Of a DNA stretch of 64,000 nucleotides, positions 1 through 64,000 are shown piece after piece. The DNA lies in NCBI GenBank assembly GCA_937873495.1, contig CALMXZ010000003.1, forward strand, positions 1 to 64,000, read 5' to 3'. How positions within the stretch are numbered: the first letter of the stretch is position 1; each line of letters begins with the position of its first letter. A model generated the notes under the pieces. It was not told where the DNA came from. It ran no database searches and was given only the letters and a program-made list of their open reading frames with translations. A program made the position numbers and the translations under genes. The stretch comes from an uncultured Trueperaceae bacterium (GTDB lineage: Bacteria; Deinococcota; Deinococci; Deinococcales; Trueperaceae).

Positions 1-75
1 GAGGGGTTGCGGTTTGCGATTCGTGAGGGTGGGCGTACGGTTGGTGCTGGGGTTGTGACCAGCATCACGAAGTAA
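1..75 (+). CDS. tuf: Elongation factor Tu, C-terminal end (partial)
   Basis: The window opens inside an ORF whose last 24 residues are EGLRFAIREGGR followed by TVGAGVVTSITK and a TAA stop. This is the final beta strand of EF-Tu domain 3; the arginine- and glycine-rich RFAIREGGRTVGAGVV block is nearly invariant in EF-Tu. EF-Tu is the GTPase that delivers aminoacyl-tRNA to the ribosome. The gene begins left of the window, so nothing can be said about its start or G domain. Its position just before rpmG-secE-nusG is the usual one in many bacteria. Confidence 0.95.
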   Translation, partial: EGLRFAIREGGRTVGAGVVTSITK

Positions 76-102
76 GCGCCGCGCGAGTCGCGTCCGTACC
101 CG

Positions 103-132
103 CCAGGGGCCGGCTTCGAAGCCGACCCCTGG
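103..132 (+). terminator. Hairpin after tuf
   Basis: Inverted repeat with arms CCAGGGG-C-CGGCTT and AAGCCG-A-CCCCTGG around a CG centre, 28 nt past the tuf stop. There is no T-tract, so it may be a weak or factor-assisted terminator or a processing hairpin. The stem is seen; the function is inferred. Confidence 0.55.
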
Positions 133-153
133 ACGTAGCCTGCAAGAACCTGT

Positions 154-159
154 TACGCT
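154..159 (+). promoter_or_regulatory. Possible -10 box upstream of rpmG
   Basis: TACGCT lies 24 nt before the rpmG ATG, leaving room for the Shine-Dalgarno GGGAGG at about 172-177. No good -35 hexamer is visible 16-18 nt upstream, so this is a weak call; rpmG may also be reached by read-through from tuf. Confidence 0.3.
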
Positions 160-183
160 GTCAGGTCTGATTGGGAGGCCAGG

Positions 184-348
184 ATGGCCAGTGATGTTCG
201 GATCAAGCTGCTTCTAGAGTGCACGGAGTGCAAGCGGCGCAACTACGCCACGCACAAGAACCGGCGCAACACCCAAGGCAAGATGGAGCTGAAGAAGTAC
301 TGCCCATGGGATCGCAAGCACACGGTGCACAAAGAGGTGAAGGTCTAG
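184..348 (+). CDS. rpmG: 50S ribosomal protein L33
   Basis: 54-residue protein, [16 protein letters not shown] at the start and a [17 protein letters not shown]-like end, matching bacterial L33 of the Thermus type. It is a component of the large ribosomal subunit near the E site. The start ATG follows a GGGAGG ribosome-binding site. Zinc-binding L33 has two CxxC knuckles; here the first is intact (C13, C16) but the second reads C40-P-W-D43, so the fourth ligand is aspartate. The codon is GAT, two base changes from a cysteine codon. The gene precedes secE by 4 nt and belongs to the rpmG-secE-nusG unit. Confidence 0.93.
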
Positions 349-352
349 ACTC

Positions 353-535
353 GTGTTCAAGGGCCTGATCCAGTACTTGAGGAACTCGCGAGCCGAGCTC
401 GGCCGCGTGACCTGGCCGACGCGCAAGGAAGTCATCCAGGCCACCGAGGCGACGCTGCTGTTCGTCCTCGTCACCGCGCTGTTCCTGTTCGTCGCCGACG
501 TCACGCTTGGCAACCTGCTCGGCCTGATCACCTGA
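353..535 (+). CDS. secE: Preprotein translocase subunit SecE
   Basis: 60-residue single-span membrane protein. The N-terminal amphipathic part contains the SecE signature ELGRVTWPTRKEVIQAT (about residues 15-31), followed by one transmembrane helix at about 34-55. SecE clamps the SecY channel in the cytoplasmic membrane. The start is GTG, 4 nt after the rpmG stop. Length is typical for the short SecE form with one helix. It lies directly upstream of nusG, the universal gene pair. Confidence 0.95.
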   Translation: MFKGLIQYLRNSRAELGRVTWPTRKEVIQATEATLLFVLVTALFLFVADVTLGNLLGLIT

Positions 536-617
536 CCCCAGGTCGTCTCACGCCGTGGGTGCCGGAGGCAGCCGACCCAGGTCGGGGTGACACTCGGCCC
601 CAGACAAAGGAACCCCT

Positions 618-1175
618 ATGAGCATCGAGTGGTATGCCGTGCACACCTACGTGGGGCACGAAGAGAAAGCCAAGGAGAACATCCTGAGCAGGGCGAGGTC
701 GCTCGGCATGGCCGAGTCGATCTATCAGGTCGTCGTGCCCGTCGAAACGACCATGGAGCACATCGGCGGCGGCAAGAAGAAGGAGACGACCCGCAAGCTG
801 TTCCCCGGCTACATCTTCGTTCAGATGGATCTGGGCGACAACCCGGACGAACCCAACGAGGCTTGGGAAGTCGTGCGTTACACGCCGGGGGTCACGGGCT
901 TCGTAGGCACGGCCACCCACGCGGTGCCCCTCTCGCCAGACGAGGAGACCCGCATGCTCACCGCCATCGGTGTCACCGGCCAGCGCGAGGCTCCGAAGGT
1001 CAGGATCACGTTCAACGTCGGCGACATGGTCCAGGTCACCGCCGGCCCGTTCGCGGACTTCACGGGCGTCGTCTCCGAGGTCAACCCCGAACGCGGCAAG
1101 GTCAAGGTCCTCGTCTCCATCTTCGGGCGCGAGACGCCCGTGGAGCTGGACTTCTCTCAGGTCATCCGCGCCTGA
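618..1175 (+). CDS. nusG: Transcription termination/antitermination factor NusG
   Basis: 185 residues. The N-terminal NGN domain begins [22 protein letters not shown] and carries [11 protein letters not shown] (about 60-70); the C-terminal KOW domain is [21 protein letters not shown] (about 134-154). NusG binds the RNA polymerase clamp and links transcription to ribosomes or Rho. An AAAGGA ribosome-binding site lies a few bases before the ATG. Length and domain order are normal for bacteria. It is followed by 153 nt containing a strong hairpin before rplK. Confidence 0.97.
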
Positions 1176-1261
1176 CGCCGCCCCGGCGCCGCCAAGCGCC
1201 TGGCCGTCACGCGCTGTAGACAACGGGCGCTCGGACGAGCGCCGCAAGCAGTCGAGCGACA

Positions 1262-1282
1262 TGCGCCGCGGAACGCGGCGCA
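1262..1282 (+). promoter_or_regulatory. Perfect hairpin in the rplKA leader
   Basis: TGCGCCGCG-GAA-CGCGGCGCA, a 9-bp perfect stem with a 3-nt loop, between nusG and rplK. There is no T-tract. It could be a nusG-rplK attenuator or part of the leader used for L1 feedback control of rplK-rplA. I could not identify a convincing L1-binding motif, so the regulatory role is inference from position. Confidence 0.45.
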
Positions 1283-1328
1283 CCACCCCGCGCCTCGCCA
1301 TGTGCGTGGGGGAGCCTAAGGAGGAAGC

Positions 1329-1763
1329 ATGGCCAAGAAAGTAGCCGGAATCGTCAAGCTCCAGCTCCCGGCAGGGTCCGCCACCCCGGCGCCACCCGTC
1401 GGTCCGGCGCTGGGCCAGTACGGCGCCAACATCATGCAGTTCGTGAAGGAGTACAACGCCGCCACGGCCGCGCAGGCCGGGGCGATCGTGCCGGTGGAGA
1501 TCACGATCTTCTCCGACCGCTCGTTCACGTTCGTCACGAAGACCTCGCCCGCCAGCTACCTCATCAAGAAGGCCGCCGGCATCCCCAAGGGCTCCGCCGC
1601 CTCCAACAAGGACAAGGTCGGCAAGCTCACCTGGGCGCAGTGCCTCGAGATCGGCAAGACCAAGATGACCGACCTCAACGCTTCTGACGAGGTGGCCGCC
1701 GCCAAGATCATCGCCGGCACCGCCCGCTCCATGGGCGTCACCGTCGAAGGGCAGCCGAGCTGA
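1329..1763 (+). CDS. rplK: 50S ribosomal protein L11
   Basis: 144 residues starting [20 protein letters not shown], with the L11 hallmark [22 protein letters not shown] (about 22-43). The C-terminal RNA-binding domain contains KTPSP-like [12 protein letters not shown] and ends [13 protein letters not shown]11 forms the GTPase-associated stalk base with 23S rRNA. The ATG follows a strong TAAGGAGG ribosome-binding site. Its stop overlaps the rplA start by one base (TGATG), showing translational coupling. Confidence 0.97.
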
Positions 1764-2464
1764 TGGCGCTCCACGGCAAGCGTTACCGCGAGTTGGCCAA
1801 GAAGGTCGACAAGGACCGCACGTACTCCGTCGAGGAGGCCGCCGCGCTCGTCAAGGAGCTCGCGAGCGCCAAGTTCGACGAGACCGTCGAGGCCCACTTC
1901 CGCCTCGGCATCGACCCGCGCAAGTCCGATCAGAACGTGCGCGGCACCGTCGCCCTGCCCCACGGCACCGGCAAGACCGTCCGTGTCCTCGCCATCACCC
2001 AGGGTGACGGCGTGAGCGCCGCGGAGGCGGCCGGCGCCGACTTCGTCGGCGGCACCGACATCATCGAGCGCATCCTCGGCGGTTGGATGGACTTCGACGC
2101 CGTGGTCGCCACCCCAGACATGATGGCCGCGGTCGGCTCCAAGCTCGGTAGGGTCCTCGGCCCCCGCGGCCTGCTCCCGAACCCGAAGGCCGGCACGGTG
2201 GGCCTCGACATCGGTGGCATCGTGCGCGCCCTCAAGGCCGGCCAGATCGAGTTCCGCGCCGACAAGACGGGTGTCGTCCACGCTCCGATCGGCAAGGCGA
2301 GCTTCTCTTCCACCCAGATCGCCGAGAACTTCGCCGCTCTGCGCAGCGCGGTCGAGGCCGCGAAGCCGGAAGCCGCGCGCGGCCAGTACGTCAAGACCAT
2401 CCACGTCGCCTCGACCATGGGACCGAGCATGCGCGTCGCGCTCGGGGCCACGACCGAGGCCTGA
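1763..2464 (+). CDS. rplA: 50S ribosomal protein L1
   Basis: 233 residues, [26 protein letters not shown] at the start; contains [18 protein letters not shown] (about 133-150), the L1 signature, and ends [13 protein letters not shown]1 forms the mobile L1 stalk that helps E-site tRNA release, and in many bacteria represses its own operon mRNA. The start codon shares its A with the stop of rplK. Length is normal. The rplJ leader follows. Confidence 0.97.
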
Positions 2465-2660
2465 GCCAAGCATCCCGGTGCGCAGCGCAAGCCGAGCACC
2501 TTTCGGCGTTGGAGACAGCAGGGGCCGCCAGGCTTAAAGATCCTGCCGAGGCGTTGGGAACCTGAGCGTGACGCTCAGCGACCGGTACGCGCTTCGCGGC
2601 CTGTTCGAGGGCGGCCATGGTGGCGCCCGAGAACGTAGTTCGAGAATAGGAAGGTATCCC
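2465..2660 (+). promoter_or_regulatory. L10-type ribosomal protein leader upstream of rplJ
   Basis: 196-nt gap between rplA and the chosen rplJ start. It contains AGGCTTAAAGATCCTGCCGAGGC (about 2530-2552 region), resembling the conserved core of L10 leaders, where the L10(L12)4 complex binds its own mRNA and represses translation. GAGCGTGACGCTC nearby (about 2566-2578) is a small hairpin. Assignment rests on recalled motif resemblance and position; a covariance search against the Rfam L10_leader model would settle it. Confidence 0.5.
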
Positions 2661-3194
2661 GTGGCAAACCCCAGGAACGTGACTGCGGTCGCCGAGCTGC
2701 GCGAGCAACTCGGTGACGCGAAGACGTTCTTCCTGGTGGACTACCAGGGACTCTCCGCTGGCGACCTCGGTCGGCTGCGCGCCGCTGTGCGCGCTGCCGG
2801 CGGGAGGATGCTCGTCGCGAAGAACACCCTCATCAACGTCGTGCTCAAGGAGCAGGGCATCGAGGGGTTCGAAGCGACGCTGCAAGGACCGACGGCACTC
2901 GTGCTCGTCGGCGACGAGCTGGTGGCGCCCGTCAAGGCGATCACCGAGTTCGCCAAGGCTCACCCGAAGGAGCTGCCCAAGTCCAAGGGCGGTCGCCTCG
3001 AGGGGAGTGCCCTAGGCGAGGACGCGCTCGTCCGCATCGCCAAGCTGCCTTCGAAGCAGCAGATCCAGAGCCAGTTGGTCGGCGTGCTCATCGCGCCGCT
3101 CCAGCAGCTCGTGGGTGTGCTCGAAGGTCCGCAGCGGAACCTGGTCACCGTGATGAACAACTACGTTGACAAGCAGAAAGATGGAGGCAATTAA
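2661..3194 (+). CDS. rplJ: 50S ribosomal protein L10
   Basis: 177 residues from a GTG start: (M)[35 protein letters not shown]. The reading frame stays open upstream to 2568, but that extension has no L10 homology and would cover the regulatory leader. The GTG at 2661 is preceded by AGGAAGG and gives the standard N-terminus. L10 anchors L7/L12 dimers at the stalk. [14 protein letters not shown] and the C-terminal helices for L12 binding are present. The stop lies 1 nt before the rplL ATG. Confidence 0.95.
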
Positions 3195-3195
3195 G

Positions 3196-3582
<387 letters not shown>

Positions 3583-3586
3583 GGGC

Positions 3587-3616
3587 CTGGTCTTCCGGGA
3601 CGCCCCGGAGGACCAG
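3587..3616 (+). terminator. Hairpin/attenuator after rplL
   Basis: CTGGTCTTCCGGG and CCCCGGAGGACCAG form a roughly 13-bp stem (one G-U pair) right after the rplL stop. No T-tract follows. In E. coli an attenuator and processing site lie between rplL and rpoB, so a similar partial terminator or RNase III site is a reasonable inference. Confidence 0.55.
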
Positions 3617-4051
3617 ATAGCTGCAGTTACCAGGATGCCGGTAACAAGCGGTCGGGGAACCGGCCGTGCCCGCAGGTGGCGTGCGCTGCAAGGCGCGCGC
3701 CACCGGGCAGGCGAAGCGGGGAAGACGTAGCGCCGATCACGGGCGCACGTTAGAACACCTGTTAAAGTACGAGGTCGCCGGGAGGCACGAGCTTGACCAG
3801 CGGGGCAATATCTTGATCGACCAACGCAGAAGTGGGCGGCCCGCCAGAACCGGCGGCGCCGCAGTATCTTGTCATGCTCTCGCCACCGCTCGCACCAGAC
3901 GGGTGCGGGGTCTTGGGGGCCTGAAGCGCATATTACCCATATCCGGACCAGAACAGGCAACGCCCTGGTCTTCGGCCGTGCGCGAGACGCGCGCCGGCCG
4001 GAGCACCTGGGCGCCGCCAAGCGAGACTCCGCTTCTAGCGAAGGGATGAAG
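3617..4051 (+). other. Gene-free stretch between rplL and rpoB
   Basis: No credible gene is seen in about 435 nt. The rpoB frame is open back to 3869, but that stretch lacks RpoB homology. A small hairpin GTTACC-AGGATGCC-GGTAAC occurs near 3626-3645. AT-richer spots (TTGACC near 3793, CATATTACCCATAT near 3929) do not combine into a promoter with 16-18 nt spacing. It is probably the rpoBC leader, reached by read-through or by a promoter I cannot define. Confidence 0.5.
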
Positions 4052-12084
<8,033 letters not shown>

Positions 12085-12136
12085 GGCCGAACAGGCCCGC
12101 GTCCGCCTCCCGGATCGCGGGGTGCCCCTGATGACC

Positions 12137-12178
12137 GACTGCCCGCCCCGTTCCAACGGGCGCGGGCAGTCTTTCGTT
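12137..12178 (+). terminator. Rho-independent terminator after rpoC
   Basis: GACTGCCCGCCCCGTT, CC loop, AACGGGCGCGGGCAGTC: a 16-bp stem with one bulged base, followed by TTTCGTT. It sits 53 nt after the rpoC stop and is the clearest intrinsic terminator of the rRNA-protein/rpoBC cluster. Confidence 0.85.
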
Positions 12179-12236
12179 CGGACCGGCCGGTGCCGGGTCC
12201 GGTCGCCGCGCCGGCCGGCGCCCGCTCCACGGCTGC

Positions 12237-12242
12237 TAGGCT
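12237..12242 (+). promoter_or_regulatory. Leaderless -10 box for the YqgF-like gene
   Basis: TAGGCT ends 7 nt before the GTG at 12250; no ribosome-binding site is present. Spacing fits transcription starting at or next to the start codon. Confidence 0.6.
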
Positions 12243-12249
12243 GTCAGCC

Positions 12250-12690
12250 GTGCTGGTCGCCTTCGATCCTGGCAGGAACCTCGGCGTCGCCTTCGTCTCG
12301 GAGTCGGGCGAGCTGGTGCGGCACGCCGTCTTCTCGTTCAGCGAGTTCGTCGCGCTTCACGAGTCCGGCTCGCTCCCCGCCGCGGAGTGGCTGGAGCTCG
12401 CCCGGACGGCGACCGTGCTCGTCGGCGACGGCACAGGTAGCGCCGCGGTCGTGGCGGCGCTGCGCGGCCTCGGCCTCGAGCCCGTACTGGTGCCCGAGGC
12501 GGGCACGACGCTGGAGGCCAAGGCCCTCTACTTCGCCGACCACCCACCCAGAGGGCTCGCGTGCCTCGTGCCACCGGGCCTACGCAGCGCGCCGGTGCCG
12601 ATAGACGACTACGCCGCCTACGCGGTGGCCCTGCGCTGGCTGGCCCGGCGCGGGGCAGGGGAGGAACGAGAAGGGGCGCCGCCCGGTTGA
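12250..12690 (+). CDS. YqgF/RuvX-like RNase H-fold nuclease (putative)
   Basis: 146 residues from the GTG at 12250. The N-terminus VLVAFDPGRNLGVAFVSESGELV has the D-x-G-x-x-x-G-V-A motif of the RuvC/YqgF fold, and the C-terminal PIDDYAAYAVALRWL has the acidic D-x-A-A-A helix that supplies the last metal-binding residue. A middle VLVGDGTGS strand fits the family. YqgF enzymes mature 16S rRNA ends; RuvC relatives cut Holliday junctions. The typical YqgF sequence is only partly matched, so the exact substrate is open. The frame is open 60 nt further upstream, but the -10 box argues for 12250. It converges on carD, and its stop lies inside the shared hairpin. Confidence 0.65.
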   Translation: MLVAFDPGRNLGVAFVSESGELVRHAVFSFSEFVALHESGSLPAAEWLELARTATVLVGDGTGSAAVVAALRGLGLEPVLVPEAGTTLEAKALYFADHPPRGLACLVPPGLRSAPVPIDDYAAYAVALRWLARRGAGEEREGAPPG

Positions 12691-12702
12691 AGGCGGCGCC
12701 CC
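12673..12702 (-). terminator. Terminator hairpin of the first carD gene
   Basis: GGGGCGCCGCC-loop-GGCGGCGCCCC, an 11-bp perfect stem. On the minus strand it is followed by TTCTCGTTCCTC, a loose U-rich tail. It overlaps the 3' end of the convergent YqgF-like gene. Confidence 0.65.
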
Positions 12703-12727
12703 GAGAAGGCGGTGTCTTCCTGAAAAC

Positions 12728-13234
12728 TCAGTTGAGCTCGTCTTCCTCGCCGGCGTCCATGAGGACGCGCGCTTCCTGCTGGGTGATGCCGAGGACGGCG
12801 CTGATCTCGCCGGCCAACAGCCGCAGGGCGCGGCGGTAGGCCTGGCGGTCGAGGTCGGGCAGGCCGCGCTCGAGGTCCCAGCGGCGCAGCTCGCTCGCCA
12901 GGGTGGCGATCTGGTACGGGTCACCGGTCGTGAGGAGGTCGGTCACCTTGCGGTGGCGGGCCGCCCACTGCTTGGGGAGCGTGATGCGGCCGTTCTGCAG
13001 ACGCTCCAGGACGCTCTGCACTTCGTCCTTGGTGAGCGCGGCGCGCAGACCGGCGCCTTGCGGAGCCGCTACGGGGACGTAGGCTCGCGACGTTCCGTTG
13101 GGGAACTCGACCTGGTAGTACTTCTGGTTCGCGCCACCAACGGCGCGCTCGGTCGTACCGGCGACGATGCCGACGCCGTAAGGCGGTAGGACGACCTGGT
13201 CACCCATCTTGAACGTCTTGCCTTGGTCCTTCAA
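12728..13234 (-). CDS. CarD/CdnL-family transcriptional regulator (paralog 1)
   Basis: 168 residues from a TTG start (MKDQGKTFKMGDQVVLPPYGVGIVAG). AAGGGAG lies 7 nt before the TTG, and the resulting N-terminus matches the family; an internal ATG at 13207 is an alternative. The first about 60 residues form the Tudor-like RNA polymerase-interaction domain (YYQVEFPNGTSRAYVPV); the rest is the helical DNA-binding domain with RITLPKQWAARHRKVTDLLTTGDPYQIATL. CarD binds the beta subunit and stabilises open promoter complexes. A second CarD is at 42883-43374. The acidic tail is EEDELN. Confidence 0.88.
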   Translation of the reverse strand: MKDQGKTFKMGDQVVLPPYGVGIVAGTTERAVGGANQKYYQVEFPNGTSRAYVPVAAPQGAGLRAALTKDEVQSVLERLQNGRITLPKQWAARHRKVTDLLTTGDPYQIATLASELRRWDLERGLPDLDRQAYRRALRLLAGEISAVLGITQQEARVLMDAGEEDELN

Positions 13235-13472
13235 AGCGTTGCTCCCTTCGCGAAACACACCTGATACTCGTACCCTGCCATCGACCTCGTTTGGGACGGC
13301 CAATGGCAGGCGCGCCCCAAACGGACTCACGCGCCCGTCAAGAACCGGCGCGCTGGCAAGTTGGCGAAGCTGTTGGTTTCCTGGCTTGTGGTCCGTAGGT
13401 TTCGCAGCTTCCACCGTACCCAAGCACAGACCATATGGTAGCAGGAATCGTGGGAAAATGCACTAAGTCCAG

Positions 13473-14423
13473 CTACTTCGGCCGAGGCCGCGTGCGCCGA
13501 GTACGGCTAGGCTCCGCCGCCGTCATGCGGGGCGTGAAGCGCACTGTCAGGACCATGCCGCACAGGACGACGGCCACGCCAACGAGCGTGGCGACGCCCG
13601 GCCTCTCCCCGAACAGCAGGTAAGCCAGGACCCCGGACGCGAGAGGCTCGAGCAGGAGCGCCGTGGCCAGTGCCGTGGTGTCGAAGTGCTTGGCGACGTA
13701 GTTGATCCCGGTATGACCTATCACCTGCGGCACGAGGGCGAGGAGGGCGACGAAGAGGTAGGTCGCCTGCGGGTAGCCGAGGTACGGCGCGCCCACCAAC
13801 CAGGGTAACGGAGCCAGACAGAGGGCCGCGACGGCGTAGGCGCTCCCAGCGTACGCCTGGAGGCTGACGCCACGCGCTTGCACGTAGCGGCCGAGCAGCA
13901 AGTACCCGCCGGCGCCGGCTGCGCCTAGCACCGCGAGGAGGTCGCCTAGCAGCGGGCGGCTCCCGCCGAGCACGTCGCCGTAGCCGATGATGGCGGCGCC
14001 GGCCACGGAGACGAGTACGCCGCCGAGCTGGCGGGCCGCCGGCGGCCGCGCGAGGAAGAGCCACCCGAAGAGCGCCACCCACAGCGGGCTCGTCGAGACG
14101 AGCGCGCCGCTGGCTGCTACCGTCGTGTACGAGAGCGACGAGATCCAGGCCGCGAAGTGCACGGCCAAGAGCGCGCCGGCCAGGACCGTGGCACGCCAGG
14201 CGCGCGCGTCAGGCGGCGTCCGCCTCAGGCCGATCACGGTCACGGGCGCCATTATCAGCGTGGCGATGAGCATGCGGTAGAAGGCGACGACGACGCCGGG
14301 CGCGTCGGCCCACCTGATGAAGATGGCGGCGAAGCTGACGGCCGTCAGGGCGACGCCGAGCACGGCCCACAAGGTCCCGCGCCTAGGGACGCTCGGCGCG
14401 GGCGCTACGCCCCCCTCAGGCAC
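13473..14423 (-). CDS. EamA/DMT-family permease
   Basis: 316 residues with about ten hydrophobic helices in two homologous EamA halves; typical segments are FAAIFIRWADAPGVVVAFYR near the start and ALLLEPLASGVLAYLLFGERP near the end. Members of the drug/metabolite transporter superfamily move small metabolites or amino acids across the cytoplasmic membrane; the substrate cannot be read from sequence. The GTG start overlaps the DUF423 stop by 8 nt, so it is translated from the same mRNA as the ABC ATPase and DUF423 genes. The tail is Arg/Lys-rich. Confidence 0.85.
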   Translation of the reverse strand: MPEGGVAPAPSVPRRGTLWAVLGVALTAVSFAAIFIRWADAPGVVVAFYRMLIATLIMAPVTVIGLRRTPPDARAWRATVLAGALLAVHFAAWISSLSYTTVAASGALVSTSPLWVALFGWLFLARPPAARQLGGVLVSVAGAAIIGYGDVLGGSRPLLGDLLAVLGAAGAGGYLLLGRYVQARGVSLQAYAGSAYAVAALCLAPLPWLVGAPYLGYPQATYLFVALLALVPQVIGHTGINYVAKHFDTTALATALLLEPLASGVLAYLLFGERPGVATLVGVAVVLCGMVLTVRFTPRMTAAEPSRTRRTRPRPK

Positions 14424-14859
14424 CTCGGCGCGCCAGCTGGAAGACGGCTACCGCCCAGCCGGCGATGAGGAGCACGCCGCCGACGGGAGCCACGGCCCCG
14501 AACCAACTCGGCGCGCCGGCGACGAGCGCGTACAGCGCCCCGGAGAAGACGAGCGTCCCGGCGATGAGCAGGGGCCCGGAACGCGAAGCCAGGCCCCCGC
14601 GCGGTGCGAGGGCGGCCAGCGCGAGGAGCCCGAGACCCTGGTAGACCTGGTAGCGCACGGCGGTCTCGAAGGTCTGGAGGCGCGCCTCGCTCACCAGATC
14701 GCTCAGGGTATGGGCGCCGAAGGCTCCGAGCGCCACGCCGAGGCCGACGAACGCCGCGCCCCAGAGGGCCGCCGTCCGCGCCGCGCCGCTGAGCGTCAGG
14801 GGCGCTGCCGCGGCACCGCGCTCGTCCGAGGGCTGCACCGGGCGCCGCGCCCCGCTCAC
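14416..14859 (-). CDS. DUF423 family membrane protein
   Basis: 147 residues. After a polar N-terminal stretch come four hydrophobic helices; GVALGAFGAHTLSDLV (about 41-56) and FETAVRYQVYQGLGLLALA (about 64-82) are the DUF423/YgdD signature. The family is small, conserved and of unknown function. The GTG start overlaps the ABC ATPase stop by 4 nt (GTGA), and its own stop overlaps the EamA gene. Confidence 0.82.
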   Translation of the reverse strand: MSGARRPVQPSDERGAAAAPLTLSGAARTAALWGAAFVGLGVALGAFGAHTLSDLVSEARLQTFETAVRYQVYQGLGLLALAALAPRGGLASRSGPLLIAGTLVFSGALYALVAGAPSWFGAVAPVGGVLLIAGWAVAVFQLARRGA

Positions 14860-15554
14860 GCCGCGCCCCCGCCCACGAGGACGGCGCCGCGCGAACCAGC
14901 GACCCGACCGTCGAGCAGGTCGAGGACGGCGTCTGCGCTCTCGGCGACGCCCGCATCGTGCGTGACGACGATGACGGTCCGCCCCTCGTCCGCTACCTCC
15001 CGCAGGGCGCCAAGCACGACCTGGCCGCTGCGGCTGTCGAGGTTGCCCGTCGGTTCGTCCGCGAAGACGACGTCGGGGTCGTTGGCCAGTGCGCGGGCCA
15101 GGCTGACGCGTTGGCGCTCGCCGCCGGAGAGGCGCGTCGGCACGTGGTCGGCGCGCAGGCGTAGTCCGAACCGTTCCAACAGGGCGAGCGCCCGGGCCCG
15201 CCGCTCGGGGGCCGCGACACCGGCCAGCCCCATCGGGAAGGCGACGTTCTGCCAGGCGTTCAGGACCGCGATGAGGTTGAACGACTGGAACACGAACCCG
15301 AACCGGGTGAGGCGCAGCTTGGAGCGTTCGCGCTCCGTCATGGCGCCCAGGGAGGTATCGCCCAAGTAGACGGCGCCGGACGTCGGCAGGTCGAAGCCAG
15401 CCAGCAGGTTGAGGAGGGTCGACTTGCCGGAGCCGGAAGGGCCGACGATGGCCGTCAGCTTGCCCCGCTCGAAGGTGGCGTCGACGCCGGTCAGGGCGGG
15501 CACGACGCCGGCGGGCGTCCGGTAGAGCTTGGTCAGGTCGGTCGTACGCAGCAC
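14856..15554 (-). CDS. ABC transporter ATP-binding protein (MacB/LolD type)
   Basis: 232 residues: Walker A GPSGSGKSTLLNLLAG (about 38-53), Q-loop FVFQSFNLI, signature LSGGERQRVSLARAL (about 142-156), Walker B VVFADEPTGNLDS (about 162-174) and H-loop VTHD. The ADEPTGNLD form is characteristic of the MacB/LolD/FtsE group. Its likely partner is the MacB-like permease at 17659-18831, separated by the DUF2207 gene. The start is a GTG with a TAGCAT box 6 nt upstream and no ribosome-binding site. The MacB assignment is solid; the substrate is not known. Confidence 0.9.
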   Translation of the reverse strand: MLRTTDLTKLYRTPAGVVPALTGVDATFERGKLTAIVGPSGSGKSTLLNLLAGFDLPTSGAVYLGDTSLGAMTERERSKLRLTRFGFVFQSFNLIAVLNAWQNVAFPMGLAGVAAPERRARALALLERFGLRLRADHVPTRLSGGERQRVSLARALANDPDVVFADEPTGNLDSRSGQVVLGALREVADEGRTVIVVTHDAGVAESADAVLDLLDGRVAGSRGAVLVGGGAA

Positions 15555-15560
15555 CCGGTC

Positions 15561-15566
15561 ATGCTA
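15561..15566 (-). promoter_or_regulatory. Leaderless -10 box for the ABC ATPase gene
   Basis: Minus-strand TAGCAT, 6 nt before the GTG at 15554, with no Shine-Dalgarno sequence. Confidence 0.6.
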
Positions 15567-15685
15567 ACCGGCACGGGCGTCGCCGGTCTGCGCGGCGCGT
15601 GACCGGCCGCCCGGCAAGCACGTGGCGGGTCGCCGTGAGCGCCCCGCGGGCGAGCGATCGCTGCGAAAGGCTGCGCCTCACGCGC

Positions 15686-17473
15686 TCACCTCCCGCCGGA
15701 CGAGCCGCCGCCGCCACCGCCGCCACCGCCGCTCGACGAGCCACCCGACGACGCCGAGGCCGAGGCCGAGTTGAGGGCGCTCGACAGGGTCGAGACGGAG
15801 TGCGAGAACGACGAGAAGCTCGCCAGGCTGGCCGTGTTCCCGGCCGACATCCACGCCGCGCTCCTGATGAGCGTGCCCTCGTCGACGCCGGCCAGCGGCG
15901 CGGCGCGTCCGAGGGTCTTCAGGTACTTGTCGGCCACGCCGAGCGCGGCCGCGTAGCAGTAGTACACGTCCCAGAGCCTGAAGAAGTCGAGGGGCGCGTC
16001 CTTCATGCGGGTGTAGTCGGTCAGGGTGCGCTTGAAGCCTTGCCAGCCGTACACCTCCTCCGCGACCTCGGGGCGCCAGGAAGGGATGGCGGCCCCCGCG
16101 ACTATGGCCCCGACGAACTGAGCGACGGTCGCGGCGATGGCGATGCCGCGGGGCGCGCCCTGGAAGACGAAGACGAGCGCCAGGGTCGCGAGTGCGGAGA
16201 TGGCGAGCCGCCCCGCCCACTTCGCCGCGGCCTTGCGGCTCTCCGGCTGCGTGAGCGGCCCACCGCGCTGCGCCTCCAGCCACTTGCGCACCGCGGGCGC
16301 CCACTTGGTGAGGAACGTCGACGCGTTGCGTTGCGAGTACGCCTTCAACTCGAAGGAGCTGAGACGGTCGGCCGCCCCCGGCCGCGCGGCGCTCTTGAGG
16401 TAGCCGAGGACCTCGCTCTCGAACGGCAGGAGCGGCGCGGTCGACTTCTCGAGGTCCAGCCGTATGCCGAAGTCGCTCTGCTTCTTGCCGTCGGAGGTGA
16501 ACTCGCCGTAGCCGCGCCGCATCAGGTCCATGATCGTCGCGTGGAACGCCGGTCCCATGGCGGCCGTCGAGCCGCTCTGCTGGAGGATCGAGGTCACGGC
16601 GGCCGGCGGCAAGTCTGAGGGCGGCTCGAACGGGTACTTCATGGTCTCGATGCGCGGCTCGCGGCCGTAGCGGCGGTAGGCTCCGACCGCCCCCGAGCCG
16701 GTGAGGAGGAGGAGCCCGACCGGGACCAGCGAGAACCAGTTCGAGCGCCGTAGCTGCATGAGGGTCTGGATCCCGGCGACCTTCGCCTCGTCACGGAGGA
16801 ACTCCTCCATGCCGTCCCGCGTGCCCTTCTGCGTGAAGAGGGCCGGGTCCATGAGGTAACGGATCTCGACGCCGTCGCCGTCCGGGATGCGGTCGAACGC
16901 CACGCGCAAAGTGCTGCGGTCCTCGCTCAACGCCACGGTCGGCAGCTCCTGGTTGCCGAAGCGGTGGACGTAGGCGTCGTAGGGCGCACTCATCGAACCA
17001 GGCGCGTGCACCGTCAGGGAGTAGCCCTGCACGGTCGGGTGCTCCTGCTCGACGATCTGCCAGTACCACTGCACCACGTCGCGCCGCACGTCGAGGACGC
17101 CGCTGAGGCGGTAGACGAAGCGCACCCGGCGCTCCTTCACCCTGACGTCGTTGTGCACGACGACCTCGGTGCCGCCCTCGCACCGTTGGGAGTACGCGTA
17201 CGCGCTTGGCCCGGGCCCGAGCGCCCCTGAGCCGTCGAGCAGGCTCAACGACTGCCCGCCGGTCAGCTTGACGCAGATGAAGGCCTCGCCGAAGTCGCCG
17301 CTCGTCGAGAGCGTCCTGGTGTCGTCGACGATCACGCTGCCGTCGGCCTGGATGGTCACCACCTGCACGACGTCGCTCCAGGTGTACGACTGCGCGAGGC
17401 CCGAGCCCGCCAAGGCGAGCGCGAGGACGAGGTAGAGCGCTGAGAGCCGGGTGCGGGGCCTGTGGCTTGGCAT
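15686..17473 (-). CDS. DUF2207 family membrane protein
   Basis: 595 residues. Signal peptide about 1-28 (LYLVLALALAGSGLAQS), then a beta-rich exported domain opening SYTWSDVVQVVTIQADGSVIVDD. A transmembrane helix lies near 243-263, cytosolic domains follow with two further helices at about 420-460, and a Ser/Gly tail ends the protein (SSGGSSSGGGGGGGGGSS). This layout is that of the DUF2207 (YciQ-like) family, whose function is unknown. A TAACAT box lies 6 nt before the ATG. It stands between the permease and ATPase genes of a MacB-like pair, which may or may not be meaningful. Confidence 0.85.
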   Translation of the reverse strand: MPSHRPRTRLSALYLVLALALAGSGLAQSYTWSDVVQVVTIQADGSVIVDDTRTLSTSGDFGEAFICVKLTGGQSLSLLDGSGALGPGPSAYAYSQRCEGGTEVVVHNDVRVKERRVRFVYRLSGVLDVRRDVVQWYWQIVEQEHPTVQGYSLTVHAPGSMSAPYDAYVHRFGNQELPTVALSEDRSTLRVAFDRIPDGDGVEIRYLMDPALFTQKGTRDGMEEFLRDEAKVAGIQTLMQLRRSNWFSLVPVGLLLLTGSGAVGAYRRYGREPRIETMKYPFEPPSDLPPAAVTSILQQSGSTAAMGPAFHATIMDLMRRGYGEFTSDGKKQSDFGIRLDLEKSTAPLLPFESEVLGYLKSAARPGAADRLSSFELKAYSQRNASTFLTKWAPAVRKWLEAQRGGPLTQPESRKAAAKWAGRLAISALATLALVFVFQGAPRGIAIAATVAQFVGAIVAGAAIPSWRPEVAEEVYGWQGFKRTLTDYTRMKDAPLDFFRLWDVYYCYAAALGVADKYLKTLGRAAPLAGVDEGTLIRSAAWMSAGNTASLASFSSFSHSVSTLSSALNSASASASSGGSSSGGGGGGGGGSSGGR

Positions 17474-17479
17474 GGAAGG

Positions 17480-17485
17480 ATGTTA
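17480..17485 (-). promoter_or_regulatory. Leaderless -10 box for the DUF2207 gene
   Basis: Minus-strand TAACAT, 6 nt before the ATG at 17473; no ribosome-binding site. Confidence 0.6.
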
Positions 17486-17658
17486 GGTCACGGTGGCACC
17501 CGGGTGCGCCACAAGTGAGGAAGTTCGCGCGCCGGAGCGGCGGAGACGCGCTAGTGGCGCCTACCGCGTAGGGCCGCTCGCCAGCGGTCTTGCCGGGTCA
17601 CGCTCGTGCGAGCCTGGCGGCGCTGGAGGGGTAGACGCCGTCCGAGAGCCTGCGCAAG

Positions 17659-18831
17659 TCATTCCCGCGCGAGCGCGGTGGCGATGGGGATGCGCGCCGC
17701 GCGGCCCGCGGGCAGGAGACCGGACACCAGCCCCATGACCATGGCCACGAGCACGGCGAACGCGGCGAGGCGCGGCGTGACGAGGGCCACCTCGAGGCCG
17801 AGCTGATCGAGTGCGACGCGGTTCACGAAGTAGACGCCGACCCAGCCGAGGAGTATCCCGCCGGCCGCGCCCGCGAGCGCGAGGAGCAGCGACTCGGTGA
17901 GCACGAGCCCGAAGAGGAAGCGGGGACGCGCACCGACGGCGCGGATGACGCCGAACTCGCGCGTGCGCTCGAACACGCTCATCATCACGGTGTTGGCGAC
18001 GGCGATGGCGCCGACGATGAGGGCGATGGCGCTGATGCCGAGGCGCACGAAGTCCGACACGCGCAGGCTGGTGCTCACCTGGTCGAAGATCTCCGAGCGC
18101 GTCTGCGCGCCGAGCTCCGGGTAGGCGGTCTGGATGCGGGTCGCGACCTCGTCGGCGCGCTCGGGCCGCGTGCTCGTGACGGCGAGCAGGCTGTAGCGGT
18201 CGTCGATGCCGAGGGCGGACTGCAGCGTGGTGAGCGGCACCACGATGACGTTGTCGACGAGGCTGCCGGTGGCGCCGAGCACCCCTACGACCTCGAGGCT
18301 CGTGGCCGGGTTGAGGCGCAGCGTCGCACCCAGCTTCACGCGGTTCCGCTCCGCCGCCGTCGCTCCGATCACGGCGACGCCCCGCCCTTCGTCCTCCGCG
18401 GTCAGCGCCCGGCCTTGCGCGGCCGCTGCGCCGGTGAACAGGCCGGCGAGCGGCATGTCAGCTGGTAGGCCCTCGAAGACGAAGGACTGACTCGGCGCCA
18501 GGCCGCCACGCAGGTACAGGAGGACCGGCACGACCTCTCGGATGCCGAGCTGGTCCGCCGCCGCCAGCAGTTCGCCCAAGTACGAGGCGGGCAGGTCGGG
18601 GGTGGTCGGGAAGAAGTCACCGCTGCCGCTGCCGTAGGTCACCTGGATGTCAGGGCCGAGGTTGGCGAGCTGGTCGGCGAACACCCGCCTGATTCCCTCC
18701 CCGAGCGACAGGAAGACGATGGCGCCCGCCACCGCCACGGTGATGCCGAGGGCGGTCAGGACCGAACGCAGCGGTCGTTGGCGCAGCGAGGCCGAAGCCA
18801 GCGACCAAGTGAACTGCGGCGCGGTGTTCAT
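17659..18831 (-). CDS. MacB/FtsX-like ABC transporter permease
   Basis: 390 residues. An N-terminal helix (about 18-43, [21 protein letters not shown]) anchors a periplasmic MacB-type core domain of about 200 residues. Three C-terminal helices of the FtsX fold follow (about 268-385), with [20 protein letters not shown] as the coupling-helix region. Such permeases, paired with ADEPTGNLD-type ATPases, act as mechanotransmitters for lipoproteins, peptides or macrolides. The ATPase lies downstream on the same strand, beyond the DUF2207 gene. No membrane-fusion protein is present. The ribosome-binding site is weak (CAGAGG). Confidence 0.87.
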
Positions 18832-18901
18832 GCCTCTGCTGGGGTGTGGCCGGCTGGAGGTCGAGTCGACAAGAGCCTCGGGGCCGAGGCGGTCGCCCGG
18901 C

Positions 18902-20073
18902 TCACCTGGCGCTGAACGCCCTACCGACGACGGCCCCGGCGGAGCCCATGACCGTCGGGGCGCCGTCTCCGACCGTCACTTCGACGCCGGCCGCGTTGCC
19001 GGCGTGGACGTAAACGGGGAGCGTGAAGCGGTAGACGGCGCCTGGCGACGCGGTCGTGTACACGAGCCGCTCGCCCTCGTTGCGCGCGGTGCCGCGGTAG
19101 ACCTCCAGCCAGCTCGTGGCCCTCACGGTGATCAGGACCTCGTTGCCGCTCGGAGCTTCGACCGGGGTGGCCGCGCTCTGGGCGCCCGGCTCGGCGTCTG
19201 CAGCCACGAGGGAGAACTGGAGCACACCGCCTTGCGTGAGGTCGACGGTCTGCTCGAGGGTCTGGTAGCCGTCGAGGCTCACGCGCAGGGTCCGGTTGGC
19301 CCTGGCCGTCACGGGGGCGGCGCGGATGGGGGTGACGCCAGGCAGCATGAAGCCGTCCACCGACACCTGCGCTCCGGCGGGCTCGGTGAGGATGTCGATG
19401 AGCACCGTGCCGCCGACCGGCGCGCTCGGCTGAGCCCCGCCGGTCAGGGGGGCCTCAAGGCCGGCGGCGGGGGGCGCGACGGTGGGGGGCGTCGTCTGGG
19501 CGGGAGGCGTCTGGGTGAGCGTGCTACCCGGGCGGAAGAACAGGGCGTTGTAACCCCACACGGCCAGGGCAACGAGCGCGACGACCAGCAGCACGGTCGG
19601 GATCATGGGGTTGATCCGGAAACCCCTCCCGTTGCGGCGGCGTTTCGCCTGGCGCGGGGGCGGTTCGCCCCGCCGCTCCTTCTCCAGGCGCTCCTCCAGC
19701 GTGGTGAGGCCGCCGGCGCGTTGGCGCTCACGCTGGTAGAGCTCGAGGGCCTCGTCGCCAGGCAGGCCGACGGCGTGCGCGAACAGCCTCACGAAGTTAC
19801 GCGTGTAGACGTCTTCCGGGAGATCGGCGAAGCGACCCTCCTCGAGCGCGCGCAGGTACTCGCGGCGAACGTGCGTCAGCTCGGCGACATCGCCGAGCTC
19901 GAGCCCCTTCGACTCGCGCGCTTCCCGGAAGAGGCGGCCCAAGTCGCCTGCGCCGGCTTGGCGCAGGTCCGCGCCGGCTTGGCGCAGGTCCGCGCCGGCT
20001 TGGCGCAGGTCCGCGCCAGCTTGGCGCAGGTCGGCGCCGCCGGTCAGCCGCGGGTCGGCGCCGTCTGGGGGCC

Positions 20074-20077
<4 letters not shown>
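18902..20077 (-). CDS. RodZ-like helix-turn-helix membrane protein
   Basis: 391 residues. The first 42 include about four copies of ADLRQAG from a 21-bp DNA repeat. Residues 46-116 are the RodZ-type HTH (GRLFREARESKGLELGDVAE...YLRALEEGRFADLPEDVYTRNFVRLFA). A basic stretch (KRRRNGRGFR) and one transmembrane helix (159-178) follow, then a Pro/Thr-rich linker, a PEGA-like segment (VLIDILTEPAGAQVSVDG) and a C-terminal DUF4115-like beta domain. RodZ links MreB to the membrane in rod-shape control. The ATG overlaps the psuG stop (ATGA), supporting the start and hence the repeats as coding. Confidence 0.8.
19950..20033. repeat. Four 21-bp tandem repeats in the RodZ-like gene
   Basis: Unit on the plus strand GCGCCGGCTTGGCGCAGGTCC, at 19950, 19971, 19992 and 20013; the last copy has two changes. 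It encodes ADLRQAG in register on the minus strand, a likely flexible or helical N-terminal extension before the HTH domain. Confidence 0.9.
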
Positions 20078-21012
<935 letters not shown>

Positions 21013-21019
21013 GAGATCG

Positions 21020-21025
21020 ATATTA
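21020..21025 (-). promoter_or_regulatory. Leaderless -10 box for psuG
   Basis: Minus-strand TAATAT, 7 nt before the psuG GTG; divergent from the FUN14-like promoter about 42 nt away. Confidence 0.65.
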
Positions 21026-21066
21026 CCCCAGCCGCATGAGCGCGACCGGTCGCGCTCGGACCGTGC

Positions 21067-21072
21067 TACCCT
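21067..21072 (+). promoter_or_regulatory. -10 box for the FUN14-like gene
   Basis: TACCCT, 9 nt before the GTG at 21082; no ribosome-binding site is visible. Confidence 0.5.
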
Positions 21073-21081
21073 GCCGTTCGA

Positions 21082-21408
21082 GTGAACGTCGACCTCACGA
21101 GCGTCATGCCCTGGGTACAGCAGCTGTCCTTCGGGGCCGTGGCGGGGTTCGTGGCGGGCTTCGCCCTCAAGAAGGTCGGCAAGTTCGTCGCGCTCACCGT
21201 CGGTGTCCTCTTCGTCGTGATCCAGCTCCTCGCTTGGTCCGGCTACCTGAGCGTCGACTGGGGTAGGATCCAGGCGTCCGTCGACCCGCTGCTCGAGCCA
21301 ACGCGGCTCGGCCAGTTGTGGCAAGGGCTCCTGGCCATGCTCACGTACAACCTGCCGTTCGGAGCCGCCTTCGTCACCGCGCTCGTGATAGGCCTGCGGC
21401 GCGGCTGA
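21082..21408 (+). CDS. FUN14 domain-like small membrane protein
   Basis: 108 residues: GAVAGFVAGFALKKVGKFVALTVGVLFVVIQLLAWSGY (about 18-55) is the FUN14 pattern of a Gly-rich amphipathic helix and membrane span, followed by VDWGRIQ and a second span NLPFGAAFVTALVIGLRRG. FUN14 proteins are mitochondrial mitophagy receptors in animals; the bacterial members have no established role. The gene is divergent from psuG and isolated upstream of groES. Confidence 0.75.
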   Translation: MNVDLTSVMPWVQQLSFGAVAGFVAGFALKKVGKFVALTVGVLFVVIQLLAWSGYLSVDWGRIQASVDPLLEPTRLGQLWQGLLAMLTYNLPFGAAFVTALVIGLRRG

Positions 21409-21598
21409 GAGGCGCGGGGGCGCCGGCCGGTGCGGGCGCGCCCGGCGGTGCGGGCGGCGCGCCCGCCGGCGCCGGCAGGCGGTCGGCCAGGAGAGCCGTC
21501 CCCGGGCCTAAGCGCCACGTCCGGCCGATGGCGTCGCGTGTGCGAACGCGAGCAAGCGACATGAGTGACATACGCTCAAATGGCTTGATACACTACGC

Positions 21599-21628
21599 TT
21601 GACACCGCCCCGGGAGCCCGGATAGGAT
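21599..21628 (+). promoter_or_regulatory. Sigma-70-type promoter for groESL
   Basis: TTGACA (21599-21604), 18-nt spacer, TAGGAT (21623-21628). The expected transcription start falls just before or at the CIRCE-like inverted repeat, the classical arrangement for HrcA control. Confidence 0.8.
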
Positions 21629-21636
21629 GTGGCCGT

Positions 21637-21663
21637 TTGGCACTCTCATGGTGAGACTGCCAA
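21637..21663 (+). promoter_or_regulatory. CIRCE-like operator (putative HrcA site)
   Basis: TTGGCACTC-N9-GACTGCCAA, nine-base arms separated by exactly nine bases, against the CIRCE consensus TTAGCACTC-N9-GAGTGCTAA. The third base change is mirrored in the other arm (A to G, T to C), while one position in the right arm breaks symmetry. It lies between the promoter and the groES start. HrcA is the known repressor of CIRCE operons; hrcA itself is not in the window. Confidence 0.82.
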
Positions 21664-21688
21664 GTTCAGCCCTTCAACGGAGGAACCC

Positions 21689-21991
21689 ATGGCGGACAAG
21701 AAGCAGAACCTAAGGCCCATCGGCGACAAGGTCGTGGTCGAGGTCATCGACGAGCCCCAGACGACCCTCAGCGGCATCGTGTTGCCGGACAGCGCCAAGG
21801 AGAAGAGCCAGCGCGGCAAGGTCATCGCCGTCGGCAGCGGCAAGCTCCTCGACAACGGCTCGCGCGAGCCGATGGAAGTCAGCGTCGGCGACACCGTGCT
21901 CTTCGCCAAGTACGGCGGCACGGAAGTCGACCTGGGTGGCCGCGAGCTCATGATCCTGAGCCAGCGCGACATCCACGCCGTCCTGGAGTGA
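21689..21991 (+). CDS. groES: Co-chaperonin GroES
   Basis: 100 residues: [33 protein letters not shown] (about 7-39, including the mobile loop that contacts GroEL) and [21 protein letters not shown], ending [10 protein letters not shown]. GroES caps the GroEL ring during folding. The ATG at 21689 follows CGGAGG; an upstream in-frame extension lies in the operator. It is separated from groEL by 228 nt, most of it a tandem repeat array. Confidence 0.96.
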
Positions 21992-22006
21992 GGCGCAGGG
22001 CGCTTC

Positions 22007-22162
22007 GCGCCCACGGGCACGGGAACAAGAGAGCGCCCACCGGCACGGGAACAAGAGAGCGCCCACCGGCACGGGAACAAGAGAGCGCCCACCGGCACGG
22101 GAACACAAGAGCGCCCACGGGCACGGGAACACAAGAGCGCCCACGGGCACGGGAACACAAGA
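22007..22162. repeat. Six 26-bp tandem repeats between groES and groEL
   Basis: Unit of 26 bp, GCGCCCAC[C/G]GGCACGGGAACA plus AGAGA or CAAGA, starting at 22007, 22033, 22059, 22085, 22111 and 22137, with no spacers. Copies 1-3 end in AACAAGAGA and copies 4-6 in AACACAAGA; C/G at position 9 also varies. The array starts 16 nt after the groES stop and ends 57 nt before groEL. The period is not a multiple of three, so it is not a coding repeat. Each unit can form a small GCCCACGGGC-type stem in copies with G. Confidence 0.93.
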
Positions 22163-22195
22163 GCAAGACGCAAGACGAACGACTTACGTAACTAG

Positions 22196-23857
<1,662 letters not shown>

Positions 23858-23907
23858 GAACGAAGCGAGGCGGAGCGGCGGCACGCCGCGCCCATCACGC
23901 CAGTGAA

Positions 23908-23943
23908 GCGAGGCGCCCCCGGAGCTATTCGGGGGCGCCTCGC
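23908..23943 (+). terminator. Terminator hairpin after groEL
   Basis: GCGAGGCGCCCCCG-GAGCTATT-CGGGGGCGCCTCGC, a 14-bp perfect stem 50 nt past the groEL stop. It lacks a T-tract, but the stem is very stable and probably ends the groESL transcript. Confidence 0.7.
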
Positions 23944-24007
23944 CGTAACGTGATGGGGCACGCGCGGTAACTTTGAGCATGCGAACCGCAGCGCCGGAGG
24001 CGTCGCC

Positions 24008-25318
24008 ATGACCGAGTTGCAAAGGCTGGTAGGGCCGGAGTTCGTAGCGCCGTACGCCTCGGGCCGCTCGCTCACCAGCGTGCCGAGCACCGTCGGGCAC
24101 CTGCTCGGGGCCGGGGAGGGGTGGCGGTCGGCGCCGCTCACGCTGCCCGTCCTCCCCGGCGACGGCCGCAGGGTGGTCCTCCTCCTCGTCGACGGGCTCG
24201 GTCATCACCGGCTCGCCGACCAACTGGCGCGTGGCGATACCGGCCTCGCCACCCTGCTGGAGCGCCACGCGCCCGGTTGGAGCAGGAGCGAACCGCTCGG
24301 CGAGCCGCTCGTCACCGTCGCGCCGTCCACGACGGTCGTCGCGACCACCGTCCTGGCGGGGAACGGGGCGGGCCCGGCCGAGACGGGTTTCCTCGGCTAC
24401 ACGCAGTACCTCCCGCGGCTCGGCTTCGTCGCGAACATGCTCTTCTGGCGACCGGCCTGGGCCGCGGCGGCGCGCGGCGGCGACCTCGAGGCCTGGGGCC
24501 TCGCGCCGGAGGCGGCGCTGCCGACCTCGACCGTCTACAAGCTCTTGGCGTCCCAAGGGGTGGCCAGCACCGCCTTCTACCCCCACGAGATCACCAGGAG
24601 CCCCTTGTCGCGCATGCAGACCGCCGGCGCCAGGATGCACGGTTACATCGGGTGGGTCGACCTGCTGACGCAGCTGGGGGAGCACCTGGAGGCGTCGGCG
24701 GGCGAGCGCGGCTACACCTTCGCCTACTTCCCCGACCTCGACTCCCTCCAGCACCGCGACGGCCCGCGGAGCGCGAGCTACGCCCCCCTGCTGGATGCCT
24801 TCGCGTCCGGGCTCACGCGTCTGCTAGAGGGCCTGTCGCCCGCGGCGCGGCGCGACACCGTCGTCCTCGTCACCGCCGACCACGGTCACCGCGCCGTACC
24901 GGCGGCCGAGGCTGCCTACCTGGGAGAGCTCACCGACCTGCGCCGGCTGCTCGCGAGGCGCGAGGGCGGCGAGCCGCGCCACGTGTACCTCTACGCGAGG
25001 CCCGGCGCCGCGGACGACCTGCACGCCGCCGCCGTCGCGCGGCTGGGCGAGAGCTTCCTGGTGCTGCGCGGCGCGCAGGCGCTGACGGCCGGCCTCTACG
25101 GCGACCCCCGCCATCTTCACCCCGAGGCGAGCATGCGCGTTGGCGATGTCGTCCTGCTTGCGCGTGGAGGGGCGGCCCTCTGGGAGGCCGAGCGCGTGCG
25201 CGCCGAGCCGGGCCGCCACGGAACCGGACCAGCGGACCTGCCAGCCGGCATGCACGGCTCGCTCACCCCGGAGGAGATGCTCGTGCCGTTCCTGACGCTC
25301 GATCTCGGCGCCGGCTAG
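24008..25318 (+). CDS. Alkaline phosphatase-fold phosphodiesterase/pyrophosphatase-like protein
   Basis: 436 residues. VVLLLVDGLGHHRLADQ (about 56-72) has the first metal-binding Asp; VTVAPSTTVVATT (about 103-115) has the nucleophile Ser/Thr position; TFAYFPDLDSLQH (about 239-251) and VLVTADHGHRAVP (about 287-299) have further metal ligands; and HGSLTPEEMLVPFL near the end supplies the last His. This is the type I phosphodiesterase/nucleotide pyrophosphatase layout. No signal peptide is seen, so it is probably cytosolic. The substrate is unknown. GGAGG lies 7 nt before the ATG. It converges on gpmI with a 4-nt overlap. Confidence 0.8.
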   Translation: MTELQRLVGPEFVAPYASGRSLTSVPSTVGHLLGAGEGWRSAPLTLPVLPGDGRRVVLLLVDGLGHHRLADQLARGDTGLATLLERHAPGWSRSEPLGEPLVTVAPSTTVVATTVLAGNGAGPAETGFLGYTQYLPRLGFVANMLFWRPAWAAAARGGDLEAWGLAPEAALPTSTVYKLLASQGVASTAFYPHEITRSPLSRMQTAGARMHGYIGWVDLLTQLGEHLEASAGERGYTFAYFPDLDSLQHRDGPRSASYAPLLDAFASGLTRLLEGLSPAARRDTVVLVTADHGHRAVPAAEAAYLGELTDLRRLLARREGGEPRHVYLYARPGAADDLHAAAVARLGESFLVLRGAQALTAGLYGDPRHLHPEASMRVGDVVLLARGGAALWEAERVRAEPGRHGTGPADLPAGMHGSLTPEEMLVPFLTLDLGAG

Positions 25319-26874
25319 CCCCGTACCAGCAGCGAGACCCCCGTCATCTCGGGCGGTTGTCGCACCCCCAACAGGTCCAGCACCGTCGGCGCGACGTCGC
25401 CGAGGACGCCGCCGGGGCGCAGGCGCGCGCGCGCCAGGGCGACGTCGTCGCTAACGAGCACGCACGGCACCGGGTTCGTGGTGTGGGCGGTATGGGGGCT
25501 CCCGTCCGCCTCGAGCATCTTCTCCGCGTTGCCGTGGTCGGCCAGCACGATGGCGGCCCCGCCACGCGCCAGCACGGCGGCGAGCACCTCCCCGAGGCAG
25601 GCGTCCACGACCTCGCAGGCCGTCACGGCGGCCGCGATGACGCCCGTGTGCCCGACCATGTCCGGGTTGGCGAAGTTGACCAGCACGAAGTCGTCGTCGC
25701 GCTCCCGTAACCGCGCGGCGGTCAGCGCCGCCAGCTCGCGCGCGCTCATCTCCGGCTGCAAGTCGTAAGTGGCCACCTTCGGTGAGGGGACCATGCGCCG
25801 CTCTTCGCCGACCTGCTGCTCCTCGCGCTGCGCGTCGAAGAAGTAGGTCACGTGCGCGTACTTCTCCGTCTCGGCCGTGTGGTACTGCTTCAGACCCGCT
25901 TCCGCCAGGACCTCGGGCAACGTCTCCACGACGGGCGGGACGGCGAAGGCGAACGGGACGCCGAGCTCCTTGTCGTACTCCATGAGCGAGGCGAACGTCG
26001 TGCTCGGCGCACTGCAGCGCTCGAACTCGCGCCAGCCCTCGCCCCCGACGAGCGCGTGGCTGAGCTGCCGCGCCCGGTCCGTTCGGAAGTTGAAGTAGAG
26101 CATGGCGTCGCCGTCCCGCACCGCCCCGTCGTCGGCCGGCGAGCCTTCCGCGACCACTACCGTCGGCCTGATGAACTCGTCCGTCTCGCCCCTGGCGTAC
26201 GCGGCCTCGACGGCCGCTATGGCGCTGCGGGACGCGTACTCGCCCCGCGCGCACACGATCAGGTCGTAAGCGAGCTTGGTGCGTTCCCACCGTCGGTCGC
26301 GGTCCATGGCGTAGTACCGCCCGCAGACGCTGGCCACCCGGGCGTCGCAACCGGCTTTGCGCAGGCGGGTGAGGGCCGCCTCCAGAGTCGCCAGGTAGCG
26401 AACGCCTCCGTCCGGCGGGGAGTCGCGGCCGTCGGTGAAGGCGTGGACGCGCACCCGCGCGACGCGCTCGCGGCCCGCGAGCTCCAGCAGGGCGAGAAGG
26501 TGCTTCAGGTCGGAGTGCACCCCGCCGTCGCTGACCAGACCGAGCAGGTGCAGGGTGTGGCCATGAGCCGCGTGGAACGTCCGCAGCAGCACGTCGTTGG
26601 TGTAGAACGAACCGTCGTCGATGAGCCCCTGGATGTACGTGAGGCTCTGCTTCACGACGCGCCCGGCCCCCAGGTTGAGATGGCCGACCTCGCTGTTGCC
26701 CATCTGGCCCTCCGGCAGGCCGACCGCCGGGCCCGAGGCTTGCAGCTGCGTGTGGGGCCGCTCGCGCCAGAGCCCGTCGAAGACCGGGGTGCGCGCGAGG
26801 GCGACGGCGTTGCCTGGCCCGGCAGGGGCGAGGCCGAAGCCGTCGAGGATGATCAGTGCCACGGGTCTGGTCAT
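25315..26874 (-). CDS. gpmI: 2,3-bisphosphoglycerate-independent phosphoglycerate mutase
   Basis: 519 residues. MTRPVALIILDGFGLAP opens with the first metal-binding Asp; the catalytic serine is S61 in GQMGNSEVGHLNLGAGR. Other motifs are FTDGRDSPPDG, YYAMDRDRRWERT, FNFRTDRARQLSHAL, YAHVTYFFD, NFANPDMVGHTG and VLADHGNAEKM. It interconverts 3- and 2-phosphoglycerate in glycolysis and gluconeogenesis using two Mn ions. Length is normal. A GGAG ribosome-binding site lies 5 nt before the ATG. It is not in a glycolytic operon here. Confidence 0.97.
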   Translation of the reverse strand: MTRPVALIILDGFGLAPAGPGNAVALARTPVFDGLWRERPHTQLQASGPAVGLPEGQMGNSEVGHLNLGAGRVVKQSLTYIQGLIDDGSFYTNDVLLRTFHAAHGHTLHLLGLVSDGGVHSDLKHLLALLELAGRERVARVRVHAFTDGRDSPPDGGVRYLATLEAALTRLRKAGCDARVASVCGRYYAMDRDRRWERTKLAYDLIVCARGEYASRSAIAAVEAAYARGETDEFIRPTVVVAEGSPADDGAVRDGDAMLYFNFRTDRARQLSHALVGGEGWREFERCSAPSTTFASLMEYDKELGVPFAFAVPPVVETLPEVLAEAGLKQYHTAETEKYAHVTYFFDAQREEQQVGEERRMVPSPKVATYDLQPEMSARELAALTAARLRERDDDFVLVNFANPDMVGHTGVIAAAVTACEVVDACLGEVLAAVLARGGAAIVLADHGNAEKMLEADGSPHTAHTTNPVPCVLVSDDVALARARLRPGGVLGDVAPTVLDLLGVRQPPEMTGVSLLVRG

Positions 26875-26921
26875 AGGGTCTCCGATCGAGGTCGCGCGCG
26901 ACAGGCGGCGCGTGGTCGGCT

Positions 26922-27839
26922 TCAGTCGCCCGCCAAGCGCAGGACGTTGGCGACGTGCGGGTCGAAGGCGTGGAAGTCGGCGAAGGTGAACGTCTCGGGT
27001 TCGCGCCCGTGCTCGAGCGCGAGGCGACAGCGCACCACGCTCTCGAGCTGCATGGCGAGGCGTCGGTCCGCCACGACGGTGGGCAGGAGGGCGGCGATGA
27101 CGGCGTCGAGGGACCGGGCCGCCAGGTAGACGGCCACGGCGCGCTCGTCATCGCCGAGCCCCGCCACCTCCGCCCGCGGCGCGGTGCGGAGGCGTTCGGC
27201 TGCGGCCACCACCCGTCCCTCGTGGGCGTAGCGGTAGCAGGCCTGGCAGAGGGCGCGCTCCAGCTCGGCCTCGCTGTCGCGCCTGCCCGCCTCACGGTGG
27301 GCGGCCTCCCGCAACGACTCGGGGCGCAAGAGCCCGTCGTGTAGGGCGCCGCAGGTCGGACACGCCGTCCAGCCCAATTCGAGGCGGGCCGCCTGCAGGC
27401 CGAGGAAGCGGGTGCCGGCCGCGAGCGTCGCCCGCGCCAGGTCCTCCGGCAGGCCGAGCCGCCCGAGGCTCTCGCTCAGCGCGGCGAGCGCGGAGGCGTC
27501 CGGCGGAGGCAACGCGTGGCCCGCCTCGGCCCGCTCGCCACCGTCGTCCAGGCGCCCGACCTGGAAGCGGATGTCCCGCACGTCGGAGTTGCCGAGGTAG
27601 GCGCGGTAGGCGTCGACGAGCCGTTGCCGCCCGAGGCTCAGGTGCATGGCCGTCTCGGAGTCGCCTACGTTCACGTACAGGACCCCATCGCGCAGCACCA
27701 CGGCCGTGCTGAAGGCCGCCAGTTCGGCCCCGGCGACCGCGCGCCACGCGAGGACGGCCCCGGCGCGCCGCACGCCGCGTTTGACGGCGGCCCGGCGGAA
27801 GACCTCCTCGATCAGCTCGGCGACGTGCCGTTCACGCAC
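26922..27839 (-). CDS. DciA-like (DUF721) protein with C-terminal zinc-knuckle extension
   Basis: 305 residues. The first about 95 (ELIEEVFRRAAVKRGVRRAG...AWRAVAG...LYVNVGDSETAMHLSLGRQRLVDAYRAYLG) match the DUF721/DciA domain, the ancestral loader of replicative helicase DnaB in bacteria lacking DnaC/DnaI. The remaining about 200 residues are unfamiliar and contain two knuckles, C160-P-T-C163 and C198-Q-A-C201, likely one zinc site. The GTG start overlaps the recF stop by 8 nt; recF-dciA adjacency is common. The helicase-loading role is inferred. Confidence 0.75.
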   Translation of the reverse strand: MRERHVAELIEEVFRRAAVKRGVRRAGAVLAWRAVAGAELAAFSTAVVLRDGVLYVNVGDSETAMHLSLGRQRLVDAYRAYLGNSDVRDIRFQVGRLDDGGERAEAGHALPPPDASALAALSESLGRLGLPEDLARATLAAGTRFLGLQAARLELGWTACPTCGALHDGLLRPESLREAAHREAGRRDSEAELERALCQACYRYAHEGRVVAAAERLRTAPRAEVAGLGDDERAVAVYLAARSLDAVIAALLPTVVADRRLAMQLESVVRCRLALEHGREPETFTFADFHAFDPHVANVLRLAGD

Positions 27840-28890
27840 GGCCTGCCTCCAGCAGACGGGCGTGTCCGCTCGTCATCTCGATCCGCGCCTCGGCGAGGGG
27901 CGGGGGCTCCGTGCCGGAGACTAGGGCCTGCGGGGTCGCGCTCGCCAGCGCCAGGAGGTAGGCGCGCCGCGTCGCGTCGAGCTCGGCCGTGAAGTCGTCG
28001 ATGAGCAGCACGGGTGGCTCGTGGTGCTTCTCGCTCAGGAGGCGGTACTCGGCGACCCGCAGCGCGAGGGCAGCCGTGCGCGCCTCGCCGCGCGAGCCGT
28101 ACTCCGGCAGGGAGACGCCGTCGAGGTCGAGCCGCAGGTCGTCGCGATGCGGTCCGACCAAGGTCTGGCCCCTGGCACGCTCGGCCATGGCGCCGGCCGC
28201 CAGCGCCTCCGCGAGGGAGAGCTCGCCGTGCGTCGTGCTAAGGCTCAGGGCGAGCACCCCGGCCCCGGCCACCTCTCGATAGACCTCGGTGGCCAGCGGC
28301 GCGAGGCGCACGGCCGCGCGCTCCCGCAGTGCGCAGACCTCGGTTCCGAGGGCCACGAACCGCTCGCTCCATGGCACGAGTTCTGCCCCGAAACGTCCGG
28401 CCCGGAGGAGCGCGTTGCGCTGTTCGAGCACGCGGGAGTACTCGCGGTGTAGGAGGGCGTAGCGCAGCGAGAGCTTGGCGAGGAGCCCGTCGAGGTAGCC
28501 GCGCCGCGCGGACGGTGGCCCATGCACGAGGTCGCTGTCCTCCGGCGTGAGGAGAACGGCGCTCACGACCCGGGCCACGTCCCCGACCTTGGCCGCCTGG
28601 CCGTCGACCCTCACGACCTTCTTGCCCGCCCCGAGACCGACCTCGACACGCGACACGCCTTCGTCGTGCTCGATCTCGGCCGCGACGTACGCCTCCTCCT
28701 CGCCGAGCCTGACCTGCCGCGCGAGCTTGCCGCCCACCGCCTCGCCAGTGCAGGCCAGGTGCGCGGCCGCCAGGAGGTTGCTCTTGCCGGCCGCGTTGCG
28801 CCCTACCACCGCCACCACCCCGCTCGGGAAGTCGATGCGGGGCGTGCGCAGGTTGCGGAAGTTGAGCTGCGTCAGGCTGACGAGCCGCAC
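27832..28890 (-). CDS. recF: DNA replication and repair protein RecF
   Basis: 352 residues, MRLVSLTQLNFRNLRTPRIDF at the start. Walker A is GRNAAGKSN (30-38), and the SMC-like signature and Walker B region are QTLVGPHRDDLRLDLDG and PPVLLIDDFTAELDATRR. RecF binds gapped DNA and, with RecO and RecR, loads RecA; in Deinococcus, which lacks RecBC, this is the main repair route. The GTG start has TAGACT 6 nt upstream and no ribosome-binding site. It is divergent from sufS and followed by the DciA-like gene. Confidence 0.95.
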   Translation of the reverse strand: MRLVSLTQLNFRNLRTPRIDFPSGVVAVVGRNAAGKSNLLAAAHLACTGEAVGGKLARQVRLGEEEAYVAAEIEHDEGVSRVEVGLGAGKKVVRVDGQAAKVGDVARVVSAVLLTPEDSDLVHGPPSARRGYLDGLLAKLSLRYALLHREYSRVLEQRNALLRAGRFGAELVPWSERFVALGTEVCALRERAAVRLAPLATEVYREVAGAGVLALSLSTTHGELSLAEALAAGAMAERARGQTLVGPHRDDLRLDLDGVSLPEYGSRGEARTAALALRVAEYRLLSEKHHEPPVLLIDDFTAELDATRRAYLLALASATPQALVSGTEPPPLAEARIEMTSGHARLLEAGRA

Positions 28891-28896
28891 GGGCCG

Positions 28897-28902
28897 AGTC
28901 TA
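28897..28902 (-). promoter_or_regulatory. Leaderless -10 box for recF
   Basis: Minus-strand TAGACT, 6 nt before the recF GTG. The divergent sufS gene uses the identical hexamer. Confidence 0.65.
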
Positions 28903-29052
28903 CCGCCGCGCCGCGCCGGGTCCCGCTCCGCGGAGCGGCGCCCGGCGGGCTTGGGCGGCGCTTCGGGGAGCGGCCGCCGGGGCCGGCCCGTGTCGCGCCC
29001 GGCGCCGTCTCCGAGCGTTCGCGCGGGGTAAGGAGGTGCGTCCGGCCGGTGC

Positions 29053-29058
29053 TAGACT
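29053..29058 (+). promoter_or_regulatory. -10 box for sufS
   Basis: TAGACT, 9 nt before the sufS ATG; no Shine-Dalgarno sequence, so the mRNA probably starts one to three bases before the ATG. Confidence 0.6.
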
Positions 29059-29067
29059 CGCAAGCAG

Positions 29068-30309
29068 ATGGACGACCGCGACGTTCTCGCGCTACGACGC
29101 GATTTCCCGATCCTGAGCCGCGAGGTCAACGGCCACCCCCTCACCTACCTGGACAGCGCGGCCTCCAGCCAGCGGCCCAGGCAGGTGGTGGCCGCCATGC
29201 AGGAGTACTACGAGCGTCACCATGCCAATGTGCATAGGGGCGCCCACACGCTGGCCACGGAGGCGACCGACGCCTTCGAGCGCGCGCGGGAGCGCGTGGC
29301 CCGCTTCGTCTGCGCGCCGGAATCGCGCTCGCTCGTGTTCACGCGCAACACGACGGAGGCCATCAACCTGGTCGCGGCGAGCTGGGGGCGGGCGAACCTC
29401 GGGCCAGGCGACGAGGTGGTGCTGAGCGTCGCCGAGCACCACGCGAACCTCGTGCCGTGGCACTTCCTCAAGCGCGAGCGCGGGATAGTCATCAAGCCCG
29501 TCCCGCTCACCGCGGAGCAGCGGCTCGACATGGCCGCGTTGCGCTCGGCCATCGGCCCGCGTACCAGGCTCGTGACGACCTTCCACATGAGCAACGTCCT
29601 CGGGGCCGTCAACCCGGTCGCCGAGATCGCGAGGCTCGCCCACGCGGCCGGCGCGCTCCTCCTCGTCGACGGGGCGCAGGGCGCGCCGCACCTCGAGGTC
29701 GACGTACGCGCGCTCGACTGCGACTTCTACGCGTTCTCCGGCCACAAGATGCTCGGCCCCACCGGCATCGGCGCCCTCTGGGCGCGAGCCGAGGTGCTGG
29801 AGGCCATGCCACCCTTCCTCGGGGGTGGCGAGATGATCAGGCGGGTCACGCTCGAGGACAGCACCTACGCCGACATCCCGGCCCGCTTCGAGGCCGGCAC
29901 GCCGAGCGTGGCGGAGGCGGTCGGTCTGGCGGCCGCGGTCGACTACCTCGCCGCGGTCGGCATGGCCGAGGTGGCGCGCCACGACCGGGAACTCGTGGGC
30001 CTCGCGCTGGAGCTGCTCAGCGACGTGCCTGGCCTGACGCTCTTCGGTCCGCGAGGCGACGACCGCGGCGGCATCGTCACGTTCGACGTGGCGGGGCTCC
30101 ACGCGCACGACGTCGCCACCATCCTCGACCTGGAGGGGATCGCGGTGCGGGCCGGCCACCACTGCGCCCAGCCGCTCGGCGCCGCCCTCGGGGTGAGCGC
30201 CAGCGCGCGGGCGAGCTTCTACCTCTACACGACGCGCGCCGAGGTCGAGCGCTTCGCCATGGCCCTGAAACGCCTCGTGGAGCGCTTCGGCACGCAGGAC
30301 CGCGCGTGA
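29068..30309 (+). CDS. sufS: Cysteine desulfurase SufS
   Basis: 413 residues. The PLP lysine is K227 in AFSGHKMLGPTGIG; the persulfide-forming cysteine is C366 in AGHHCAQPL. VFTRNTTEAINLVAASWG, HHANLVPW and VDGAQGAPHLEVDV are standard group II motifs. It removes sulfur from cysteine and passes it to SufU for Fe-S cluster assembly. Length matches the family. sufU follows 69 nt downstream on the same strand. No sufBCD genes are in this window, so the rest of the Suf machine lies elsewhere. Confidence 0.96.
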   Translation: MDDRDVLALRRDFPILSREVNGHPLTYLDSAASSQRPRQVVAAMQEYYERHHANVHRGAHTLATEATDAFERARERVARFVCAPESRSLVFTRNTTEAINLVAASWGRANLGPGDEVVLSVAEHHANLVPWHFLKRERGIVIKPVPLTAEQRLDMAALRSAIGPRTRLVTTFHMSNVLGAVNPVAEIARLAHAAGALLLVDGAQGAPHLEVDVRALDCDFYAFSGHKMLGPTGIGALWARAEVLEAMPPFLGGGEMIRRVTLEDSTYADIPARFEAGTPSVAEAVGLAAAVDYLAAVGMAEVARHDRELVGLALELLSDVPGLTLFGPRGDDRGGIVTFDVAGLHAHDVATILDLEGIAVRAGHHCAQPLGAALGVSASARASFYLYTTRAEVERFAMALKRLVERFGTQDRA

Positions 30310-30378
30310 GCGCCGTGGCCGCTCGGGCGTACGCGCCGTACGCTCTGCGGCGCGCTGAAGAGTGAGGCGGGGGCGGGC

Positions 30379-30813
30379 GTGGGCTTCCTAGACGACATCT
30401 ACCAGGACCTGATCCTCGAGCATTACCGGAGCCCCCGCCGGCACGGCACGCTGGAGGGCCGGGGCGTCGTCGCCCAGGAGGGCGTCAACCCCAGCTGCGG
30501 CGACGAGCTGACGCTCTACCTGCGGCGCGGGGCCGATGGCCTCGACGTCAGGTTCGTCGGGGAAGGGTGCGCCATCTCCCAAGCGTCGGCGAGTCTCATG
30601 GCGAGCGCGATCGCGGGCATGGACAGCGTGCACGCCGCCGCGCTGTCCGCCGGCTTCCAGCGCCTCATCCGCGGGGAGGAGCCCGGCGTCGACCTCGGCG
30701 ACCTGCAGGCGCTAGCCGGGATCGCCAAGCTGCCGGCGCGCGTCAAATGCGCCGTGCTCCCCTGGAAGACGCTCGACGAGGCCTTGACGCGCCTGGGCGA
30801 CGACCAGCTCTGA
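30379..30813 (+). CDS. sufU: SufU-type sulfur transfer/scaffold protein
   Basis: 144 residues: MGFLDDIYQDLILEHYRSPRRHG, then NPSCGDE (C40, D42), GEGCAISQASASLM (C64) and RVKCAVLPWKTL (C124). The three cysteines plus Asp bind zinc, which swaps ligands to accept sulfur from SufS. The short insertion between C64 and C124 typical of SufU (rather than IscU) is present. GTG start. It pairs with sufS. The following gene converges. Confidence 0.95.
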   Translation: MGFLDDIYQDLILEHYRSPRRHGTLEGRGVVAQEGVNPSCGDELTLYLRRGADGLDVRFVGEGCAISQASASLMASAIAGMDSVHAAALSAGFQRLIRGEEPGVDLGDLQALAGIAKLPARVKCAVLPWKTLDEALTRLGDDQL

Positions 30814-30844
30814 GCGTCGGCCCGGCCCGTTCCGCCGAGCGCCG

Positions 30845-31444
30845 TCAAGGCCTGACGGTGTCGTCGAGCAGCGCATCCTCCGGGTCGATGGTCCGGGCCT
30901 GGCGGCCTGCGCGAGCTGCATAGGCCGCCCCCGGCGGCCCGCCTGCCTCGGGCGCGCCGCCCGCCTCCAGCGCGCCGCCCGTCGCTTCGACCTCCACGTC
31001 GTCGTCCGCCTCCAAGGCCGTGGCGTAGGCTTGCAGCAGGGCCTTGAACTGTTCCTTGAAGAGCCGGCGCTGCATCTCGAGGGCCCCGAGCCTGGCATGC
31101 GACCGCAGGAGGCCGTCCTCGACGTCGGCTAGGCGCGCCCGGCGTTGGCGCTCGGCGTCGTCGAGGAGGAGCTGGGCCTCGCGCTTCGCGGTCTCCTTCA
31201 GGTCGCCGGCGATGCGCTCCGTGGCCATCACGGCGGTCTGGAGCTCCGCCTCGGCGTTGCGTAGGCGCGCGACCTCCGCCTCGGTGGCGGAGAGCCGCTT
31301 GCGCAGGCCCTGGGACTCGCGCAGCGCGTCTTCCACCTCCAGTGCCAGGCGCTCCATGAACGCCTTCACCTCCCGCCGGTCGTAACCGCCCGCCCTACGC
31401 GAGAACTCGACGTGCCGGATGTCGAGCGGCGTCAGTCTGCTCAT
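30845..31444 (-). CDS. DivIVA-domain cell-division/polarity protein
   Basis: 199 residues. The N-terminal LTPLDIRHVEFSRRAGGYDRREVKAFMERL (about 4-33) is the DivIVA membrane-binding domain; a long coiled coil follows (about 35-140), then an acidic, Gly/Ala-rich tail. DivIVA proteins sense membrane curvature and organise septum or pole partners. AAGGAGGG lies just upstream of the ATG, a near-perfect ribosome-binding site. It is downstream of the purine phosphorylase gene on the same strand. Confidence 0.85.
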   Translation of the reverse strand: MSRLTPLDIRHVEFSRRAGGYDRREVKAFMERLALEVEDALRESQGLRKRLSATEAEVARLRNAEAELQTAVMATERIAGDLKETAKREAQLLLDDAERQRRARLADVEDGLLRSHARLGALEMQRRLFKEQFKALLQAYATALEADDDVEVEATGGALEAGGAPEAGGPPGAAYAARAGRQARTIDPEDALLDDTVRP

Positions 31445-31513
31445 GCGCCCTCCTTAGACCCCACTTGAGCCGCGGCCGGCCGCGAAGTAGCTCGTAGCCG
31501 TCGCCGCCACTTC

Positions 31514-32344
31514 CTATAGACCCGGCAGCACCGCGCGAACGAGGCGCCGGAAGGTGGCGCCGGTGCGCGCGGCCACGGCCAGCACCTCGTCGCCCGTGGC
31601 GTGCTCGTCGCGATCAGGGAGCGCCATGTCCGTGACCGTCGAGATGCCGAGGACCCGCATCCCCAGATGCCGCGCCCTGATGACCTCGAACACCGTCGAC
31701 ATGCCGATGGCGTCGGCGCCAAGGGTGCGGAACGCCCGCAGCTCCGCGCGGCTCGCGTACGACGGCCCGCTGATCGCGAGGTAGATGCCCTCGCGCAGAT
31801 GGATCCCTTCGGCGATGGCCGCGGAGCGCGCGAGCCGGACGTAAGCGGGGTCGTAGCAGTCGAACATGACCGGGAACCGCGGGTAGGCGTCGTTGTTCGG
31901 CCCGATGAGCGGGTTCTGACCCGTGAAGTTGATGAAGTCGAGCTGCAGCATGATGTCGCCGGCCGCGAAGGCGGGGTTGAGCCCTCCGCACGCGTTGGTG
32001 ACGACGAGGCTCCTGGCGCCGAGACCGTGCAGCAGTGCGATGGGGTAGGTGCACTCCTGCGCGCTGAAGCCTTCGTACGGGTGGACTCGTCCCTGCATGG
32101 CGACGACCCGCCTGCCGGCCAGGCGCCCTACCACCAGGCGGCCGGCGTGGCCAGGGGCGGAGGAGACGGGCATGCCAGGGATGGCGCCGTAGGGGATGGC
32201 GGTGGCGTCCTCGATCTCGTCCGCCAGCGGCCCTAGGCCCGAGCCGAGCACCAGCGCGACCTCCGGCACCTGGCCGATGGAACCGCGCAAGTACTCGAGC
32301 GCCGCGCCCAACCGGGCGTTCGCGTGAGCGACTGCGTCTGACAT
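31514..32344 (-). CDS. Purine nucleoside phosphorylase, trimeric type, probable 6-aminopurine preference
   Basis: 276 residues from the ATG at 32344. Trimeric PNP motifs: LVLGSGLGPLA (phosphate loop, 31-41), GHAGRLVVG, MQGRVHPYEG, VTNACGGLNP (115-124) and GADAIGMSTVFEVIRARH. It splits purine nucleosides with phosphate. The base-binding residues differ from ordinary guanosine/inosine enzymes: position 196-198 is Y-A-S where F-E-T is usual, and D239 replaces the usual Asn. Both changes resemble methylthioadenosine phosphorylase. A TATGAT box 6 nt upstream supports this start. Confidence 0.9.
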   Translation of the reverse strand: MSDAVAHANARLGAALEYLRGSIGQVPEVALVLGSGLGPLADEIEDATAIPYGAIPGMPVSSAPGHAGRLVVGRLAGRRVVAMQGRVHPYEGFSAQECTYPIALLHGLGARSLVVTNACGGLNPAFAAGDIMLQLDFINFTGQNPLIGPNNDAYPRFPVMFDCYDPAYVRLARSAAIAEGIHLREGIYLAISGPSYASRAELRAFRTLGADAIGMSTVFEVIRARHLGMRVLGISTVTDMALPDRDEHATGDEVLAVAARTGATFRRLVRAVLPGL

Positions 32345-32350
32345 GAGCGA

Positions 32351-32356
32351 ATCATA
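32351..32356 (-). promoter_or_regulatory. Leaderless -10 box for the purine phosphorylase gene
   Basis: Minus-strand TATGAT, close to the TATAAT consensus, 6 nt before the ATG at 32344; no ribosome-binding site. Confidence 0.7.
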
Positions 32357-32484
32357 ACCGCGGCCGGCCGCGCCCCGGAGCGCGCACGCGCGTGGGGTCG
32401 CCGTGCGCGTGCGCATCCCGGTCGACGGCGCCAAGGTATTGAGCGCGCAGCCGCAGACGCTCTCAATCCTCTCACCTGCACAGG

Positions 32485-32490
32485 TAAACT
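32485..32490 (+). promoter_or_regulatory. Leaderless -10 box for bamA
   Basis: TAAACT, 6 nt before the ATG at 32497; no Shine-Dalgarno sequence and no good -35 hexamer. Confidence 0.65.
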
Positions 32491-32496
32491 GCTCCC

Positions 32497-35136
32497 ATGC
32501 GACTAACCCGCCTGTACGTCGTCCTGGTCATCCTCCTTGCATCGCTGACGGCCTTCGCGCAGCCGGCGGTGCAGGGCAGGCTGGTAGAGGTGCGCGTCAC
32601 GGGCACCACGACCTACGCCGACATCGTCAGGACCATCGTCACTTCCCGCGTCGGCACCAACGCGCAAGACGTCGACCTCGAGGCCGAGCGCAACCGCGTC
32701 TACAGCCTCGGGACGTTCGAGACGGTCACCCTGACGATCGAGAACGCGGCGGCCGGCCCCGTGCTCGTCATCGCGGTCAAGGAGAACCCCCGCATCGGGG
32801 AGATCGAGTTCGAGGGCACCACGAGCCTGCCGAGCTCGGCGCTGCTCGAGGCGCTACGCGTCACCAACCTCCTCGAGCCCGGGCGCGTTTACAACACGAC
32901 GCGCTCGGAGGAGGCGAAGGACACGATCCGCCAGGTCTACCGCCAGGCCGGCTTCCCGTTCGACGTCGAGGTCGACCTCGCGATCGCGTCGGCGCCTGAC
33001 CTCGCCACGAGCGCCGACGCGGTGCCCGTCCGCCTCACCTACACGGTCGACGAGGCGGCGACGATAGACAGGGTCGTGTTCGAAGGCAACACCGTCCTCA
33101 CGGACGGCGACCTCGGTCTCATGTTCCAGCCCATGGAGCGCTCCGGCGAGTTCGACCCGCAGCAGTACAGCGCCACGGTCGAGGCCGTCGCCACGCGTTA
33201 CCGCAACCTCGGCTACCGCGGCAGCGGCGTAGACACGAGCACCACGAGCCTGGTGAGCGGCGTGTTCACCGTGCGCGTCCTCGAGCTGACCATCGCGTCC
33301 ATCGACACGACCGCGCTCGGCGTCGACCCGACGGCCCTCTCCCTCCACCCTGGCGACCTCTTCAACTACGACACCCTTCTCGACAACGTGAAGCGCCTGG
33401 CGCGCGGCCGCTCCTCCGACATCCAGCTCGAGGCCGGCGTGTCGGCGAGCGGCGGCGTGCGCGTGACCTTCAAGCTCGGCGCCCCCGAGACGGCCGGCAC
33501 CGTCGACGCCATCCGCATCGAGGGGAACACGGTCCTCGGCGCCGACGAGCTCACGGCGGTGCTCAACCTCCAGGTCGGCGACACCTTCACGTCCGTGCTC
33601 GCCCAGGAGGACTTCGGGGCCATCGTGCGGGCCTACCAGGCCGCCGGCTACCGGGTGCTCACCAGGCCCGACTTCTCGTACGACGACGGAACCTACGTCC
33701 AGCGCGTCACGGAGCTCAAGACCGTCGGGTACGAGATCCGCTACCAGGGCGAGCCGAGCTCGACGAGGGAGTCCGTCGTCACGCGCTACCTGCCGCCCGT
33801 CGGCAGCGTCGTCTCGGACAAGAAGATCGTGGACGGCCTCAGGCAGGTCGCTTCCCTCGGCGTGGTCGACGTGCTCAGTTACACCCTCGAACCCGGCGAG
33901 GGGCCGGACGAGGCGCGCGTGATCCTCGCTCTGGCCAAGCGCCAGACGGGCGAGCTGCGGCCCGCCGCGCAGTACGCGACCGACACGGGCTTCTCCGGCA
34001 GCCTCTCGTACTCCGAGAAGAACTTCCTCGGCTTGGCGCACACCGTCGGCGCCGAGGTCGACGTCCTCAACACCGATCTCGGCATCATGCTGGGCGGGCG
34101 CCTCAACTACTCGATCCCGTGGCTGTACGTCGACGCGCTGGACTTCATGGAGGTGCCGACCTCCATCAACGTGTCGCTCTTCAGCGTCGTGAGCAACAAC
34201 AACCCCCTCACCGTCGGCAACCGCACCACGGTCACCTATCCCGGGTTGGCTGAGACCGAGGAGAACCAGGTGCGCGTCGGCGACTACACGCTGCGTTCCA
34301 GCGGTCTCGGCTTCTCCGTTGGCAGGCCGATCGCCGACTCCACCTACCTGACCGTCTCGGCCAACGGCGCCTACAACGAGTACAAGCTCGAGCCCCCCAC
34401 CGCCGAGTGCGACGTGCAGGGCGGCGTCGTGCAGAACCCGAGGGCGTGCTCTACACCTAGCGGCTTCGCCATCGACTACCTCCCGACGAGCGGTCTGTCG
34501 GCGTTCGTCGGCGCGCGCGCGGTCTACGACACGCGCACCGATACGAACTTCCCAGCCGACGGCATGGGGGCGTACGGCGGCGTAGGCGTCGGTTTCGGCA
34601 ACGACTTCCTGCTGAACGGTGTGCGCTCCAGCTACGTGTACGAGCAGGTGACGGCCGGCGTGCGCGGCTACGCCCGCATCGCCGACCTGATGCCGTCGGA
34701 GGTCACCGACAAGAGCCACGTCTTCGCGGTCCGGTTCGACGTCGGACATCAGTTCGGCGGCGAGTACCCCGTCTCCAAGCGCTTCACCGTCGGGCGCACG
34801 AACGAACTCGCCACGCAGGTCCGCGGCTACACCGTGGACGACTTCTCCCTCTCCAAGACCTACGCCACGGCGTCGTTCGAGTACCGCTACGACTTCGGCC
34901 TCTCCACGGTCGCCACCCAGACCGTCATCGGCCTCGTGTTCGTCGACCTCGGCTGGGCCTCGAGCGTGCCGGGGTTCAACGACTACGAGACGCCCGTGTT
35001 CGCGGGCGCCGGCCTCGGCGTGCAGGTGAACCTCGGCTTCGCCGGGATCGTGCTGCCCGCCATCCGGCTCGACTACGCCTTCAGCGAGCGGCACCCGACG
35101 GGCGTGTTCGCCTTCCGGGTCGGGCCGGTGTTCTAG
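32497..35136 (+). CDS. bamA: Outer-membrane protein assembly factor BamA (Omp85)
   Basis: 879 residues. Signal peptide about 1-22 (YVVLVILLASLTAFAQ), then POTRA repeats to about residue 490 (for example VEVRVTGTTTYADIVRTIV, IDRVVFEGNTVLTDGDL, VDAIRIEGNTVLGADEL), then a 16-strand barrel opening near GFSGSLSYSEKNFLG and ending AFRVGPVF with the terminal aromatic. The lid-lock motif region reads VSKRFTVGRTNELATQVRGY, where VRGY fits the conserved V/I-R-G-Y/F. BamA folds beta-barrel proteins into the outer membrane, confirming a diderm cell. It is longer than the E. coli protein (810), probably from extra POTRA length. A convergent terminator separates it from ychF. Confidence 0.93.
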   Translation: MRLTRLYVVLVILLASLTAFAQPAVQGRLVEVRVTGTTTYADIVRTIVTSRVGTNAQDVDLEAERNRVYSLGTFETVTLTIENAAAGPVLVIAVKENPRIGEIEFEGTTSLPSSALLEALRVTNLLEPGRVYNTTRSEEAKDTIRQVYRQAGFPFDVEVDLAIASAPDLATSADAVPVRLTYTVDEAATIDRVVFEGNTVLTDGDLGLMFQPMERSGEFDPQQYSATVEAVATRYRNLGYRGSGVDTSTTSLVSGVFTVRVLELTIASIDTTALGVDPTALSLHPGDLFNYDTLLDNVKRLARGRSSDIQLEAGVSASGGVRVTFKLGAPETAGTVDAIRIEGNTVLGADELTAVLNLQVGDTFTSVLAQEDFGAIVRAYQAAGYRVLTRPDFSYDDGTYVQRVTELKTVGYEIRYQGEPSSTRESVVTRYLPPVGSVVSDKKIVDGLRQVASLGVVDVLSYTLEPGEGPDEARVILALAKRQTGELRPAAQYATDTGFSGSLSYSEKNFLGLAHTVGAEVDVLNTDLGIMLGGRLNYSIPWLYVDALDFMEVPTSINVSLFSVVSNNNPLTVGNRTTVTYPGLAETEENQVRVGDYTLRSSGLGFSVGRPIADSTYLTVSANGAYNEYKLEPPTAECDVQGGVVQNPRACSTPSGFAIDYLPTSGLSAFVGARAVYDTRTDTNFPADGMGAYGGVGVGFGNDFLLNGVRSSYVYEQVTAGVRGYARIADLMPSEVTDKSHVFAVRFDVGHQFGGEYPVSKRFTVGRTNELATQVRGYTVDDFSLSKTYATASFEYRYDFGLSTVATQTVIGLVFVDLGWASSVPGFNDYETPVFAGAGLGVQVNLGFAGIVLPAIRLDYAFSERHPTGVFAFRVGPVF

Positions 35137-35155
35137 CGGTCGGCGCGGCGGTCTT

Positions 35156-35188
35156 AACGTGGGGGCGACCTGGTGTCGTTCCCACGTT
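35156..35188. terminator. Shared terminator between bamA and ychF
   Basis: AACGTGGGGGCGAC-CTGGT-GTCGTTCCCACGTT, a 14-bp stem with two G-U pairs, in the gap between two convergent genes. Usable from either side, though without T-tracts. Confidence 0.65.
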
Positions 35189-35222
35189 CGATCGTCCTCG
35201 AGGCGCTGAGCGGGTCGGTCCG

Positions 35223-36308
35223 CTAGACGTTGAAGAGGAAGTTCATGACGTCGCCGTCCTGGACGACGTACTCCTTGCCTTCCACCCGCAGCTTGCCGCG
35301 CGCGCGGGCGTTGGCAAGGCTGCCTGCCGCGACGAGGTCCTCGTAGCTCACGACCTCCGCGCGGATGAAGCCGCGCTCGAAGTCGGAGTGGATCTCGCCC
35401 GCCGCCTGTGGGGCTTTGCTGCCCGCCTTGACGGTCCAGGCGCGGACCTCCTTCTCGCCCGCCGTGAGGAACGTCAGGAGGCCGAGCGTGTGGTAGCCCG
35501 TGCGGATGAGTCGTTCCAGGCCCGGCCGCTCCAGCCCCATGTCGGCGAGGAACACCTGGGCCTCCTCGGCGTCGAGTTGGGCGAGCTCCTCCTCGATGCG
35601 AGCAGAGATTACGACGACGTCGGCGCCCTCCTTGGCGGCCACGGCGCGCACCGCCTCGACGTGCGCGTTGCCGCTGACCACGTCCGACTCCGCCACGTTG
35701 CACACGTAGATGACGGGCTTGGCCGTCAACAGCCCGATGTCGGCTGGGAGTTCCGCGTCGACCGCCCGGGCCGGCACGCCCTCGCCGAGCCGCTCGAGCA
35801 CCTTCTCGAGCTGCGGCACGAGGGCCGCGTCCTCCTGGTTCCCCTTCGCGCTGCGCCGCAGCCGGTCGAGGCGCCTCTCCAGCGTTGCGATGTCGGCCAG
35901 GATCAGCTCGGTGTCTATGACCTCGATGTCGGCCGCCGGGTCGACGCCACCGGAGACGTGGACGATGTTGGGGTCGTCGAAGCAACGCACGACGTGGGCG
36001 ATGGCCGCGACCTCGCGGATGTGGGCGAGGAACTGGTTGCCCAACCCCTCCCCCTTGTGGGCCCCCTGGACCAGGCCGGCGATGTCGACGAACTCGACGT
36101 GTGTCGTGATGAGGTTGGGGGTCCGCTCGCCCTTCGTGTACATGCCCCGCAGGACGGTTAGGCGCTCGTCAGGCACGCTCACGACCCCGACGTTCTTGTC
36201 GATGGTGGCGAACGGGTAGTTCGCGGCCTCCACGCCGGCTTTGGTGATGGCGTTGAACAGCGTGCTCTTGCCGACGTTGGGCAGACCGACGATACCTATG
36301 CCTAGCAT
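35223..36308 (-). CDS. ychF: Redox-regulated ATPase YchF (Obg family)
   Basis: 361 residues. P-loop GLPNVGKST (8-16), FATIDKNVGVVSVPDERL, DIAGLVQGAHKGEGLGN (switch region) and the unusual NVAE specificity motif (VIYVCNVAESD) that gives ATP preference over GTP. Coiled-coil insertion about 130-160; C-terminal TGS domain ending VQDGDVMNFLFNV. YchF/OLA1 associates with ribosomes and stress responses. The start ATG has GGGAG upstream. Length is typical. Confidence 0.96.
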   Translation of the reverse strand: MLGIGIVGLPNVGKSTLFNAITKAGVEAANYPFATIDKNVGVVSVPDERLTVLRGMYTKGERTPNLITTHVEFVDIAGLVQGAHKGEGLGNQFLAHIREVAAIAHVVRCFDDPNIVHVSGGVDPAADIEVIDTELILADIATLERRLDRLRRSAKGNQEDAALVPQLEKVLERLGEGVPARAVDAELPADIGLLTAKPVIYVCNVAESDVVSGNAHVEAVRAVAAKEGADVVVISARIEEELAQLDAEEAQVFLADMGLERPGLERLIRTGYHTLGLLTFLTAGEKEVRAWTVKAGSKAPQAAGEIHSDFERGFIRAEVVSYEDLVAAGSLANARARGKLRVEGKEYVVQDGDVMNFLFNV

Positions 36309-36373
36309 CTCACTCCCATGCCCGCCCGGCCTAGAACCGCAAGGCTCGTGTCTGGGACGGTCTCTCCTAGTGT

Positions 36374-36379
36374 TAGAGT
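36374..36379 (+). promoter_or_regulatory. -10 box for hom-thrC
   Basis: TAGAGT, 9 nt before the hom ATG; no ribosome-binding site. Confidence 0.5.
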
Positions 36380-36388
36380 GCGCCTGAT

Positions 36389-37513
36389 ATGAACCAGCGG
36401 GCGACTTCCGAACCCGAAGCCTATCAGACGGAGCGGGTGGGCGGCGTGCCCTCCGCGTCCGGCGTGCCCGCAGCGGCGGGGTCCGGTGCGCCGACCGCGG
36501 CCCTCGCGAGCCGAGGACGCGCCCGCGTCGCGCTCATCGGCGGCGGTACCGTCGGTGCGGCGGTCGTCTCGCTCCTCGAGGGGCGGCCCGAGTTCGAGCT
36601 CGTCGGGGTGCTGGTGCGTGACGCCAGCCGTCGGCGCGCCTTCCCGCACGCCGACGAGCTCGTGACCGCCGACGCCGGTGTCCTGGCGGACGCCGATGTC
36701 GTGGTGGAGGTGGCCGGCGGCACCGGCCGACCGGCCGACCTGGCGCTACGCCACCTGGCGCGCGGCCTCCCGCTCGTCACGGCGAACAAGGCCGCCCTGG
36801 CCGAGCGCTGGGACGAGTTCCTGCCCCATGCGCGCGAGGGGCGCGTCCACTTCGAAGCCGCCGTCATGGCGGGCACCCCATCCGTCGGCATCCTCGCCGG
36901 CTGCCTGCGAGGTTCGCGCCCGCTGGCGCTGCACGCGGTGCTTAACGGCACGTGCAACGTCATCCTCGCGGCGATGGAGCAGGGCGGCACCTACGGCTCC
37001 GCCCTGGCGGAGGCGCAGCGGCTCGGCTACGCCGAGGCCGACCCGACGCTCGACGTGGAAGGGCTCGACGCCGCGCACAAGTTGACGGTGCTCGGCCGGT
37101 TAGCCTTCGCCCCTGACCTCGGATGGCCAGCCGTGCGCGCTAGGACGCGCGGTATCAGCGGACTCACGCCGGACGTCATGGAGCGCGAGCTCGCGCGGGG
37201 GAGGCACGTGCGGCTCGTCGGCAGCGTCGTTCCCGAGGCGGGGAGTTGGACGGCCACGGTGCGACCGGTGTCGCTGCCGCACGCCCACCCCCTCCTGACC
37301 ACTGGCGCCACCAACGCCCTGCTCTTCGCGGGCGACCCCATCGGCCAGGTCGTGGTGCGCGGCCCGGGTGCCGGGGGCGGAGCCACCGCCAGCGGGGTGG
37401 TCGCAGACCTCAGCGCCGCCGTCGGGGGCGTTCCCGGCCCGTTGCCGCTACGGGAGGCCGCGCCCGTACCGATCGCGGGCCCCGCGGCGAGCGAGGCGCT
37501 CGAGGAGCCGTGA
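36389..37513 (+). CDS. hom: Homoserine dehydrogenase (no ACT domain)
   Basis: 374 residues. A polar, low-complexity stretch of about 45 residues precedes the Rossmann fold VALIGGGTVGAAVVSLL (about 49-65). The catalytic and structural regions include VTANKAALAERWDE, GTPSVGILAGCLRG, LNGTCNVILAAMEQG, AEADPTLDVEGLDAAHKL (catalytic Lys/Asp region) and GPGAGGGATASGVVADL at the C-terminus. It reduces aspartate semialdehyde to homoserine. The usual C-terminal ACT regulatory domain is absent, so threonine feedback through that domain is not expected. Its stop overlaps thrC by one base (TGATG). Confidence 0.94.
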   Translation: MNQRATSEPEAYQTERVGGVPSASGVPAAAGSGAPTAALASRGRARVALIGGGTVGAAVVSLLEGRPEFELVGVLVRDASRRRAFPHADELVTADAGVLADADVVVEVAGGTGRPADLALRHLARGLPLVTANKAALAERWDEFLPHAREGRVHFEAAVMAGTPSVGILAGCLRGSRPLALHAVLNGTCNVILAAMEQGGTYGSALAEAQRLGYAEADPTLDVEGLDAAHKLTVLGRLAFAPDLGWPAVRARTRGISGLTPDVMERELARGRHVRLVGSVVPEAGSWTATVRPVSLPHAHPLLTTGATNALLFAGDPIGQVVVRGPGAGGGATASGVVADLSAAVGGVPGPLPLREAAPVPIAGPAASEALEEP

Positions 37514-38820
37514 TGCGCTACCGCAGCACGCGGGCGCTACGTTCAGGCACGCCGGACGTCTCGTTCGACGACGCCATGCTCGCCGGGCTCGCGCCCGACG
37601 GGGGGCTCTACTGGCCCACGAGCATCGCCCCACTGCCGCTTGGCTGGGAATCCCTTCCGTCGCCGGCCGCGCTCGCGCAGGCCGTCCTGCCGCCGTACAT
37701 GGGGGAGGCCGCGGCCGTCGCCGGCGGGCTCGACTTCGCGTGGCCGGTTACGCGCCTGGCAGACGACGTCTTCGTGCTCGAGCTGTTCCACGGGCCCACG
37801 GCGGCCTTCAAGGACGTCGGCGCGCGCTCACTGGCACGGGCGATGGACGCCGCGCTGGCCCGCAGGGGAGAGCGGGTCACGGTGCTGACGGCCACGTCAG
37901 GCGACACGGGCAGCGCCGTCGCGGACGCGTTCGCCGGCCTCGAGCGCGTGCGCGTCGCCGTGCTCTACCCCTCAGGTGGGGTCAGCCCCGTCCAGGAAGC
38001 GCAGCTCACGGCGGCCAGGCCGGGCGTCAGGACCTTCGCGGTGGCCGGAACCTTCGACGACTGCCAGCGCCTCGTCAAGGCGGCGTTCTCCGACGCCGAG
38101 TTGGCCGGCGTCCGGCTCTCCTCCGCGAACTCGATCAACGTCGGCAGGCTGCTGCCTCAGCTCCTGTACTACCTGTGGGGCACGGCGCGCGCCTGGGAGG
38201 CGCTCGGGCGGCGCGAACCCCTTGAGGTCGTCGTACCCAGCGGCAACCTCGGCAACCTCACCGCCGGGCTGCTGGCGGCCGAGGCGGGCCTGAGCGTGGC
38301 CGGCTTCCTCGCGGCGCACAACCGCAACGACTACTTCCCGCGCCACCTGGCGGGGGCGGCCGCTGCCTACGCGTTCAGCGGGAGCGTGCGGACGCCGTCC
38401 AACGCCATGGACGTGGGAGCGCCGTCCAACTTCGAGCGCCTGTACGAGGCGTTCGGGGATGACTTGCGGCACCGGGTCTCCGCGCTGCGCGTCGACGACG
38501 TCGCCACGTTGGAGCGCATGCGGATCACCTACGAGCGCCACCGTGCGCTCGTCTGCCCGCACACCGCGGTCGGCCTCGAGGCGCTCGCGCGGTACCGCGG
38601 AAGCGAACGCGCGGCGGACGGGCACGCCGCGGCAGCGCCCGCGCTGGTGTTGGCCACCGCGCACCCGGCCAAGTTCCCCGAGTCCGTGTTCGAAGCGACG
38701 GGCGTACACGCGCCCGTGCCAGCGACGCTCGAGCGTTTCACGCGCATGCCGCGCCGCGTCGAGGGTCTGGTGGCCGATCCGGCGGCGCTCCGCGCCGCGC
38801 TGCTCGCGTGGCCTGATTAG
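37513..38820 (+). CDS. thrC: Threonine synthase
   Basis: 435 residues: MRYRSTRALRSGTPDVSFDDAMLAGLAPDGGLYWP is the family N-terminus. The PLP lysine is K100 in HGPTAAFKDVGARSLARA; TATSGDTGSAVADAF, PSGNLGNLTAGLLA and ATAHPAKFPESV are PLP-phosphate and active-site motifs. It converts O-phosphohomoserine to threonine. It is translationally coupled to hom; thrB is not in the window. The last codons and the stop form the first copy of a 36-bp tandem repeat that continues past the gene. Confidence 0.95.
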   Translation: MRYRSTRALRSGTPDVSFDDAMLAGLAPDGGLYWPTSIAPLPLGWESLPSPAALAQAVLPPYMGEAAAVAGGLDFAWPVTRLADDVFVLELFHGPTAAFKDVGARSLARAMDAALARRGERVTVLTATSGDTGSAVADAFAGLERVRVAVLYPSGGVSPVQEAQLTAARPGVRTFAVAGTFDDCQRLVKAAFSDAELAGVRLSSANSINVGRLLPQLLYYLWGTARAWEALGRREPLEVVVPSGNLGNLTAGLLAAEAGLSVAGFLAAHNRNDYFPRHLAGAAAAYAFSGSVRTPSNAMDVGAPSNFERLYEAFGDDLRHRVSALRVDDVATLERMRITYERHRALVCPHTAVGLEALARYRGSERAADGHAAAAPALVLATAHPAKFPESVFEATGVHAPVPATLERFTRMPRRVEGLVADPAALRAALLAWPD

Positions 38821-38899
38821 CTCCAGTGCGCCGCGCTCCTCGCTTGGCTTGACTAGCCATAGTGCGCCGCGCTGCTCGCTCGGGTCGACCTGCCGGTGC
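38792..38899. repeat. Three 36-bp tandem repeats spanning the thrC stop
   Basis: Units start GCGCCGCGCT at 38792, 38828 and 38864. All three keep the thrC frame and read (A)ALLAWPD-stop, (A)ALLAWLD-stop and (A)ALLARVD, so the 3' end of the coding sequence, stop included, has been duplicated. The third copy has lost its stop and reaches almost to the convergent gene's end at 38902. Confidence 0.85.
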
Positions 38900-38901
38900 G
38901 C

Positions 38902-39777
38902 CTAACGCCTGACGGCGAACGGGCCGCGCTCGTCCGACCCGAGGTGCACGACCTTGAGCTCCCGCATCAGCTTGGCCACATGCGCGAGCACGCTCTTCTC
39001 CGCGAGGGCCAGGACGGCCTCGGGGTGGTCAGGGTAGACGCGCCGGGTGATCTCCGCGGCGTCCGCCGCGCCGAGGGCGAGGGCGGCGAGGACTTGCGCC
39101 TCGCGCTCCAGGCGATGGTCGGCCAGCTCGCGCAGGCGCGGCGCCGGTGTGGTGATCGCGGCCCCGTGCCCCGCCCCCAGCACCGGGGAGCCGAGCGCCG
39201 CGAGGCGCTCCAGGCTGGTCAGGTAGTCGGCGACGTCGCCCTCGGGGAGACCCACCCACACCGAGCCGGCCGCCGAGGCGAGGTCGCCCACCAGGACCGC
39301 TTCGGGAAGCGTGCCGCCGGGGTTGGTCACGACGAACGAGAGGTGGCCCTGGCTGTGGCCGGGGGTGTGCAGCGCCGTGACGTTGACGTCGCCGACCGTG
39401 AGCACGCGCCCATCGGCCAGGTACGTCGCCTGCCACTCCTCCGGCAGCGCCCCCGCCTCCGCCGCGTGCGCGTACACCGGCGGCGGGGAGCCGGTCCGCG
39501 CCGTTTCTGACCTCAGCAACGCCGGCACGCCGCCCACGTGGTCCGGATGGGTGTGCGTGAGCAGCACGCCCTTCAGCAGCCGCACGCCGGCGCCGGCCAG
39601 CGCGGACGCCAGCAGCTCGGCGGCCTCCTGCCGGTCTGAACCGGGGTCGACCACTACCCCCACGTGGCCGTGCGCGATGACGTAGCCGTTCACGTGGTCG
39701 TAGGGCGGCAGCGTGTCGCACGGCAGCTCGACGCGCCAGACATGCTCGGACAGGCGTTCGACCGCTCGCTCCCTCAC
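38902..39777 (-). CDS. Metallo-beta-lactamase-fold hydrolase
   Basis: 291 residues from the GTG at 39777, whose first bases overlap the S41 peptidase stop (GTGA). The metal motif is THTHPDHVGG (H75, H77, D79, H80), with HTPGHSQGHLSFV (second His) and VLVGDLASAAGSVWVG and GAGHGAAI (later ligands) following. The C-terminal LAEKSVLAHVAKLMRELKVVHLG is a winged-helix-like end, as in LACTB2-type MBL proteins. Such proteins include glyoxalase II-like thioesterases and RNases; the substrate is not clear. Confidence 0.82.
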   Translation of the reverse strand: MRERAVERLSEHVWRVELPCDTLPPYDHVNGYVIAHGHVGVVVDPGSDRQEAAELLASALAGAGVRLLKGVLLTHTHPDHVGGVPALLRSETARTGSPPPVYAHAAEAGALPEEWQATYLADGRVLTVGDVNVTALHTPGHSQGHLSFVVTNPGGTLPEAVLVGDLASAAGSVWVGLPEGDVADYLTSLERLAALGSPVLGAGHGAAITTPAPRLRELADHRLEREAQVLAALALGAADAAEITRRVYPDHPEAVLALAEKSVLAHVAKLMRELKVVHLGSDERGPFAVRR

Positions 39778-40910
39778 TTGGCGTCCTCCAACTGCCGCAG
39801 CGTCGCGATGGCGACGGGCAGCGCGTCGTCCGGGTCGGTCTCGACGTCGGGCGCCACGCCGCGGCCTTCCCACGTCGGACCGCCGATGGGCGCCAGAACC
39901 CCCGCCGCCACCCACGCCTGCGAGCCGTCGCGCAGGCAGAACGGCAGCAGCGCCTCGACGTTGCCCGCGCTGCGCTCGCCGACGACGGTCGCGCGCCCCC
40001 GCGCCTGCAGGGCGCCGGCCAGGCCTTCCGCGGCACTGTTGACGCCGTCGTCGACGAGCACGGCCAGCGGGAGGTCGGTCTCGGGCAGGCCGATGGCGGG
40101 GTACGGGAGCGGGAGGGCCCAGGTCGTGACCGTACGCCACAGCAGGCCGCGCGTGAACACGCCCGCCACCTGCATCATCGTGAGGAGCCTGCCGCCGGGG
40201 TTGCCGCGCAGGTCGAGGACGATGGCCCAAGCGCCCTCGTCCTGGACGCGTGCGACGGCGCTCCGCACGGCGGCGGCCGTCCCGGTCGAGGCCAGGTCGG
40301 GTAGGCGGACGTAGCCGACCCCCTCCGGCGTCAGGCCGTACGTCACGTTCGCCTCGCGCCCGGTGGCGCGCAGGTCTACCGGCACGCGTTGGCCGAGCAG
40401 GGCGGACAGGCTGGAGGTCGTCGCCAGGCCGGGCCGCGGCGCCAGGGGGCCGGTGAACAGCATGATGCACGGCAGGTCGCCGTACTCGGCCCTGACCTGG
40501 GCCACCTTCGCGGGCGGCACGAACACGGAGTGGTCGTCGCCGAGCTCCGCGTACATCTCCTCGAGCGTGGCGTAGAACTCTTGGTCGTCTGCGGCCGCGA
40601 CGGCCCTCGGCCGGTACTCCTCGCCCACGGCTGCCCAGTCGACGCCCGTCCTGGCGATGTTCCAGTAGCGCGTGTTGACGAGGTCCCAGGCCGCCTCGAA
40701 CCGGTCGGCGTAGTCGGCGGCCGACGCCAGGCCGCCCGCCGTCAGGACGAGGAGGGCGCAGACCAGCAGCGGCGCTGCCCTGAGCCGCGCGCGGCAGGCC
40801 GCACCGCGCCGGCCGGCTCGGCTGGGCAGCGCGGCGAGCGGCCCGCGCTCCGTTCGTCCGGCGCGGTCCACGTACCGGCTAGGCCGTGGCGTCCGTGGGT
40901 ATCGCGGCAT
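39774..40910 (-). CDS. S41-family peptidase-like protein, exported
   Basis: 378 residues; an N-terminal basic stretch then a membrane/signal segment (about 46-64, APLLVCALLVLTAGGLASA). S41 motifs: VGYVRLPDL, WAIVLDLRGNPGGRLLTM and VLVDDGVNSAAEGLAGALQ with the nucleophile Ser at S292. The position where C-terminal-processing proteases have the general-base lysine (TFGKG) reads SAGNV, with Asn at 317, so catalysis may use another residue or be lost. The ATG start overlaps pfkB by 32 nt; a GTG at 40871 would remove the overlap and keep the signal segment. It is coupled to the MBL gene. Confidence 0.78.
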   Translation of the reverse strand: MPRYPRTPRPSRYVDRAGRTERGPLAALPSRAGRRGAACRARLRAAPLLVCALLVLTAGGLASAADYADRFEAAWDLVNTRYWNIARTGVDWAAVGEEYRPRAVAAADDQEFYATLEEMYAELGDDHSVFVPPAKVAQVRAEYGDLPCIMLFTGPLAPRPGLATTSSLSALLGQRVPVDLRATGREANVTYGLTPEGVGYVRLPDLASTGTAAAVRSAVARVQDEGAWAIVLDLRGNPGGRLLTMMQVAGVFTRGLLWRTVTTWALPLPYPAIGLPETDLPLAVLVDDGVNSAAEGLAGALQARGRATVVGERSAGNVEALLPFCLRDGSQAWVAAGVLAPIGGPTWEGRGVAPDVETDPDDALPVAIATLRQLEDAK

Positions 40911-41823
40911 GGCGTTCCAGTGTGGCGGCGTCGAGCGCGAGGCTCTGCGCGCCGACCACGGTGGTGTTCAGCGCGCCGGCGACGTTGCCGAGGCGGGCCG
41001 CCCCGTACAGATCGTGACCGGCCATGATGGCGTGCGCGAACGCCGCCGTGTAGTAGTCGCCGGCGCCCGTCGAATCGATGACGTTGTCGATCTCGTGGGC
41101 CTCGACGAGCTCCGTGAACTCGGCGTTGATCACGATCGAGCCCATGGCGCCCACCTTGACGACGATCTGCTCGATGCCGTCCTCGCGCAGGTCGCGAACG
41201 GCCTCCGAGATGGTCGTGCGCCCCGTCAGCATGTAGAGTTCACGTTCGTTCATCAGCCAGTAGTCGACGCCGCGCAAAGTAGGCACCAGGCGCTCCTGGA
41301 GCGCCTTGACGGCGCCCGTGCCGAGGTCGACGAACGTCGTGAGCTTGTGCTTGCGGGCGAGGCTGAGCGCCTGGAGCGCGTACTCCTTCTGGGGGCCGCC
41401 CATGAGGCTGTAGGCGCTCATGACGAGGGCGTCGCAGTCGGCGATGGCCTCTTCCCTCAGCTCGGCCGAGTCCAGGTGGCGGCTGGCGCCGGCCGCGCTG
41501 ATCATGGTGCGCTGGGCGTCCGGCGTGATGATGAGGGTGACGGAGCTCGTCTGCAGGACCTCGTCCTTCTGCACGAGGCGCATGTCGACGCCGGCGGTGG
41601 TGAGGTTGCGCAACGCCAGCTCCGAGAACGGGCCGGTGCCGACACGGGTGGCGATGCGGGTCTTGTTGCCGAGACGAGCCAAGACGGTGGCCACGGTGCC
41701 CCCCGAGCCACCAGGTTGCATCACGGCCCGGATGGCGGAGACCTCGCCACCCTGGTCCGGGAACTCCCTGACGAAGTACATCTGGTCGACGGTCGCGTCG
41801 CCGACGACGAAGAAGTGGGCCAT
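40879..41823 (-). CDS. PfkB-family carbohydrate/nucleoside kinase
   Basis: 314 residues: MAHFFVVGDATVDQMYFV, QPGGSGGTVATVLARLG (substrate-binding Gly pair), and the C-terminal signature VIDSTGAGDYYTAAFAHAIMAG, where D of GAGD is the catalytic base. Ribokinase-fold enzymes phosphorylate sugars, nucleosides or pseudouridine. No neighbour fixes the substrate. AGGAGAG lies about 9 nt before the ATG. Because psuG is present in this genome segment without a neighbouring psuK, a pseudouridine kinase role is possible but unproven. Confidence 0.87.
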   Translation of the reverse strand: MAHFFVVGDATVDQMYFVREFPDQGGEVSAIRAVMQPGGSGGTVATVLARLGNKTRIATRVGTGPFSELALRNLTTAGVDMRLVQKDEVLQTSSVTLIITPDAQRTMISAAGASRHLDSAELREEAIADCDALVMSAYSLMGGPQKEYALQALSLARKHKLTTFVDLGTGAVKALQERLVPTLRGVDYWLMNERELYMLTGRTTISEAVRDLREDGIEQIVVKVGAMGSIVINAEFTELVEAHEIDNVIDSTGAGDYYTAAFAHAIMAGHDLYGAARLGNVAGALNTTVVGAQSLALDAATLERHAAIPTDATA

Positions 41824-41945
41824 GCGCAGTTACTCTCCTACCGACGTAACCCGGCGGGCGGCCGGGAGTCGGGCGCTTTCTTTGCTTAGGGGAGTATACC
41901 CACGTCATTCATGAGTAATGGTGGTGCCACCCCTGGTGGTGCCCT

Positions 41946-42827
41946 TCACACTGGCGGCGCCGAGCCGGCGAGCCGGTCAGCCAGCGCGCGCAACGTCGCC
42001 AGGTCGAGCGCCTCGGCCCGGACCAGCGGCTGCAGGCCCAGCCCGGCGAGGGCCGCCTCGGCAACGCCCCGCTCGTGACCGGCCAGCACCAGGTTCTTGA
42101 CCAACGTCTTGCGCCGGTGCGCGAACGCCTGGTGTACGAGCCGGAAGAGCTCCGGGTCGGGGGTGGCAGCCGGGTCCGTGTCGATGCGCACGACGGCGGA
42201 CGTCACCTTGGGCGGCGGCAAGAACGCGCCGGGCGGCACGGTGCGCACCACGCGGGCGCGGCCGAAGTGGCTCACCAGGAGCGAGAGCGCGCCGTACGCG
42301 CTCGAACCGGGCGCCGCCGCCAGCCGCTCAGCCACCTCGCGCTGCACCAGGAACACGAGGCGCGAGAAGCGGCCCGACTCGAGCGCCCTGGCCACCACGG
42401 GCGTGGCGACGTTGTACGGCAGGTTGGCGACGAGCTTGGCGCGCGCGGGCATGCGGCCCAAGTCGAAGGTCATGGCGTCGCCATGCACGAGCGTCAGACC
42501 GCCAGGGCCGGCCACCGCCAGCTCGTCGGCGAACTCCTCGCGGAGATGGGGGAGCAGGCGCGCGTCGAGCTCGACGCTGGTGACCATGGCCCCGGCGGCC
42601 AGCAGGGCCGCAGTCAGCACCCCGAGCCCCGGTCCGACCTCCAGGACGGGGTCGCCCGGCGCCACCTCGGCCGCGGCGACGATGGCGCGCAGCGCCGCCT
42701 GGTCGACGAGGAAGTTCTGGCCGAACGACTTGCGCGCCTCGAGCCCATGGCGTTCGAGAACCTCGCGCACCCTGCGCGGCGCGCTCAAGGCGTGGCGCTC
42801 GAGTGGCGCCTGCGCTTCCCGGTTCAA
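41946..42827 (-). CDS. rsmA: 16S rRNA (adenine-N6,N6)-dimethyltransferase RsmA/KsgA
   Basis: 293 residues from a TTG; the family core starts VREVLERHGLEARKSFGQNFLVD. SAM motif LEVGPGLGVLTAALLAAGA, ELDARL, and catalytic motif NLPYNVATPVV. RsmA dimethylates two adjacent adenosines in helix 45 of 16S rRNA late in 30S assembly. The N-terminus is uncertain: a GTG at 42770 would begin right at the conserved core, while the TTG at 42827 gives an extension similar in length to the Thermus enzyme. The second CarD gene lies just upstream on the same strand. Confidence 0.94.
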   Translation of the reverse strand: MNREAQAPLERHALSAPRRVREVLERHGLEARKSFGQNFLVDQAALRAIVAAAEVAPGDPVLEVGPGLGVLTAALLAAGAMVTSVELDARLLPHLREEFADELAVAGPGGLTLVHGDAMTFDLGRMPARAKLVANLPYNVATPVVARALESGRFSRLVFLVQREVAERLAAAPGSSAYGALSLLVSHFGRARVVRTVPPGAFLPPPKVTSAVVRIDTDPAATPDPELFRLVHQAFAHRRKTLVKNLVLAGHERGVAEAALAGLGLQPLVRAEALDLATLRALADRLAGSAPPV

Positions 42828-42882
42828 GTCACCCGTGGTTCGGCCGCCGCGGCCGGCGGGTCGTCGCGTAGCACGCGGCGGC

Positions 42883-43374
42883 TCAGACGCCGTGAGCGGC
42901 CATGGCCGAGGTGAGCATGGCGTCCGCCTCGTCGAGGCCGACTTCCAGCACGACGGCCAGCTCGCTCCCCAGCATGGCCTTGGCGTTGTCGAGGACCTCC
43001 CGCTCGGTGGCGGCCAGGCCCTTCTCGACGTCGCGCTTGGCGAGGACGCCGATCAGGCGGGCGAGGTCGTACGCGCTGCCACGAGCCAGGATGTCCTGCT
43101 CGGCGCGGTAGCGCGGCGGCCACTGGGCGGGCAGCGTGAGGTCGGCCTGCTCCACCGAGCGCAGGAGGCGGTCGACCTCCTCCTTGCCGACGGTGTGGCG
43201 CAACCCCACCTCGACGCCCTTGCGGAGCGGCACGAGGACCTCCATGTCGCCCTTGACGAAGACCACCTTGAGGTAGTCGTGGGTCTCGCCGAGCACGGCG
43301 CGCGAGGTCCGCTCCGCCACCACTCCGGCGCCCTGGGACGGGTAAACGACGTGGTCACCCACCTTGAAGGTCAT
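42883..43374 (-). CDS. CarD/CdnL-family transcriptional regulator (paralog 2)
   Basis: 163 residues: MTFKVGDHVVYPSQGAGVVAERTSRAVLGETHDYLKVVF is the canonical CarD polymerase-interaction domain, and LTLPAQWPPRYRAEQDILARGSAYDLARLIGVLAKRDVEKGL is the helical DNA-binding part. CarD stabilises open complexes and is often essential. The sequence differs clearly from the first copy at 12728-13234 but has the same architecture. A TACTGT box lies 8 nt before the ATG; no ribosome-binding site is seen. An in-frame upstream extension is not supported. Confidence 0.9.
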   Translation of the reverse strand: MTFKVGDHVVYPSQGAGVVAERTSRAVLGETHDYLKVVFVKGDMEVLVPLRKGVEVGLRHTVGKEEVDRLLRSVEQADLTLPAQWPPRYRAEQDILARGSAYDLARLIGVLAKRDVEKGLAATEREVLDNAKAMLGSELAVVLEVGLDEADAMLTSAMAAHGV

Positions 43375-43382
43375 GTTCGGCA

Positions 43383-43388
43383 ACAGTA
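43383..43388 (-). promoter_or_regulatory. Leaderless -10 box for the second carD gene
   Basis: Minus-strand TACTGT, 8 nt before the ATG at 43374. Confidence 0.6.
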
Positions 43389-43440
43389 CCACAGCCTTTG
43401 GCTCGCCCCGGAGCGTGTGGGGCACGCCTGCCCAGGTCTG

Positions 43441-45087
43441 CTAGGCGAGTCCGACGAGCGGCGCCCAGTGCGGGTAGGCGACGAACGCCCACAGCGCCAG
43501 CCCCGTGACGATGGTGACGGTGCCTGCGATGAGGACCGTCGCCTGCGGCTCGCGGTCGCCTGCGCGCGTGGCGAGCATGGCCAGCGCCGCGCCCGCTGCC
43601 ACGGACGCCGCTACGGCCGCGCCCGTGCCGTAGGGCTCCGTCCGACCGTAGCCGGCGGCCAGCGCCAACGCGGCGGCGGCCACGACGAGCGGCACGGCGC
43701 CGACGAGGGCGCCGGCGCGGCGCGGCCGGGCGCCGCCGCCGCGGGTGCGAGCGACGATCGGCGCCGCGACGAGTAGGTACGGCAGCGCCGCCAGGGCGCC
43801 GAGGACGCCGACGAGGACGGCGGTGAGCGCCTGGCCGATCGCCTGCTCCACCAAGTACCAAGGGTTCCAACCCATGGTGCGCGCCAGGCGGTCTCGCCAC
43901 GTGAGCCGCAGCGGCGCGCGGTCGTCGCTCGCGAACAAGCGGACCGCGCCGCCCTCCTCCCGTCCGAGCCAGGCGATGGCGTCGGGGGTGGTGGGCGTCG
44001 CGCCGACGAACTCCGCCGCCTCGACCGTCACCGGCGACCAGAGCACGTTGGTGACGGCGGCCGCGGCGGGCGGCTGGCTCAGGACGTCGGCGACGTCCAG
44101 GACGTCCGCGACGCCCAAGACGTCGGCGACGTCGAAGCGCCTGAAGCTCGCGCCGTCGATGGCGTAGACGTACGGCCACGCGGCCGCGAGGAGCCGGCCG
44201 GAGCCGCCGGCCTGCCCGGCGTCGGCTCCGCGCGTGACCGACAGGGCGATCGCGCCGTCCGGGCGCCGCTCGACGACGGCGGCGCGTAGGTTCCCGTCCT
44301 CGCCGCTCCACGCGGCGAGCGCCCCGGCCGGCAACGCGTCCACGACCGCTCGCTGACGCTGGTCGGTCACGTCGGCCCTCCCGAGCGGCAGGGCGGCCGA
44401 GGCGGTGCCGCTGGGGTCGACGAGGAGGGCGAACGCGTTCCACTCCGAGTCGACGCCGAACTCCGTCCGTTCGGTCTTGCCCTCGAGCCACGCGAGCCAC
44501 AGGCCGCCGTCGTCCGTCTCGGCGTGAGTAGCGCCGCGCACCGAGAGTTCGGTGGTGTGAAGCACGAGCTCGCCGTCGCTCGGGTCGAGGGGCAGGAGCG
44601 TCAGATGGGCGGCGCCCCTGCTGCGCAGGGTCGCCAGGGCGTACGGCACGCCTCCCAGCGTGAGGAAGTCGAAACGCACCTCGAGCGGGTCGTCCCAGAG
44701 CAGCGTCACTTTCCCCCGCCACCACAGGAAGTGGTGGTAGCGCCCCGTCATGCGGTCGCGCTGGGCCCACGCGACGGCCAGCTCCTCAGCGACGTTGCCG
44801 ACGCTCACCTGGCGCACGCCTTCCGCCGGCGCTAGCAGCCGCGGGGCCGCGTGGTCGGCCACCGGGCTCTCGGCGAGCCAGACGCCCGTCTGGTCGGCCC
44901 AGACGAGCTCAACCACGTTGCCAACCGCCACCACGCCGACGGTAGCTACGGCGCCGTCGGTGGCCAGCGCGGTAGGTCGGCCCCACCCTCCGTCCGCTGC
45001 CAGCGGTTGCGCGGCGGCGTGGCCGAGGAGAACGGCGGCGAGGAAGGAGAGGCCGAGGGAGGCGGTGGCGAGGACCGACCGGCGCAC
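43441..45087 (-). CDS. Unrecognised exported protein with C-terminal membrane helices
   Basis: 548 residues from a GTG one nt after the uvrB stop. Signal peptide about 1-24 (VLATASLGLSFLAAVLLGHAAA). Residues about 25-390 are beta-rich with repeated Trp/Asp-containing strands (VELVWADQTGVWLAE, AVAWAQRDRM, GGLWLAWLEGKTE, GALAAWSGEDGNL), suggesting a propeller-like fold. A DVADVL triple repeat (about 318-335) comes from an 18-bp DNA repeat. From about residue 410 there are five or six hydrophobic helices. I do not recognise the family. The very tight spacing suggests translation coupled to uvrB, perhaps only by chance of packing. Confidence 0.65.
   Translation of the reverse strand: MRRSVLATASLGLSFLAAVLLGHAAAQPLAADGGWGRPTALATDGAVATVGVVAVGNVVELVWADQTGVWLAESPVADHAAPRLLAPAEGVRQVSVGNVAEELAVAWAQRDRMTGRYHHFLWWRGKVTLLWDDPLEVRFDFLTLGGVPYALATLRSRGAAHLTLLPLDPSDGELVLHTTELSVRGATHAETDDGGLWLAWLEGKTERTEFGVDSEWNAFALLVDPSGTASAALPLGRADVTDQRQRAVVDALPAGALAAWSGEDGNLRAAVVERRPDGAIALSVTRGADAGQAGGSGRLLAAAWPYVYAIDGASFRRFDVADVLGVADVLDVADVLSQPPAAAAVTNVLWSPVTVEAAEFVGATPTTPDAIAWLGREEGGAVRLFASDDRAPLRLTWRDRLARTMGWNPWYLVEQAIGQALTAVLVGVLGALAALPYLLVAAPIVARTRGGGARPRRAGALVGAVPLVVAAAALALAAGYGRTEPYGTGAAVAASVAAGAALAMLATRAGDREPQATVLIAGTVTIVTGLALWAFVAYPHWAPLVGLA
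44081..44134. repeat. Three 18-bp tandem repeats in the membrane-protein gene
   Basis: Units of AGGACGTCGGCGACGTCC type at 44081, 44099 and 44117 (second and third copies diverged by a few bases). They encode DVADVL/GVADVL/DVADVL on the minus strand. Confidence 0.85.
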
Positions 45088-45088
45088 G

Positions 45089-47149
45089 TCAGGCGCGGGC
45101 CTTCGGGGCCTTGCGTTGGGCGACGGCGCCCTTCGGCGCCTGGCCGGGCAGCGTCGTGACCAGCACCTCGCGCCCCTGCAGGCGTGCCTCGATCTCGCGG
45201 ATGCGGTCGCGCAGCGCCGCGGCACGCTCGAAGTCGAGCGCCTCGGAGGCCTCCCACATCTCGTTCTCGAGCGTGGCCAGCTCCTGCCGCAGGTCGTCGA
45301 ACACGAGCTCGCGCTCCCAGGGGTCGAGCTTGACCGGCGCGGGCTCCGCGTCGTCAGCCTCCGAGCCGCGGATGACGTCGTGAACGCGCTTGCGTACGGA
45401 CTCCGGCGTGATGCCGTTGGCCTCGTTGTAGGCGAGCTGCTTGGTGCGCCGCCTGTTCGTCTCGTCCATCGCCAGGCGCATGGCGTCAGACGTCTCGTCT
45501 GCGTACAGGTAGACCTCGCCGTTGACGTTGCGGGCGGCCCGGCCGATCGTCTGGATGAGTGAGCGCTCGCTGCGCAGGAAGCCCGTCTTGTCGGCGTCGA
45601 GGATGGCCACCAGGCTTACCTCGGGCAGGTCGAGACCCTCGCGCAGGAGGTTGATCCCGACCAGGACGTCGAAGTGCCCGAGCCGCAGGTCTCGGATGAT
45701 GACCTGGCGCTCCACCGCGTCGATGTCAGAGTGCATGTACCGCACCCGCACGCCTTGCGTGGCCAGGTACTCGGTGAGGTCCTCGGCCATGCGCTTCGTG
45801 AGGGTGGTGACGAGGACGCGTTCGCCGCGCTTGGCGCGATCGCGGATGGCGAAGAGCAGGTCGTCGATCTGGCCGCGGCTCGGCTTGACGGTGACGAGCG
45901 GGTCGATGAGGCCCGTCGGGCGGATCACCTGCTCGACGACCTGGTCGGACATGCCGATCTCGCGCTCGGTAGGGGTGGCGCTCACGAACACCACCTGCCC
46001 GACCTTCGCGAGGAACTCGTCCTCCTTGAGCGGCCGGTTGTCGAGGGCGGCCGGCAGCCTGAAGCCGTAGTCGACGAGCGTCTGCTTGCGGTTGCGGTCG
46101 CCGTTGAACATGCCGCGGACCTGCGGCAGCATCACGTGCGACTCGTCGAGGAAGGTTACGAAGTCGTCAGGGAAGTAGTCGATCAACGTGCCGGGCGTGC
46201 TGCCGGCGGGACGCCGCTCCAGGTAACGCGAGTAGTTCTCGATGCCCTGGCAGTAGCCGAGCGTGCGCAGCATCTCGAGGTCGTAGTTGGTGCGCTCCTT
46301 GAGCCGCTGCTTCTCCAGGAGCCTGCCCGTCGCTTCGAAGTACGCCAGCCGCTCCACGAGGTCGTGCTCGATCTCCTCGACGGCAGGGGCCAGCTTCTCG
46401 TACGGGGTGACGTAGTGCTTGGCGGGGAAGACCATGGCGCTCTCGAGCTCCGCGACCTCCTCGCCCGTGACCGGGTCGATCATCGTGAGGCGGTCGATCT
46501 CGTCGCCCCAGAGCTCGATGCGTAACGGCCGCTCCTCGTACGCCGCCCAGACCTCCACGACGTCGCCGCGCGCGCGGAAGCGGCCGGCGGCGAGCTCGAT
46601 GTCGTTGCGCTCGTACTGCTGGCGGACCAGCGTGGCGAGGATCTCGTCGCGCGGGAGCCTCTTGCCGACGTCGAGCAGCAGGTGGAGCTTCTCGTACTCC
46701 TCGGGTGAGCCCAAGCCGTAGATGGCGGAGACGGAGGCCACGACGATGACGTCGCGGCGCGTGAGCAGCGAGCGCGTCGTGGAGTGCCGCAGGCGCTCGA
46801 GCTCCATGTTGACGTTCGAGTCCTTCTCGATGAAGAGGTCGCGCGCCGGCACGTAGGCTTCCGGCTGGTAGTAGTCGTAGTACGAGATGAAGAACTCGAC
46901 GGCGGCGTCTGGGAAGAAGTCGCGGAACTCCGCGGCCAGTTGCGCCGTCAGGACCTTGTTCGGCGCCAGGACCAGGGCCGGTCGGTCGAGCGCTTCGATG
47001 ACCTTCGCCATCGTGTAAGTCTTGCCGGTGCCGGTGGCGCCGAGGAGGGTCTGGAAGCGCAGGCCGTCCTGCAGACCTTCGACCAGACCGGAGATCGCCT
47101 CGGGTTGGTCGCCCTTGGGCGTGTACGGTGAGTGCACGGTAAGGGACAT
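45089..47149 (-). CDS. uvrB: Excinuclease ABC subunit UvrB
   Basis: 686 residues. [21 protein letters not shown] contains Walker A (37-44); the beta-hairpin [21 protein letters not shown] inserts between DNA strands; [17 protein letters not shown] is the DEAD-type Walker B; and [15 protein letters not shown] is helicase motif VI. The C-terminal UVR domain ([22 protein letters not shown]) binds UvrC. UvrB verifies damage in nucleotide excision repair. A TACAAT box 8 nt before the ATG suggests a leaderless mRNA. The following membrane-protein gene begins 1 nt after the stop. Confidence 0.98.
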
Positions 47150-47157
47150 GACCCGTC

Positions 47158-47163
47158 ATTGTA
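47158..47163 (-). promoter_or_regulatory. Leaderless -10 box for uvrB
   Basis: Minus-strand TACAAT, one base from TATAAT, 8 nt before the ATG at 47149; no ribosome-binding site. Confidence 0.65.
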
Positions 47164-47194
47164 CTTGCCGCAGGGTCGTTGCTCAGGTGCCGCG

Positions 47195-49063
47195 CTACGG
47201 GCGGTTCGCCAGCACCGCGCCGCCGCCCTCCGTGCCGGCGAACTGCAGCCGGTAGAGCTCGGCATACACACCGCCGCGCGCCAGGAGCTGTTCGTGAGTG
47301 CCGGACTCGACGACCGTTCCGTCCGCCAGCACGACGATGCGGTCGGCGCGGCGCACCGTCGCCAACCGGTGCGCGATGACGAACGTGGTCCGCCCGCGCA
47401 TGAGCACCTCGAGGGCCTGCTGCACGAGCGCCTCGGACTCGCTGTCGAGCGAGCTCGTAGCCTCGTCGAGCACGAGGATGGTCGGGTCCTTGAGGAGTGC
47501 GCGGGCGATCGCGAGGCGCTGCCTCTGACCGCCGGACAGCATGACGCCCCGCTCGCCGACCTGGGTGCGGTAACCGTCCGGGAACGCCGTGATGAAGTCG
47601 TGCGCGTTGGCGGCCCGCGCCGCGGCCTGCACCTCGGCGTCCGTCGCGCCTGGGCGTCCGTAGCGCAGGTTCTCCAGGATGCTGCCGGAGAAGAGCTGCG
47701 TCTCCTGCGGGACCATGCCGATGTGCTTACGCAGGTCGGCGGTGGCGAGGTCGCGGACGTCGACGCCGTCGAGCGTCAGGCGCCCGGTCGTCACGTCGTA
47801 GAGGCGCGGCACTAGGCTGATGAGCGTGCTCTTGCCCGCGCCACTGGGCCCGACGATCGCGACGACCTCGCCTGGCCGCGCCTCCAGCGTCACGCCGCGG
47901 ATGACGTCGTCCTCGCCGCGGCCGTAGCTGAAGCCCACGTCCTCGAAGCGGACGTGCCCTGCGACCGAGGCGAGTTCGACCGGTTCGGCCGGCTCGGGCA
48001 GCGCGTTGGTCTCGTCGAGGATCTCGAACACGCGCCGCGAGGCCCCGACCGCTTGCTGGAGCTGCGCCCACAGGTCGGTGAAGGTACCGATGGAACCCGC
48101 CACGAACACCGTGATGAGCAGGAACGCGACGAGGTCGCCGCTTCCGAGCGCTCCGGAGACGGCCAGGCGGCCGCCGTACCAGAGGACGATGGCGAGGCCG
48201 GCCGACATGGCCAGCATGACCGCCGGCACGAAGTACGCCCGCAGCTTGACGCGCCTCACGGCGCTCCTGAACGCGTCGCCGATGGCGCGGTCGTAACGCT
48301 CCCGCTCCCACCCCTCGGCCGTGAACGACTTGACGACGCGGATGGAGGCGAAGGCCTCGTCTGCCACCGCCGTCGCGCTCGCGAGGTCGTCCTGGAACGC
48401 CGTGCTCGCCTTGCGCAGCCCGCGGCCGAAGAACGCCGCGGCCACGACGACGGCCGGGATGACGCCGAGCATCAGCAGGGTCAGGCGCCATTCGAGGACG
48501 AGGAGCACCACCAGGCCGCCGAGGAGCGTTATCCCCTGGTTGACGAACTGCGCGAGCTGCTGCGACACGGCCGCCTGGAGCGTGGCGATGTCGGCCGTGA
48601 GCCGGGAGGTCAGTTCGCCCGTCTTGCGCGTCTCGAAGAAGCTGACGGAGAGCCCGATGAGGTGGCCGAAGACGCGCGTGCGCATGTCGGCCACCACCGC
48701 CTCCCCGACGCGGCCGAGCAGGTAGACGCGCAGGAAGTTGAACACGGCCTGGACGATCATCAGGCCGAGAAGCACCAACGCCACCCTGTTGAGTTCCGCT
48801 GTGGCGAGGCTGGGCGCCGTGCCAGGCTGGAAGGCCGAGTTGAGCAGGTCGCGTATCAGCAGGGGGAAGACGAGACCGAGGGCGCCGGAGACGGCGACGG
48901 CGACCACGCCGGCCACCACCGTCGCCTTGTGAGGCGCCAGGAACGAGAACAGGCGCCGGAGGCGCGCGAGGTCGGCGCGGCTCAGGCGGCGGGAGCGCGG
49001 CGCAGTCCCGTCCTCGCCGACCGGCACGGGGGGCGCGCTGCGGCGAACGCGGGAGAAGGCCAC
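47195..49063 (-). CDS. ABC exporter, fused transmembrane and ATPase domains
   Basis: 622 residues from a GTG at 49063; the frame is open 30 nt further, but the TAGCCT box just upstream favours this start. Six transmembrane helices (about 35-330) of the MsbA/LmrA type, then the ATPase: Walker A VGPSGAGKSTLISLV, signature MLSGGQRQRLAIARALL, Walker B ILVLDEATSSLDSE and H-loop IAHRLATV. Half-size exporters of this kind act as dimers and move lipids, peptides or drugs; the substrate is unknown. It stands alone, divergent from the acetoacetyl-CoA synthetase gene. Confidence 0.9.
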   Translation of the reverse strand: MAFSRVRRSAPPVPVGEDGTAPRSRRLSRADLARLRRLFSFLAPHKATVVAGVVAVAVSGALGLVFPLLIRDLLNSAFQPGTAPSLATAELNRVALVLLGLMIVQAVFNFLRVYLLGRVGEAVVADMRTRVFGHLIGLSVSFFETRKTGELTSRLTADIATLQAAVSQQLAQFVNQGITLLGGLVVLLVLEWRLTLLMLGVIPAVVVAAAFFGRGLRKASTAFQDDLASATAVADEAFASIRVVKSFTAEGWERERYDRAIGDAFRSAVRRVKLRAYFVPAVMLAMSAGLAIVLWYGGRLAVSGALGSGDLVAFLLITVFVAGSIGTFTDLWAQLQQAVGASRRVFEILDETNALPEPAEPVELASVAGHVRFEDVGFSYGRGEDDVIRGVTLEARPGEVVAIVGPSGAGKSTLISLVPRLYDVTTGRLTLDGVDVRDLATADLRKHIGMVPQETQLFSGSILENLRYGRPGATDAEVQAAARAANAHDFITAFPDGYRTQVGERGVMLSGGQRQRLAIARALLKDPTILVLDEATSSLDSESEALVQQALEVLMRGRTTFVIAHRLATVRRADRIVVLADGTVVESGTHEQLLARGGVYAELYRLQFAGTEGGGAVLANRP

Positions 49064-49068
49064 GCCCA

Positions 49069-49074
49069 AGGCTA
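49069..49074 (-). promoter_or_regulatory. Possible leaderless -10 box for the ABC exporter
   Basis: Minus-strand TAGCCT, 5 nt before the GTG at 49063; spacing is at the short end of the series. Confidence 0.4.
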
Positions 49075-49132
49075 CTATGGTCGAACACCGCACCCGGTGC
49101 TCGAGTAGCGCTGTGGGTACCTGGGAGGGAAC

Positions 49133-51130
49133 GTGCAGAGGAGCCCTGCCGCCGAACCGCTGTGGACGCCGACGCGAGAGCGAGCCGCCGCCAGCGCCAT
49201 GGAGGCGTTCCGGCTGGCGCTCGAGCGGACCGCCCTGACGCCGTTACCCGATTACGACGCGCTGCACGCCTTCAGCGTCGCGCACCCCGACGAGTTCTGG
49301 GCGCGCCTGGCCGCCGAGCTGCGGCTCCCTTTCAGCGCTCGCCCGACGGCCGTCAGGTCTGCCGACCCGCTGCCGCGCACGAAGTGGTTCCCAGGAGCCA
49401 AGCTCAACTACGCCGCGGCGCTGCTCGAACCGGCGCTCGGTGAGTGCACCCCGAACGACATCGCGGTCATCGGGGTCGGCGAGCCTGGCGAGGACGGGGA
49501 GTTCGAGGAGAGGCGCTGGTCGTGGGACGAGCTGCGCGCCGAGGTCGCCGCGGCCCAGGCGGCGCTGCTCGCCGCCGGGATCGGCGAGGGCGACGCCGTG
49601 GCCGCGTTCGCCGCGAACGTGCCGGAGACGCTCGTCCTCCTGCTGGCGTGCGCCGCCATGGGCGCCGTGTTCACGTCCTGCTCGCCCGACTTCGGCGCGG
49701 CCGCCGCCGCGGCCCGGTTCGGGCAGCTCGCGCCCAAGCTCCTCTTCGTCAGCCCCGTCTACCGTTACGGCGGTGCAACGCGCGACGTGACCGGTGCGGT
49801 CGCGGAGCTCGTCGGGTCGCTCCCGAGCTCGGCGGGAACCGTGGAGCTCCCCTACCCGGGAGAGGCGCGGCGCCTGCCCGGCGTTCCGGACTGGCGGGCC
49901 TGGTCGGCGCCCCACCGGGGCGCCGCGGCGCCCGAGTACGCCGCGCTCCCGTTCGACCATCCGCTGTACGTGCTCTACAGCTCGGGCACCACGGGCCTGC
50001 CGAAGGCCATGGTGCACCGCGCGGGCGGCGCGCTCCTCACCCACCGCAAGGAGCACGCGCTCCACTCCGACATCCGCGCCGGCGACGTCGTCTTCTACTA
50101 CACGACCACGGGTTGGATGATGTGGGACTGGCTCGTATCGGCCCTCGCCTCGGGGGCTACCGTCGTCCTGTACGACGGCTCGCCCGCCTACCCCGACGCG
50201 CTGGCAACGTTCCGTCTCGCGGAGCGGCTCGGCGTGACGTTCTTCGGCACGAGCGCCCGGTTCTTGCAAGCTCTGGCGGCGGAGGCCGCGAGGCCCGGCG
50301 GCGTTTGCGACCTCGGTGCGCTGCGCACCGTCGCCTCGACGGGCTCGCCCCTGTCGCCGCGCGGGTTCGAGTACGTCTACGCCGCCATCAAGGAGGACGT
50401 CCATCTGGCGAGCATCTCGGGCGGTACGGACATCGTCGGCTGCTTCATGCTCGGCGTGCCGACGCTGCCCGTGTTCGCCGGCGAGATCCAGCGCCCTGGG
50501 CTCGGCGTCGACCTGCGCGTGCTCGACGCGCAGGGCAACGAGGTGCGTGAGGCACAGGGCGAGCTCGTCTGCGCCTCCGCCCTCCCCTCGATGCCGCTCC
50601 GGTTCGTAGGCGACGACGACTTCGCGCGCTACACGGCCGCCTACTTCGCCGTCTACGAGGGGATGTGGCGCCACGGCGACCTCGTCGAACGCACAGGCAA
50701 CGGCGGGGTCGTCGTCTACGGCCGGTCGGACGCCACCCTCAACCCCGGCGGTGTGCGCATAGGCACGGCCGAGATCTACCGCCCGCTCGAGGCGCTAGCG
50801 GAGGTGAGCGAGGCGGTCGCGGTGGCGAAGCGCACGGGCGTCGACGGCGAGGACCAGGAGATCTGGCTCCTCGTCGTACTGCGCGAGGGCGCGAGCCTCG
50901 CCGGTGGGTTGGAGGCGCGCGTGAAGCGGGCCATCCGTGAGGGCGCTTCGCCCCGCCACGTGCCGAAGCGCGTCGTGGACGTCCGGGAGCTGCCGCGCAC
51001 GCGCTCGGGCAAGGTCATGGAGCTGGCCGTGACGCGCCTGGTGAACGGCGAACCCGTCGACAACCGCGAGGTCGTCGCGAACCCTGGCGCGCTCGACGCG
51101 CTGGCCGTGCGCCTGAGCGAGCTGGACTGA
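49133..51130 (+). CDS. Acetoacetate-CoA ligase
   Basis: 665 residues from a GTG with GGGAGGG upstream. The N-terminal region has TKWFPGAKLNYAAALLEP, typical of acetoacetyl-CoA synthetases. AMP-binding motifs: LYSSGTTGLPKAMVHRAGG (about 281-299), YTTTGWMMWDWLVSALASG and ISGGTDIVGCF. The C-terminal GRSDATLNPGGVRIGTAEIY and RTRSGKVMEL include the catalytic lysine region. It activates acetoacetate with ATP and CoA, so ketone-type compounds or leucine-breakdown products can enter central metabolism. No related catabolic genes are adjacent. Confidence 0.9.
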   Translation: MQRSPAAEPLWTPTRERAAASAMEAFRLALERTALTPLPDYDALHAFSVAHPDEFWARLAAELRLPFSARPTAVRSADPLPRTKWFPGAKLNYAAALLEPALGECTPNDIAVIGVGEPGEDGEFEERRWSWDELRAEVAAAQAALLAAGIGEGDAVAAFAANVPETLVLLLACAAMGAVFTSCSPDFGAAAAAARFGQLAPKLLFVSPVYRYGGATRDVTGAVAELVGSLPSSAGTVELPYPGEARRLPGVPDWRAWSAPHRGAAAPEYAALPFDHPLYVLYSSGTTGLPKAMVHRAGGALLTHRKEHALHSDIRAGDVVFYYTTTGWMMWDWLVSALASGATVVLYDGSPAYPDALATFRLAERLGVTFFGTSARFLQALAAEAARPGGVCDLGALRTVASTGSPLSPRGFEYVYAAIKEDVHLASISGGTDIVGCFMLGVPTLPVFAGEIQRPGLGVDLRVLDAQGNEVREAQGELVCASALPSMPLRFVGDDDFARYTAAYFAVYEGMWRHGDLVERTGNGGVVVYGRSDATLNPGGVRIGTAEIYRPLEALAEVSEAVAVAKRTGVDGEDQEIWLLVVLREGASLAGGLEARVKRAIREGASPRHVPKRVVDVRELPRTRSGKVMELAVTRLVNGEPVDNREVVANPGALDALAVRLSELD

Positions 51131-51158
51131 CCGGCCCGGGGTCCGCTCCCCGCTGCCG

Positions 51159-52031
51159 CTAGCCTTTGACGGCCCCAGCCGTCAGCCCGGCGACGATGCG
51201 CTGCTGGAACACGAGGACGAGGACTACGAGGGGGATGGTGACGACGACGGCCGCGGCCATGATCTCGCCGAAGGGCTCCTGGCGCGCGATCTCGCCCGTG
51301 AACAGCGCGATGGCCACTGGAACCGTCCGCGCCGGGGGGTCGATCACAGTGAACGTGAGGGCAAAGAGGTACTCGTTCCACGCCTGGATGAAGGCGAGGA
51401 GTCCGGTGGTCACCAGGGCCGGCGCCGTGAGCGGCAGCAGTACGTGCCTGAACGCCTGGAAGAGCGTGGCCCCGTCGACCTGCGCCGCCTGCAGGAGCGA
51501 GTCTGGCAGGCCCTTGAAGAACGAGGTAAGCACCCAGACGGTGAACGGTAGCGTGAAGAGCAGGTACGACAGGATCATGCTCGGCACGGCCGGTAGGGCG
51601 AGGAGCCGGATGACGGCGTACAGGCCGGCCAGGACCGCGATCTGCGGGAACATCGTCATGGCGAGGATGAGGTAGAGCGACGGGCTGCGGCCCCTGAAGC
51701 GCATCTTGCCGAGCGCGTAGCCGGCGAAGGAGCCGGCGGCCAACGACAGCAGCGTGACGCACGTCGCCACGAGCGTCGAGACGAGCATCGCGCGCACGAA
51801 GCGGTCGTTGCCCAGCACGGCCTTGAAGTTGGTCAACACCGGTTCGGCCGGCCACAGAGTGGCGGGCGTCCTGATCAGCTCCGGCTGGGTCTTGAGGGCG
51901 GAGACGAGCGCCCAGTAGAAGGGGAACATCAGGTAGACGAACATGACGGCTATCAGCAGCCAGAACAGCGCCTTGCCGATCACCTTGACGGCGACCTTGC
52001 CGGCCGGCCGGGCTCCGGTGGCCCGCGTCAC
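51159..52031 (-). CDS. Carbohydrate ABC transporter permease (MalG type)
   Basis: 290 residues with six transmembrane helices. The EAA loop that docks the ATPase is LLQAAQVDGATLFQAFRHVLLPLTAPAL (about 188-215), and MFPFYWALVSALKTQPELI near the start is the usual MalG-like N-terminus. It overlaps the preceding MalF-type gene by 4 nt. Together with the binding protein upstream it forms an uptake system for maltose/trehalose-like sugars. No ATP-binding gene follows; the next gene converges. Confidence 0.9.
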   Translation of the reverse strand: MTRATGARPAGKVAVKVIGKALFWLLIAVMFVYLMFPFYWALVSALKTQPELIRTPATLWPAEPVLTNFKAVLGNDRFVRAMLVSTLVATCVTLLSLAAGSFAGYALGKMRFRGRSPSLYLILAMTMFPQIAVLAGLYAVIRLLALPAVPSMILSYLLFTLPFTVWVLTSFFKGLPDSLLQAAQVDGATLFQAFRHVLLPLTAPALVTTGLLAFIQAWNEYLFALTFTVIDPPARTVPVAIALFTGEIARQEPFGEIMAAAVVVTIPLVVLVLVFQQRIVAGLTAGAVKG

Positions 52032-53137
52032 TGCGTGTCCACCTTCATGGAGCGCACGTAGAGGATGGCGAACACGAAGATCAGCGCGAAGATGGTCACG
52101 GAGGCGGCGGACGACAGCCCCATGTCGCGCCGGCTGACGAGCATGTCCTGCGCGAAGCTCGCCATCGAGTAGCGCTGGTTACCTAGTACCACCTGAAAGA
52201 TATCGAACACGCGCAGCGAGTCGAGGGTGCGGAAGATCAGCGCGACGGCCAGGGTGGGCGTCAGCAGGGGCAGGGTGATGCCGAAGAAGCGCCTGACGAC
52301 CCCGGCGCCGTCGACCTTGGCGGCCTCGGAGTACTCGCTCGGGATCGTGGAGAGGCCCGCCAGCAGCAGCAGCGCCATGAACGGCGTCGTCTTCCAGACG
52401 TCCATCATGATCATGCTCGGCAGTTGCAGGGCGGGGTTGCCGAAGAAGTCGGTGCGGCCGTCCGAGATCCCGAGGTACGAGCCGAGCGCGTTGAAGAGGC
52501 CCGCCCGCGTCGGTTGCAGCATCCACTCCCAGATGCGGGCCGACACGACCGTGATGACGGCCCACGGGACGAGCATCGCGGCGCGCATGACCCCGCGGCC
52601 GCGGAAGTTGCTTGCGAGCGCGAGGGCGATCACCATGCCGAGCACGGTTTCGAGCGCGACGGCGCTGACCGTGAACACGACGGTGTCCCAGACCGCCCTG
52701 ATGAAGTCGGCGGATATCGCGCCGAGCACATAGCGCTTGCCGAGCAGGCCGAACTGGAAGACCTGCCGGTAACGCTGGGGCGAACGGGGGAGGACCGACA
52801 CGGCCGACTCGTACTGCACGCGGCCGTCCAGCCTCACCACCTGACCGGCCTCGTCGAGACGAGGCGGCAGCTCGCGGATGGTGAACGAGAGCAGCGTGCG
52901 GTAGTTGTCCAGCCCTACGAAGCTCGTGGGTTGCGAGCTGGCGAACTTGGCGTTGGTCAGGCTCGAGTACACGACGCGCCCGAACGGATAGGCGGCGATG
53001 ACCGCCAGGATGATGAAGGTGGGGAGCAGGAGGCCGTAGGCCGTCCGCCGCTCCGCGCGCAGCAGGCTGGACGTTCCGCCCTCGCGCCCGTCGCGGCGGC
53101 GGGTCCGGCGCCCTCCCGCCTGGCTCTCAGCCGTCAT
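52028..53137 (-). CDS. Carbohydrate ABC transporter permease (MalF type)
   Basis: 369 residues; about six transmembrane helices and the EAA loop EYSEAAKVDGAGVVRRFFGITLPLLTPTL (about 272-300). A periplasmic loop of about 70 residues (about 75-150) separates the first two helices, longer than in simple sugar permeases. The protein opens with an Arg/Gly-rich cytosolic tail. It follows the binding-protein gene by 191 nt, which contain a 12-bp hairpin, and overlaps the MalG-type gene. Confidence 0.9.
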   Translation of the reverse strand: MTAESQAGGRRTRRRDGREGGTSSLLRAERRTAYGLLLPTFIILAVIAAYPFGRVVYSSLTNAKFASSQPTSFVGLDNYRTLLSFTIRELPPRLDEAGQVVRLDGRVQYESAVSVLPRSPQRYRQVFQFGLLGKRYVLGAISADFIRAVWDTVVFTVSAVALETVLGMVIALALASNFRGRGVMRAAMLVPWAVITVVSARIWEWMLQPTRAGLFNALGSYLGISDGRTDFFGNPALQLPSMIMMDVWKTTPFMALLLLAGLSTIPSEYSEAAKVDGAGVVRRFFGITLPLLTPTLAVALIFRTLDSLRVFDIFQVVLGNQRYSMASFAQDMLVSRRDMGLSSAASVTIFALIFVFAILYVRSMKVDTQ

Positions 53138-53208
53138 GCAGTTGCGCTCCTCCCACTCGTCCCCCTAAGTGCCGTGCGCGCGAACGAACCGGCCCGCGAG
53201 TGTGGGCT

Positions 53209-53235
53209 GGGGCCGACCCGCAACGGGTCGGCCCC
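53209..53235. terminator. Intercistronic hairpin between binding protein and permease genes
   Basis: GGGGCCGACCCG-CAA-CGGGTCGGCCCC, a perfect 12-bp stem. In the minus-strand operon it sits between the binding-protein and first permease genes, where stabilising or attenuating hairpins commonly keep binding-protein mRNA in excess. A pyrimidine-rich tail follows only on the plus strand. Confidence 0.6.
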
Positions 53236-53328
53236 TCTCTCCCTCAAGCCGGGATCCGTCCGTCAGGACCATGAGCGCGAGGAGCTCGCGCTGGTCGGCG
53301 TGCGGTCCCGGTCCACGTTGGGCGACCC

Positions 53329-54600
53329 TCAGGGCTGCCCGGTCGGGAAGCCCGTCACGTCCTCGATGTCGGCCTCGATCTCGGCGACGGCCTCGGCAGC
53401 GGTGGCCTGGCCCGTCATCACGCTATGCACGCCCGTGTAGAAGGCGCGGGAGACGGCCGCGTAGTTCGGGGCGGTAGCGGTGGAGGGCCTGGCGACCGCG
53501 TTGATGAAGACGTCGTAGAGCGAGCCGAAGAACGGCACGGCCGCGAGGACGTCCTTGTCCTGGTACAGGGCCTTGATGGTCGGGTTGTAGCTGCCTTCGA
53601 CGGCGCGGACCTTCTGCTCGTCGTACGAGGCGAGGAAGAGCGCGACGTCCGCCGCCACGGCCGGGTTCTTGCTGTACTTGGAGACCGCGAGCTGCCAGCC
53701 GCCGAGCGTCGCGGCCGGGGAGCCGTCCGGGCCGGCCGGGAGCGGGCTGACGTCGAACTTGCCGGCTATGACGCTGTCGGAGGCGTTGCCGAGCGAGTAG
53801 GCGTACGGCCAGTTACGCATGAAGGCGGCGTTGCCGGCCTGGAACATGTTGCGGGCCGACTCTTCGTCGAAGCTCGTCACGCCGTTCGGGGCGATGGTGC
53901 CGACCCACGAGGCAGCCGTCTCGATGGCGGCAGCCGCCTTGGGGTTGTTGATCGTGATGACGCCGGCCGGGCTGACGATCGAGCCGCCGCCGAAGGAGGA
54001 GACCCACTCGAGGGCGTCGCACGTCAGGCCCTCGTACGAGTTGCCCTGGAAGACGAAGCCCCAGAAGTCGGGGTTGCCGGCCGCGCGTTCGCCGTCCTGG
54101 ATGGTCGTGGCCATGCTCGTCAGCTCGCTCCACGTGGCGGGCGGGTCGGCGAAGCCGTACTTCGCGAGGAGGTCGGTGCGGTAGTAGAGGAGGCCGGCGT
54201 CCGTGAACCACGGGATGCCGACGAGATGGCCGTCGACGGTGTTGTTCTCGATGATGGCCGGGAAGTGTTGGTCCGCGACTTCCCTGGCGCCGTAGTCGTA
54301 GAGATCGACGAAGTGCTCCGCCATGTCGCCCGGCCAGATGACGTCGATCTGGAAGACGTCGACGTCGGAGGACTGCGCCTCGAACATCTGCAAGTAGAGC
54401 GCTTGCCGGTTGTCGGTGAGGTCGGGGGTCTCGAGGACGTTGACCGTCACGTCAGGGTGCAGCGCCATGTAACGCGCCGCCGCGGCCCTCGTCAACTCGA
54501 GCTCCTGGCCGACGGCGCCGGCGGCCACCGTCACCACCGTCTGGGCTTGCGCGGCCGCCAGGGCCGCCGCCGCGAGTACGACTATCAGGATCTTACGCAC
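53329..54600 (-). CDS. Extracellular sugar-binding protein (maltose/trehalose type)
   Basis: 423 residues from a GTG with AGAGGTGGG upstream; the open frame extends to 54732, but the signal peptide begins exactly at this GTG (VRKILIVVLAAAALAAAQAQ). The mature protein matches family 1 solute-binding proteins: ALHPDVTVNVLETPDLTDNR, SSDVDVFQIDVIWPGDMAEHF, GIPWFTDAGLLYYRTDLL, PPATWSEL and AAFMRNWPYAYSL. The closest recalled relatives bind trehalose/maltose. It feeds the MalF/MalG-type permeases downstream. No cysteine lipobox is seen, so it is a soluble periplasmic protein. Confidence 0.9.
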   Translation of the reverse strand: MRKILIVVLAAAALAAAQAQTVVTVAAGAVGQELELTRAAAARYMALHPDVTVNVLETPDLTDNRQALYLQMFEAQSSDVDVFQIDVIWPGDMAEHFVDLYDYGAREVADQHFPAIIENNTVDGHLVGIPWFTDAGLLYYRTDLLAKYGFADPPATWSELTSMATTIQDGERAAGNPDFWGFVFQGNSYEGLTCDALEWVSSFGGGSIVSPAGVITINNPKAAAAIETAASWVGTIAPNGVTSFDEESARNMFQAGNAAFMRNWPYAYSLGNASDSVIAGKFDVSPLPAGPDGSPAATLGGWQLAVSKYSKNPAVAADVALFLASYDEQKVRAVEGSYNPTIKALYQDKDVLAAVPFFGSLYDVFINAVARPSTATAPNYAAVSRAFYTGVHSVMTGQATAAEAVAEIEADIEDVTGFPTGQP

Positions 54601-54867
54601 GGTTCCCACCTCTTTCGCGTCATCGAGACGCGCCGCCACCAGCCGTGAGGGGTGACGGCCAAGTACCTGCGAACGCGGGCGCTCGGGCGCAGCCGCCCAC
54701 GACCGAGGTCGTGGAGGCACGTGCACCAACACGCTGAGTTTTCACGCGTCGCGTTCCCCGGCAGGATAGCCCCGGTGGGTGGCGCCAGGCGGGCATGCGT
54801 CACGCCGGGCGGTACGGAGCGGTGCCGAGCAACGACGGTGCGGCGAGCGTGGCCGCTCGCCAGGACG

Positions 54868-55944
54868 CTACGGACCCGTCGAGGAACCGACCAGACCGCG
54901 TCGACCGAGGAGCTGCGCCACCTCGTGCTGCAGCTCGAGCTCCTGGAACGGCTTCTGCAGCCACTCCGCCTTAGGGAGGCGCCGGAAGAGCCCGGCGCGC
55001 GGCGGCTCGTCGACGAGGACGAGCACCGGCAGGTGGGCGTGGGCGCCGCCCTTGCGCAGCTCCCTGACCAGGTCCCACGCGCGCCCGTCGTCGTCGATCA
55101 GCAGGGCGCGCGGATGGTGCTCGGAGATGCCGGCGGCCACGTCCTCGTAGCCGGCGGTGGCCGTGCGCAGCCCACCGCGCTGCAGCGCCAGCATGATGAG
55201 CCGCCTCAGCGCCTGGCTCGCCCCGACCACCAGCACGAGGGGCTCGTCCGCCAGGTACGGCGAGCGCTCGACGACCCGGAGCTGTTCCAGCCGCCCGAGC
55301 ACGTGGTAGACGCGCTGCTCGCCCATGTCCAGCTCGGCCGCGATCGCTCGTGCCGAGCTCTTCGCGTCCAACTGGGCCAGCACTTCCCATGCGCCGGGTG
55401 GGAGCTCCGCCTTGGTCGGGTCGCCGGAGCGCGAGAAGACGGCCTCGGGGGGGACGCTGACCTCGCGCACCTCCTCGCTGCTCTGGATCACCCGCATGAG
55501 CAGGACGAGGGCGTCGACGCCGTGGCCGAACGGGACCTGCGAGGCGTTCGCGTCGACGTCGTGGAACTCGAAGGCGCCGTCCGACCACGTGAGCACCTCG
55601 CCAACGACGTCGAACGCCTGGCGTTCGATGGCGCGCGCGAGGTCGTCCTCGGCGAGGATGCCCCGCTCGACGGCCATGCGCCCGAGGAGCGTGCCAGGGC
55701 TCTCGCGCCGCTGGGTCATGAGGATCTCCTGCACCTCGAGCGCGGTGACGAGGTCCATGCGCACGAGCACCTCGCCGAGGTGGGCGCCCGAGCGCATGTG
55801 GGCGTACGCGACCCTGCCCTGGGTGAAGTAGATCCGCGCGTGCCTGTCCATGCGCTCGACCGTGAGGATGCCGGACTTCTGGCTGAGCGCGATGAGCTGG
55901 AAGACGTCGGACAGCGGCGCGCTCTTGAGGCTGCCCTTCAGCAT
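54868..55944 (-). CDS. DUF4388 protein with C-terminal receiver-like domain
   Basis: 358 residues from the ATG at 55944 (GGAGGAG upstream). Residues 1-100 are DUF4388: MLKGSLKSAPLSDVFQLIALSQKSGILTVERM...RIYFTQGRVAYAHM, a domain often found in gliding and polarity regulators. A middle region (about 65-150) resembles a MshEN-like module (LGEVLVRMDLVTALEVQEIL...LLGRMAVERGILAEDDLARAI). The last about 120 residues have the outline of a response-regulator receiver (LVLVVGASQALRRLI...ALLIDDDGRAWDLVRELR...WLQKPFQELEL), but the first acidic pair is G-A rather than D-D. It lies downstream of ruvB on the same strand, about 60 nt away. Confidence 0.72.
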   Translation of the reverse strand: MLKGSLKSAPLSDVFQLIALSQKSGILTVERMDRHARIYFTQGRVAYAHMRSGAHLGEVLVRMDLVTALEVQEILMTQRRESPGTLLGRMAVERGILAEDDLARAIERQAFDVVGEVLTWSDGAFEFHDVDANASQVPFGHGVDALVLLMRVIQSSEEVREVSVPPEAVFSRSGDPTKAELPPGAWEVLAQLDAKSSARAIAAELDMGEQRVYHVLGRLEQLRVVERSPYLADEPLVLVVGASQALRRLIMLALQRGGLRTATAGYEDVAAGISEHHPRALLIDDDGRAWDLVRELRKGGAHAHLPVLVLVDEPPRAGLFRRLPKAEWLQKPFQELELQHEVAQLLGRRGLVGSSTGP

Positions 55945-56002
55945 GGCTCCTCCACGCGGCCGAGCGAGGCGTGGCTGTTCCGGGCGCCCTTCGGCATCCA
56001 AG

Positions 56003-57004
56003 TCACACCCGGCTCTCGGGCTCGCCAGGGAAGAGGGGCGCCCCCTGGCCCTGCGGCACCGGCAGGCCGAGGTGACGGTACGTGGCGGGGGTGGCCATGC
56101 GGCCGCGCGGCGTGCGCAGCAGCAGCCCTCGCTGGATGAGGAACGGCTCGTAGACCTCCTCCAACGTCGCCCGGTCCTCGGATACGGCGGTCGCCAGCGT
56201 GTCGAGGCCTACGGGCCCGCCCGCGAAGCGCTCCACGAGCGCGTCGAGGATGGCGCGGTCGCGCCGGTCGAGGCCGGCGTCGTCGATGTCGAGCGCGTCG
56301 AGAGCGAGCTTGGCGCGTCTGGCGTCTATCGCCTCCTCGCCGGCCATCTGGGCGTAGTCGCGAACGCGCCTAAGCAGACGCTTGGCTATGCGCATCGTTC
56401 CCCGCGAGCGCCTGCCGATCTCCAAGGCAGCCTCGTCGCTCAGCCCGTAGCCGAGCTGCCTGGCGTCGACGGTGACCGACTGAGCGAGGTCGACGTCGGA
56501 GTAGTAGTCGAGGTGCTCGATGATGCCGAAACGGCTGCGCAGGGGCCCGGTGATGAGGCCGGGGCGCGTCGTCGCGCCGACAAGCGTGAAGCGCGGGAGC
56601 TCGAGCCTGATGGACCGCGCCGCCGGCCCCTGACCGAGCACGATGTCGATCTTGAACTCCTCCATCGCGGGGTAGAGGTGCTCCTCGGCGACCCGGCCGA
56701 GGCGATGGATCTCGTCGATGAAGAGGACGTCGCCCGGTTCGAGCGAGTTCGTGAGGATGGCGGCCAGGTCGCCGGGCTTCTCGATGGCGGGCCCGGACGT
56801 TACCCGGATGCCGACGCCGAGCTCCGCGGCGATGATGTGGGCCAGGGTGGTCTTGCCGAGCCCGGGAGGGCCGTACAAGAGGACGTGGTCGAGGGCCTCG
56901 CCGCGGTCGCGGGCAGCGCCGAGGTACACCTCCAACTTGCGTTTCAGCCGCCGCTGACCGACGTAATCGGCCAAGGACGCCGGCCGCAGGCGCACTTCGT
57001 CCAC
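56003..57004 (-). CDS. ruvB: Holliday junction branch migration helicase RuvB
   Basis: 333 residues from the GTG at 57004 ([17 protein letters not shown]). Walker A GPPGLGKT (45-52), Walker [12 protein letters not shown] (92-102), sensor [20 protein letters not shown] and the C-terminal winged helix with [23 protein letters not shown]. RuvB hexamers drive branch migration with RuvA. The frame extends upstream to 57142 without homology, and a TACGCT box 7 nt before the GTG supports the shorter start. It is divergent from the phosphoribosyltransferase gene. Confidence 0.97.
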
Positions 57005-57011
57005 GCGGGCA

Positions 57012-57017
57012 AGCGTA
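57012..57017 (-). promoter_or_regulatory. Leaderless -10 box for ruvB
   Basis: Minus-strand TACGCT, 7 nt before the GTG at 57004; no ribosome-binding site. Confidence 0.6.
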
Positions 57018-57144
57018 CCACGCACCCGTCTGCGCCCCGGAGCGGCGGGGGGCGCCTCGAGGCTCGAGCGGCCGCGCGCCGATACGGTAACGTGCTTGAA
57101 TGAAAAAACGGAGCTAGCCCCTGGCCAGCTCGGGAGGCTCAAGC

Positions 57145-57678
57145 ATGCTCACTCACCATGTGCGCGTCGGAGACCAGGAGCGTGACCTGAAGGTCGTGAA
57201 CGTCGGCGCCGTCTCGGTGGCGCTACTCAACCTGCTCGGCGACACGGCCCTCACGGAGGCCGCCGCCGAGGAGCTCGTGAAACGTTTGCCGCACGGCGTG
57301 CAGACGCTCGTGACGCCGGAGGTGAAGGCGGTGCCCCTCGCCCACGCAATGAGCGTGCGGAGCGGCCTGCCGTACGTCGTCGCGCGCAAGACGGAGAAGC
57401 CGTACATGGTCGACGCCTACAAGAAGAGCGTCATCAGCATCACCACCGGTAAGCCGCAGCTCCTCGTCATCGACGGGGAGGACGTCGGCAAGCTGCGCGG
57501 CAAACGCGTCGCCATCGTGGACGACGTCGTCTCCACGGGGGGCACGCTCACGGGGCTCGTCGAGATCCTCCGGGAGATCGGCGCAGAGGTGGCCGCCACG
57601 ATGGTCGTCTTCACCGAGGGCGACGAACGCGACGACGTGGTGGCGCTCGGCCACCTCCCCCTGTACCCGGACGCTTGA
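57145..57678 (+). CDS. Adenine/purine phosphoribosyltransferase-like protein
   Basis: 177 residues. The PRPP-binding motif is [22 protein letters not shown] (about 120-141); [33 protein letters not shown] (about 58-90) matches adenine and related phosphoribosyltransferases, with the flexible loop after it. It would salvage a purine base using PRPP. The N-terminal third is less typical than in E. coli Apt, so xanthine or hypoxanthine remain possible substrates. GGGAGG lies before the ATG. It is divergent from ruvB and upstream of dnaG. Confidence 0.82.
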
Positions 57679-57777
57679 TGGCGCGGACGACCGACGCTCG
57701 CTCGGCCTCGGCTTAACCTGCTGTCACTTAGGTGACCAGCGGTCGCGACCGGCGGTCGCTTAGGAGCCCTCCCCACC

Positions 57778-59610
57778 ATGGCCGACGCCAAGGACCTCAT
57801 CAAGGAACGCCTCAACATCGCCGACGTCATCGGCGAGGTCGTGGCGCTCAAGCCGGCCGGACGCGGCCAGCTCAAGGGGCTGTGCCCGTTCCACGGCGAG
57901 AAGACGCCCAGCTTCCACGTGCATGTCGACCGCGGCTACTTCTACTGCTTCGGGTGCCACGCCAAGGGCGACGTGTTCGACTTCGTCATGCGGACACAGG
58001 CGCTCACGTTCACGGACGCGCTGCGCCTGCTGGGGGAACGGGCCGGCGTCGAGGTGAGCGTCGGCGGGCACGAGCCTCACAAGCGCGACCTCTTCGACGT
58101 CAACCAGCTCGCGCTCGACTACTTCAGGTCGCACCTGAAAGGACCGGCGCTCGACTACCTGGTGGGCCGCGGCTTGGAGGAGGGCACCGTGGCCTCGTTC
58201 GAGCTCGGTTACGCTCCGGCCGGCTGGGACGGCCTCCTGCGGCACGCGCTCGCCAAGGGGGTGCGTGAGGCCGACCTCGTTGGCCTCGGTCTCGTCATAG
58301 AGAACGAGCAGGGGAGGCGCTACGACCGCTTCCGCGAGCGCGTGATGTTCCCGATCCGCGACGGCCTCTCGCGCCTCGTCGGCTTCGCCGGCCGAGTGCT
58401 CGACGCCAGCCTGCCGAAGTACATGAACAGCCCCGAGTCCGAGCTGTTCCGCAAGGGCGAACTGCTCTACGCCCTCGACAAGGCGCGCCCCGAGATCAGG
58501 CGTACCGGTGAGGTCATCGTCGTCGAGGGATACATGGACGTCATCGCCCTGCACCAGGTAGGCATCACCAACGTCGTGGCCGCGCTCGGGGCCGCCCTCA
58601 CGGCCGAGCAGGGCGACGCGCTCGCGCGCCTGGACGCCCGCGCCGTCAAGCTCGCGTTCGACAGGGACGAGGCCGGTCAGCGGGCGGTGCTGGCGGGCCT
58701 CGACCAGGCGGTGGGGCGCCGCTTCATGGTGAGCGCCATCGGCGTCCCGCATGGGAAGGACCCGGCCGAAGCCGTGCTCGGTGGACACCTGGCCGAGTTC
58801 CGCGCCGCTCTGAGTAGCGGCCTGAGCGAGGTCGAGTTCCGCTTCAAGCGCGTGAGCGAGCGTTACGACGCGCGCACGGTCGACGGTCAGCGCGCGGTCC
58901 TCGAGGAGCTGCAGGGCGTGTTGCGTCCGCGCGACGTCTTCGACCCGGTGGCGGCCGAGATGCGCCGGCTCGTGATCGAGCACCTCGGCATAGACGGGGC
59001 GCGGCTGGACGAGTGGCTGGCCTCCAAGGCGCGCAGGGCGCCGAGCCAGACGGAGATGCGCGGCATGGGCAGGCAGCGCATGGAGCTGGGTCAGGTGAGG
59101 CGGCTCGAGCTGGAGATCGTCGCGCTCCTCATCCTCGAGCCGCAACACCTGCGGCGGCGGCTGGCGGGGGTCATCGACGGCCTCCCGGACCTGGACGCCG
59201 ACTCCGCCCTCCTGGAGCTGCGGCGGCACTGCTCGGAGCACGGTTACGACGCGGACGCGGTCCTCGGCGTCTACCGACAGCGGGACGACGGGGCGGTCGT
59301 CCTGGCGCGCCTCCTGGCCGGCGGCGACGGCGGCGACGCGCGCATGGACGTCGACGGCCAGCTCGCGAAAGCGCTCTCGCGCCTGCGCGAGCTCCGCCTC
59401 GAGGCGCAGAAGGAAGAGGGGGCGGCTCGCCTCCTCGCCCGCCGCACCGAGCTGGCGCAGCGCCTCGCCAGCGCCGAGGCGGGCGACGCCGGCCTCGCGG
59501 CGCTCTACCTCGAGCTCCAGGAGATCCAGGACGTGTTGGCGGCGCGTGACGCGGAGCGGCGCCTCCGGGTGCCTGCGTCGTACGCGAGGCAGCGCAAGAA
59601 GCGCGGTTGA
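57778..59610 (+). CDS. dnaG: DNA primase DnaG
   Basis: 610 residues. The CHC2 zinc finger is C36-P-F-H39...C57-F-G-C60. The catalytic core has YDRFRERVMFPIRD, GFAGRVLD, and the TOPRIM glutamate E250 in VIVVEGYMDVIAL, followed by FDRDEAGQRA with the metal-binding Asp pair. The C-terminal about 150 residues form the helicase-binding domain and are rich in Arg/Leu helices. DnaG lays RNA primers for replication. No strong ribosome-binding site lies within 10 nt of the ATG. A promoter-hairpin region follows. Confidence 0.97.
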   Translation: MADAKDLIKERLNIADVIGEVVALKPAGRGQLKGLCPFHGEKTPSFHVHVDRGYFYCFGCHAKGDVFDFVMRTQALTFTDALRLLGERAGVEVSVGGHEPHKRDLFDVNQLALDYFRSHLKGPALDYLVGRGLEEGTVASFELGYAPAGWDGLLRHALAKGVREADLVGLGLVIENEQGRRYDRFRERVMFPIRDGLSRLVGFAGRVLDASLPKYMNSPESELFRKGELLYALDKARPEIRRTGEVIVVEGYMDVIALHQVGITNVVAALGAALTAEQGDALARLDARAVKLAFDRDEAGQRAVLAGLDQAVGRRFMVSAIGVPHGKDPAEAVLGGHLAEFRAALSSGLSEVEFRFKRVSERYDARTVDGQRAVLEELQGVLRPRDVFDPVAAEMRRLVIEHLGIDGARLDEWLASKARRAPSQTEMRGMGRQRMELGQVRRLELEIVALLILEPQHLRRRLAGVIDGLPDLDADSALLELRRHCSEHGYDADAVLGVYRQRDDGAVVLARLLAGGDGGDARMDVDGQLAKALSRLRELRLEAQKEEGAARLLARRTELAQRLASAEAGDAGLAALYLELQEIQDVLAARDAERRLRVPASYARQRKKRG

Positions 59611-59649
59611 GCCGGGCCGGCCGGGTGTCTCCGGGACTTTCGTCCTTGA

Positions 59650-59678
59650 TTGACACCCCCATGACGCCCTGATATGTT
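59650..59678 (+). promoter_or_regulatory. Strong sigma-70-type promoter upstream of the V-ATPase genes
   Basis: TTGACA (59650-59655), 17-nt spacer, TATGTT (59673-59678). The predicted start, near 59685, lies at the foot of a terminator-like hairpin. Confidence 0.8.
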
Positions 59679-59686
59679 TGGAGAGA

Positions 59687-59728
59687 AACGCGTCAGGGGC
59701 GCTGTTCGCCACAACGTCGCGTTTTTTT
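59687..59728 (+). terminator. Terminator/attenuator hairpin in the V-ATPase leader
   Basis: Outer stem AACGCG...CGCGTT (59687-59692 with 59718-59723), inner stem GGCG-CTGTT-CGCC (59698-59710), then a run of seven T (59722-59728). It looks like an intrinsic terminator. It may end dnaG transcripts, or act as an attenuator for transcripts from the promoter immediately upstream. Confidence 0.65.
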
Positions 59729-59813
59729 GTGTGTACTACTAACCGAGGACGACACCGACAACATCTGGGCCATCCCATCGGCGCCGGTGTTGGCGTGACG
59801 GAAGGAGGGCCGC

Positions 59814-60134
59814 TTGGAAGCACAAGGTGAACGACTGCTCCAAGACCTCGTGACCCAGGAGAAGAACCTGGTGCGCAAGGTCGAGGAGGCCAAGGCCGGC
59901 GCCAAGGCGAGCGTCGATGCAGCGGTGGCCGAGGCCGCCAAGGCCGTCGCGGACGCCAAGGCCAAGGCCGAGGCGACCGCCAGGCGCGAGCTGGAGGCAG
60001 CCACCAAGGAGGCCGAAGCCGCGCGCGAGGCCATCGTCAAGGCTGCCCGCGAGAGCGCGGAAGCGCTCAACGCGAAGGCGTCGGCCAACGGTGCCAAGGC
60101 GCTGACGGTGGTGCTGGAGAAGGTCCTGCCATGA
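59814..60134 (+). CDS. V/A-type ATPase subunit G (stator coiled coil)
   Basis: 106 residues, almost entirely charged heptad helix (EEAKAGAKASVDAAVAEAAKAVADAKAKAEATARRELEAATKEAEAAREAIVKAA). Subunit G pairs with subunit E to form the peripheral stalks of the Thermus-type V/A-ATPase. The TTG start follows GAAGGAGGG at good spacing. Its stop overlaps the subunit I start (ATGA). Low sequence identity is usual for this subunit, so the call rests on composition, size and operon position. Confidence 0.85.
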   Translation: MEAQGERLLQDLVTQEKNLVRKVEEAKAGAKASVDAAVAEAAKAVADAKAKAEATARRELEAATKEAEAAREAIVKAARESAEALNAKASANGAKALTVVLEKVLP

Positions 60135-62122
60135 TCGCGACGATGGACCAGGTGGTGGTGGTCGGGAGGCGCAGCCGCGCCAAGGACGTCCTGACCAGCC
60201 TCCAGAGCCTGGGTGTCGTGCAGGTCGACGCTCTCGACCCAAGCGAGAAGCAGGACGCCATCAGGCGCCTCAAGCTCGCGGGCGCCGACCTCGAGGCGAA
60301 GGAGAGTTGGGAGCGCATCGTCGCTTGCTCCTCCTCGCTCGTCGCCGTACTAGGCGTCCAGGCCGACGCTCAGGCGCGCGCGGAGGCCGGTTCGGACCCC
60401 GCCGTCATCGAGCGCGACCTCGCCCAGATCGGCGCGCAGGTCGATCGTCTCGTCGCCGAGCGTGGCGAGATCACGGACGAGCTCGAGCTCATCGGCACGT
60501 ACCAGCCGCTCCTGCGCGACCTGGCTCCGCTGCAAGGCCCGCTCGACGACTCCAAGTACCTTGGCGCCAGCGCGTTCCTCGTCGAGCAGGACGGCCTCGA
60601 CAAGATCAAGGAGAAGGTCGGCGAGTCCATGGGCGGTGCCGTGGCCTTCGCCGCGCGCCCGTACAAGGGCGGTCTGCTCGCCCTCGCCGTGACCTTGCGC
60701 TCGCGCCTCGCCGAGCTGCGCAGCGCGCTCGGTCGGCTCGGCGTGGCCGAGGTGGCGCTCCCGGAGAGCTACGCCGGCCAAGGCGTCGCCAAGGCCGCGC
60801 ACGTGATGGAGGAGCGCGCCAGGGTGCTACCCCAGCGTCTGGAGTCCATCCGCACCGACCTCGCCAAGGTGGCCTCCCAGCACGGCCCCCGCTTGGCGGC
60901 CATCGACCGCGTCGCCCATAACAGCCGCGAACGCTACGCGCGTCTCGAGGACCTAGCCGAGGGCCGGTACGGCTTCGCCCTGCAGGGCTGGGTGCCGAGC
61001 GCGCAGCGTGAGAACGTCGTGGCGTCACTTGGCAAGCAGTTCGGGAACGACGTCGTGATCTCCACGCGCGAGGCCGACGCCCATCACGACAAGAACGTCC
61101 CCGTCAAGTTCGAGAACCCGGCATGGGTGAGGCCGTTCACCGGCCTGCTCGCCCTGTTCGCGCCGCCCAAGTACGGCAGCTTCGACCCGTCCTGGACCCT
61201 CGCCGTCTTCTTCCCGCTCTACTTCGGCATCGTGGTAGGCGACATGGGCTTCGGCATCCTCTTCGCCGCCATCGCCTTCTGGCTGCGCAAGCGCGGCGAG
61301 GCCGGCAAGAAGCTCGACCTCGGGCCGCTCAACATCGTCGTGCCACCCGGCGCCCTCAAGCCGATCAGCACCGTCATCCTCTGGTGCGCGGCGTGGAGCA
61401 TCGTGTGGGGCTTCGTGTTCGGCGAGTTCTTCGGCAACTTCCTCGAGCACTTCCCGGCCGGTCGACCCGTGTTCTACACGACGCTGCACCACCACGAAGG
61501 CTACGGCCTCATCAACGTGCCACTCTTCCGCGTCGAGGTCTTCACCCCGCTTCTGCTCCTTAGCATCGGCTTCGGGGTGCTGCAGGTCGTCGGCGGTTGG
61601 GTGATCAGGATCATCTACGGCGCCAAGCACCACGACATGAAGCACGTCTTCGAGGGCGTGGGCATGGCCTCCGGCCTCATCGCCATCGTGCTCTTCGCGT
61701 GGGCGTACCTCAGCGGCGCCATGAGCCCGCTCGTAACGGCCGTCGTCGCCGTCGGGTTCGTCGTCTTCGTCGCCTGCGTCGCGCTGGCCAAGATGCCGCT
61801 CATGCTCGTCGAGCTGATCTCCAACTCCGGCAACATCCTCAGCTACCTGCGACTCTTCGCGGTCGGGCTGTCCGCGGCCCTCGTGGCGAACCTCGCCACG
61901 GACCTCGGGTTCGCCCTGTCCGGCACCCTCCCGGTGCTCGGACCCATCTTGGGTATCGTCGTCGGCCTCGTGGTCCATCTGACGGCGATCACCCTTACGA
62001 TCATCGGGCATACGCTGCAACCCTTGCGGTTGCAGTATGTCGAGTTCTTCACCAAGTTCGGCTTCTACGACGAAAGCGGCCGACCGTACAGACCGTTCAA
62101 ACTCCTAGGAGGAAAGTCATGA
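60131..62122 (+). CDS. atpI: V/A-type ATPase subunit I (membrane stator, a-subunit)
   Basis: 663 residues. A cytosolic half (about 1-330) with coiled-coil and alpha/beta lobes precedes about eight transmembrane helices. Motifs FTGLLALFAPPKYGSFDPS, FPLYFGIVVGDMGFGILFA, WGFVFGEFFGNFLE, NSGNILSYLRLFAVGLSAALVAN (containing the essential Arg that faces the c-ring) and the C-terminal TLQPLRLQYVEFFTKFGFY are family hallmarks. It conducts protons and ties the ring to the peripheral stalks. Its stop overlaps the subunit L/K start by 4 nt. Confidence 0.97.
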   Translation: MIATMDQVVVVGRRSRAKDVLTSLQSLGVVQVDALDPSEKQDAIRRLKLAGADLEAKESWERIVACSSSLVAVLGVQADAQARAEAGSDPAVIERDLAQIGAQVDRLVAERGEITDELELIGTYQPLLRDLAPLQGPLDDSKYLGASAFLVEQDGLDKIKEKVGESMGGAVAFAARPYKGGLLALAVTLRSRLAELRSALGRLGVAEVALPESYAGQGVAKAAHVMEERARVLPQRLESIRTDLAKVASQHGPRLAAIDRVAHNSRERYARLEDLAEGRYGFALQGWVPSAQRENVVASLGKQFGNDVVISTREADAHHDKNVPVKFENPAWVRPFTGLLALFAPPKYGSFDPSWTLAVFFPLYFGIVVGDMGFGILFAAIAFWLRKRGEAGKKLDLGPLNIVVPPGALKPISTVILWCAAWSIVWGFVFGEFFGNFLEHFPAGRPVFYTTLHHHEGYGLINVPLFRVEVFTPLLLLSIGFGVLQVVGGWVIRIIYGAKHHDMKHVFEGVGMASGLIAIVLFAWAYLSGAMSPLVTAVVAVGFVVFVACVALAKMPLMLVELISNSGNILSYLRLFAVGLSAALVANLATDLGFALSGTLPVLGPILGIVVGLVVHLTAITLTIIGHTLQPLRLQYVEFFTKFGFYDESGRPYRPFKLLGGKS

Positions 62123-62430
62123 ATAAGGCAGTTCGGGTTCTCTCCACCATCTCCCTCTTCACCATCTTCGGCGCCGTCGCCTTCGCCCAGGCGGCCGGCG
62201 GCCCCAGCGTCGGTGCCGGTCTCATCGCCCTCGGTGCCGGCCTCGCCATCGGCCTCGCCGCCATCGCCGTAGGTATCGCCCAGGCCGCCATCGGTAGCGC
62301 CGGTGCCGGGCTCCTCGCCGAGCGCCCCGAGGCCTTCGGTCAGGTCCTGATCTACCTCGTCATCCCCGAGACGCTCATCATCTTCGGCTTCGTCATCGCG
62401 TTCTTCCTCAACAACCAGATCGGCGGGTAA
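62119..62430 (+). CDS. V/A-type ATPase subunit L/K (proteolipid c-subunit)
   Basis: 103 residues: a signal-like N-terminus (VLSTISLFTIFGAVAFAQAAG), then two transmembrane helices, GLIALGAGLAIGLAAIAVGIAQAAIGSAG and GQVLIYLVIPETLIIFGFVIAF. The proton-carrying Glu is in the second helix (IPET). Unlike most V-type proteolipids, which have four helices, this is the two-helix form with a cleaved leader, as in Thermus. AGGAGGAAAG provides the ribosome-binding site. Confidence 0.95.
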   Translation: MNKAVRVLSTISLFTIFGAVAFAQAAGGPSVGAGLIALGAGLAIGLAAIAVGIAQAAIGSAGAGLLAERPEAFGQVLIYLVIPETLIIFGFVIAFFLNNQIGG

Positions 62431-62432
62431 GC

Positions 62433-63023
62433 GTGGCTGATCTTTCGGCTCTGCTCGAGAAAGAGGCGAGCACCGAGATCGAGGCCATCCGCTCCGAGGC
62501 GCGCGACCGCGCCTCGGAGATCGTTGCGGGTGCGCGCGCGGAGGCCGAGAGCATCGAGGCCGCCCGCGCCCGCGCCAGCAAGGCGCAGGGTGAGGCGATG
62601 TTGGTGCGCGCCAAGTCGGCGGCGCAGCTCGAAGCTGCATCGTTGCGCCTCAAGGCGCAGTACGAGGGCGTCGAGAGCGTCTTCGCGGCCGCCAAGGCCA
62701 AGCTCGACACGCTGTCGGCCGACGAGGGGGCGTACGCCCCCGTCTTCGCCAAGCTGCTCGCCGAGGCGCTCGCCGGTGCGGGCGGCCAGGCCGTCAAGTC
62801 CGTCGTCGTGGCGGCCCGCGACCGCGGCCTGGCTGAGAAGGCCGTCGCAGAAGCGGGCCTCAAGGCCCCCGTCGAGACCGCCGAGGACGTCAAGGGCGGC
62901 GTCCGCCTGCGCACGGTCGACAACAGCATCATCGAGAACACGCTCCACGGCCGCCTGGACGCGCTGCGTGGCGAGCTCGCGTCGGAGGTCTCGGCGGCGC
63001 TCTTCGGCGCCAAGGCGGGTTGA
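62433..63023 (+). CDS. atpE: V/A-type ATPase subunit E
   Basis: 196 residues. The N-terminal two-thirds are a long helix (LLEKEASTEIEAIRSEARDRASEIVAGARAEAESIEAARA) that pairs with subunit G; the C-terminal globular part (DVKGGVRLRTVDNSIIENTLHGRLDALRGELASEVSAALFG) has the N-S-I-I-E-N-T motif of the family. It forms the peripheral stalk that holds the catalytic head still. GTG start, 2 nt after the proteolipid stop. Confidence 0.94.
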   Translation: MADLSALLEKEASTEIEAIRSEARDRASEIVAGARAEAESIEAARARASKAQGEAMLVRAKSAAQLEAASLRLKAQYEGVESVFAAAKAKLDTLSADEGAYAPVFAKLLAEALAGAGGQAVKSVVVAARDRGLAEKAVAEAGLKAPVETAEDVKGGVRLRTVDNSIIENTLHGRLDALRGELASEVSAALFGAKAG

Positions 63024-63029
63024 CGAAGC

Positions 63030-64000
63030 ATGTCTAGCGATTACGGCTACATCAACGCGCGCGTCAAGGGCATGAAGGCCAAGCTCCTCGGGCAGGCGTT
63101 CTACCAGTCCGCTCTCGACGCGAGCGACTTCAAGACCTTCACGGCCGGCCTCATGCAGACCCCGTACATGCGGGAGCTGGAGGAGGCGCAGGCGCGCGCG
63201 AGCGGCCTCGGCGCCGTGGATCAGGCCGTGGCGCGCAACGTCTATCACACCGCTCACGGCCTGCTGACCTTCTCGGACGGTCAGGCGCGCGAGCTCATCG
63301 GCATGCTGCTCATGCGCTTCGACCTCGCGAACGTCAAGGCCATCGCCAGGGGCAAGCACGCCGGCAAGGGTCTCGAGGAGATCCAGGGGTCGCTCTTCCC
63401 GGCCGGTGAGCTCAAGCCGAGCCTGCTCGAGCAGGCGGCGGTGGCTTCCGACATGGCCGCGGCCGCCCAAGTGCTCGCCTTGGCGAGGACCGAGGTCACG
63501 TCGGCCTTCCTAAGGGCCGCGCGGCGCTACCAGAACGAGCCCGACCTCTACACCCTCGAGGTCGCGCTCGACCAGGCGTACTACGCCGGCATGCTGGAGC
63601 GGGCCGAGGCGGCCAAGGCCCCTGCCGCCCTGAAGCGGCATCTGCAGCTCGAGATCGACGCGGCCAACCTGCGCACCGCCCTGAAGGTCAGGGGCATGGG
63701 CGCCGGCGCGGCGCGCGACCTGTTCATCCGTGGCGGTCGCGAGATCAGACGCGACACGTTCGAGGCCCTGATCGGCGACCAGGACAGCGCGCTGTCGACC
63801 TTGGCGGGCGGCACGTTCGCCGCCGTCGCCACGGCCGTCCAGGGCGACGGCGGCCTCGGTGCCGCCGAGGCCGAGATTCGCAAGGTCCTGGACGATGACG
63901 CGAAGCGTATCTCCTACGATCCCCTCGAGATCGGCGTGGTCGTCGACTACCTGCGGCGCAAGGAGGCGGAGGCGGCGCAGCTCAGGCTGCTCGCCCGCGG
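63030..64000 (+). CDS. atpC: V/A-type ATPase subunit C (d), partial
   Basis: 323 residues are visible before the window ends; the frame is still open. MSSDYGYINARVKGMKAKLLGQAFYQSAL is the family N-terminus; further motifs are PYMRELEEA, EVALDQAYYAGML and LEIDAANLRTALKVRGMG. Subunit C is the funnel-shaped cap that joins the central rotor shaft to the proteolipid ring. It starts 6 nt after the subunit E stop. In Thermus, F, A, B and D follow; they would lie to the right. Confidence 0.94.
   Translation, partial: MSSDYGYINARVKGMKAKLLGQAFYQSALDASDFKTFTAGLMQTPYMRELEEAQARASGLGAVDQAVARNVYHTAHGLLTFSDGQARELIGMLLMRFDLANVKAIARGKHAGKGLEEIQGSLFPAGELKPSLLEQAAVASDMAAAAQVLALARTEVTSAFLRAARRYQNEPDLYTLEVALDQAYYAGMLERAEAAKAPAALKRHLQLEIDAANLRTALKVRGMGAGAARDLFIRGGREIRRDTFEALIGDQDSALSTLAGGTFAAVATAVQGDGGLGAAEAEIRKVLDDDAKRISYDPLEIGVVVDYLRRKEAEAAQLRLLAR

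Follow-up and report, generated by a model that had tools for sequence, protein, structure and literature searches.

In bacteria, minisatellites have been delimited by a motif of 20 bp or longer, present in two or more copies with an identity of at least 90%, and they account for 2–4% of the variable loci in E. coli (PMC2884548). Young intergenic tandem arrays with flanking partial units have been described in Borg elements, archaeal extrachromosomal elements in which the repeats are perfect, A-enriched and genome-wide (PMC9879509). The array described here, six copies of a 26-bp unit between groES and groEL, belongs to the first of these known kinds, the bacterial minisatellites. It shares with them, and with the VNTR loci used in MLVA typing, units longer than 20 bp arranged head-to-tail, identity of about 90% or higher, an intergenic position and lineage specificity; it is unlike the known VNTR loci in lying inside a groESL operon and in having been seen in one genome of its species. 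As in the Borg repeats, T is depleted, and the period of 26 is not divisible by three, as is also the case for most Borg intergenic unit lengths (PMC9879509), but the groESL array is GC-rich, occupies a single locus on a bacterial chromosome and contains two diverged unit types. Enterobacterial REP/BIME repeats likewise lie in untranslated sequence between genes that share an operon; a REP unit is a palindrome with many dispersed copies, whereas the 26-bp unit has no long palindrome and one locus. Heptameric repeats found elsewhere in the order (L161, L166, L168) are similar in being located in, and lengthening, the groES-groEL gap, and differ in their 7-nt units, which are partly inverted and, in the case of the AGCTATN type, scattered across the genomes concerned. 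A literature search for groESL intercistronic repeats or mRNA processing, which covered few subscription papers, returned no relevant report.

The window analysed, a stretch of 64,000 nucleotides, belongs to a 3.44-Mb draft genome in 17 contigs (G000) from a member of a Trueperaceae species. Its nearest named relatives in the genome collection were Trueperaceae MAGs with GroEL 85–87% identical, and genomes at this level of identity were assigned to the same family as the window. All features of the operon given below are on the forward strand. The open reading frames of groES (100 aa, 21689–21991) and groEL (545 aa, 22220–23857) are neighbouring and in the same orientation, with 228 nt between them (21992–22219); identity to congeners was 92–98% for groES and 91–99% for groEL, the latter over the four congeners in which the gene is complete. 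Upstream of groES, a consensus scan retrieved a promoter-like site, TTGACA-18-TAGGAT (21599–21628, 10/12 matches), a match that does not by itself imply function. A CIRCE-like inverted repeat at 21637–21663, with 3 mismatches to TTAGCACTC-N9-GAGTGCTAA, was the sole match to the CIRCE pattern in the window (0 matches in 100 shuffles); judging from this match it is a probable HrcA operator, and together with the promoter-like site it would fit an HrcA-type heat-shock operon, as expected. The groEL leader without the array (22165–22219) carries the ribosome-binding site ACGGAGAGAAC at 22209–22219, the same in five of five genus members; the site ACGGAGAGAACATG is identical in all five aligned members, G000 counted, and stands intact more than 40 nt downstream of the array. 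Two minor features adjoin the array, a perfect short inverted repeat read from the sequence, GGGCGC-TTC-GCGCCC (21998–22012), which overlaps repeat unit 1, and a short duplication, AAGACGC-AAGACGA (22165–22178), directly 3' of the last unit.

The six 26-bp copies that the initial annotation had placed at 22007–22162 were recovered with spacings of exactly 26, 26, 26, 26 and 26. TRF called the array at 22007–22164 as 6.1 copies of 26 bp with 96% matches and a score of 253, compared with a top score of 87 in 40 simulated sequences of 64 kb built with the window's dinucleotide transitions. The array is thus of the minisatellite type as generally delimited, with head-to-tail tandem units in the range of about 10–100 bp and high identity, and it takes up roughly two thirds of the 228-nt gap, in agreement with the annotation's statement that most of the gap is occupied. 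The copies had also been divided into two subtypes by their tails (copies 1–3 and 4–6). This division is present, but the register in which it had been read hides the underlying pattern: a C/G site and the tail site are mixed, and all four combinations occur. After a register shift of 9 nt the array reads as GCGCCCACG followed by A-A-A-B-B and a 19-nt partial B. The left partial unit (GCGCCCACG, 9 nt, 22007–22015) is B-type, three identical A units (GGCACGGGAACAAGAGAGCGCCCACC) occupy 22016–22093, two identical B units (GGCACGGGAACACAAGAGCGCCCACG) occupy 22094–22145, and the right partial B unit of 19 nt (GGCACGGGAACACAAGAGC), delimited by TRF and the new register, occupies 22146–22164. A and B units differ at 3 of 26 positions, with no differences within either type. 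The stepwise expansion that had been proposed agrees with these homogeneous types and with the B-type partials at both edges, and the uniformity of A and of B suggests that tandem amplification occurred in two or more rounds.

On its sense strand the array lacks T altogether, and that strand therefore carries neither start nor stop codons, nor a sigma-70 −10 hexamer. Two antisense open reading frames across the array (21646–22173 and 21710–22150) were regarded as spurious; they are stop-free over the array because a sense strand without T cannot contain TCA, TTA or CTA, and relatives do not have the array.

The claim that the groES-groEL gap is normally short was confirmed in the class, where the median was 17.5 nt and the 90th percentile 88 nt over 102 genomes with a measurable adjacent groES-groEL pair; the 228-nt gap of G000 was the longest of these. 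Comparison of copy number among relatives gave presence in G000 and absence in all four congeners with a readable gap (G001, G003, G004 and G005), a gain or loss between close relatives. The gaps of these congeners measured 88, 86, 69 and 56 nt, and two of the four have GroEL 98–99% identical to that of G000. The congener G002 was left out of the gap comparison, as its contig (C173:1-1395) begins inside groEL and groES was not found; a repeat in its gap could have broken the assembly. In a Blast of the window against the closest relative, G004, the match ended at 21996 and restarted at 22171, with about 88% DNA identity on either side, and the array region was the sole break in collinearity over the operon and its flanks. 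The sequence AAGACGAGAGCGCGAGATC, found at the corresponding place in G004, was considered as an ancestral single copy and set aside, since its resemblance to the unit is no more than loose.

The comparison was extended to 68 groESL gaps upstream of groEL loci in the genome collection, from many phyla. These ranged from 5 to 271 nt, so that the length of the G000 gap is not by itself extreme among bacteria; TRF retrieved from them weak arrays only, with units of 8–10 nt and a best score of 54, and an array of the strength found in G000 was therefore not seen elsewhere. The long gaps in G048 (179 nt) and G049 (138 nt) contain short heptamer-like repeats, not the 26-bp unit. In further families of the order, long gaps (L161, L162, L166–L168, L170) often contain 7-nt repeats, some of them inverted (e.g. 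GCTATNA and TTGAGCT). The sequence AGCTATNAGCTAT is dispersed, with 80 matches in G044, 18 in G077 and 16 in G084, and none in G000 or G004.

Searching the genome for the unit returned one locus. Using a 21-nt core with up to 3 mismatches, the six exact copies of the array and three further matches with 3 mismatches were found in G000; scattered core matches with 2–3 mismatches in relatives were similar in number to those of a reversed-pattern control, and matches elsewhere are thus at background level. The exact unit was not found in 84,980 species, represented by one genome each, or in viral contigs, searches in which near-identical records were possibly omitted. With a single locus in G000, in place of the many genomic copies of a dispersed repeat, and no exact match elsewhere, the array is not a dispersed element. 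The density of tandem repeats was assessed in a 458-kb sample of G000 comprising the window and 20 further stretches. The array had the second-highest TRF score, after a 70-bp repeat of 2.5 copies and 94% identity (L154:15292-15464), and at least four near-identical copies were found only in the array and in one in-frame coding array; slippage is thus not rampant in this genome.

The most probable explanation by far is that the array is a young, species-level minisatellite of the VNTR type, a near-neutral expansion of the spacer, known here from one genome per species. Copy-number variation between strains is the hallmark of VNTR loci. In one lineage a short sequence would have originated in, or been captured by, the spacer between groES and groEL, and either replication slippage or unequal recombination would have multiplied it head-to-tail in what we infer to be at least two rounds. 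As the array is bounded on either side by a B-type partial, the most economical history has the B units expanding first; a divergent A unit would then probably have arisen inside the array and tripled. The array would lie in a transcribed, untranslated spacer, transcription presumably running through the gap, and the extra length would be tolerated more than 40 nt upstream of the intact groEL ribosome site; apart from making the mRNA longer, the array probably affects expression little or not at all. Against this reading, such arrays are rare in the G000 sample, and the position in a heat-shock operon leaves room for function.

Function as a cis-acting RNA element, with structure, processing or mRNA protection setting GroEL relative to GroES and copy number serving as the dial, is unlikely, though it ranks ahead of the other alternatives. 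In enterobacteria the stability of an operon mRNA can be influenced by intercistronic repeats such as REP/BIME, and this precedent, together with the location between two genes of one operon and a gap longer than any other among 102 in the class, speaks for such an element. The initial annotation had proposed that copy number could adjust GroEL against GroES, and folding predictions did not support this. Compared with dinucleotide shuffles, the sense spacer (z −1.59) and the sense array (z −0.67) folded slightly but not significantly better, and a pure tandem of the unit, in sense orientation, folded no better than tandems of shuffled units. Predicted accessibility from the groEL ribosome site to the start codon was 0.56 without the array and 0.63–0.67 with 1–9 units, with no trend, and every readable congener lacks the array. 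The proposed GCCC-AC-GGGC stem had to be discarded, as a 2-nt loop is not feasible; the feasible hairpin in G-type units is a 3-bp GCC-CACG-GGC stem of about −5 kcal/mol. By inspection, C-type units retain the GCC/GGC complement, and their single-unit minimum-energy fold is another weak stem. Single units gave −4.4 to −5.1 kcal/mol with a continuous stem of at most 3 bp, short of a strong palindromic stem, and no inverted-repeat architecture was found within the array. An Rfam search returned no family match up to E 1. RNase E prefers A/U-rich sites, and the sense array, having no U, offers no site of this type. An antisense folding signal (RNA z −4.7, DNA z −2.65) was set aside, since a tandem of shuffled units folds equally well and the antisense stability thus follows from tandem repetition; the antisense fold might favour slippage. 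The array may act on mRNA decay, or by its length alone, and nothing in it points to a decay effect. That its copy number varies within the species and also alters groEL mRNA stability or the GroEL:GroES ratio is considered quite improbable; if true, the array would be an evolvable heat-shock dial in an otherwise tightly conserved operon.

An assembly artefact, affecting either the number of copies or the array as a whole, is made conceivable by the draft state of the genome (17 contigs) and by an array length of 158 bp, near that of short reads. It is nevertheless very improbable, given that the ordered A3-B2 diagnostic types with partials at both ends are not readily made by collapse or misjoining and that the unique flanks are continuous in a 196-kb contig; the exact copy number may be off. 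Still less credence is given to a protein-binding array or an internal groEL promoter, which the regular spacing of identical units brings to mind by its likeness to operator and iteron arrays: no sense T means no TANNNT −10 hexamer, the promoter scan found nothing in the spacer, the unit is found nowhere else in G000, and a period of 26 bp, about 2.5 helix turns, would place neighbouring units on opposite faces of the helix. Equally implausible is a dispersed or mobile repeat (REP, ERIC or a miniature element) inserted in the spacer and then multiplied, for although a lineage-specific insertion with a clean breakpoint relative to G004 would suit it, the single locus, the lack of an exact unit match in other species or viral contigs and the lack of inverted-repeat architecture within the array speak against it.

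The array is real and its location unusual, and on sequence criteria it shows no sign of function; the evidence favours the neutral over the functional reading. If neutral, it demonstrates that a groES-groEL gap, usually below 25 nt in the class, can accommodate some 156 additional bases while the ribosome site of groEL stays intact, and it is a candidate marker for strain typing; a functional array would be a rare case of repeat-number tuning in a core chaperone operon.

Two other tandem repeats were observed in the window. A 21-bp in-frame coding repeat (GADLRQA units) at 19950–20039, 2 kb upstream of the array, lies near the N terminus of a reverse-strand open reading frame (18902–20077) whose product has, by eye, a RodZ-type helix-turn-helix look. 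This coding array has 4.3 copies in G000, 5.3 in G004 and 2.9 in G003, and tandem copy number thus changes between sister species near the groESL locus. A 36-bp repeat of 2.5 copies and 84% identity is located at 38792–38880; a similar repeat with a period of 38 bp is present in G004 (L137:17023-17118), from which the 36-bp repeat probably predates the groESL array.
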